A program made the position numbers and the translations under genes. This document shows positions 1 through 33,282 of a stretch of DNA of 33,282 nucleotides, in pieces. The stretch is from IMG/VR virus record IMGVR_UViG_3300020436_000041, positions 1-33,282 of that record, one strand, 5' to 3'. Every line of letters starts with the position of its first letter. Position 1 is the stretch's first letter. The stretch comes from a virus. Under the pieces are notes generated by a model that did no database searches, was not told where the DNA came from, and was given only the letters and a program-made list of their open reading frames with translations.

Positions 1-59
1 AGTTTGGGTATTTAGGGGTGGTGTTATTCTGCCTCCTATAAAAATGTTATTTTAATTAA

Positions 60-67
60 TATTTGCT
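60..67 (+). promoter_or_regulatory. candidate -7 box TATATTTG without a clear -33 box
   Basis: TATATTTG fits the Bacteroidetes -7 consensus TAnnTTTG, but no TTTG lies 19-21 bases upstream. An inverted repeat (65-70 with 81-86) overlaps the box and the expected transcription start. It may be a weak or regulated promoter or a chance match. Confidence 0.3.
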
Positions 68-202
68 AGATATTTCGTTAGCAAGATACTCGTTGAGGGG
101 AATAATACCAGGCAGAACACGAAAACAACAAAGGATTTGATATTGCAATTCTCAAGGAGATTTAGGTTACAAGTTCCAACAATCTTCCGTCTTTATTAGG
201 GT

Positions 203-233
203 ATTGAAGTGTGGCAACTTGTCTATAGATTTG
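203..233 (+). promoter_or_regulatory. candidate promoter for the tail gene block
   Basis: ATTG at 203-206 is followed after 19 bases by TAGATTTG at 226-233, a good match to the Bacteroidetes pattern TTTG-N19/21-TAnnTTTG. Transcription would begin near 240 and give a leader of about 95 bases to the first gene, containing the GATAACG / CGTTATC inverted pair. Confidence 0.5.
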
Positions 234-322
234 CAACTACTGTATAAAGATAACGATTTTTTGATTTTCTGTTTTTCATTTAATTCCTATGTTATTAACA
301 AAAAACAAAATTTAACGATTTT

Positions 323-330
323 CGTTATCA
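323..330 (+). promoter_or_regulatory. CGTTATCA start-proximal element (copy 1)
   Basis: CGTTATCA ends 4 bases before the ATG at 335. The same 8 bases at the same 4-base distance precede the genes at 7675, 11673 and 29073. The flanking sequence (ACAAAATTTAA upstream, TATT downstream) is nearly the same as in the copy before 11673. Here it is also half of a small palindrome (TAACG, 4 bases, CGTTA). Confidence 0.6.
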
Positions 331-334
331 TATT

Positions 335-1057
335 ATGGTAAAGGAATTTAAATTAAGTGTACCTGAGTCTCTAGCAGGTATAACACTAAGAGAGTATCAA
401 AAATACTTAAAAATACTAGAGAAATGGGATAAAGAGGATGAGGTATATATAAAAACTAAAATGCTACAAATATTTTGTGGTTTAGATATTGAAGATACGT
501 TTAAAGTACCTCTAGCAAATTTTAATTTTGCTATACAGCATATAAATAAGTGTTTTGAGGAAAAAACTCCTTTAATAAACAACTTTGAGATGTATGCTAC
601 GAATGAGCAAGGCGAAGATACATTTGTAGAGTTTGGATTTATACCTAAGCTTGATGAAATGAGCTTTGGAGAGTTTATTGACTTAGATACCTATATTTCT
701 GATTGGGATAATATGCACAAAGCTATGGCCGTCATATTTAGACCTGTTATATACAAGAAAGGTAATCTTTACAGAATTATGGAGTATGAAGGAAGTAATA
801 AATATTCTGATGTAATGTTAGATATGCCTCTTAACGTTGCTTTAGGAGCTATGGTTTTTTTTTATCGTTTAGGGAACAAATTACCTCTGTTTACTCTGGA
901 CTATTTCAGCTTAAAAGCGAATCAGAAGGAGACGAGACAACTACTGAATCGGTATTTGGGAGAAAATGGGGGTGGTATCAATCAATTTTTACTATCGCTC
1001 AAGAGGATGCGCACAAAATTGAAAAAAGCACAAAGCTACCAATACATACCTGTTTAA
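335..1057 (+). CDS. tail assembly chaperone, zero-frame product
   Basis: This 240-residue protein is a probable tail assembly chaperone (lambda gpG type), which binds the tape measure protein during tail assembly. The N-terminal 175 residues look like a compact domain with a conserved-looking core (GFIPKLDEMSFGEFIDLDTY near residues 101-120). At codons 174-176 the message runs through nine T residues (855-863). The zero frame then continues for 64 more codons, ending in a basic helix. The -1 frame is also open from the T run to a stop at 1128, giving a longer fusion form. The tape-measure-like gene lies downstream at 5804, separated by five genes. The start follows the CGTTATCA element by 4 bases. 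The chaperone role rests on the frameshift layout and the look of both C-termini; it is probable, not proven. Confidence 0.75.
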   Translation: MVKEFKLSVPESLAGITLREYQKYLKILEKWDKEDEVYIKTKMLQIFCGLDIEDTFKVPLANFNFAIQHINKCFEEKTPLINNFEMYATNEQGEDTFVEFGFIPKLDEMSFGEFIDLDTYISDWDNMHKAMAVIFRPVIYKKGNLYRIMEYEGSNKYSDVMLDMPLNVALGAMVFFYRLGNKLPLFTLDYFSLKANQKETRQLLNRYLGENGGGINQFLLSLKRMRTKLKKAQSYQYIPV

Positions 1058-1128
1058 TGTATTTAGAATATATAAAAGACAAAACAAGAGTAGAGAATGC
1101 TTTAATAAAAAAATCTTATAAAAAATAA
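862..1128 (+). CDS. -1 frameshift extension of the tail assembly chaperone (gpGT-like)
   Basis: Slippage by -1 on T TTT TTT (856-862) inside the nine-T run lets ribosomes leave the 335 frame and read 88 further residues to the TAA at 1126-1128, giving a fusion of about 264 residues. The shifted frame has no stop over about 88 codons, although it overlaps another open frame for 65 codons in AT-rich DNA. It encodes a protein-like sequence with an aromatic patch (FGRKWGWYQSIFTIA) followed by a helix with LPIHTCLMYLEYIKDK. This resembles the T domain of phage gpGT proteins, which recruits the tail tube protein. Its last 23 codons could also be read from an ATG at 1057 overlapping the previous stop. 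I see no strong downstream hairpin. The alternative explanation is a miscounted T run: ten T residues would make the fusion the only product. Confidence 0.7.
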   Translation, partial: LSFREQITSVYSGLFQLKSESEGDETTTESVFGRKWGWYQSIFTIAQEDAHKIEKSTKLPIHTCLMYLEYIKDKTRVENALIKKSYKK

Positions 1129-1129
1129 T

Positions 1130-1588
1130 ATGACACAAGTATACGACTTATTAGACGAGATAAAAGACGAACTAAGAAACAACAGCCACACTAATACTGT
1201 TAGCTTTGGGGATATTTCTGATATAAACCTAGACAAAACAGATATTTTTCCCATGACTCATCTAAACATATCAAACGCAAGAATAGAGGGAAGCACAATT
1301 ACTTTTACACTACAAATGTTATGTGCCGATATTGTAGACTACAGTAAAGAAGAGTATGAAAATGATGTTTTTTACGGTAACAACAATATGCAAGACATAC
1401 TAAACACTCAGTTAAGTGTAATCAACTTTATATTTGTAAAGCTAAAAAGAGGAGATTTAAGAACAAGAAAGCTGCAAGTAGATGAAGCTATAAGCTGTCA
1501 ACCATTTAAAGAAAGATTTGAGAATGAATTAGCAGGCTGGGAAGCAGAACTAGATATTATCATGGAGAATGATTACAGTATTTGTTAA
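1130..1588 (+). CDS. putative tail completion or neck protein
   Basis: The product is 152 residues, mixed alpha/beta and soluble, with no signal peptide or membrane segment. It begins two bases after the stop of the frameshift extension, and its stop overlaps the next start (TAATG). Its position between the tail chaperone and an HK97 gp10-like gene, its size, and a beta-rich middle (SFGDISDINLDKTDIFPMTH near residues 25-44) fit a tail terminator or tail completion protein. No diagnostic motif was seen, so the role is inferred from context. Confidence 0.5.
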   Translation: MTQVYDLLDEIKDELRNNSHTNTVSFGDISDINLDKTDIFPMTHLNISNARIEGSTITFTLQMLCADIVDYSKEEYENDVFYGNNNMQDILNTQLSVINFIFVKLKRGDLRTRKLQVDEAISCQPFKERFENELAGWEAELDIIMENDYSIC

Positions 1589-2052
1589 TGGATAGAAGAA
1601 AGAAAATAAATCAAGCTTTAACAAGGCTAGGCTCTATAGCAGTACAAAGACTGAGGCAAAACATATCTAAGGATAGGACAAGAGCTACTAGTAAGCTACA
1701 TGATTCTATGTATTACAAGGTTGTAAAAGATAGTATTGAAATATTTATGTTAAGCTACGGCTTGACTGTAGATGAAGGAAGAAAGCCTTTTCAAAGAGTT
1801 CCTAGAACGTTTCAAAGAGATATTCAAAAATGGATGTCTTTTAAAGGAATATCTCCACAAAAAAAGACTGTTGGAGAATCGGCTAAGGCAATAGCTAGAA
1901 GCATTTACAAAAGAGGAACAATAAAAAGATTTGGTTACAGAGGTAGTAACTTTATAGACAGAGCTGTTGACAACACTCTTGCAGAGTTTGACAGCGATTT
2001 GCTTACTGCTTGGATGACTGACTTAGACAAAGAATTAGATAAATTAAAATAA
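1588..2052 (+). CDS. HK97 gp10-like neck/tail completion protein
   Basis: This 154-residue, strongly basic protein has the look of the HK97 gp10 / phage tail-component family, which acts at the head-tail junction. It opens with a basic helix, then RLGSIAVQRLRQNISKD, a short beta region, VDEGRKPFQRVPRT, and a C-terminal helical part. I chose the ATG at 1588, which overlaps the previous stop as TAATG; a TTG two codons upstream is possible but less likely. Assignment is by sequence look and context, with moderate confidence. Confidence 0.55.
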   Translation: MDRRKKINQALTRLGSIAVQRLRQNISKDRTRATSKLHDSMYYKVVKDSIEIFMLSYGLTVDEGRKPFQRVPRTFQRDIQKWMSFKGISPQKKTVGESAKAIARSIYKRGTIKRFGYRGSNFIDRAVDNTLAEFDSDLLTAWMTDLDKELDKLK

Positions 2053-2058
2053 AAACAA

Positions 2059-3219
2059 ATGGCACAAAAATTAAACGCAAGAAGTCCATATTTTATAAGC
2101 GTTACAACAGCAGGACTGACAAGCGCAAAACTAGAGCTTGAAGTGTATTACGGAAGCGTACACTCTACTTGGCAAGACAATCCAACATATGTATTAACAT
2201 CTATAGCAGTAAATACTAGTGTTCTTTTTGAAATAAGCACCTTAGTAAAAGACTACATAAAGGCAGAGTTTGACGGAAGCTACCCATACGGAACTACAGG
2301 AACTAATCATGAAGCAACAACTATATATGTAGATTATAGAGTAACAGAAATAACAACTTCAGGTTCTAGTGTTAAGTCTCCATATTTAGGCCTAAAAGCT
2401 TTTGACGGATATGGTTATTTTGAGGATGGTTCAAATCCACAAAATGACGAAGCATACCTACAATCTAACATGAAAATACTAAAACCAGATGACGCTCCCT
2501 TAAGGATTCCTGTTAGAATGGATAATACAAGCCTAGTTACTTTTTTATACAAAGGCGTTAATATGCTTAGCTTGAATCCATCATGGTCAGGAGAGATAGC
2601 TCAAATAATTGGATATGTAAGCAACCAGCCAGAAGGAGTAGATGATTTTGAGGACATAGTTTTAAATGATGGTGGAACTTATGAGCAAAATGAGTGTTTA
2701 GATTCTTTTTTATCAACCCATGGTTTATATCCTGTAGACAAAGTAGTGGTAGAGCAACAAAATCCGTTTAAGGTATATAGTATAGATGTAGTAAACGTAG
2801 AGGAGTGTAAACACACTCCATACAAAATAACATTTATAAATAAATTTGGAGCTTATCAAGATATATGGATGTTTAAAAGAGCAGATAAAAACATCTCAAC
2901 AGAAAAAGAAAGCTATAGGGCAAACTTAGTAGACGGATATACAGGTAATTACAACACATACGAACATCATTATAGAACCTTTAATGTAAACGGAAAAGAA
3001 TCTTTAACATTAAACTCTGGATTTTATCCTGAAGAAAACAACGAAGTATTTAGACAATTACTTCTTAGTGAAAAAACATGGATAAAATATAACAATCAAA
3101 CTTTGCCGATAACTATAACTTCAGATAGTATGGCTTTCCAAACAAAATTAAATGAAAGATTAATAAACTATACTTTAACTGTAGAGTTTGCTTTTGATAA
3201 AATAAACATTGTTAGATAA
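2059..3219 (+). CDS. putative virion tail structural protein
   Basis: The product is 386 residues, rich in Ser, Thr, Tyr and Asn with long predicted beta stretches and no signal peptide, typical of a virion structural protein. The stop overlaps the ATG of the 814-residue gene (TAATG), so the two are probably translated together and may act in one tail substructure. A Cys-containing segment (EECKHTPYKITFINKFGAYQ near residues 248-267) begins the C-terminal half. I do not recognise a named family; a distal tail or baseplate part is likely from context. Confidence 0.5.
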   Translation: MAQKLNARSPYFISVTTAGLTSAKLELEVYYGSVHSTWQDNPTYVLTSIAVNTSVLFEISTLVKDYIKAEFDGSYPYGTTGTNHEATTIYVDYRVTEITTSGSSVKSPYLGLKAFDGYGYFEDGSNPQNDEAYLQSNMKILKPDDAPLRIPVRMDNTSLVTFLYKGVNMLSLNPSWSGEIAQIIGYVSNQPEGVDDFEDIVLNDGGTYEQNECLDSFLSTHGLYPVDKVVVEQQNPFKVYSIDVVNVEECKHTPYKITFINKFGAYQDIWMFKRADKNISTEKESYRANLVDGYTGNYNTYEHHYRTFNVNGKESLTLNSGFYPEENNEVFRQLLLSEKTWIKYNNQTLPITITSDSMAFQTKLNERLINYTLTVEFAFDKINIVR

Positions 3220-5663
3220 TGCGTAGAGAAGTACAATTATATATAAACTCATCAGATTTTGGAGAAGATATAGTTTACGAAAGGCTAGATTTATTTGAAG
3301 CTCAAACCATAACAGTAACTAACTCTCTGCAAGACATAAAAGACATTGCAAAGGTGTTTACTGACTACAGCCAAGAATTTAACATACCTGCTAGTCAAAA
3401 CAACAACAGGATATTTAAACACTATTATAACTTTGATATTGATGGAGGTTATGACGCAAGAGTAAAAAGAGAAGCTTTAATAAAAATAAACGGCCAAGAC
3501 TATAGAGAAGGTTTTATTAGCCTAAATAGTGTTAGCTTACAAAAACAAATTCCTTTTGCATACAAGGTTGTTTTTTACGGTAAAACAGTAAACTTAAAAA
3601 GACTTATAGGAGATGACGAGCTGGATGAGCTGGCAAACTATCCAAACGCTTATTTATCTCAATTCGACTTTACATATACAAACGCAAATGTAATTAGTGG
3701 TTTTAGACATGGATTTACATTAGACACCTCTACAGGAAATCTTACAGTAGGCAGTGGAAATAATGACGGAGGAGATATTTGTTTTCCTTTTATAAGTGCT
3801 AGGTCTCATTACTATTATGACTCATCATCAAACAACGCTCCTGTTTTAAAGGTAGATACTCCGTCAAGAAACTTATATGAGTACGACTCAAACAACCCAG
3901 ACTCTACAGGCCTTGATTTATTAGACTTAAAGCCTGCAATCAGGTTTTATCACATAATATTAGCTATAGAAGAAAAATACGGACTTCAATTCAGTAGGCT
4001 TGATAGTGCTGACTTTTTTCATACAAGCAATGATGCGTTCTACAAACTTTATCTTTGGTTGCATAGAGAAAAAGGCAATATAGAAAATCAAATAGAAGAA
4101 AGTGTATTTACAATACCTTTGTCTGACTACGACTTTAACTCTTCAGCTTCAGGAAGCTTTAGTGATGTTAGAAGTGGAGCAAACAACGAAAGCCTTGTAA
4201 CTACTGTAACAGAAACAACTGTTGAAAGAACAACTATATCTTACAGATATATTGTAACAATAACAACAACAGGAGGAGGTAAATGGGGATTGGAGATGAT
4301 TGACTCAGAGACAGGAGACAATTTAGCTCCTACAACCTCATCAGAAATAATAGATGGTGGTTTTACAAACACAAGAACTTTCATAATATCATCAGACCAG
4401 CCATCAAGAACATTTACTCCTATACTAAAGATAAAAACAAGAGGAGGTATTACTAGTTTTGTAATTGATTCTTTGCAGATAGAAGTTTCTGAGGAAGAAG
4501 AAGAGTTTGGTTCTGGAGGATTGAGTCAAGCAGGTTATAGTGTTTATTACACCTACAACAACTCACAGTCAAACTCAATATCTTCAGGTTTGGAGATTGC
4601 AGCAAATATGCCTAAAATGAAGGTGCTAGATTTCTTAACGTCAATATTTAAGATGTTTAACTTAACAGCCTTTTATGACGACAGAAGAATATTGTTAGAC
4701 GGAACTGACAATCCTAGGTTTGGAATGATAAGAGTGATGACAATAGATAGATTCTATTCTGAAGGTGTTTATTATGATATAGATAAGTTTTTATATACGG
4801 ACAAGCATAATGTAAAGAAAGCAAATTTGTTTTCTCAAATAGATTTCTCATATCAAGAGGCTTCTACTTTTGCAATAGTAAATAGCAATGAGATAACAAA
4901 TGATGAGTTTGGTAACGAAAAACTTACTCACAGAAGTGCTGATATAAACAACCCTATAGCTTTTGACGGTGGAGAATATAATGTTAAGGTTGGTTTTGAA
5001 CACATGATGTTTGAAAGAATGACAGACCAATCAGTAGGAAATCAAATAAATACCGTTTGGGGTTGGATGGTAAATAAGGATGAGAACCCTGTTCTTGGAA
5101 AGCCTTTGGCAATATACACATTACCTAGAAACTTAGGAGGATATGATATTCCTATAAATGACGGCTCATCATCAGGTGTTAATGTGCCTACCTATATAAG
5201 ACCTTCAAATAGTATTTGGTATATATCACAAAACAACCCTCAACAATCATTACATTTTGGGGAAGAACTTGATGAGTGGTTTGGTTTGGCAAATCCTGAA
5301 AGCTTGTTTAAAAACTATTGGTATAATTACATAGTTCCTATATATAGTGAAAAATCAAGACTTAGCACATTCCAAGCTATACTACCTATAGATATAGTTA
5401 TAAACCTAAAGTTAAATGATAGACTTGTTTTTGGAGGAAGAAGTTATAAAATAAATACAATTAAAGTAAACATAAATACAGGTAAAGCTGATTTGGAGTT
5501 GATAAACGAAACAAATCAATCTCTTTTTGAATCAGGTATAATAGTTTATGATAGAGATGATATTCAAAACAACACAGGTTCTGGTGGTGGTTCAGGCTCA
5601 GACTCTTCTTCATACTATTATTACCAAGGAGATGGAATTGGAGTTTCAAACCTATATAATTAA
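3219..5663 (+). CDS. large tail protein (baseplate/tail-tip-like) with SYYYY C-terminal tail
   Basis: At 814 residues this is the longest protein in the window. It is beta-rich with an N-terminal part that reads like a tail hub (LYINSSDFGEDIVYERLDLF near residues 7-26), a Thr/Ser-rich middle, and a C-terminal part with FGGRSYKINTIKVNINTGKA. The protein ends with a flexible Gly/Ser linker followed by SSYYYYQGDGIGVSNLYN. Almost the same tail, SYYYYSGNGGIGTNNF, ends the 307-residue protein at 15890. It lies between the 386-residue tail protein and the tape-measure-like gene, which suggests a tail-tip or hub role. The function is inferred from size, composition and place; no catalytic motif was seen. 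Confidence 0.6.
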   Translation: MRREVQLYINSSDFGEDIVYERLDLFEAQTITVTNSLQDIKDIAKVFTDYSQEFNIPASQNNNRIFKHYYNFDIDGGYDARVKREALIKINGQDYREGFISLNSVSLQKQIPFAYKVVFYGKTVNLKRLIGDDELDELANYPNAYLSQFDFTYTNANVISGFRHGFTLDTSTGNLTVGSGNNDGGDICFPFISARSHYYYDSSSNNAPVLKVDTPSRNLYEYDSNNPDSTGLDLLDLKPAIRFYHIILAIEEKYGLQFSRLDSADFFHTSNDAFYKLYLWLHREKGNIENQIEESVFTIPLSDYDFNSSASGSFSDVRSGANNESLVTTVTETTVERTTISYRYIVTITTTGGGKWGLEMIDSETGDNLAPTTSSEIIDGGFTNTRTFIISSDQPSRTFTPILKIKTRGGITSFVIDSLQIEVSEEEEEFGSGGLSQAGYSVYYTYNNSQSNSISSGLEIAANMPKMKVLDFLTSIFKMFNLTAFYDDRRILLDGTDNPRFGMIRVMTIDRFYSEGVYYDIDKFLYTDKHNVKKANLFSQIDFSYQEASTFAIVNSNEITNDEFGNEKLTHRSADINNPIAFDGGEYNVKVGFEHMMFERMTDQSVGNQINTVWGWMVNKDENPVLGKPLAIYTLPRNLGGYDIPINDGSSSGVNVPTYIRPSNSIWYISQNNPQQSLHFGEELDEWFGLANPESLFKNYWYNYIVPIYSEKSRLSTFQAILPIDIVINLKLNDRLVFGGRSYKINTIKVNINTGKADLELINETNQSLFESGIIVYDRDDIQNNTGSGGGSGSDSSSYYYYQGDGIGVSNLYN

Positions 5664-5666
5664 GAT

Positions 5667-5804
5667 ATGATAAAAGATATAATAGAATTATTATCATTAG
5701 CAGAATGGAATATAGATGATGAGGATGTAAAAATCGCTAAAGGCAAATATTTAGCTCCTGTTAATTGGAAAGAATTTAAAAACACTATAAAACGAAATAA
5801 ATAA
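5667..5804 (+). CDS. hypothetical protein, 45 residues
   Basis: This small open frame starts 3 bases after the 814-residue gene and its stop overlaps the next ATG (TAATG), so it fills the gap exactly. The protein is acidic in the first half (AEWNIDDEDV) and basic at the end. It matches no family I know; its tight packing supports it as a real gene. Confidence 0.6.
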   Translation: MIKDIIELLSLAEWNIDDEDVKIAKGKYLAPVNWKEFKNTIKRNK

Positions 5805-7639
5805 TGGCAACTAATAAAACCGTAAAAAAGACTATAATAATAGACATAAAAGGCAAGCAAGCTGAGGTTAGCATAAATGGTGTTAAGAAAAGCATGAAAG
5901 ACCTTAATGTTGAGTTAAACAACATGAGACAGAATGCAACAGGAGCTTCTGCTGCAACAGGAGCAGCTTCAGCAACTGTACTAGAACTTGGTAGAGCTGT
6001 TTCAGACTCTAACTATGGTATTAGAGGTATGGCTAACAACCTTTCTCAGTTAGCAACAAACTTTATTTATACCACAAAGCAAGCAGGAACTTTAGCAGGA
6101 GGTCTTAAGAATATAGGTCAGGCTTTGATGGGGCCTCTTGGTGTCATACTTCTTTTTCAAACAGGTATTGCTTTATTAGAGAGATGGGCTATGAGTTCAG
6201 AAAAGGCTGCAAAAGAAACAGAAGGATTGGAGGATTCACTTGGTGCTGCTGGCTCTAACTTAAGAATATTAAGAGACACTTTAGAAAAAGGTTTGCTTAC
6301 TCAAGAAGAAGCAAATGAAGCTGTAAGAAAAGCTAATGAAGAATATGATGATTTAAATATAGAACTTGACTACAACAATCAGCTTACAGAAGCTAGTAAG
6401 ACTGCTATAGACAACAAAATTCAATCGCTAAAGCATTTAGCTAAAGCCTTAGCGCTTCAAAGTTTATTAGAAGAGAAATATTCAAAACTACTACCTCTTC
6501 AAGCAAAGCAAATGGAATTAGACACAAATGCAAAACTTGCAAATGCACGAGCTATAGACATACTAACTAGCTCAATAACTGAAAGGGGAACTTTTGTAGC
6601 TATGGCAGCAGCAGAAAAAGCTACATCTGCGCAAGAAGCAGGTCAAGAAGCCATAGATGCTCTAAAAAAAGAAATAGAAGAGTTATTACAGCTAGCTGGA
6701 GATGAAGGTCTTGTAAGTGAAATATTTAAAACTCCTAAAAAAAGAAAAAAAGGGGGAAGAAAAACAACAAGTGATGATAAAAAATCAAAACCAGCAGAAA
6801 TAATAGGAGAAGATTTATTTCCTCGACTTATGGAAATGGGAGCAGAACAAGAGAGAGCTTATTTGGATTTTCTTTCTGGTCTTGGAGAAGAAGCAGCAAT
6901 TATAGCACAAGAAGGCAACATGAATCTTTTAAACCAAGAAATACTTCATCAAGAAATGATGACTAACGAATTAAAAGCTGGAACTATTGAAAGAGCTGAA
7001 GCAGAACATGAATTGTATATGATGAGAATAGAACTTCAACAAATGGAGTTTGAACATGAAGAAATGATATTGGCTAAAAAGCTAAGAATTCAACAAGAAT
7101 ATGTAGGATATGTTGCAACAATCGGTAAAGCTTTAGGAGATATTGCTGGAGAAAATGAAGCGCTAGCTAAAATGGCTTTGATTGTAGAAAAAGGAGCTGC
7201 TATAGCTGGAGTTGTTGTTTCTGCGTCTCAAAGTATTGCTACTAGAACTGCACAACACGCTATGATACCTGCCTTCATCCCTCCTTTCGGTATACCAAAC
7301 CCTGCTAAAGCTTTAGATGCTGCTGCAATGGCTAAAGATATAACCATGACTAAAGTTGGAGCTGGTGTTTCTATTGCTGCTATTATAGCTGCTGCAATTA
7401 AAGGAGGAAGAAAAACAATTCCTGGAGGAAGGAGACCTTCAACAGCATCCACAGGAGGAGATGGTGGAGGAAGAGAGTTTGATTTCAACTTGGTTGGAAG
7501 TACAGGAACTAATCAGTTAGCAAGTGCTGTATCAAATCAATTCCAAGAACCTGTACAAGCTTATGTTGTTAGCAGTCAAATGACTTCGCAACAAGAACTT
7601 GACCTGCAAATATCAGCAGGAGCTTCTCTTGGAGATTAA
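5804..7639 (+). CDS. tape measure-like tail protein
   Basis: The 611-residue protein has the layout of a short tape measure protein: a small N-terminal beta region, a hydrophobic segment at about 107-127 (GPLGVILLFQTGIALLERWA), long charged helices at about 130-300 and 345-430, a Lys-rich patch near 312-330, a long Ala/Ile/Gly-rich hydrophobic region at about 445-540, and a Gly-rich segment before the C-terminus. The hydrophobic regions could serve DNA passage through the inner membrane. If residues map to tail length at the usual 1.5 angstrom each, the tail would be about 90 nm. It lies five genes after its expected chaperone and directly before the capsid protease, an unusual neighbourhood. 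The identification comes from architecture, not motifs. Confidence 0.65.
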   Translation: MATNKTVKKTIIIDIKGKQAEVSINGVKKSMKDLNVELNNMRQNATGASAATGAASATVLELGRAVSDSNYGIRGMANNLSQLATNFIYTTKQAGTLAGGLKNIGQALMGPLGVILLFQTGIALLERWAMSSEKAAKETEGLEDSLGAAGSNLRILRDTLEKGLLTQEEANEAVRKANEEYDDLNIELDYNNQLTEASKTAIDNKIQSLKHLAKALALQSLLEEKYSKLLPLQAKQMELDTNAKLANARAIDILTSSITERGTFVAMAAAEKATSAQEAGQEAIDALKKEIEELLQLAGDEGLVSEIFKTPKKRKKGGRKTTSDDKKSKPAEIIGEDLFPRLMEMGAEQERAYLDFLSGLGEEAAIIAQEGNMNLLNQEILHQEMMTNELKAGTIERAEAEHELYMMRIELQQMEFEHEEMILAKKLRIQQEYVGYVATIGKALGDIAGENEALAKMALIVEKGAAIAGVVVSASQSIATRTAQHAMIPAFIPPFGIPNPAKALDAAAMAKDITMTKVGAGVSIAAIIAAAIKGGRKTIPGGRRPSTASTGGDGGGREFDFNLVGSTGTNQLASAVSNQFQEPVQAYVVSSQMTSQQELDLQISAGASLGD

Positions 7640-7662
7640 TTTAAAATAAATTAAATAAAAAA

Positions 7663-7670
7663 CGTTATCA
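7663..7670 (+). promoter_or_regulatory. CGTTATCA start-proximal element (copy 2)
   Basis: CGTTATCA followed by AATT and then the ATG at 7675: the same 4-base spacing as the copies before 335, 11673 and 29073. It lies in a 35-base gap after the tape-measure-like gene, with an A-rich upstream flank. Confidence 0.6.
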
Positions 7671-7674
7671 AATT

Positions 7675-9189
7675 ATGGAACAAGATATTATAGAACTATT
7701 TATAGACGAGGATAATGATTTTGCTGGTATAGAAGCAATATCTATAGTAGAATACCCTGCAATAGAAGAAGATTTTATTGCTTTGAAGGAACAGCAAATA
7801 CAATTAGCAGAGGTTGACTCTGAAAAAAGAATATTGATGGGAGCTGCTTTAATACCAGACCGAAAGATATTTAGAAAAAGTGGAGACAAAGAGTATTTTA
7901 TATACTTCTCAAAAGATACTGTTAGGCAGGCTTCTGAATTGTTTTTGTCAAAAGGCAAGCAAAACAATTCAACACTAGAACATGACGTAGAGTTAAAAGG
8001 ACTTAGTGTTGTTGAAAGCTGGATAATTGAAGATGAGCAAAAAGATAAATCTGCTAAATACAATTTAAATTTACCTGTAGGAACTTGGATGGTTTCTGTA
8101 AAGGTAAATAACGACAAAATATGGGAGGAGTTTGTAAAAGAAGGCAAAGTAAAAGGTTTTAGTATTGAGGGTTTTTTTACAGACAAGCTGGATGAAAGAC
8201 CAAGAGAAAGTGTAAGGGAAGAAGTAGACTCAGAAGAGTTTGAGGCATTAGCAAAGTTGTTTGAGTTAGAAGATATTGTTCTTTCACAATGGGGGGTTGA
8301 ACTAGAAACATATAATGATTATCCACAGGCAGCCAGAAACAATGCTAAAAGAGCTTTAGATTACAAGAAAAAGAATGGTTCTTCTTGTGGCACACCTGTC
8401 GGCTGGCGAAGAGCTTCACAATTAGCTTCAGGTGCGAATATTTCGAGAAGCACGATTGCTCGAATGGCAAGCTTTAAGAGACATCAGCAAAACAAAGACG
8501 TACCATACTCAGAAGGATGTGGTGGTATTATGTGGGATGCTTGGGGTGGTAGTGCTGGAGTTAATTGGGCTATCAATAAATTAAAGAAGATAGATAAATT
8601 ATCTGAAGATTTTGTTCCTGTTAATGATGACTACATTATTATAAACGACAGACTAGCTTACTCCACAAAAGAGCAAGCTGAGAAAATGGCAAAAGATTTA
8701 AAGTGCGAAGGATTTCATGTTCATGAAATAGACGACAAAGAATGGTTTATGCCTTGCAAAGAACACTTCTTAGCAGAAGTAGGCCCTAAAGGAGGAATCA
8801 GAAAGTCTCCTAAAGCACCAAAATCTGACACACCAAACAAAAATCCCAAAGGGAAAGGAAGTGCTGGTGGAAGTGCAAAAGGCAAAACAGGAGCTAAGGT
8901 ATCTGCAAAAGACAGAGCAACACTACAAAAAAAAGCAGATGACTTTAACAAGAGATATAAAGAGAAGTTAGGCTATGGTGTTACTGTAGGTATGCTGGCT
9001 AGTGTATTTCAAAGAGGTTTAGGAGCTTTTAATACTTCTCACTCTCCAAACGTTAAATCAGCTTCACAATGGGCATTTGCGAGAACCAACGCTTTCCTTT
9101 ACTTAGTAAAAAACGGAAGGCCACAAAATCCAAAATATACAACTGACTACGACTTATTACCAAAAAAACACCCTAAATCCCCTAAATAA
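7675..9189 (+). CDS. XkdF-type capsid maturation protease with extra C-terminal domains
   Basis: This 504-residue protein appears to be the prohead protease fused to other modules. Residues 1-170 fit the XkdF-like serine protease family: an N-terminal AISIVEYPAIEEDF segment (21-34), a probable catalytic His at 103 (STLEHDVEL) and Ser at 163 (KGFSIEGFF). Residues about 215-300 form a Cys/Trp/Gly-rich domain with SSCGTPVGWRRASQLASG and GCGGIMWDAWGG, of unknown function but familiar from Bacteroidetes phage proteases. A Lys/Gly/Ser/Pro linker (about 370-410) leads to a C-terminal region like DUF5824 (RGLGAFNTSHSP, SQWAFARTNAFLYL). The gene is two reading frames upstream of the scaffold and capsid, the usual setting. 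The protease call is good; the extra domains may be cleaved off or packaged. Confidence 0.75.
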   Translation: MEQDIIELFIDEDNDFAGIEAISIVEYPAIEEDFIALKEQQIQLAEVDSEKRILMGAALIPDRKIFRKSGDKEYFIYFSKDTVRQASELFLSKGKQNNSTLEHDVELKGLSVVESWIIEDEQKDKSAKYNLNLPVGTWMVSVKVNNDKIWEEFVKEGKVKGFSIEGFFTDKLDERPRESVREEVDSEEFEALAKLFELEDIVLSQWGVELETYNDYPQAARNNAKRALDYKKKNGSSCGTPVGWRRASQLASGANISRSTIARMASFKRHQQNKDVPYSEGCGGIMWDAWGGSAGVNWAINKLKKIDKLSEDFVPVNDDYIIINDRLAYSTKEQAEKMAKDLKCEGFHVHEIDDKEWFMPCKEHFLAEVGPKGGIRKSPKAPKSDTPNKNPKGKGSAGGSAKGKTGAKVSAKDRATLQKKADDFNKRYKEKLGYGVTVGMLASVFQRGLGAFNTSHSPNVKSASQWAFARTNAFLYLVKNGRPQNPKYTTDYDLLPKKHPKSPK

Positions 9190-9308
9190 TGAGAAGAAAA
9201 ACAATAAGCACATATAGAAAGAAAAAAAGAAAGTCTCATCCACATAGCAAAAATGCAAGCAAAGGAAAGACAGGATATAAGAAGAAATATAAAGGACAAG
9301 GAAGATGA
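9189..9308 (+). CDS. very basic 39-residue mini-protein
   Basis: The ATG shares its A with the last base of the protease stop codon, and the stop overlaps the next mini-gene. The product is almost half Lys and Arg (RKKKRKSHPHSKNASKGKTG in the middle) with no hydrophobic core, so it probably binds nucleic acid or an acidic partner such as the Glu-rich scaffold. I recall similar tiny basic genes next to the capsid protease of flavobacterial phages. The function is unknown. Confidence 0.65.
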   Translation: MRRKTISTYRKKKRKSHPHSKNASKGKTGYKKKYKGQGR

Positions 9309-9451
9309 AAAAAACACCTAGTAAATCAAGCCCTACAGGAAAAAAGAGAGGCTGTTTATGCAAAGACGGAACTTACAGCAGTAAATGCTGTGATGGAAGT
9401 TTACAAGCACAAGGTATTGGAGCTTTAACAGGGCAGGGAACAACTCCATAA
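9305..9451 (+). CDS. Cys-containing 48-residue mini-protein
   Basis: The start overlaps the previous stop by four bases (ATGA). The protein has four Cys in KRGCLCKDGTYSSKCCDGSL, a compact possible metal-binding or disulfide knuckle, followed by QAQGIGALTGQGTTP. No signal peptide is seen. Its place between protease and scaffold suggests a small virion or capsid-assembly accessory protein. I know of look-alikes in marine Bacteroidetes phages but no assigned role. Confidence 0.65.
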   Translation: MKKTPSKSSPTGKKRGCLCKDGTYSSKCCDGSLQAQGIGALTGQGTTP

Positions 9452-9481
9452 CCTTGAAAATGAAACAGATATTTTATTAAT

Positions 9482-9489
9482 CGTTATCT
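9482..9489 (+). promoter_or_regulatory. CGTTATCT element (divergent copy)
   Basis: CGTTATCT differs in one base from the four other copies and sits 18 bases, not 4, before the ATG at 9508. It heads the scaffold-capsid pair and may be a weaker or differently used version. Confidence 0.4.
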
Positions 9490-9507
9490 AATTAAATAAT
9501 TATTTAT

Positions 9508-9990
9508 ATGAAAGCAACAGAAATTATTGACAAGTTTAAAAAAGTGTTACTTTCTGTAGAAGCTGAAGAAGAAACTCCTGTTCAAGAGGAACTTTCTGCT
9601 GAAGTTAAAGAGGAAGTGATAGAGCAAGTTGACCTTGCAGAGGAAACAGTAGAAGAAAATTCTACAGAAGAATTAGCTGAAGAGGAAGTAGAAGAGGAAG
9701 CTCCTGTTAAAGAAGCTCCTGAAGAACTTTACGCTACAAAAGAAGAGTTATCTAAAGTTGTAGCTGAATTCAAAGCAATGTATGAGCAAATGATGGATAG
9801 TATCAACAAAGAAGAATCAGTTGACGCTCCAGAAGAATTAAGCTCAGACAAAGTTGAGTTATCTGAAGAGACTGAGGAAATTTCTCATTCTCCTGAAGCT
9901 GAAGTAAATTCTAAGCAAATGAATTTATATTCTCAAAGTAGAGCGATTACTACGCAACAAAGAGTATTTAACAAATTATTTAACAATTAA
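9508..9990 (+). CDS. acidic scaffold-like protein
   Basis: This 160-residue protein is extremely Glu-rich (long runs such as EELAEEEVEEEAPVKEAPEE) and predicted to be mostly helical, with a helix at about 75-100 and a basic, Gln/Asn-containing C-terminus (ITTQQRVFNKLFNN). An acidic helical protein immediately upstream of the major capsid gene and downstream of the protease fits a capsid scaffold whose C-terminal basic end binds the capsid protein. No sequence motif proves it; the call rests on composition and position. Confidence 0.65.
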   Translation: MKATEIIDKFKKVLLSVEAEEETPVQEELSAEVKEEVIEQVDLAEETVEENSTEELAEEEVEEEAPVKEAPEELYATKEELSKVVAEFKAMYEQMMDSINKEESVDAPEELSSDKVELSEETEEISHSPEAEVNSKQMNLYSQSRAITTQQRVFNKLFNN

Positions 9991-10000
9991 TTAATTAATT

Positions 10001-10930
10001 ATGGCAACAACAACAAGTATTACAACTACTTACGCTGGGGAATTTGCTGGAAAATATATTGCAGCAGCTCTCCTTTCAGGTTCTACTATTGAGAATGGTG
10101 GAATTGAAGTAAAACCAAACATTAAGTTTAAAGAAGTCATCAAGAAATTAGCTACAGGCGACCTAGTTGCAAATGCTAGCTGTGATTTTGATGCAACATC
10201 ATCTGTTACTTTAACAGAAAGAATTTTACAACCAGAAGAATTTCAAGTAAACTTACAGCTATGTAAGTCTGATTTTGTATCAGATTGGGAAGCTGTATCT
10301 ATGGGATATTCTGCGTTTGACACATTACCTAAGAATTTCCAAGATTTCTTATTAGCTCATGTAATTGCTAAAGTAGCAGAAAAAACTGAGCAAACTATCT
10401 GGGAAGGAGCAAATGCTACTGCTGGAGAGTTTGACGGATTTACTACATTAGCTGCTGCTGATAGTAATGTTATTGCAGTATCTTCAGGTGGAGCTGTAAC
10501 TGCTGGAAACGTATTAACAGAGCTAGGAAGCATTGTAGACGCAATTCCTTCATCTATTTATAGTAGTGAAGATTTATACATCTACGTTTCTCAAAACATG
10601 GCTAGAGCATATGTAAGAGCTTTAGGTGGTTTTGGTGCAAATGGTTTAGGTGCTGCTGGTACTAACAACCAAGGAACACAATGGTGGAATAACGGTTCAC
10701 TATCATTTGACGGTGTTAAATTGTTTGTAGCTAACGGATTGGCAGATAATACTGCAATGGCTGCACAAAAATCTAACTTATATTTTGGAACAGGTTTATT
10801 ATCAGACCACAATGAAGTTAAGGTCATTGACATGGCTGATATTGACGGTTCTCAAAACGTTAGAATTGTTATGAGATATACTGCTGGAGTACAGTACGGT
10901 ATTAGTGAGGAAATTGTATATTACTCATAG
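10001..10930 (+). CDS. major capsid protein (HK97-like)
   Basis: The 309-residue product forms the head shell. It begins MATTTSITTTYAGEFAGKYI and is rich in Ala and Gly, with small-residue beta segments, a helix containing DFLLAHVIAKVAEKTEQTIW (about 113-132, a spine-helix-like element) and a C-terminal beta strand region (VRIVMRYTAGVQYGISEEIV). Length, lack of Cys-rich motifs, and position after protease and scaffold fit a compact HK97-fold capsid protein of flavobacterial phages. Ten bases separate it from the scaffold gene, and a strong terminator follows at 10960-10990, as expected for the most abundant virion protein. Confidence 0.8.
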   Translation: MATTTSITTTYAGEFAGKYIAAALLSGSTIENGGIEVKPNIKFKEVIKKLATGDLVANASCDFDATSSVTLTERILQPEEFQVNLQLCKSDFVSDWEAVSMGYSAFDTLPKNFQDFLLAHVIAKVAEKTEQTIWEGANATAGEFDGFTTLAAADSNVIAVSSGGAVTAGNVLTELGSIVDAIPSSIYSSEDLYIYVSQNMARAYVRALGGFGANGLGAAGTNNQGTQWWNNGSLSFDGVKLFVANGLADNTAMAAQKSNLYFGTGLLSDHNEVKVIDMADIDGSQNVRIVMRYTAGVQYGISEEIVYYS

Positions 10931-10959
10931 TAAATAAATTAAATATTAACTATAAAATA

Positions 10960-10990
10960 GGGTGGGTGGAAATTCTACCTACCCTTTTTT
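10960..10990 (+). terminator. terminator after the major capsid gene
   Basis: GGGTGGGTGG (10960-10969) pairs with CTACCTACCC (10975-10984), using G-U pairs, around a 5-base loop and is followed by six T residues. This is a canonical intrinsic terminator between capsid and major tail genes. Read-through, or an unseen promoter, is needed for the next gene. Confidence 0.85.
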
Positions 10991-11008
10991 AATAAAAACA
11001 ATTAAATT

Positions 11009-11581
11009 ATGGCTTGTGATATATCAAAAGGAAGGCTAGAAGCTTGTAAAGAGTCAGTTGGTGGTATTAAAGCAATTTATATCGCTAATTATAGTTCTTC
11101 AATGTATGATGGAATGGCTGATGGTTCTGCAAATGCTCCTTCAGCATCAGGTTTTGATGGAGAGGTTGACTCTTTAACATCAGCAGTTGATGTCTACAAG
11201 TTTGAGTTAAGAGGAGACAATAATACTTTTGAGGAAACTAACGAAAACTCAAGAGACAATGGAACATCATTCTGGACTCAAACAGGAAGTTTTGTTATTA
11301 AAAGACAAAATGCTGAGACTATGATGCAATTAAAACTTTTATCTTATGGTAGACCTCATATTATTATAGAGGACTATAACAATAAATTTAGAATAGCTGG
11401 AGCAGAGAATGGAGTAGAGGTTTCTGTGAACACTTCTACAGGAGGAGCTATGGGAGATTTATATGGTTATACAGTTTCTTTCGAGGGAAGAGAGGTTCTT
11501 CCAGCTCTATTTGTCAATTCTGCATTGATTGACAATACATCAGGATTTGATGTAGCGACTACAAATATGAGCAACGAATAA
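11009..11581 (+). CDS. putative major tail (tube) protein
   Basis: This 190-residue protein is predicted to be beta-rich with flexible Ser/Gly/Ala loops and no signal peptide. It starts MACDISKGRLEACKESVGGI, contains FWTQTGSFVIKRQNAETMMQ near the middle, and ends with a beta segment (YGYTVSFEGREVLPALFVNS). Such small beta proteins flanked by their own terminator after the capsid gene are typical major tail tube subunits in Bacteroidetes phages. Both sides of the gene carry strong terminators (10960-10990 and 11606-11636), which suits separate high expression. Confidence 0.65.
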   Translation: MACDISKGRLEACKESVGGIKAIYIANYSSSMYDGMADGSANAPSASGFDGEVDSLTSAVDVYKFELRGDNNTFEETNENSRDNGTSFWTQTGSFVIKRQNAETMMQLKLLSYGRPHIIIEDYNNKFRIAGAENGVEVSVNTSTGGAMGDLYGYTVSFEGREVLPALFVNSALIDNTSGFDVATTNMSNE

Positions 11582-11605
11582 TATTCCTTTATTATTATTC
11601 ATTCT

Positions 11606-11636
11606 AAAAGGGTAGATTTTTGTCTACCCTTTTTTT
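11606..11636 (+). terminator. terminator after the major tail protein gene
   Basis: GGGTAGA (11610-11616) pairs with TCTACCC (11623-11629) around a 6-base loop, extended by AAAA / TTTT, and runs into seven T residues. It ends the 11009 transcript 36 bases before the next gene, leaving only the stretch with the CGTTATCA element for a new start. Confidence 0.9.
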
Positions 11637-11660
11637 ATATAAAACAAAATTTAATTTTTA

Positions 11661-11668
11661 CGTTATCA
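11661..11668 (+). promoter_or_regulatory. CGTTATCA start-proximal element (copy 3)
   Basis: CGTTATCA, then TATT, then the ATG at 11673. The block from ACAAAATTTAA to the ATG is nearly identical to that before the gene at 335. It is confined to the 36 bases between a strong terminator and a start codon. Confidence 0.65.
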
Positions 11669-11672
11669 TATT

Positions 11673-13532
11673 ATGATTATTACAAGTAACCAAGGAAACC
11701 AAACATTAAGGATTTTAGCGAGAGAAAAATACTTGGTTTTTGATACTAGTGTTGAGCCTAACGTACTTCCAGCAGGACAAGTTGCTATTGAGCTTTATGA
11801 AGATGGAACAGGTTTAAAATTAACAGTAGATAATGAGGATAGTCTTAGATATGACAACTATCTTGAACTTAAGTTTAACGTAAACGACTATTTAAGAGAA
11901 AGTTATTATTACAGGCTTGATGTTTACACAAAGATAGGAGAGCAATATGGTAGTGGTTTAACAAACGAGAAACCCAGACTTATATATAGAGATAAAATAT
12001 TTATCTTACCTGCAAACAAATCTCCATATGATGAGAAAATAAGGTATACCTTGAATGATAGTTATACGCAAATGGAAGATGAAGTTCCTTCGTCATATGA
12101 CTATATTGTTTTTGATGAGGGTAGTGATTATGATTATGCTACTCCTAATACAGACGGAACTCCTTCTACGGTAGTTAATCAGCAATCAAATACAAGTTCA
12201 GGAGGGCAATCTATTACTCCTGTAACAGGAACTCATGATATTGATAATGACGGATATGGAGAGGTTTATGCTATAAGCAACACTTTGTATGTTTATGGTG
12301 TTGGTAGTGGCCCTTTTCACAACACTTCAGGCCAAGACATAGATGGGAACACAGTAAGTTATACAACTAGAACTAATTTAATAGGAGAATATACTGTAGA
12401 TGAAAGCCAATATGGAACATTCCAGACTGCTAGTGGATATACAGAATATATTGTACACCATTTAAATGCAAGACAACCTTCTGATTATGGGTATCTTCCT
12501 TTGTTTAGTCAAAATGGTCTTGCAGACTATACAAATGGATATGTTTATTATAGAGAAGGTTTTGATTATAGAATAATGGAACATGGTAATGGTTATGAAG
12601 TTCTTGACTTGCAGCCTGAGAGTAATGCTAATTTTACAGTTCCAGCAGGAACAACTATTGAAGATTTAATAAGTGATGTAAACAAATTTAACTCAGACCA
12701 TAATGTTGACGATAGCAGATGGGATAGGGATAAAATTTATTTAGATAGTTCAAAAACAGATATTGCTGTTGGAGATTCTATATATGCTGACGACCAAGGC
12801 TCAAAATATCCAGGAGGTACTACAAACGGTAGAACAAACAGAGCTTGGTTTAATTGGAATGGAGACGTTGTAAAAGTAACAGGTGGTGTTGTAACTCACA
12901 GGTATAACTACAAAGACGGCCCTGAAAGATATGTGATGTATACAGGAACAAATGTCATGAAAAAGAGAGACTATGATGGGAGTAATTACCTTCCGACAGT
13001 AGAACACCGTCTGCCTACTGTAGGCAAAGAATGGGAAGGAGACGCTCCTAGTGGGCCTAACCCTGGCTCTTTGGTTACAAAAAACGTAATTGCAGATGTA
13101 GCAGCAGAAATGCAAACACAGCTAGACGCAGGTCTTGCTTGCGTTGAGACTGTGTATAATTCTGCTGAAACAGGTAGAACCTTTTTAGATTGGGGTAATT
13201 ATGTTGCAGGAACAGGAAATTATCCTTTTGAACCTGGAAATTATATATACAGAAGAAGGCATGGTAAAAATGCGTATAGAAGGCTTGACTTAGACATGGA
13301 AATAAGAACTCAAAGTTTGATTAACACCTTTACAAACCCTGTTACAGGACAGCAGTTTACTATTGACAACACCTATAAAGCAGGAGAAACTTATTTTAGA
13401 TACCTGCCTGTTTTTGGGTTTATGCCTTTTCATTTTAGTTTTCCACAATACAGAAGCTGTATAATTGTAGAGGTTAATAAATATACAGGAGAAATCATAA
13501 ACAGACAGATAGTCTCTAAAAGTAATTATTAA
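11673..13532 (+). CDS. large putative tail/adhesin protein
   Basis: The 619-residue protein is acidic and rich in Tyr, Asp, Asn and Gly, with many predicted beta strands. The first 130 residues form a tidy beta domain (QTLRILAREKYLVFDTSVEP, LELKFNVNDYLRESYYYRLD). A Ser/Thr/Gln/Gly linker near 160-180 follows, and then a long Tyr/Asp/Gly-rich region. This looks like a structural stem plus a surface-exposed part of a tail protein. It starts a new transcription block after a terminator and is followed four bases later by the portal gene. I do not recognise a named family. Confidence 0.5.
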   Translation: MIITSNQGNQTLRILAREKYLVFDTSVEPNVLPAGQVAIELYEDGTGLKLTVDNEDSLRYDNYLELKFNVNDYLRESYYYRLDVYTKIGEQYGSGLTNEKPRLIYRDKIFILPANKSPYDEKIRYTLNDSYTQMEDEVPSSYDYIVFDEGSDYDYATPNTDGTPSTVVNQQSNTSSGGQSITPVTGTHDIDNDGYGEVYAISNTLYVYGVGSGPFHNTSGQDIDGNTVSYTTRTNLIGEYTVDESQYGTFQTASGYTEYIVHHLNARQPSDYGYLPLFSQNGLADYTNGYVYYREGFDYRIMEHGNGYEVLDLQPESNANFTVPAGTTIEDLISDVNKFNSDHNVDDSRWDRDKIYLDSSKTDIAVGDSIYADDQGSKYPGGTTNGRTNRAWFNWNGDVVKVTGGVVTHRYNYKDGPERYVMYTGTNVMKKRDYDGSNYLPTVEHRLPTVGKEWEGDAPSGPNPGSLVTKNVIADVAAEMQTQLDAGLACVETVYNSAETGRTFLDWGNYVAGTGNYPFEPGNYIYRRRHGKNAYRRLDLDMEIRTQSLINTFTNPVTGQQFTIDNTYKAGETYFRYLPVFGFMPFHFSFPQYRSCIIVEVNKYTGEIINRQIVSKSNY

Positions 13533-13535
13533 GAT

Positions 13536-15242
13536 ATGAGTATAAGAACAATAAATTTATCTGGATATGAAGTTCCAGAAATAAAAGAAGTTTACAATAA
13601 GGAATGGATTTCTTATGGAGACAACAATGATTATTTTGATACTTTAATAGAAAGGTATCTAGGTTCTCCTACAAATAGTAGGTGTATAAATGGTATTGTT
13701 GACATGGTATATGGAAGAGGCCTTGAGGCTACAGATAGTAAAGACTATCCTGAGATGTATGCTAAATTCAAAACCTTAATTAGACCAAAAGAAGTAAAAA
13801 GACTTGCTAACGACTATAAAATGTTAGGACAAGCAGCTATGCAGGTTGTCTACAACAAGTCTAAAACAAAGATTATAAAAGTTGTACACTTTCCTATGGA
13901 GTGTTTGAGAGCAGAAAAATGCGACTCAAAGGGAGTTATAAGGGCTTACTACTATCATCCAAAGTGGAGTGAAATAAAACCAAACGACAACCCTAAAAGA
14001 ATTCCTACTTTCCGTAACGGTAAAAAAAGCGAAACATCTGAGCTTTATATATTTAAACCATACAGAAGTGGTTTCTATTATTATGCGCCTGTAGATTATC
14101 ATGGGTGTTTACAATATTGCTCTTTAGAAGAGGAGGTAAGTAATTACCACATAAGTAACATAAAGCAAGGCTTACAGCCTAGCTTACTAATAAATTTCAA
14201 TAACGGAATTCCAAATGAGGAAACACAAGAGATTATTGAAAGAAAAATATATGACAAGTTTAGTGGCAGTTCAAATGCAGGTAAATTTATCCTAGCATTT
14301 AACGAGTCTATAGAAACTAAAGCAGACCTTGAGCCAATACATTTGCCTGACGCACACGCTCAATATCAGTTTCTTTCTGATGAGAGTAGAGAAAAAATTA
14401 TGTTAGGGCATGGTATTGTGTCTCCTATCTTACTAGGTATTAAAGATAATACAGGGTTTGGGAATAATGCAGAGGAGTTAAGAACTGCCTCTATATTAAT
14501 GGACAATATTGTTATTAGGCCTTTCCAAGAAGAACTAATAGACGGTATAAACGACATACTTCACTTTAACAAGATATATCTAAATCTTTACTTTGTAACA
14601 CTACAACCGATTGAGTTTACAGAGCTAGACAATATATCTACAAGAGTTAAGAGAGAAGAAGAAACAGGAGAGAAGTTAAGCAAAGTAGAATTAACTGACT
14701 TCTCTGATGAGCAGGGAATAGACCTTCTCGAGCAATTAGAGGCTCTAGGAGAGCGAATCTCTGACGATTGGGAGCTAGTACACACCGAAGAGGTAAAAGA
14801 CTCGGAAAAGAGCTTTGATTTAGCTAATTTTGAGGCAAGCCCAAACAAAGAATCTAAACAAGACAAAGGTATCTTTAAAGTACGATATGCTTATATGCCT
14901 ATAAGGAAGTCTCCTAATAGTAGAGACTTCTGTAAAAGGATGGAATTATATACACAAGACGGCATTGTATTTAGAAAAGAAGATATAGGTTTGATGAGTT
15001 TTAGAGGAGTAAACAGAAAGTTAGGACATAAAGGGCAGAATTATTCTTTATTTAAATATAAGGGAGGCAAAAACTGTAAACATTTCTGGGAGTTAAGAGT
15101 ATATAAAAAGAAAGTGTCTGATGATGCAAAGATAAGTGTAAATCAAGCAACAAAAGACGGCTTTGTTGAACCAAGCAATCCTTCAGAAGTATCTGTTAGA
15201 CCAGCAGACATGAAAGACGGAGGAGCTTACCCAAACAATTAA
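13536..15242 (+). CDS. portal protein with C-terminal Mu F-like module
   Basis: This 568-residue protein is the probable portal, the dodecameric ring through which DNA enters and leaves the head. Residues about 20-365 show the portal pattern: SYGDNNDYFDTLIERYLGSP near 26-45, a wing region, FNESIETKADLEPIHLPDAH, then a clip/stem-like VSPILLGIKDNTGFGNNAEE near 295-314. A Glu-rich linker (about 370-440) leads to residues 446-525, with SRDFC, FRKEDI and YKGGKNCKHFWELRVY, a module I know from minor head (Mu F-like) proteins. So portal and minor head functions seem fused. Unusually, the gene lies after capsid and tail genes rather than beside the terminase. Confidence 0.8.
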   Translation: MSIRTINLSGYEVPEIKEVYNKEWISYGDNNDYFDTLIERYLGSPTNSRCINGIVDMVYGRGLEATDSKDYPEMYAKFKTLIRPKEVKRLANDYKMLGQAAMQVVYNKSKTKIIKVVHFPMECLRAEKCDSKGVIRAYYYHPKWSEIKPNDNPKRIPTFRNGKKSETSELYIFKPYRSGFYYYAPVDYHGCLQYCSLEEEVSNYHISNIKQGLQPSLLINFNNGIPNEETQEIIERKIYDKFSGSSNAGKFILAFNESIETKADLEPIHLPDAHAQYQFLSDESREKIMLGHGIVSPILLGIKDNTGFGNNAEELRTASILMDNIVIRPFQEELIDGINDILHFNKIYLNLYFVTLQPIEFTELDNISTRVKREEETGEKLSKVELTDFSDEQGIDLLEQLEALGERISDDWELVHTEEVKDSEKSFDLANFEASPNKESKQDKGIFKVRYAYMPIRKSPNSRDFCKRMELYTQDGIVFRKEDIGLMSFRGVNRKLGHKGQNYSLFKYKGGKNCKHFWELRVYKKKVSDDAKISVNQATKDGFVEPSNPSEVSVRPADMKDGGAYPNN

Positions 15243-15246
15243 TATT

Positions 15247-15759
15247 ATGTCAAAAGCCTTATTTATTAACGTAAGAGATTTAAAGAGAAAATCTATTATA
15301 GACGGAAACATTGATGCAGACAAAGTAATTCAATTCATTGAAGTTGCACAAGACACTCATATACAGAATTATCTCGGTGGAAATCTTTATCAAAAACTAC
15401 AAGATTTAATTATATCAGGAGATATTGAGAATAGTACAAACGCAAATTACAAGACTTTGCTTATTTCATATATAAAGCCTATGCTAATATGGTTTACTCA
15501 AAGCAATTATTTGCCGTTTGCTATGTATCAAATATCTAACGGAGGTGTTTTTAAACATATAAGTGAAAACTCAGAATCAGTAACACAAGAAGAGATGGCT
15601 ATGTTAACAAACAAAGTTACTGAAACAGCAGAGTTTTATACAAGAAGGTTTCTTGATTACATGACATATAATTCAACCTTATATCCAGAGTATAACTCAA
15701 ACACAAATGAAGATATGTACCCTGATAAAGATGTTAACTTTCATAGTTGGGTTCTTTAA
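15247..15759 (+). CDS. head-tail connector protein (DUF6712-like)
   Basis: The 170-residue, mostly helical protein begins four bases after the portal stop. The segment VAQDTHIQNYLGGNLYQKLQ (about 33-52) and a second helix with LTNKVTETAEFYTRRFLDYM (about 115-134) match the layout of gp6-type connector proteins of Bacteroidetes phages (DUF6712-like), which dock under the portal. Helical content, size and the place next to the portal agree. It probably closes the head together with the gp10-like protein encoded at 1588. Confidence 0.65.
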   Translation: MSKALFINVRDLKRKSIIDGNIDADKVIQFIEVAQDTHIQNYLGGNLYQKLQDLIISGDIENSTNANYKTLLISYIKPMLIWFTQSNYLPFAMYQISNGGVFKHISENSESVTQEEMAMLTNKVTETAEFYTRRFLDYMTYNSTLYPEYNSNTNEDMYPDKDVNFHSWVL

Positions 15760-15761
15760 TC

Positions 15762-15893
15762 ATGGGGATGTACAAGCCAAAAAAAGTAAATATTGAAAAA
15801 TTAAAACAGTATTTAAAAAGACAAGAAGATGAATTGGTACACAACAACAAGTTGGAATATAAAAGTAAAATACAAAAAAACAAAATAGCATGA
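15762..15893 (+). CDS. basic 43-residue hypothetical protein
   Basis: A short open frame fills the gap between the connector gene and the 307-residue tail protein; its stop overlaps the next start (ATGA). The product is a single predicted basic helix (KVNIEKLKQYLKRQEDELVH). The role is unknown. Confidence 0.55.
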   Translation: MGMYKPKKVNIEKLKQYLKRQEDELVHNNKLEYKSKIQKNKIA

Positions 15894-16813
15894 GTATATC
15901 AAGAGTTGCAGGATTTGAAGATTATCATAATGTAGGTATAATTTACTCTATGAGTAATTTTGGAGTGCCTCAAGCAGACGGTTTTGGTTCTGCTTATTAC
16001 AAACAGTCAGGAGAAATGTATGGAGTATACACCGACAGTAATGGGAATTATATAAATGTAGAACAAGCACATACAGATACGCAAAACGGAGTAACAACTA
16101 TCAAAACAGACAATAGAACTCTTAACGGCAAGGCGTTCCCTAGTTCTTTTACTGTTGACACTAACTTTGTGCCTTCACCAGCTCAAGTACAAAACAATAT
16201 AACAGGTGCAAACGCATATATTAGATTTAGCTTCATCCCTGCTCCTGATTATGCTAAAGGAATAGACTTTACTGATTTACCAGGAGACCCAAGAAGCACA
16301 TCACAGAGCCATATTCAAGGCAGCATTTATTATTCATTTGAATTTACTATAACAGACGATTCTGACGAGCCAGATACGTACAACACTAATTTTTATAAAC
16401 AAGGCCTTTATCTTACAGGAGGTGGTGGCCCTTTGTTTTTTAAGCCAGGTGTGTTTTACGACAAGGCTACTAGTGCAAGCTTTCTTCACGATACTGTTTA
16501 TAGATTTAATGGTGCAACCAATTTTGGTAATTTCAAACGACACCGTATAAAAAAAGGGAAAAATAGGTTTGATTTTAGTGTATATTATTTACAAAATGGT
16601 ATCACTATAGGATTTTATATTCCTACAGAGGACAATCTTAGTCTTTGGGTAAATGGTAAAAACAGATGGAATGGAACTATTAAAGATATATCTATTAAAA
16701 GAAGAGTATATGACGATAACAGAGCAATAAACAATCCTGTAATACCTGAATTACCACAGCAATCATATTACTATTATTCTGGAAATGGTGGTATTGGAAC
16801 TAATAACTTTTAA
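15890..16813 (+). CDS. tail protein with SYYYY C-terminal tail
   Basis: The product is 307 residues, beta-rich and rich in Gly, Asn and aromatic residues. From about residue 115 on (ITGANAYIRFSFIPAPDYAK, IYYSFEFTITDD, LSLWVNGKNRWNGTIKDISI) it reads like a lectin or jelly-roll module, so a receptor-binding or minor tail role is likely. It ends PQQSYYYYSGNGGIGTNNF, closely matching the last residues of the 814-residue tail protein at 3219. The rest of the two proteins shows no obvious similarity. The shared end may be a docking or chaperone tag. Confidence 0.5.
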   Translation: MSISRVAGFEDYHNVGIIYSMSNFGVPQADGFGSAYYKQSGEMYGVYTDSNGNYINVEQAHTDTQNGVTTIKTDNRTLNGKAFPSSFTVDTNFVPSPAQVQNNITGANAYIRFSFIPAPDYAKGIDFTDLPGDPRSTSQSHIQGSIYYSFEFTITDDSDEPDTYNTNFYKQGLYLTGGGGPLFFKPGVFYDKATSASFLHDTVYRFNGATNFGNFKRHRIKKGKNRFDFSVYYLQNGITIGFYIPTEDNLSLWVNGKNRWNGTIKDISIKRRVYDDNRAINNPVIPELPQQSYYYYSGNGGIGTNNF

Positions 16814-16822
16814 AATTAACAT

Positions 16823-16918
16823 ATGAAAGATTGGATAAAAAGATTTTGCATGATGTTTTGCAAAAAAAAATATAAAGATTTATGGATAATTGGTAAAGGT
16901 AATTTAGATGATAAATAG
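16823..16918 (+). CDS. 31-residue hypothetical protein
   Basis: A tiny frame starting 9 bases after the previous stop; its last codons overlap the start of the glycosyltransferase-like gene. The product is basic with two Cys (RFCMMFCKKKYKDLW). It is supported only by packing and coding-like composition. Confidence 0.4.
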   Translation: MKDWIKRFCMMFCKKKYKDLWIIGKGNLDDK

Positions 16919-17717
16919 AGCTGTATACTCTTTTTGGACAAAGCCACAATCAAAAAGCAAAGAGCTTTTATGTGGTTTTAACTCTACTGAGGCTTTTTTA
17001 GATTGTTTACATTTATCTGTAATATTCTCAAAAAAGTGGTTTAAAGAGGTTGTTATGGTTACTGATTTAGAAGGTAAAAAAATAATTGAAAAAGCTAAAA
17101 TACCTTTTGACAGTATAACTACAGAATTAGAAGATATAAAAGTAAGACCAAGACATTGGGCTTTTGGCAAACTTGTAGCTTGCAAAATACAGTCAAAACC
17201 ATTTATGCATTTAGATAATGATGTAATTTGGTTTAAGAAGCCTCCTATGAGGGTTTTAAGAGCAAAAGCTTGCTTTCAAAACTTTGAGGCTAACGACCAA
17301 TATCATGCTTTTTACAGACCACAATGTAAAGAAGCAGCAAAAGACAAGTTAGACATAGGAATTAGATACGACATAGAAATAGGAGAAACAATAGCTGTAA
17401 ATTGTGGTATTATGGCTTTTAACGAAATAGGATTTCTACAGGAGCTTTATGATAAAGCCTTAAAGTTTATTGATTGGCATGACAACAAAAACTTTCCTAT
17501 GTGGGATTTAAGTAGTATTGTTTTTGAACAAATGCATTTATATCAGATTTTGTTAAAACGAGATATAATTCCTGATGTTTTGGCAACTTTCTTTGTTGAT
17601 GATAACTTGGCAGCAGAGCTTGGTTATACTCATTTAATCTCAAACAGCAAAAGAGATGAAGAAATAGAAAAAAAAGTAAAAGAAAGATTAAAACTTGAAT
17701 TAAATGATAAGACCTAG
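16908..17717 (+). CDS. glycosyltransferase-like protein (GT-A type, DUF6734-like)
   Basis: This 269-residue protein has the signature of a GT-A fold glycosyltransferase. The pattern KPFMHLDNDVIWFKKP at about 97-112 carries the D-N-D motif at 103-105, which in such enzymes binds the metal and nucleotide sugar. AVNCGIMAFNE later in the chain resembles an acceptor-side loop. Before the motif, VVMVTDLEGKKIIEKA fits the Rossmann-like half. It sits among tail genes, overlapping the next tail gene by 14 bases, so it may decorate tail proteins or alter host surface sugars. No signal peptide was seen, so it acts in the cytoplasm. Confidence 0.65.
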   Translation: MINRAVYSFWTKPQSKSKELLCGFNSTEAFLDCLHLSVIFSKKWFKEVVMVTDLEGKKIIEKAKIPFDSITTELEDIKVRPRHWAFGKLVACKIQSKPFMHLDNDVIWFKKPPMRVLRAKACFQNFEANDQYHAFYRPQCKEAAKDKLDIGIRYDIEIGETIAVNCGIMAFNEIGFLQELYDKALKFIDWHDNKNFPMWDLSSIVFEQMHLYQILLKRDIIPDVLATFFVDDNLAAELGYTHLISNSKRDEEIEKKVKERLKLELNDKT

Positions 17718-19050
17718 TTATTCATACAAAGTAGGAGGCTTTAAGCAAGGGGAAGTTTTTCATCAAATACCAGGTCAATATGATAGTGGTATTAGTGCAA
17801 ATCCTGTTGTCTCAAGAAACTCTAGTACAACAAGAGTAAATAAAGAAGGCTTGATAGAGCATATAGATTCTAACATACCTAGACAAACATGGCCTGTTTA
17901 TAAGGGCAGAGTAGGAAGATGTCCTTCTCTAGCCTTAAGAGAAAGAATACCACAAAAACTATATTGGACTGAAAGGTTTAATACGAGTGGTACTTGGACT
18001 GAACAAGGTGTTAATGTATTATGTACTGAAACTGTAGCTCCTACAGGAAGAAAGGAGGCTTGTTTGCTTAGAGTTACAAGCACAAATACTACTTGCTATG
18101 TACAGCAAGAAGTTAATCATAATCTTGGAACTTTTGTCGTAAGTGTTTTTGTAAAAGACGGTGGAGATATAATGCAGGGAGGAAGCAGAGGTTCTGGATA
18201 TTTTGCTATTGGGGTTACAGGTGTAGGAGCTAGCTCTACTAGTGTAATAATACAGCCATTTGATTTAGTTAATGGAACTGTTTTAAGCCCTACAAGTTTT
18301 GGTATAGCACCTGAACAGACGTTTATACATGAATATCCTAACGGTTGGTTTAGGGTAGGGTTTAGGTATGACATGGGAACTACAAACAATACTATTATAA
18401 GATTCTATGCTTCATGCAACGGCCCTCAAGATTTTAATTCAGGAGATTATCCAGGTCAATCACTACAGTTATATGGAGCTAACTTAGTTCAATCAAGACA
18501 ACTACAACCATACATAAAGTCAGAGTCTACATTGAAAATACAAGAAGCAGATTCTTTAAGGACTTTTGTTGGTAATGATTATATTTACTCTAAGGAGGGA
18601 ATCTTTTTTATTAGCCTAAAGCTAGAGTCAGACCAAGTTACTTTTAATAGCAACTGTATAACTCTAAACAACGGAACTGTTAACAACAAAATATCCTTTA
18701 ATTTTAGACAAGCAACTAATAATTTTATTTTCATTGTAAAAAAAGGTACAAGTACAGGAAGCACAACTCAATCATTCTTTGAAACAAGTCTTGATTTTAC
18801 AAAAGAAATAAAGCTAGCTGTACATTGGAAACAAGGTTTGTGTTTGCTTTATTATAACGGAAATCAAATACATCAAGACACCAACTTTAACACTTTTGAT
18901 GGCGACACTTTAACAAGAATAGATGCAGACAACGGAAACCAAGTAAACAAATTTAAGTGTGGAGATATTTATGAGCTTAGTGTTTACGACACAAGAACTT
19001 TATCAAACACAAAAGTAGTAGAACTATTAAAACAATTAACAGAATTATGA
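17704..19050 (+). CDS. tail fibre-like protein with carbohydrate-binding/LamG-like domains
   Basis: This 448-residue protein begins with a short tail-attachment-like segment (residues 1-95, including TRVNKEGLIEHIDSNIPR). Next is a beta-sandwich region at about 95-280 (NTSGTWTEQGVNVLCTETVA; EYPNGWFRVGFRYDMGT), of a kind common in phage fibres and carbohydrate-binding modules. Last is a LamG/concanavalin-like domain at about 295-448 (EGIFFISLKLESD; KLAVHWKQGLCLLYYNGNQI; CGDIYELSVYDTRTLSNTKV). Together these suggest a receptor-binding protein. The start overlaps the glycosyltransferase-like gene, and the stop overlaps the next gene by four bases. Specificity cannot be told from the sequence. Confidence 0.65.
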   Translation: MIRPSYSYKVGGFKQGEVFHQIPGQYDSGISANPVVSRNSSTTRVNKEGLIEHIDSNIPRQTWPVYKGRVGRCPSLALRERIPQKLYWTERFNTSGTWTEQGVNVLCTETVAPTGRKEACLLRVTSTNTTCYVQQEVNHNLGTFVVSVFVKDGGDIMQGGSRGSGYFAIGVTGVGASSTSVIIQPFDLVNGTVLSPTSFGIAPEQTFIHEYPNGWFRVGFRYDMGTTNNTIIRFYASCNGPQDFNSGDYPGQSLQLYGANLVQSRQLQPYIKSESTLKIQEADSLRTFVGNDYIYSKEGIFFISLKLESDQVTFNSNCITLNNGTVNNKISFNFRQATNNFIFIVKKGTSTGSTTQSFFETSLDFTKEIKLAVHWKQGLCLLYYNGNQIHQDTNFNTFDGDTLTRIDADNGNQVNKFKCGDIYELSVYDTRTLSNTKVVELLKQLTEL

Positions 19051-19346
19051 AAATATCAGAAGAAACTAACATAACTCTTGACCTTAAGACTATAGCTATG
19101 ATTATTGGTTTTGTATTAACCCTAGCTACTATGTGGTTTACTTTAAAATCAGATATAGCTTTAGCTAAAGAATTACCAACTCCTGAAGTAGAAAAAATAG
19201 AATTTGATTACAAAGACAAGTTGGTAAGGTCAACAATAGAGAAAATAGAATCAGACGTTACAACTGTAAAAGAAGATGTAACTGAGATTAAAGAGAGTCT
19301 GGATAAAATAGACCAGAGAATTTATGAACTAAGTAAAAACAAATGA
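19047..19346 (+). CDS. membrane-anchored coiled-coil protein, lysis cassette
   Basis: The 99-residue product has one membrane segment at about 15-33 (TIAMIIGFVLTLATMWFTL) and then a charged coiled coil to the C-terminus (STIEKIESDVTTVKEDVTEI). The layout fits a small spanin, holin-accessory or tail-anchor protein. It opens the lysis and envelope cassette, overlapping both neighbours by four bases. Confidence 0.55.
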   Translation: MKISEETNITLDLKTIAMIIGFVLTLATMWFTLKSDIALAKELPTPEVEKIEFDYKDKLVRSTIEKIESDVTTVKEDVTEIKESLDKIDQRIYELSKNK

Positions 19347-19666
19347 AATGGATTGTAACGGTAATTGCCCTTTTTGTATCGGCTGCTAATTTTGCACAAA
19401 CAGAATCTATAACTGTAATTCAATATACAGCATCTTTTGCTGAAGAAGTATCTTTAAACGACTACAAAGATTATAATTGTAAAACTTTGTTTATTGATAA
19501 ATCTCCTGACTCTTTTGAGGGTATAGAGTTTCTTCCTACAATTATTTTATATAATGACGGAGAAGAAGAATTAAGAATAGAAAGTGGTATAACATTAAAA
19601 CTACCAGAAAATTGGAGAGAACTTTTAGACGAACATATAGATTATTTATTGCAGCAACGCTTTTAA
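19343..19666 (+). CDS. exported thioredoxin-like protein lacking CxxC
   Basis: Of 107 residues, the first 20 or so form a signal peptide (MKWIVTVIALFVSAANFAQ). The mature part reads like a thioredoxin fold: an early strand SITVIQYTASFAEE, then KTLFIDKS, then FLPTIILYNDGEEELRIESG, which matches the cis-Pro turn and last strands of thioredoxins. The active-site CxxC is absent and only one Cys remains (YNCKT), so it is unlikely to be a redox enzyme and may act as a binding fold in the periplasm. The frame overlaps the next gene by 55 bases. Confidence 0.5.
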   Translation: MKWIVTVIALFVSAANFAQTESITVIQYTASFAEEVSLNDYKDYNCKTLFIDKSPDSFEGIEFLPTIILYNDGEEELRIESGITLKLPENWRELLDEHIDYLLQQRF

Positions 19667-19992
19667 CAGTATTTTGTTTTGCTCAAATACAGCAAGACAA
19701 ATACTATCATTTTGGAGCTGGTGCGTTTTCTGAATATGTTGGTAAAAAGTTTGACGTCAAAGTTCCTATTGCAAGCTCTTTTGTTATTGGGTTTGGCAAA
19801 GAAATTTATGATTATGTTGACTATGGTAAATTTGATACACAAGACTTGGCAGCTACTGTTTTAGGAGGAGTTGCTTATACTATAACAATAAAACTAATAA
19901 ATACAAATAAAAATGAAAAAATTAATAACCGTATTGTTCGCTCTTATCGTAAGCATAAGCGCAAGCAGTCAAGAAAAAAAAGAAAAAAATAA
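19612..19992 (+). CDS. exported DUF2279/YfiM-like protein with TTG start
   Basis: The 126-residue frame has no ATG near its beginning; a TTG at 19612 gives a textbook signal peptide (RRTYRLFIAATLLTVFCFAQ). The mature part, DKYYHFGAGAFSEYVGKKFD followed by GFGKEIYDYVDYGKFDTQDL, matches the small DUF2279/YfiM-like group found in phages and Bacteroidetes. A very basic tail (RKHKRKQSRKKRKK) follows. The beginning lies inside the thioredoxin-like gene (55 bases) and the end inside the next gene (80 bases), so both ends are overprinted. The start is uncertain; ATT codons upstream are also possible. Confidence 0.55.
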   Translation: MERTFRRTYRLFIAATLLTVFCFAQIQQDKYYHFGAGAFSEYVGKKFDVKVPIASSFVIGFGKEIYDYVDYGKFDTQDLAATVLGGVAYTITIKLINTNKNEKINNRIVRSYRKHKRKQSRKKRKK

Positions 19993-21013
19993 TATATTTA
20001 AAAAGATATTTAAATATTCTACTATTTATACTGCTTATTCTCAAACAAACTCTATACAAGCTCCACAAACTTTTGTAGTATCACAAGACAATGAGCTTAT
20101 AGAAACTACTCGTAGACACCCATCAGACATGATGTTTACATATGGTTTAAGAAAATTAGCATTTTTTCAATATGAAAATAGAAATAAGTTTTATGATGGT
20201 ACTGAAAAAAACCAATCAGTAAAATCAAACATTGGAGCATATAAAGGTTTAGAGTATTTAGTTGAATATTCAAGGGGTAGACAACAGGGAAGAGAGTTTG
20301 ATAATCATGAAATTTTTGCTAGATATTTAGCTAAGTATTGGTTGGTAAAAGGAGAATATCAAAAAAACGAATTAGTTGATATTGATTATAAAAGTGCTGA
20401 ACTTAGATTTAGATTACCAATAGGTAAGAAAATTAGTCTTAGTGCTGGTGCTATTTACAGAACTTATGAAAAAGCATACGGACACAATCCTATACAAAAA
20501 TATTTAGAAGAAAATCCTTGGTGGGTTTTAGCCTATGATTACGCAGGACATACAGATTCTTTATATGAGATGATAAATCCATTTACACAAGAAAGCATGG
20601 GTTATGATTATCAATGGTTTAACCAAGAAGGAAATTTAATTGCAGCAAGTGATGCTGATTATAGAAATGGAGTTTTTCAGAATGTAGTAAACAGATATAA
20701 TAAAGAACAACTATCAATGATTGGTGGTTTTGCAGATTTATCTGCTGTCTTTGGTGTAGATTTTTACCACTATAGAAAAAACTTCTGGGTACATTTATAT
20801 GGTAACGTCTTGACTAAACATCAGTTGATGAGTGGAGACGAAAGATATAGTTACAATAATTTTGTAGATGGAGATTGGATAGATTATTCTGCTGGCTCAG
20901 TATTTGGTTTTAAAGTTGGAAAAAGGTTAGCTGTATTTAGTGAGGTTAGTTTACAAAAATATTGGGATAGAGATTTAAAAGAAATTAAAGTAGGTTTAAA
21001 TTATAAATTATGA
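19913..21013 (+). CDS. exported, probably outer-membrane or surface protein
   Basis: This 366-residue protein starts with a clear signal peptide (MKKLITVLFALIVSISASSQ) and then a basic patch. The rest alternates aromatic and polar residues as in beta-barrels (LEYLVEYSRGRQQ, AELRFRLPIGKKISLSAGAI, FSEVSLQKYWDRDLKEIKVG) and ends in a strand, GLNYKL. It lies in the lysis cassette between a YfiM-like gene and the M15 peptidase. A phage protein exported to the envelope could block re-infection, help lysis or serve as a late virion part. The barrel prediction is by eye; no family was recognised. Confidence 0.5.
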   Translation: MKKLITVLFALIVSISASSQEKKEKNNIFKKIFKYSTIYTAYSQTNSIQAPQTFVVSQDNELIETTRRHPSDMMFTYGLRKLAFFQYENRNKFYDGTEKNQSVKSNIGAYKGLEYLVEYSRGRQQGREFDNHEIFARYLAKYWLVKGEYQKNELVDIDYKSAELRFRLPIGKKISLSAGAIYRTYEKAYGHNPIQKYLEENPWWVLAYDYAGHTDSLYEMINPFTQESMGYDYQWFNQEGNLIAASDADYRNGVFQNVVNRYNKEQLSMIGGFADLSAVFGVDFYHYRKNFWVHLYGNVLTKHQLMSGDERYSYNNFVDGDWIDYSAGSVFGFKVGKRLAVFSEVSLQKYWDRDLKEIKVGLNYKL

Positions 21014-21390
21014 CGCAAAATTTTAGCAAACATGAGTTTGACTCAAAATGTGGTTCTGATATGCCTGAATCTGTTTATCACAATGTGGTAAAGGTTGCAA
21101 CTCAGTTACAGTTTTTGAGAAATTATATAGGAAAACCTATAAAGATAAATAGTGGTTATAGAAGCCCTGAGCATAATAAAAGAATTGGAGGAGTTTCTAA
21201 ATCACAACATCTTTTAGGTAAAGCAGCAGATATTGTTGTTAAGGGAATGAGTACAGTTGAACTACACAAAGCTATAGAAACTTTAATATCAGAGGGTAAT
21301 ATGTTACAAGGAGGTTTAGGTTTATACGACTCTTTTGTTCATTATGATATTAGAGGTAGAAAAGCTAGGTGGGATTACAGAGGGAGGTAG
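21010..21390 (+). CDS. M15-family peptidase (endolysin)
   Basis: The 126-residue protein is a compact zinc D,D-carboxy/endopeptidase that cleaves peptidoglycan cross-links at lysis. Signature residues are NSGYRSPEHNKRIGG (47-61), SQHLLGKAADIVV (65-77) with His67 and Asp74 as metal ligands, and SFVHYDIRG (108-116) with His111 as the third. There is no signal peptide, so release should depend on the holin encoded two genes downstream. The length is typical for minimal M15_3 endolysins. The gene overlaps its upstream neighbour by four bases. Confidence 0.85.
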   Translation: MTQNFSKHEFDSKCGSDMPESVYHNVVKVATQLQFLRNYIGKPIKINSGYRSPEHNKRIGGVSKSQHLLGKAADIVVKGMSTVELHKAIETLISEGNMLQGGLGLYDSFVHYDIRGRKARWDYRGR

Positions 21391-21392
21391 TT

Positions 21393-21536
21393 ATGGATTT
21401 TTCAGTTATATTACTTTTGCCAAACGGCTTTAACATAGGTCTTAATTATTTTCCTGCTGACGAAGAACATAATTATGAAGAAATAAACATATATTTACTA
21501 ATTGTTCAATTAAAATGGAGATTTTATTATGAGTAA
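21393..21536 (+). CDS. 47-residue hypothetical protein
   Basis: A short frame between endolysin and holin; its end overlaps the holin start. The product has a mildly hydrophobic N-terminus (FSVILLLPNGFNIGLNYF) and an aromatic C-terminus. It may be a small membrane-associated lysis helper. The GGGAGG just upstream comes from the endolysin codons and is probably incidental. Confidence 0.5.
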   Translation: MDFSVILLLPNGFNIGLNYFPADEEHNYEEINIYLLIVQLKWRFYYE

Positions 21537-21984
21537 GAAGAAGTTTAAAGATACAACTGTAGGACAAGTTTTACTAGGTGCTGCTAGTATGATAAATCCT
21601 ACGTTAGGAAATGTTTTACAAGGAGTTACAACACCTAAAGAAGCAATAGAAGCTATTACTAAATCTGATGCTCCAGCAGATGATAAAATAAAATTACAGC
21701 AATTAATATACGACCAACAAAATAAAGAAATAGAAGCTATAACTTCAAGATGGAAAGCAGATAGTATGTCTGACTCTTGGTTAAGTAAGAATGTAAGACC
21801 TTTAGTATTGGTTTGGTGTATATGTATTTTTTCATTAGCAGGTATTTTAGATAGTATAGAAAGCGTACCTTTTCACATTAATGCAACTTGGAATGACACA
21901 TTTGAGAAAGTTATGATGGCAGTAGTTTTAGCTTACTTTGGAGGTAGAACTACAGAAAAAGCTACGAGTCTTTTTAAGAAATAA
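21529..21984 (+). CDS. holin of the 3TM-like superfamily
   Basis: The 151-residue protein has an amphipathic N-terminal half with a weak hydrophobic stretch (VGQVLLGAASMINP), then DSWLSKNVRPLVLVWCICIF leading into a membrane segment (about 91-108), and a second one at about 127-139 (KVMMAVVLAYFGGRTTEKA). The SWLSKNVRP motif before the first membrane segment is characteristic of GTA-holin-like families. It would form pores in the inner membrane and let the M15 endolysin out. It is the last gene of the structural-lysis block; a hairpin follows. Confidence 0.75.
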   Translation: MSKKKFKDTTVGQVLLGAASMINPTLGNVLQGVTTPKEAIEAITKSDAPADDKIKLQQLIYDQQNKEIEAITSRWKADSMSDSWLSKNVRPLVLVWCICIFSLAGILDSIESVPFHINATWNDTFEKVMMAVVLAYFGGRTTEKATSLFKK

Positions 21985-22025
21985 AGATAAAACATAGCTA
22001 TCCCTAATTGAATTTATAATTGTGA

Positions 22026-22074
22026 TTTGTAGCTTCGCTTTATGCTACGCTACAAACAATAAAACTATTTTTTT
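22026..22074 (+). terminator. hairpin after the lysis block, possible terminator
   Basis: TTTGTAGC (22026-22033) pairs with GCTACAAA (22049-22056), a perfect 8-base stem with a 15-base loop, and a run of seven T residues begins 11 bases later. The gap makes it a non-canonical terminator, but its place after the holin and before the replication block fits an operon end. Confidence 0.5.
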
Positions 22075-22137
22075 GTCAAACGCAAAGTTATAAAAAATTA
22101 TTTTCACTAAACAACTAACCATTTCACTTTTTTTTTG

Positions 22138-22145
22138 TATATTTG
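22138..22145 (+). promoter_or_regulatory. TATATTTG -7 box at the start of the replication block
   Basis: A perfect -7 box lies three bases before the ATG at 22149, after a run of T. No TTTG lies 19-21 bases upstream. Transcription would begin at about the start codon, giving a leaderless or nearly leaderless mRNA. Confidence 0.5.
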
Positions 22146-22148
22146 AAT

Positions 22149-22529
22149 ATGCACGATAATTTAGATACAGAAGGTCTTGATTATTTACAATGGAGTTTGT
22201 TTGATTCTCCTGATGAAAAAGGCAGTGGATATAGGTTTATGGAAAGAGAACCTGTTTACATCCTTGACAGGATTGTTAAAAAAACTAGAAGAAACTTTAA
22301 TATTCTGCTAGGTTATACAACTCCTAAGTATGCTAATAAATTTGGTTTGTCCACAAAAGATTCCCATAGAATTGGAAGAGCTGTAAGGTTAAAAATATTA
22401 AATCCAAAGAAGAGAATGGATTTAGTAAGGCTTTTAGTTCTTGAAGGGGTTACGAGAATAGCGATTGCTAAAGATTTAGTCTATTATGATACTGATGACT
22501 TGAAAGAAAGAGGGCTTTTTCTTTGGTAG
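22149..22529 (+). CDS. hypothetical protein, possible regulator
   Basis: I chose the ATG at 22149 (126 residues); a TTG two codons upstream lies in the -7 box. The first 30 residues are acidic, the rest basic and helical. The part SRHRIGRAVRL-like region (STKDSHRIGRAVRLKILNPK) and the C-terminal VRLLVLEGVTRIAIAKDLVY resemble helix-turn-helix segments. It is alone between a promoter and a strong terminator (22558-22588), which suits an early or regulatory protein. Not assigned to a family. Confidence 0.55.
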   Translation: MHDNLDTEGLDYLQWSLFDSPDEKGSGYRFMEREPVYILDRIVKKTRRNFNILLGYTTPKYANKFGLSTKDSHRIGRAVRLKILNPKKRMDLVRLLVLEGVTRIAIAKDLVYYDTDDLKERGLFLW

Positions 22530-22557
22530 GATTGTTTATTATTGTTTTTTGTTTTGG

Positions 22558-22588
22558 GAGGGTAGTTGAAAAATTACCCTCTTTTTTT
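22558..22588 (+). terminator. terminator overlapping the next promoter
   Basis: GAGGGTA (22558-22564) pairs with TACCCTC (22575-22581) around a 10-base loop, followed by seven T residues. The T run supplies the TTTG (-33) of the promoter for the next gene, so termination and restart are fused. Confidence 0.9.
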
Positions 22589-22616
22589 GGATATTAAATA
22601 TTTATTATTATATTTG
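22586..22616 (+). promoter_or_regulatory. promoter of the replication operon
   Basis: TTTG at 22586-22589, a 19-base spacer, then TATATTTG at 22609-22616: an exact match to the Bacteroidetes housekeeping promoter. Transcription would start near 22623, about 16 bases before the ATG at 22639. Confidence 0.8.
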
Positions 22617-22638
22617 TTAATAAATAAAACAAAATACA

Positions 22639-22866
22639 ATGGAAGAAGTAAACTTTTACAACAATTTTATTATGCTTGGAGAGTATTTTAAAACTATAGA
22701 GCATAAAAACAAAAATGAATTTACACGAGCATTGTGTGAGATTTATTTTTACGCAAACTCTTTAAGAGTAACTAATAGAGAAATGCAAAGTAACTTGTCA
22801 AAGTGGCAAGACAAATATTATGAACAAATAAATGATAATAATGGAAAAAGAATTCACATTTCATGA
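22639..22866 (+). CDS. hypothetical protein, 75 residues
   Basis: This is the first gene of the replication operon, right after a strong promoter. The product is helical and slightly acidic with conserved-looking aromatic residues (MLGEYFKTIEHKNKNEFTRA). Its end overlaps the ERF gene. No family was recognised; its first position suggests early expression. Confidence 0.55.
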   Translation: MEEVNFYNNFIMLGEYFKTIEHKNKNEFTRALCEIYFYANSLRVTNREMQSNLSKWQDKYYEQINDNNGKRIHIS

Positions 22867-23311
22867 GAGAGTAATTCTCTTACAAACAGAGCTTAAAGCT
22901 CCAAAAAAACAATACAATAGCTTTGGTAAATATAATTACAGAAGTTGTGAGGATATTTTAGAGGCAGTAAAGCCTTTATTAGAGAAATACAATCTTTCTT
23001 TAATGCTTACAGACACAGTAAAAGAAGTAGCTGGAGTTCCTTATACAGAGGCAAAAGCAGTTTTGCATTGTCCTGACGGAACGATAGAATGCAAGGCGCA
23101 AGCTGGCATTAACCTCAATAAAAAAGGTATGGATGTAGCGCAGTCTTTTGGTGCTTCTAGCTCTTATGCTAGAAAATATGCTCTTAATGGTTTATTCCTA
23201 ATTGATGACACAAAAGACGCTGATTCTACAAACAAGCATGGTCAAGAAAAAAAGGTTTTAGAAAAAGCTACTAACAAAGAAGTAGCAAAAGATTTTGATT
23301 TTAATTTTTAA
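22841..23311 (+). CDS. erf: ERF-family single-strand annealing recombinase
   Basis: The 156-residue protein matches the ERF family, which anneals complementary single strands during phage recombination and genome circularisation. The signature is near the start (YNSFGKYNYRSCEDILEAVK). A beta/alpha core follows, with AQAGINLNKKGMDVAQSFGA and SSYARKYALNGLFLIDDTKD, and a charged C-terminal tail. I prefer the ATG at 22841; another in-frame ATG lies three codons upstream at 22832. It sits directly before an SSB-like gene, the usual partner. The assignment rests on motif recognition and is good. Confidence 0.8.
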   Translation: MEKEFTFHERVILLQTELKAPKKQYNSFGKYNYRSCEDILEAVKPLLEKYNLSLMLTDTVKEVAGVPYTEAKAVLHCPDGTIECKAQAGINLNKKGMDVAQSFGASSSYARKYALNGLFLIDDTKDADSTNKHGQEKKVLEKATNKEVAKDFDFNF

Positions 23312-23320
23312 TTTAGTTAT

Positions 23321-23617
23321 ATGAGTAGTTTAATTAATGTAAGTATAAACTTACAAGACCTTCCAAAAGAAAAATTTGTGCAAGGTAAAAAAGGTGTCTA
23401 CTATAATTTTACAATTTCTGTAAATGATGAGACAAATCAGTTTGGTAAGAACGTTGCGCTTTTTGACAGCCAAACAGTTGAAGAAAGAGAAGCCAAGAAA
23501 GACAGACACTATATTGGAAACGGTAAAGTTGTCTGGACAAACGGAAAGTGCGTTGTTGCAACGCAAGAGCAAAGCAGCCAAGAGGTTGCAGATACTACAA
23601 GCGATTTACCATTTTAA
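23321..23617 (+). CDS. SSB-like single-stranded DNA-binding protein
   Basis: This 98-residue protein begins with a strand-rich, OB-like segment (INVSINLQDLPKEKFVQGKK; GVYYNFTISVNDETNQFGKN) and ends in a Ser/Gln/acidic tail with the terminal DLPF. That end resembles the D-D-x-x-P-F tip by which SSBs recruit repair and replication proteins. It is shorter than host SSB (usually about 150 residues). It follows the ERF gene and precedes a strong terminator. The role fits the neighbours; the OB fold is predicted by eye. Confidence 0.7.
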   Translation: MSSLINVSINLQDLPKEKFVQGKKGVYYNFTISVNDETNQFGKNVALFDSQTVEEREAKKDRHYIGNGKVVWTNGKCVVATQEQSSQEVADTTSDLPF

Positions 23618-23623
23618 CTGATT

Positions 23624-23651
23624 GGGAGGGGATAACCCTCCCTTTTTTTTT
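23624..23651 (+). terminator. strong terminator just before the ATPase gene
   Basis: GGGAGGG (23624-23630) pairs perfectly with CCCTCCC (23636-23642) around a 5-base loop, followed by nine T residues. The next ATG is only two bases after the T run, so downstream genes need read-through or antitermination; no promoter fits in the gap. Confidence 0.9.
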
Positions 23652-23653
23652 AC

Positions 23654-24523
23654 ATGACTTTAGAAGAAAGAACAATAGACAATTTAGTGATGGATGCAAT
23701 AGAAGAAAAATGCATCATCAACACAGAAGAAAAAATTTTATATCCTCCTGTTGCTATGTCAATAGGAGAAAAATCAATCAAGACAAAAGACGGAATGAAG
23801 ACTTATCCTATACCAATAGGAACATACGGTAACTTTAGCTTTGTACAAGCGCCTCCAAAAACTAAGAAAACATTCTTTGTTTCTTTATTAGCATCAGTTT
23901 ATCTTGCAGGTCAGAATAAGTTTGGTGGAGAAATCAAAGGGCATAGAGACAATAAACAGCTCTTGCATTTTGACACAGAGCAAGGAAAGTGGCACTGTCA
24001 AAAAGTATTTAGAAGAGTGCTTGACATGAATAATACCGAAAAAGACGATAATTATAAAACGTTTACATTAAGAACAGTAGGCTATAAAACTAGAATGCAG
24101 TTTATAGAATATTGGCTTAGGGAAAAAGTTGAGACTAATAGAGCTGGCCTAGTTATCGTAGATGGTATAGCTGATTTAGTAAGTGATGTAAACAACTTAG
24201 AAGAAAGTAACAATGTGGTACAAAAGTTGATGGAATGGACTACTGACTATAATTGTCATATAGTTACCATAATTCACTCTAACTATGGCTCTTCAAAACC
24301 AACAGGACACTTAGGTAGTCTGTTAGAAAAGAAAGCAGAAACGCAAATAGAATTAGAAGTAAATACTGTACACGCAGACAACATAACTGTTAAGTGCAGA
24401 AGAAGTAGAGGTTTTCCATTTGATTCATTTAGCTTTAAGGTCAATGAGTTTGGCTATCCTGTTATAGTAGGAAATTTATACAACCATTTAGAAGGCTTAA
24501 AAATTAAACACAAAAAGATGTGA
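23654..24523 (+). CDS. RecA/RepA-like ATPase, putative replicative helicase or loader
   Basis: The 289-residue protein has a RecA-type ATPase core. The P-loop region is VQAPPKTKKTFF (64-75), in which the standard GxxxxGK[ST] is changed to A-P-P-K-T-K-K-T. LLHFDTEQGKW (103-113) follows, then a Walker B strand AGLVIVDGIADLV (164-176) with Asp170, and the motif IVTIIHSN with Ser/His at 208-209. This layout matches AAA_25/RepA-like helicases of plasmids and phages. With no DNA polymerase in the window, it would work with host replication proteins. Its C-terminus carries a basic patch (VKCRRSRGFPFDSFSF). Confidence 0.7.
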   Translation: MTLEERTIDNLVMDAIEEKCIINTEEKILYPPVAMSIGEKSIKTKDGMKTYPIPIGTYGNFSFVQAPPKTKKTFFVSLLASVYLAGQNKFGGEIKGHRDNKQLLHFDTEQGKWHCQKVFRRVLDMNNTEKDDNYKTFTLRTVGYKTRMQFIEYWLREKVETNRAGLVIVDGIADLVSDVNNLEESNNVVQKLMEWTTDYNCHIVTIIHSNYGSSKPTGHLGSLLEKKAETQIELEVNTVHADNITVKCRRSRGFPFDSFSFKVNEFGYPVIVGNLYNHLEGLKIKHKKM

Positions 24524-24918
24524 AAAGTATTACTTTAATATGCCCATTATACATAACTCTACCAAGAGTTAAAACTAAAGATAAAAAGATTGCTATAAAT
24601 CTTAACACTTATAGAAATCTATATCATTATACAAATAATGAGGTTAAAAAGAAGTACTTAGAGCTTATCAAAGAACAATTAAAAGGTGTTGTAATTCAAA
24701 CACCTGTAGAAGTTACATACAAAATATACAAACCAACAAAACGAAAGCTTGACAAAATGAATGTTGTTAGCATAACGTCAAAGTATTTGATGGATGCTAT
24801 AACACAATTAGGTTGTTGGGAAGATGACAATGACGATTTTATAAAAACAGAAACAATAATGCCGACAGAATTAGATAGAGAAAATGCAAGAGTTGAAGTT
24901 TTTATAAATAGTATATGA
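24520..24918 (+). CDS. RusA-like Holliday junction resolvase
   Basis: The 132-residue protein starts with GTG overlapping the ATPase stop (GTGA). It shows the RusA pattern: a basic N-terminal part, then KRKLDKMNVVSITSKYLMDA (74-93) and CWEDDNDDF (99-107). The acidic residues Asp78, Asp92 and Asp102/103 fit the metal-binding site of RusA. It would cut four-way junctions before packaging. The first Asp cluster is D-K-M-N rather than D-x-D-N, so one acidic residue of the classical site is absent. Confidence 0.7.
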   Translation: MKSITLICPLYITLPRVKTKDKKIAINLNTYRNLYHYTNNEVKKKYLELIKEQLKGVVIQTPVEVTYKIYKPTKRKLDKMNVVSITSKYLMDAITQLGCWEDDNDDFIKTETIMPTELDRENARVEVFINSI

Positions 24919-25475
24919 ATGTTTTAGGAAAGATAGCTAAGAACCACAAATTATGGCTTAAAATGGTTCTTAACATGGGGTGTAACCCTAACGTAGCAGA
25001 GGACATTGTACAAGAGATGTACATAAGAGTAGATAGATTAATCAAGCAGGGTAAAAATGTTATGTATGACGAGGATTCTGCAAACAGGTTTTATATATAC
25101 CTTACTTTAAAATCTATGTATATAGACTATAAAAGAGCTAAAGGAAAGTATACGTTCTTTGAAATCATGGATAATGACGTTGATTCTATATCAGAAAATC
25201 CAGCATACTATTCTGGAATGGATGTAGAAGAGCAAGAGGCTTTCACAAGATTATACAATAAAATACTAGAAGAAATAAACACTTGGGATTTTTATAACAA
25301 AAACCTTTGTATAGCATATTTTACAACAGGACTGTCTTTAGACAAGCTCGTTAAAGAGCTTGGCATAGGAAGGTCAAGTATATACAATACAATAAAAAAT
25401 CACAGAGAAATTATACAAGATAAATTTAAAGAAGATGTAGAAGATTTTAGAAATAAAGATTATGACAAAATATAA
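24915..25475 (+). CDS. RNA polymerase sigma factor-like protein
   Basis: The product is 186 residues. Residues about 10-75 resemble sigma region 2 (NPNVAEDIVQEMYIRVDRLI; RFYIYLTLKSMYIDYKRAKG), and residues 139-165 form a region 4-like helix-turn-helix (LSLDKLVKELGIGRSSIYNT). The acidic linker between them suits a group 4 (ECF-type) sigma. It would bind host RNA polymerase and direct it to phage promoters, probably for the late block. The CGTTATCA element before the morphogenesis genes is a candidate target, but nothing in the sequence ties the two directly. A transcriptional regulator with a similar HTH is the alternative. Confidence 0.65.
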   Translation: MNVLGKIAKNHKLWLKMVLNMGCNPNVAEDIVQEMYIRVDRLIKQGKNVMYDEDSANRFYIYLTLKSMYIDYKRAKGKYTFFEIMDNDVDSISENPAYYSGMDVEEQEAFTRLYNKILEEINTWDFYNKNLCIAYFTTGLSLDKLVKELGIGRSSIYNTIKNHREIIQDKFKEDVEDFRNKDYDKI

Positions 25476-25854
25476 AAAGTGGAAAAAAAAGTTTGATAAA
25501 GAAAACACTATAGGTTTAGGGGATATAGTGGAAAAAGTAACTACAGCTACAGGAATAAAAAAAGCAGTTAAATTTATTGCTGGAGAAGATTGTGGCTGTG
25601 AAGAGAGGAAAAATAAAATGAACTCTATTCCTATACTAAAAAAAAGGAATGTAAACTGTTTAACAGAATCAGAGTACAATTATTTAAGTGAATGGTTTGA
25701 TAAAAAAGTCAATGTAGTGAGGCAAGCAGACCAGAACAAATTGCTTGCAATATACAACAGGGTTTTCAATCAAAGAAAACAAAGAACAAGTTGTGGTTCT
25801 TGTATCAAAACAATGATAGAAGAATTAAAAGTTTTGTTTAACCAATACAATTAA
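25462..25854 (+). CDS. Cys-containing hypothetical protein, 130 residues
   Basis: The N-terminal half is basic with TIGLGDIVEKVTTATGIKKA and then GEDCGCEERKNKMN; the C-terminal half has RTSCGSCIKTMIEELKVLFN. The DCGC and SCGSC pairs could bind a metal such as zinc. Proteins of this layout (GLGD...TGIK...DCGC) are frequent in flavobacterial phages near replication genes. No function is known. It overlaps the sigma-like gene by 14 bases and is probably co-translated with it. Confidence 0.6.
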   Translation: MTKYKKWKKKFDKENTIGLGDIVEKVTTATGIKKAVKFIAGEDCGCEERKNKMNSIPILKKRNVNCLTESEYNYLSEWFDKKVNVVRQADQNKLLAIYNRVFNQRKQRTSCGSCIKTMIEELKVLFNQYN

Positions 25855-25855
25855 T

Positions 25856-26569
25856 ATGAAAGACTTTAGACCAAGACTTAAAGGCAATAAATTAAAAGCC
25901 TTTTTAAACATAACCAAAAGAGAAAACAGAGTTTTAATTATTGGAGATTTGCATGAGCCGTTTTGCCTAGACAATTATTTAGATTTTTGTTCTAACATTT
26001 ACTCTAAGTACAACTGCAATAAAGTTATATTTATAGGAGATGTTATAGACAATCATTATTCAAGCTACCATGAAACAGACGCAGATGGTTTAGGTGGTGG
26101 AGATGAGCTAGATATAGCCATAGATAGAATTTCCAGGTGGTATACTGAGTTTCCAAAAGCTCATGTTATTATAGGAAATCATGACAGAATTATAGCTAGG
26201 AAAGCTCAAACAGGAGGCATTCCTAGTAGATGGATTCGAGATTACTCAGATGTTCTTAACACTCCAGGCTGGACTTTTATAGAAAGGCTTGTGGTTGACA
26301 ATGTGCAATATATACATGGAGAGGGAGGAACAGCTAGGACAAAGGCAAAAGGAGACATGATGTCAACAGTTCAAGGGCATTTACACACTCAATGTTATAC
26401 AGAGTGGTGTGTTGGTGCTAAGTTTAAAGTGTTTGCCACACAAGTAGGTTGTGGTATAGACCATGAAAAATATGCTTTTGCATATGCTAAGGCAGGCAAA
26501 AAACCAGCGATAGGATGTGCTGTAGTTTTTGGAGGGCATACAGTTATTAACGAATTAATGGAATTATGA
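25856..26569 (+). CDS. calcineurin-like metallophosphoesterase
   Basis: The 237-residue protein carries the whole metallophosphoesterase motif set in order: GDLHEP (30-35), GDVID (61-65), GNHD (107-110) and GHLHT (174-178), plus a His at 154. These bind two metal ions and hydrolyse phosphomonoesters or phosphodiesters. The substrate cannot be told; phage relatives act on nucleotides, RNA or DNA ends. It lies in the replication operon two bases after the previous stop and overlaps a 45-residue gene by four bases. Confidence 0.8.
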   Translation: MKDFRPRLKGNKLKAFLNITKRENRVLIIGDLHEPFCLDNYLDFCSNIYSKYNCNKVIFIGDVIDNHYSSYHETDADGLGGGDELDIAIDRISRWYTEFPKAHVIIGNHDRIIARKAQTGGIPSRWIRDYSDVLNTPGWTFIERLVVDNVQYIHGEGGTARTKAKGDMMSTVQGHLHTQCYTEWCVGAKFKVFATQVGCGIDHEKYAFAYAKAGKKPAIGCAVVFGGHTVINELMEL

Positions 26570-26703
26570 AATTAAAGGATAAAAAACATACAACAGCTCA
26601 AAGAATTGGAAGGGTTGAAAGAGTGTTAAGTCAGTTATATTTAACAAGCGTCAGTTTAACAAAAAGGATAGATGAATTAGAAAAACACATAAATAATGAG
26701 TGA
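26566..26703 (+). CDS. 45-residue helical hypothetical protein
   Basis: This small frame overlaps both neighbours (ATGA upstream, eight bases downstream). It encodes a basic helix with heptad-like hydrophobic spacing (RIGRVERVLSQLYLTSVSLT), probably a small coiled coil. The function is unknown; it is real by packing. Confidence 0.55.
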   Translation: MKLKDKKHTTAQRIGRVERVLSQLYLTSVSLTKRIDELEKHINNE

Positions 26704-27031
26704 TAGTAAAAAAGCATATGAAGAGTTGTTTGGTAGTTTACCAACTAACAGTCAAGAAAGAAAAAGAATGCCTATATATACAGGAGTTATAAAGTATTTT
26801 CCAAAAGCTATAGCAGAACTATCAAAAGTGTCTTTGATTGGGAACGAACAACATCATCCAGATAAACCTTTGCATTGGGATAGAAACAAAAGCACAGATG
26901 AGCTAGACGCATTGATGAGGCACTTGATTGAGGCAGGTAAAATTGATACTGACGGAATCCGTCATTCTGCAAAAGTAGCATGGAGAGCTTTGGCTAACTT
27001 AGAAAAAGAGCTTGAAAAATTTGGTAATTAA
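26696..27031 (+). CDS. MazZ-like dGTP/dATP pyrophosphohydrolase (DUF5664)
   Basis: The 111-residue protein matches the N-terminal dATP/dGTP diphosphohydrolase family (DUF5664, MazZ-like). It has RMPIYTGVIKYFPKAIAELS (24-43), LHWDRNKSTDELDALMRHLI (59-78) and GIRHSAKVAWRALA (87-100). In Z-genome phages, MazZ cuts dGTP so that aminoadenine nucleotides can be made by PurZ. No PurZ is present here, so the enzyme more likely trims host dNTP pools. The assignment rests on the conserved blocks; which nucleotide is cut is unknown. A promoter lies in the last codons of the gene. Confidence 0.7.
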   Translation: MSDSKKAYEELFGSLPTNSQERKRMPIYTGVIKYFPKAIAELSKVSLIGNEQHHPDKPLHWDRNKSTDELDALMRHLIEAGKIDTDGIRHSAKVAWRALANLEKELEKFGN

Positions 27032-27051
27032 GAAATTTGTTTATATATTTG
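27020..27051 (+). promoter_or_regulatory. promoter for the 27080 gene set
   Basis: TTTG (27020-27023), a 20-base spacer and TATATTTG (27044-27051) match the host-type promoter. Its -33 box lies within the end of the MazZ-like gene, and transcription would start near 27058, about 22 bases before the ATG at 27080. Confidence 0.75.
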
Positions 27052-27079
27052 GCTTTATTAACAATAAATATAATAAACA

Positions 27080-27292
27080 ATGGTAGAAACAACAGTAGTA
27101 TACGACACAGTAACATTAGTATTAAGAGGTATCTTTGAAAAAGGAGATAGAGGAGATTATTTCAATGCTCCTGAACCAAGGTATTTTAGGATTTATGAAG
27201 TTATATGTGATAAACAAAACATCATGGATATTTTAGATTGTGATGTTTTATTAGAGCTTGAAGAAAAAGCTCTGGAAGGAATGGAAGAATAA
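27080..27292 (+). CDS. 70-residue acidic hypothetical protein
   Basis: The first gene after an internal promoter. The product is acidic, with VVYDTVTLVLRGIFEKGDRG at the start (a strand-loop feel) and ECDVLLELEEKA-like acidic end (DCDVLLELEEKALEGMEE). No family was recognised. Its own promoter suggests it is expressed on a different schedule from the upstream genes. Confidence 0.55.
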   Translation: MVETTVVYDTVTLVLRGIFEKGDRGDYFNAPEPRYFRIYEVICDKQNIMDILDCDVLLELEEKALEGMEE

Positions 27293-27309
27293 TAATAAAA
27301 ATAACAAAT

Positions 27310-27471
27310 ATGTCAGAACCAATAATGAATGAAACGTTTGAATCGTTTAGAATGAAGCAAAGAGTTGTTGAAAGGAATAAAGCAATAAAACTTTTGTGTA
27401 GTCAAGGGTATACTGTTTTTGATAAAGAGGGTAACATACTAAACGAAAATAACGTAACTACTTATAAGTAA
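27310..27471 (+). CDS. 53-residue hypothetical protein
   Basis: A small frame in the gap between 27292 and 27475 with an A-rich leader. The product has a basic helix (RMKQRVVERNKAIKLLCSQG) followed by a short beta-like end (YTVFDKEGNIL). It is probably a small DNA-metabolism accessory; unknown. Confidence 0.55.
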   Translation: MSEPIMNETFESFRMKQRVVERNKAIKLLCSQGYTVFDKEGNILNENNVTTYK

Positions 27472-27474
27472 AAC

Positions 27475-28155
27475 ATGATTGTTTTATTTGACGCAGATAG
27501 TTTGGTGTGGGCTTCTTGTTGTAAGGCAGAAGCAAACATAGAAGAAGCTAAAGAAGAGTATGACCTTGCATTTGAAAACATTTTAATTTATTTGTATGGT
27601 AGTTATGATATTGATACAGTTATTACTTTTAATAATAGTAGTGGAAATTTTAGAAAATTATTAGACAATAATTACAAGGCTAACAGAAAAGGAGAGCTGC
27701 CTTTAATATTACAGGAGCTACATGACTACGTTACCGATAAATATAACGGTGTTAAGACTTGTGGAGTAGAGACTGATGATTTAGTTGCTAGATATTGGAA
27801 AAAAATATCTGAAGAGAAAGGAAGAGATAATGTCATAATACTTTCTTTAGACAAAGATTATATGCAGCTCCCTGCTTTAATATACAACTACCACTACAAA
27901 CATCAATGTCTTTATGATGTCTCTGAAGAAGAAGCATTTAGAAACTTTTATACTCAGATGATTACAGGAGATACTGTAGATAATGTTAATTATTGTAAGG
28001 GTTACGGAAAGAGGTATGCAGAAAAAACACTAAAAGAATGTAAAACTCATTACCAATTTAGCAAAAAGGTTTATGAGCTATATAGAAAAATATACAAACA
28101 AAAAGCTAGACTAAAATATATACAATGTTATAATTTACTTAGATTGAGAATGTAA
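27475..28155 (+). CDS. 5'-3' exonuclease / flap endonuclease (PIN/FEN family)
   Basis: The 226-residue protein matches the T5/T4 RNase H-like FEN family that removes RNA primers and 5' flaps. Its motifs are FDADSLVW (5-12, with Asp6 and Asp8), YKANRKGE (67-74), GVETDDLVARYW (97-108), SLDKDYMQLP (124-133, Asp126 and Asp128) and GDTVDNV (165-171). These are the acidic metal ligands in the expected order. With no DNA polymerase in the window, it would process flaps made by the host polymerase or degrade host DNA. The next start overlaps the stop (TAATG). Confidence 0.85.
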   Translation: MIVLFDADSLVWASCCKAEANIEEAKEEYDLAFENILIYLYGSYDIDTVITFNNSSGNFRKLLDNNYKANRKGELPLILQELHDYVTDKYNGVKTCGVETDDLVARYWKKISEEKGRDNVIILSLDKDYMQLPALIYNYHYKHQCLYDVSEEEAFRNFYTQMITGDTVDNVNYCKGYGKRYAEKTLKECKTHYQFSKKVYELYRKIYKQKARLKYIQCYNLLRLRM

Positions 28156-28427
28156 TGAAAGATGGTGTGTCAGACTCAAAGATAGCTGAGTATTTTGCTC
28201 TCACTACCTATGAGTTGGAGAAGGGAACTAGTGTTGAGGAGATTGAAGAGATTTTAAAAGAGTACGAAAAAAGAGAAATGTATTTAGAATGTGCTGGTAT
28301 TTATAACGCAATAGAGTGTTATAAGTTTCATATCAGCGTTGACTTAGCAAAAATTTACAGTAGTAATAAAATAAAGAATAACATAAAGTTTATAGAGAAT
28401 GATAAAAAAAATAAGAAAGGAAGTTGA
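28155..28427 (+). CDS. 90-residue hypothetical protein
   Basis: Acidic at first and basic at the end, with two helices (SVEEIEEILKEYEKREMYLE; CAGIYNAIECYKFHISVDLA). It overlaps the next gene by 29 bases. No motif was recognised; it lies between the FEN nuclease and the DnaA-like gene and may belong to the replication complex. Confidence 0.55.
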   Translation: MKDGVSDSKIAEYFALTTYELEKGTSVEEIEEILKEYEKREMYLECAGIYNAIECYKFHISVDLAKIYSSNKIKNNIKFIENDKKNKKGS

Positions 28428-28848
28428 AGAAGCTACTTGTCAGGACTTGTCAAGGAAAAGTAGACAAAGAGAGCTTGTTTATGCAAGAGCAATATATTTT
28501 AAATTGTGTAAGGAAAAAACTACACTAACGTTACAGCAAATAGGAGACAGTCTTGGATTGAACCATGCAACTGTTTTACATGGACTCAACAAAGTTTTTC
28601 CTACAGTCATAGAGCATGAGCCTTTGTATAAAGAAATATACGAATGTGTAAGAAACCAAGAAGATTTGGCATACTTGAAAGAAAACTACAACGCTTTAAG
28701 AAAGCAATACGACAAGCTGTTAAAGTTAAAAACATTTGACGAACATACAGAGCTTGTTGATATTGTAAGAGAAGTTCCTAAAAGACATATTGAACTAGCA
28801 AAGATTAGAATTAGAGCTATGGTTGATATGATGAAAACATATGCGTAA
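28399..28848 (+). CDS. DnaA domain IV-like DNA-binding protein
   Basis: The 149-residue protein contains the DnaA C-terminal DNA-binding pattern: DLSRKSRQRELVYARAIYF (16-34) and LTLQQIGDSLGLNHATVLHG (43-62). These match the basic loop and the helix-turn-helix with the (H/N)xxTVLHxxxK signature that contacts DnaA boxes. The AAA+ ATPase domain of full DnaA is absent. The C-terminal half is a charged coiled coil. It may bind the phage origin or act as a regulator; the TTTAACATG / ATGTTAAA arrays at 30684-33236 are candidate targets by inference only. Confidence 0.75.
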   Translation: MIKKIRKEVEEATCQDLSRKSRQRELVYARAIYFKLCKEKTTLTLQQIGDSLGLNHATVLHGLNKVFPTVIEHEPLYKEIYECVRNQEDLAYLKENYNALRKQYDKLLKLKTFDEHTELVDIVREVPKRHIELAKIRIRAMVDMMKTYA

Positions 28849-29056
28849 GATAAAGGTTTTAAATCCTAAAGCTGTTCAATGGTGTATGGCAAATGATTTT
28901 ATAATTTACCCTGTAACAAAAGACAATCAGAATTATAATATTGTTATAGAGAAGGGAAATAGAAAAGTTGTTGTAAGTGAAGTCTTTAACAAGAAATCAG
29001 TACAAGAAGGAATAGCTGATGTGTATTTAAAACTGTACGAAAAACATAATAAATAA
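28841..29056 (+). CDS. 71-residue hypothetical protein
   Basis: A small basic protein with a beta-rich core (FIIYPVTKDNQNYNIVIEKG; NRKVVVSEVFNKKSVQEGIA). It is the last gene before the terminase block and overlaps the DnaA-like gene by eight bases. Function unknown. Confidence 0.55.
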   Translation: MRKIKVLNPKAVQWCMANDFIIYPVTKDNQNYNIVIEKGNRKVVVSEVFNKKSVQEGIADVYLKLYEKHNK

Positions 29057-29060
29057 TATA

Positions 29061-29068
29061 CGTTATCA
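29061..29068 (+). promoter_or_regulatory. CGTTATCA start-proximal element (copy 4)
   Basis: CGTTATCA ends four bases before the ATG at 29073, as in the copies at 323, 7663 and 11661. It heads the terminase pair, so the element is shared by all clear morphogenesis starts that begin after a gap except 9508 (18 bases) and 11009 (absent). Confidence 0.6.
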
Positions 29069-29072
29069 TTAT

Positions 29073-29471
29073 ATGGCAAGAGCTAAGAAAAATAATTCTA
29101 CAGAAATCAAAAGAACAGATGGTAGAAAAAACAATAAAAGGTTAGCACCCAAACCTATATCTACTATAAAGAAACTTTCTCCAGCCAGACAAAACAAAGC
29201 TAAAAGAGAAAGGATTTCTTCTTATGCTACCTCAGCAATGAAAGATGTTTTTGGAAGCGAGAAAGAGGCCTTTAAACATTTAGCAGAGCTTGCTAAGAAA
29301 AACTTTACTCACATGAAACTGTTAATGGAATATGCTTATGGTAAACCTTCAGACAGTATAAATGATTCTGCTAAAAATAATAAGATACAAGTTCCTGTAA
29401 TAAACTTCTTTAACAATAAGGATAAGGATTTAGAAGATGAAGTTATTGATGTAACTCCAGAAGATGAATAG
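29073..29471 (+). CDS. terS: putative terminase small subunit
   Basis: The 132-residue protein has a strongly basic N-terminal 50 residues (RKNNKRLAPKPISTIKKLSP), a helical middle (KEAFKHLAELAKKNFTHMKL; LMEYAYGKPSD) and an acidic tail (DKDLEDEVIDVTPEDE). This resembles small terminases of the DUF5681/Terminase-small-like kind, and it overlaps the large subunit gene by eight bases. The usual partner position supports the call; DNA recognition details cannot be read. Confidence 0.7.
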   Translation: MARAKKNNSTEIKRTDGRKNNKRLAPKPISTIKKLSPARQNKAKRERISSYATSAMKDVFGSEKEAFKHLAELAKKNFTHMKLLMEYAYGKPSDSINDSAKNNKIQVPVINFFNNKDKDLEDEVIDVTPEDE

Positions 29472-30678
29472 CAACATAAATCTACACAGTAAATATATTC
29501 CTTTGTTTCAATCAAAGAGTAGATACTTTGTCATAACAGGAGGAAGAGGTAGTGGTAAGAGTTTTGGTGTTGCTTTGTTCTTGCTGAACCTAACGTATGA
29601 GCATGGACATAAAGTATTGTTTACTAGATATACTTTGACATCAGCAAACACTTCAATCATTCCTGAGTTTATTGAGAAAATAGATTTGATGGATGTTCAT
29701 AATGATTTCAGGATAACAAAGGATGAGATAATAAACCTTAAAACAAACAGCTCTATAATGTTTAAAGGTATAAGAACATCTTCAGGTAATCAAACAGCAG
29801 CTCTTAAATCTTTGAACGGAGTAACAACTTTCGTTGTAGATGAAGCAGAAGAGCTTTTAGAAGAAGATGTCTTTAACAAGATAGACTTCTCTATTCGTAC
29901 ACAGGGAAAGCAAAATAGATGTATACTTATATTGAATCCAGCTACTAAAGAGCATTGGATATATCAAAGATTCTTTTTATACAAAAACGTCAAGGGGGGT
30001 TACAATGGTGTTACAAAAGACGCAACATATATACACACCACATATGAGGACAACAAAGATAATTTATCTGAATCATTTGTAAGCCAGATACTTGACATGA
30101 AGAGACGTTCTCCTAGCAAGTTTGAACACATAATACTTGGAGGTTGGATGGAGAAAGCAGAGGGAACAATAATCAGGAATTGGAAAGTAGGAGAGTTTGC
30201 ACAAACAGAATTAACCTGCTACGGACAAGACTTTGGATTCTCTATGGATATGACAACATTAGTAAAAGTTTCTGTTGATAAACAAGTGAGAAAGGTTTAT
30301 GTCAAAGAAGTGTTTGGAAAGACAGGCTTGTCTACTTCAGACATAGCTTTTATGAATAGGAAAGAATGTGGTGCTGACTTAATTATATGTGATAGCTCAG
30401 AGCCAAGATTAATAAAAGAATTAAAAAATACAGGCCTTAACATAAGGCCTACTATAAAGAGAAAGGGAAGTATACTTTCAGGTATTGCTTTAATGCAGGA
30501 CTATGAAATAATTGTAGAAAGAAACTCTCATAATATTATAAGAGAATTTAACAACTATGTTTGGCATGAGAAAGGGCAGAAGCCTATAGATAAATACAAT
30601 CACTTCATAGACGCTATAAGATATTCTCTTCAGTATTTAGTTCAGGGTGTTAACTCTGGAAAGTATGTTATAAGGTAA
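29464..30678 (+). CDS. terL: terminase large subunit
   Basis: This 404-residue protein is the packaging motor. The ATPase half has Walker A GGRGSGKS (26-33), Walker B VVDEAEE (124-130) and a coupling motif LNPATKEHW (157-165). The nuclease half has acidic residues at Asp256 (YGQDFGFS), Asp310 (IICDSSEP) and Asp383 (HFIDAIRYS), which fit the RNase H-like metal site of the Terminase_3 family. The length is normal for small siphoviruses. The enzyme cuts and translocates the genome into the prohead through the portal encoded at 13536. The packaging mode (cos or headful) cannot be told from here. Confidence 0.9.
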   Translation: MNSNINLHSKYIPLFQSKSRYFVITGGRGSGKSFGVALFLLNLTYEHGHKVLFTRYTLTSANTSIIPEFIEKIDLMDVHNDFRITKDEIINLKTNSSIMFKGIRTSSGNQTAALKSLNGVTTFVVDEAEELLEEDVFNKIDFSIRTQGKQNRCILILNPATKEHWIYQRFFLYKNVKGGYNGVTKDATYIHTTYEDNKDNLSESFVSQILDMKRRSPSKFEHIILGGWMEKAEGTIIRNWKVGEFAQTELTCYGQDFGFSMDMTTLVKVSVDKQVRKVYVKEVFGKTGLSTSDIAFMNRKECGADLIICDSSEPRLIKELKNTGLNIRPTIKRKGSILSGIALMQDYEIIVERNSHNIIREFNNYVWHEKGQKPIDKYNHFIDAIRYSLQYLVQGVNSGKYVIR

Positions 30679-30683
30679 AAGCC

Positions 30684-30758
30684 TTTAACATGAAGGTCTT
30701 TAACATGGAGGTTTGTTTAACATGATGCTCTGTTTAACATGGAGCTTTCTTTAACATG
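30684..30758 (+). repeat. TTTAACATG array, first cluster (5 copies)
   Basis: Copies of TTTAACATG start at 30684, 30699, 30716, 30733 and 30750 (steps of 15, 17, 17 and 17 bases). Several copies sit in a small inverted context, such as CCTT...AAGG or CTC...GAG around the core. There is no spacer-like variability as in CRISPR; the units are short and regular, like iterons or operators. Confidence 0.85.
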
Positions 30759-30891
30759 AGGGCATACCTCTCCCACTTATATTATCGCAAATATAGTCTT
30801 GATTTATTTCTGTTAATCAAGTAAAAAAATTTGCAGAGCTTATTATTTTTTTTATATCGTGCGTGCGTGTTCCTTAATATGTATAAGACAA

Positions 30892-30911
30892 ATGTTAAAG
30901 TTTTGTTAAAG
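30892..30911 (+). promoter_or_regulatory. ATGTTAAA / TTGTTAAA pair upstream of the cassette promoter
   Basis: Two copies (30892-30899 and 30903-30910), 11 bases apart, one helical turn. The first copy starts 45 bases before the -7 box at 30937. The core is the reverse complement of the TTTAACAT repeats. Confidence 0.65.
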
Positions 30912-30936
30912 AATTAGTATTTCACAATTTTGTTAG

Positions 30937-30944
30937 TATCTTTG
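30937..30944 (+). promoter_or_regulatory. TATCTTTG -7 box of the small-gene cassette
   Basis: TATCTTTG fits TAnnTTTG; no TTTG lies at the -33 position, where TTAG is found at best. The ATGTTAAA pair lies just upstream, so the promoter may need an activator. Transcription would start near 30951. Confidence 0.55.
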
Positions 30945-30971
30945 GGGTATTAATAACAAAAATTAAAAAAC

Positions 30972-31163
30972 ATGACAACAGAAGAAAGATTTGAACAAGT
31001 AGCTTATTGGTATAACCAAGTAGATGGTTGTTCACTTTGTAGCGTAGTAGACGCATTATTTCAAGAGATTAACGAGCAGATGAGAGAAGCTGAAGTGCCT
31101 GAAGAATATTATCAAGAGGTGTTTAGTTTAGTGAATGAAGATTATACAATTAAAAGAAATTAA
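30972..31163 (+). CDS. 63-residue acidic hypothetical protein
   Basis: First gene of the tiny-gene cassette. It is acidic and helical, with two Cys in DGCSLCSVVDALFQ. No motif was recognised. It may be an early host-takeover protein; that is inference from size and place only. Confidence 0.55.
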   Translation: MTTEERFEQVAYWYNQVDGCSLCSVVDALFQEINEQMREAEVPEEYYQEVFSLVNEDYTIKRN

Positions 31164-31164
31164 T

Positions 31165-31368
31165 ATGGAGTTTCAAAGAAAATTACAAAACATATTGTAT
31201 AATAGGATTGACTCAAACTACACTTTAATAAAAGAGTTAGTAGCTATTATCCAAGATGTTGCAGAGGATAATGATATGAACCTTGAAGCAGATGAAGTAT
31301 ATTACGGAGCTTTAGAGCATATCTCTGATGAGATTGCTGAATCAATGCTACAAAACGAAATAACTTAA
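31165..31368 (+). CDS. 67-residue acidic hypothetical protein
   Basis: I chose the ATG at 31165, one base after the previous stop; an in-frame ATG 10 codons upstream would overlap the preceding gene. The product is helical and acidic (LVAIIQDVAEDNDMNLEADE). No family was recognised. Confidence 0.55.
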   Translation: MEFQRKLQNILYNRIDSNYTLIKELVAIIQDVAEDNDMNLEADEVYYGALEHISDEIAESMLQNEIT

Positions 31369-31369
31369 T

Positions 31370-31600
31370 ATGGATATATATGAGATAAAAGAAAGGAGTA
31401 AGGAGTCAGCTCCTCACTTCTTTAGCAAGGAAACTTTAAAGTTCTTTGGACAAAGAATGAGTAGTTTCAGAGTACATAAAGTCAATAAGTATGAGTATTA
31501 TATAAATGCTCCAAGCTATTTGAATGGTAAGCTTATGGGGTATACTGAAAGATTATTTGACACAAGAACCAATGAGTTAAAATTTATAAAAGATGAATAA
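31370..31600 (+). CDS. 76-residue hypothetical protein
   Basis: A basic, probably alpha/beta protein (KFFGQRMSSFRVHKVNKYEY; YINAPSYLNGKLMGYTERLF) one base after its neighbour's stop. It overlaps the next gene by eight bases. Function unknown. Confidence 0.55.
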   Translation: MDIYEIKERSKESAPHFFSKETLKFFGQRMSSFRVHKVNKYEYYINAPSYLNGKLMGYTERLFDTRTNELKFIKDE

Positions 31601-31793
31601 AAACATAAACGAAACAATAAAAGATGAGTTCCTTCATTATGATGAGGGAGAGCTTGACAGAGTTTTAAGCATGACAAAAGAAGAGCTTCTTTACAGCTTG
31701 TTAATGTGGAGAAGGGTAGCGTATGAGTTTGGTTACAGAGACTCAAATCAAACTTTGTTAAGAAGAACAATTAAAAAAGGTAAAATTATTTAA
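31593..31793 (+). CDS. 66-residue hypothetical protein
   Basis: Acidic first half and basic last third (LLYSLLMWRRVAYEFGYRDS; LLRRTIKKGKII). It starts inside the end of the preceding gene. No motif was recognised. Confidence 0.5.
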   Translation: MNKNINETIKDEFLHYDEGELDRVLSMTKEELLYSLLMWRRVAYEFGYRDSNQTLLRRTIKKGKII

Positions 31794-31795
31794 TT

Positions 31796-31966
31796 ATGGA
31801 CAAGAGTAATTACATTAAAACAGGGCTTATACCCTCAGCTTTTTCTATGCCTGTTTATCATACTATAGTAGATGATAAAATATACTTTGACTTTGACAGG
31901 CTTGACGAAATATATCGACACCACATAGAACAATTAAAAATAATAGAACATGGAAACAACCAATAA
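31796..31966 (+). CDS. 56-residue hypothetical protein
   Basis: A short frame in the gap between 31793 and 31950, overlapping the next gene by 17 bases. The sequence has a beta-like middle (MPVYHTIVDDKIYFDFDRLD) and a helix at the end. Unknown. Confidence 0.5.
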   Translation: MDKSNYIKTGLIPSAFSMPVYHTIVDDKIYFDFDRLDEIYRHHIEQLKIIEHGNNQ

Positions 31967-32369
31967 AACCTACTACATAGAGATTGTGAATTACCCTTTG
32001 GGATTTGAAGGTTTTGCAGAGGTTAAGCCGTACAAAAGTTATGGCAATAATCTTAAAGAAGCTCAAAATGATTTTGAGGAATTCTGCTTGTTTAACGAGA
32101 ATGTTAGAGATAGCGTAATTCAGTTATACGAGTATGACGAAGAATTATATATGGACACATTAATAAAAAGTTATTGCAGTAATCTTAAAGAAGACACGAA
32201 ACATATTTACAATATTTATTGGACAGATAGTTACGGCAATAAGGATTTTGTAGCAAGCACCTATGATGTTAATAAGTGGTTAGAAGAAAACAATAAACAA
32301 AGAATGGCAGACGGAAGTGAGCCAGAAAGTATAACAGAATTTCAAATAGAAAAAAGAATAATAACATGA
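31950..32369 (+). CDS. 139-residue acidic hypothetical protein
   Basis: The largest member of the cassette: acidic, with aromatic and polar residues (YYIEIVNYPLGFEGFAEVKP; IYNIYWTDSYGNKDFVASTY). It overlaps both neighbours. No family was recognised; the acidic, compact look is common in phage inhibitors of host or defence proteins, but this is only a possibility. Confidence 0.55.
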   Translation: METTNKTYYIEIVNYPLGFEGFAEVKPYKSYGNNLKEAQNDFEEFCLFNENVRDSVIQLYEYDEELYMDTLIKSYCSNLKEDTKHIYNIYWTDSYGNKDFVASTYDVNKWLEENNKQRMADGSEPESITEFQIEKRIIT

Positions 32370-32581
32370 GAAAAAAATATAAGAAAGTAATTGATTTTTA
32401 TAATCAAACTGACTCAGAACAAAAGAGGTATTTTTTAGAGTTAATAAGTGATAAAATAACTATTCCTACTCAAAAAGATAAGGGGGTTGTAGTTTATAAT
32501 TTAGATGAGGAACTTCCTGTTATTATAAACGGAATCTTTTTTCAGCTAAATACAGAAGCATGGAGGAGTTTAAAAAAATGA
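32366..32581 (+). CDS. 71-residue hypothetical protein
   Basis: Begins with a basic helix (RKKYKKVIDFYNQTDSEQKR) and continues with beta-like segments (GVVVYNLDEELPVIINGIFF). The start overlaps the previous gene (ATGA). Unknown. Confidence 0.5.
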   Translation: MRKKYKKVIDFYNQTDSEQKRYFLELISDKITIPTQKDKGVVVYNLDEELPVIINGIFFQLNTEAWRSLKK

Positions 32582-32584
32582 AGC

Positions 32585-32713
32585 ATGAGAGATAGATACG
32601 AAATGATTAGAGACTCAGTTCAAAAGTTTATGGAGAGGCCTGTACTCTCTGTATTTCAAGCTCTATTAATTTATTTAATATGGGCTGTAGTTTTATTTTT
32701 GGTTTTTGTTTAA
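32585..32713 (+). CDS. 42-residue membrane mini-protein
   Basis: The last frame of the cassette. The first 20 residues are charged, and the remainder is one hydrophobic segment (VFQALLIYLIWAVVLFLVFV), so it should be a C-terminally anchored inner-membrane peptide. Its stop codon TAA lies inside the first TTTAACATG copy of the second array, so gene end and repeat are fused. Possible roles are superinfection exclusion or lysis timing; not proven. Confidence 0.55.
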   Translation: MRDRYEMIRDSVQKFMERPVLSVFQALLIYLIWAVVLFLVFV

Positions 32714-32802
32714 CATGAGGGGGGAAATTTTTTTCCTCCCTTGTTTAACATGAACCTTCTTTAACATGGAGCTGTTTAACATGATGTCCTCTGTTTAACA
32801 TG
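32709..32802 (+). repeat. TTTAACATG array, second cluster (5 copies)
   Basis: Copies start at 32709, 32744, 32760, 32775 and 32794. The 35-base step between the first two contains a G/C-rich hairpin (32717-32741), and the others are 16, 15 and 19 bases apart. Flanks again pair across the core, for example CCTC ... GAGG around the last copy. Confidence 0.85.
32717..32741 (+). terminator. G/C-rich hairpin after the small-gene cassette
   Basis: The G-rich GGGGGGAAA pairs with TTTCCTCCC over a short T loop, one pair being G-U. Only a weak T-rich stretch follows, so termination is plausible but not canonical. Confidence 0.5.
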
Positions 32803-32812
32803 AGGGTACTCC

Positions 32813-32858
32813 TTTTTTGTTGGAGGGGTATCCTGGTAATCTTTTTTTGTTGGAGGGG
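32813..32858 (+). repeat. two copies of TTTTTTGTTGGAGGGG
   Basis: Identical 16-base copies at 32813-32828 and 32843-32858, 30 bases apart. The first is preceded by CTCC, which can pair with GGAG in the repeat to make a small hairpin. Confidence 0.75.
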
Positions 32859-32862
32859 GTAA

Positions 32863-32882
32863 ATGTTAAAATTATGTTAAAG
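32863..32882 (+). repeat. ATGTTAAA tandem pair
   Basis: ATGTTAAA at 32863-32870 and 32874-32881, 11 bases apart. No matching -7 box lies 45 bases downstream, so this pair may be a binding site not tied to a promoter. Confidence 0.6.
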
Positions 32883-33124
32883 TTTTGCACAGCTTAAAAA
32901 TATTTATTACAGAGTTTTCTCCTGTGATTTGGTGCAATTCTATGACAAAAAAAAACTAGTAGAAAAATATAAATTATTTTGGTAGTGTAAAAATAATTTT
33001 GTATGGGCTTAAAATAAGCCGTTTTAAGAGCTTTTAACCCTTCGCTAGTATATAGATATTAAAAAGCTGAGAAAGTGCATTAAACGAAATTTACCAGAGA
33101 AGAAACAAAAAAAATAATCGGTAA

Positions 33125-33155
33125 ATGTTAAAATTTATGTTAAAATTATGTTAAA
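33125..33155 (+). repeat. ATGTTAAA tandem triplet
   Basis: Perfect copies at 33125, 33137 and 33148 (steps of 12 and 11 bases). This is the longest run of this motif in the window. Confidence 0.7.
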
Positions 33156-33216
33156 ATGTATACAACCTATTAAAATTTTTCGTATAAAAGAAAGTAAATC
33201 AAACGAATTAACGCAA

Positions 33217-33236
33217 ATGTTAAAATTTTGTTAAAG
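33217..33236 (+). promoter_or_regulatory. ATGTTAAA / TTGTTAAA pair before the right-edge promoter
   Basis: Copies at 33217-33224 and 33228-33235, 11 bases apart, the first 46 bases before the -7 box at 33263. The arrangement repeats that at 30892-30944. Confidence 0.65.
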
Positions 33237-33237
33237 T

Positions 33238-33270
33238 TTTGGAATATTAACAATTATGTTTATATATTTG
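33238..33270 (+). promoter_or_regulatory. promoter at the right edge of the window
   Basis: TTTG (33238-33241), a 21-base spacer and TATATTTG (33263-33270). Transcription would begin near 33277, five bases before the window ends, so the target lies beyond the edge or, if the genome is circular, in the 1-334 leader. Confidence 0.7.
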
Positions 33271-33282
33271 TTCAAGTTCTTT

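Follow-up and report, generated by a model that had tools for sequence, protein, structure and literature searches.

An operon-end repeat element with fixed orientation, genome-typed core and odd core spacing in a group of flavobacterial-type phages

Introduction

The stoperators of Cluster A mycobacteriophages, such as L5 and Bxb1, are short, asymmetric sites that are present in many copies between genes or at gene ends, in one orientation and with a group-specific consensus (PMC3029335, PMC6550527). The arrays described here share with them the asymmetric site in one orientation (with the caveat that these phages have almost all their genes on one strand), the gene-end placement and the group-specific consensus. 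However, stoperators are 23-36 scattered single sites, whereas the arrays are tandem clusters of 2-7 cores at operon ends, with odd spacing and with G/C runs 3' of the core, and no cognate repressor or lysogeny genes were identified. Because the sites are not scattered singly and no repressor was identified, the arrays were not filed as stoperators.

Intrinsic terminators are similar to the arrays in their location 3' of operons and in the G/C hairpin in the sense RNA, and some array units end in T-runs. Unlike intrinsic terminators, the arrays repeat a conserved core in loops and linkers, and most contain no T5 run. Since most are without a U-tract, they were not filed as plain intrinsic terminators either; ordinary, core-free intrinsic terminators coexist with them in the same genomes. 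REP units conserve the stem. Like REP/BIME elements, the arrays are intergenic, clustered and often found at the 3' end of an operon, but it is the linear core that is conserved in the arrays, whilst the flanks vary, and they are restricted to one phage lineage.

TIGR arrays consist of two alternating repeats with 9-nt spacers and lie adjacent to a gene for a Nop-domain (Tas) protein (PMC12045711). They are comparable as phage-borne tandem arrays of 8-12-nt repeats with short spacers, but the arrays studied here have one core and low-complexity spacers of variable length, and identity with TIGR-Tas was rejected on anatomy. No match to a Nop-domain protein was found among the proteins scanned with Pfam in the window, i.e., the whole stretch of 33,282 bases that was analyzed. 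VIPR RNAs are characterized by alternating GGY/NN motifs (PMC13142463); the alternation given there was not seen in the arrays, and this identity was also rejected. Rfam covariance models gave no match.

The carrier phage and its two arrays

The window corresponds to an entire IMG/VR record of an uncultured marine phage of flavobacterial type. Other proteins encoded besides the terminase are a portal protein, an ERF-type annealing protein and a DnaA domain-IV protein. The genes and arrays most relevant here are the following:

28399-28848, + strand: DnaA domain-IV-like protein (PF08299, by Pfam), a candidate core-binding factor
29464-30678, + strand: terminase large subunit (terL), final gene of the operon closed by array 1 (PHROG matches; 51% identity to Nonlabens phages P12024S/L)
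30684-30758, + strand: array 1, five copies of TTTAACATG at 30684, 30699, 30716, 30733 and 30750 (steps 15, 17, 17, 17; core count)
32709-32802, + strand: array 2, five copies of TTTAACATG at 32709, 32744, 32760, 32775 and 32794 (steps 35, 16, 15, 19; core count)
32803-32861, + strand: tail of array 2, made up of a hairpin resembling a terminator (32803-32834) and a second unit, TTTTTGTTGGAGGG, in two copies (~32813-32861; sequence, terminator scan)

The initial annotation had reported ten perfect copies of a 9-base core in two clusters, and the count over the whole window bears this out: TTTAACATG occurs exactly ten times, always on the + strand and in two clusters, where about one copy is expected. 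In dinucleotide-shuffled versions of the window, its mean count was 1.0 and its maximum 5, and ten copies were never attained. The core positions reproduce the steps of 15, 17, 17 and 17 bases given for the first cluster, and the second cluster does start within the stop codon that ends the cassette, as core 6 (32709-32717) overlaps the TAA (32711-32713) of the ORF at 32585-32713. The short complementary arms seen around several cores are real as well: CCTT/AAGG (30682-30696), GCTC/GAGC (30727-30745) and CCTC/GAGG (32788-32805). Two features had escaped that first reading, i.e., the onset of array 1 only 5 nt past the terL stop codon and the extension of array 2 into the two TTTTTGTTGGAGGG units. 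The hairpins within the arrays are:

30682-30696, + strand: CCTT-TAACATG-AAGG, enclosing core 1 (sequence; also in the minimum-energy fold)
30727-30745, + strand: GCTC-TGTTTAACATG-GAGC, its loop containing core 4; resembles a terminator, the weak T tail being TTTCTTT (terminator scan, fold)
32717-32739, + strand: GGGGGGAAA/TTTCCTCC, terminator-like, within array 2 (terminator scan, fold)
32788-32805, + strand: CCTC-TGTTTAACAT-GAGG, enclosing core 10 (sequence)

Several other elements were seen in the window. A motif like CGTTATCATATT is located immediately 5' of structural genes (314-334, 7656-7674, 11655-11672 and 29050-29066), and TTTTTCGTTACTATAGT is found at comparable places in P12024S; this motif may be a phage promoter. 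A conserved noncoding stretch 5' of the first structural gene (80-190; GAAAACAACAAAGGATT..GCAATT..CTAAGGAGATTTA) is common to relatives and may serve in packaging or as a promoter. The gene at 24915-25475 gave a weak match to sigma-70 region 2 as well as HTH matches.

The cassette between the arrays

The DNA between the two arrays consists of a putative regulatory gap and a set of small genes:

30759-30971, + strand: putative regulatory gap from array 1 to the cassette, with a CGTGCGTGCGTG element, TGTTAAA repeats and TAGTATCTTTG (sequence)
30972-32713, + strand: cassette, an optional module with eight ORFs of 42-139 aa (ORF calls, loci of relatives)

The cassette ORFs have little or no annotation, and relatives were found among the fetched loci for just two of them. 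Six close relatives (G001, G002, G003, G017, L010 and L099) are without the cassette and have one array at this place, and the DNA 3' of their terL array matches that 3' of array 2 in the window (~32948-33004; in L010 up to 33154 and beyond). Since these six run from the terL array directly into post-array-2 DNA, the window has one extra promoter-genes-array module. The earlier suggestion of an exchangeable cassette boundary is thus right about presence and absence between arrays in these six relatives but too narrow, as arrays also close terminase, lysis and some structural-gene segments. In the relatives that lack the cassette, a stretch of ~2-3 kb, including further small genes, separates the matches to the right and left ends of the window; because relatives carry it between both end matches, the window contig probably misses this stretch. 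The contig ends (33282/1) lie within noncoding DNA.

In the regulatory gap, TAGTATCTTTG resembles TAnnTTTG, a promoter element of Bacteroidetes. The alternating, CG-rich CGTGCGTGCGTG (30864-30876) lies ~110 nt 3' of array 1, and akin elements, e.g., CGTGCGCACGTTCC, are found 3' of the terL array in many relatives. TGTTAAA repeats recur every 11-12 bp in promoter-like gaps (30890-30914, 32861-32886, 33121-33157 and 33215-33241); they contain the reverse complement of TTTAACAT and are matched in relatives.

Distribution of the arrays across the phage lineage

Relatives were found by a TerL search, which yielded 80 loci, and whole contigs were inspected for 17 relatives. Most of the 80 loci have an array directly 3' of the terL operon, with a core that differs between relatives (TTTAACATG, TTTAACATT, TGTTTAATATNATGGGG, CTCTTAAACATAGTAGGGG, CCGTCTTTGTTATGGGGG or CTCTTTTTTTTAGTACCCCC). 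The cores fall into types A to D that go with phage subgroups, i.e., TTTAAYAT, CTTAAACATAGTA and the rarer TCTTTGTTATG and TCTTTTTTTTAGTA. The initial annotation had named relatives that keep the genes without the arrays as evidence against a role; arrays are present at 41 of the 42 TerL loci with enough flanking sequence, and the single locus without one (L079) has only 720 nt downstream, with a single counted core. In the 17 whole contigs, arrays also close the lysis operon, accessory operons and some structural-gene segments. Their number per genome ranges from one to about six, dispersed and 3' of operons, and copy number varies between close relatives. At two homologous gaps, the one after terL and that between gene families f9 and f24/f47, A-type phages have an A core and B-type phages a B core. 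Such switching of the core with the genome points either to a trans-acting reader or to genome-wide gene conversion.

Viral contigs were also scanned for A patterns, and the resulting counts, taken among the matches listed, are to be read as at least these figures. None of the 99 distinct A arrays, two of which (L094 and L142) resemble chance tandem repeats, falls within an ORF of ≥80 aa; among the matches listed, 46 of them begin ≤10 nt past the upstream stop codon, with a median of 12 nt, and the median distance to the next gene is 255 nt. The 71 distinct B arrays are positioned more tightly (43 of 69 begin ≤10 nt past a stop, median 4 nt), and one of them lies within an ORF. Arrays on both strands of one locus were found at 0 of 192 A loci, among the matches listed, and at 0 of 90 B loci. 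As nearly all genes lie on one strand, orientation relative to transcription is inseparable here from orientation relative to the genome. Most of the A contigs and 89 of the 90 B loci share proteins with the lineage. Contigs L092-L094, L096, L100 and L102 fit the core pattern and were set aside as unrelated short tandem repeats.

A repeat borne by the host was rejected, as a related array was not found in 84,980 species genomes; the two-unit A pattern was present there in only 6 stretches, none with a protein match to the lineage. The isolate phages scanned gave chance-level matches only and no copy of an array. Comparison of the sequences thus shows that the arrays are a repeat element specific to this lineage, which lies at operon ends in one orientation, has a core typed by genome and follows an odd-spacing rule.

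Spacing of the cores

The distance from core to core is nearly always odd. This applies to seven of the eight steps in the window, to 311 odd against 22 even distances between adjacent cores in distinct A arrays and to 163 odd against 21 even distinct A spacers (both among the matches listed). A separate scan for B arrays gave 112 odd versus 10 even among spacers of quite different sequence; an extra, degenerate core is visibly concealed in four of the 10. In 47 non-redundant arrays, the ratio was 110 to 15, or 59 to 15 when the modal length of 19 was left out. The odd and even counts are partly dependent, since related spacers share ancestry; when spacers of all types were collapsed by similarity, 55 odd and 18 even clusters remained. 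Where spacers are related by indels, differences of 2 nt far outnumber those of 1 nt (222:22 and 14:1). The spacers are of low complexity and 3 to >40 nt long. Self-pairing of the spacers was rejected as the source of the odd spacing, and a search for a two-base composition pattern behind it revealed nothing clear.

RNA structure and terminators

The sense RNA of both arrays is more structured than shuffled sequences, with a z-score of -2.44 for array 1 (30676-30785; antisense +0.36) and of -5.30 for array 2 (32700-32845; antisense -3.38). Over the 47 non-redundant arrays, the mean z was -1.99 in sense and -1.20 in antisense (paired p 2e-6), against -0.33 for the DNA just downstream. A T5 run is absent from 34 of these 47, which still have a sense z of -1.87, and the U-tract of array 1 is limited to TTTCTTT. 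A complete terminator is formed by some units, such as core-GGGGGCTATG-core-TAGCCCC-TTTTTT, and one intrinsic terminator lies next to or within many arrays; in several cases it sits 5' of most of the cores.

The core is followed by a G-run or a C-run, the type of which is independent of that of the neighbor (GG 70, GC 34, CG 36, CC 14). Covariation in aligned orthologous arrays was no better than in shuffled ones, with just a hint in one further test. Given the run independence and this level of covariation, hairpins spanning every core were rejected as a general rule. Thus, structure is present on average, and there is no single conserved fold.

The DnaA-domain-IV protein as candidate reader

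Of the 42 TerL loci, 40 encode the DnaA-domain-IV-like protein. The sequence of its recognition helix changes from one core type to the next: NHATV goes with TTTAACATG, DHATV or DHSTV with CTTAAACATAG and DYSSV with the D core. The DHTTV-like recognition motif of this domain-IV-only protein varies widely in the lineage (NHATV, NHCSA, NRASI, DHATV, DYSSV). From these comparisons, the protein is a candidate reader of the core. As an obligatory partner it was rejected, being neither necessary nor sufficient: two relatives (G008 and L057) have arrays and no detected DnaA-like protein, and P12024S has a DnaA-domain protein, gp17 (E 1.8e-12), but no arrays.

Function of the arrays

Their position, their association with terminators and the structure of the sense RNA suggest that the arrays may be 3'-end modules of phage transcription units that end or block transcription. 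This reading is preferred tentatively, at somewhat less than even confidence. Arrays directly 3' of the last stop codon of an operon would halt or delay transcription through weak RNA hairpins in tandem and/or a core-reading factor, perhaps sequence-specific in the manner of stoperators, and would thereby protect the next accessory operon's promoter against read-through. Since every module has its own array, whole promoter-genes-array cassettes could be gained or lost between arrays. Together, these features suggest a signal of an undescribed kind, either for stopping transcription or for marking gene boundaries. Counting against termination are the lack of a clear U-tract in 34 of the 47 non-redundant arrays, the independence of neighboring G- and C-runs and the covariation at shuffled level, and termination leaves the odd spacing unexplained. 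A further possibility, about which considerable doubt remains, is an undescribed class of operon-end element, in which oriented, genome-typed tandem cores at odd distances over 15-53 nt are read in trans under a mod-2 spacing rule that is obeyed by no known terminator, operator or guide-RNA array.

The main rival is that the arrays are duplex sites like stoperators, to which a phage protein, perhaps the one with only DnaA domain IV, binds in one orientation, thus blocking elongation or silencing genes. The asymmetric core, its single orientation, its location at gene ends and its phage-specific consensus are as described for stoperators (PMC3029335, PMC6550527), and the DnaA-like protein, with a helix that differs by core type, is present in 39 of the 41 array-bearing TerL loci. 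However, helix and core types both follow phylogeny, the protein and the arrays each occur without the other in the phages named above, neither a repressor nor an integrase was found among the scanned proteins, and the arrays are better structured in sense than in antisense RNA. This rival is considered unlikely. The operator sites proposed in the initial annotation gain from the genome-typed, oriented, stoperator-like cores near stop codons, whilst the partner protein is a candidate only.

The arrays may instead act in RNA, as 3'-UTR elements in which UUUAAYAU sites bind a host or phage RNA-binding protein for mRNA stabilization, protection of the 3' end or as a sponge. The sense-specific structure, the position right after stop codons and the A/U-rich core between G/C runs would suit such a role, but in the several arrays with a terminator 5' of most cores, upstream transcription would fail to reach a large part of the array, and no candidate RNA-binding partner was found. 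This option is considered quite unlikely. It is improbable that the arrays mainly serve as recombination homology for swapping accessory cassettes. The arrays exactly delimit the segment in which the cassette is present or absent, gene content between arrays is highly variable and the window encodes an ERF-type annealing protein; yet, operons that are not exchangeable (terL, lysis, structural) are closed by arrays too, and orientation, genome typing and odd spacing would be left unexplained.

Two readings are very improbable. The origin iterons considered earlier, or packaging (pac) sites, would fit the repeats near terS/terL and the DnaA-like protein encoded nearby, but the one to about six arrays per genome are dispersed 3' of operons, including those for lysis and structural proteins, rather than confined to one origin, and a skew switch was looked for at the arrays and not found. 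Tandem repeats that have no function and multiply in relaxed gaps through slippage and gene conversion would account for the different copy numbers in close relatives but not for the strict 3' location, the genome-typed core at homologous positions or an odd-length rule that is seen independently in two core types and opposes single-base slippage, the most likely kind (222:22, 14:1).

Biological implications

Gene control in this group of flavobacterial-type phages has hardly been studied. If the arrays end transcription, they would form a lineage-wide boundary system that makes accessory cassettes plug-in units. The core, uniform within a genome and changing between subgroups, offers a natural experiment on the divergence of a site and its reader, and the odd spacing, which two core types show separately, is a clear-cut regularity for which any mechanism must account.
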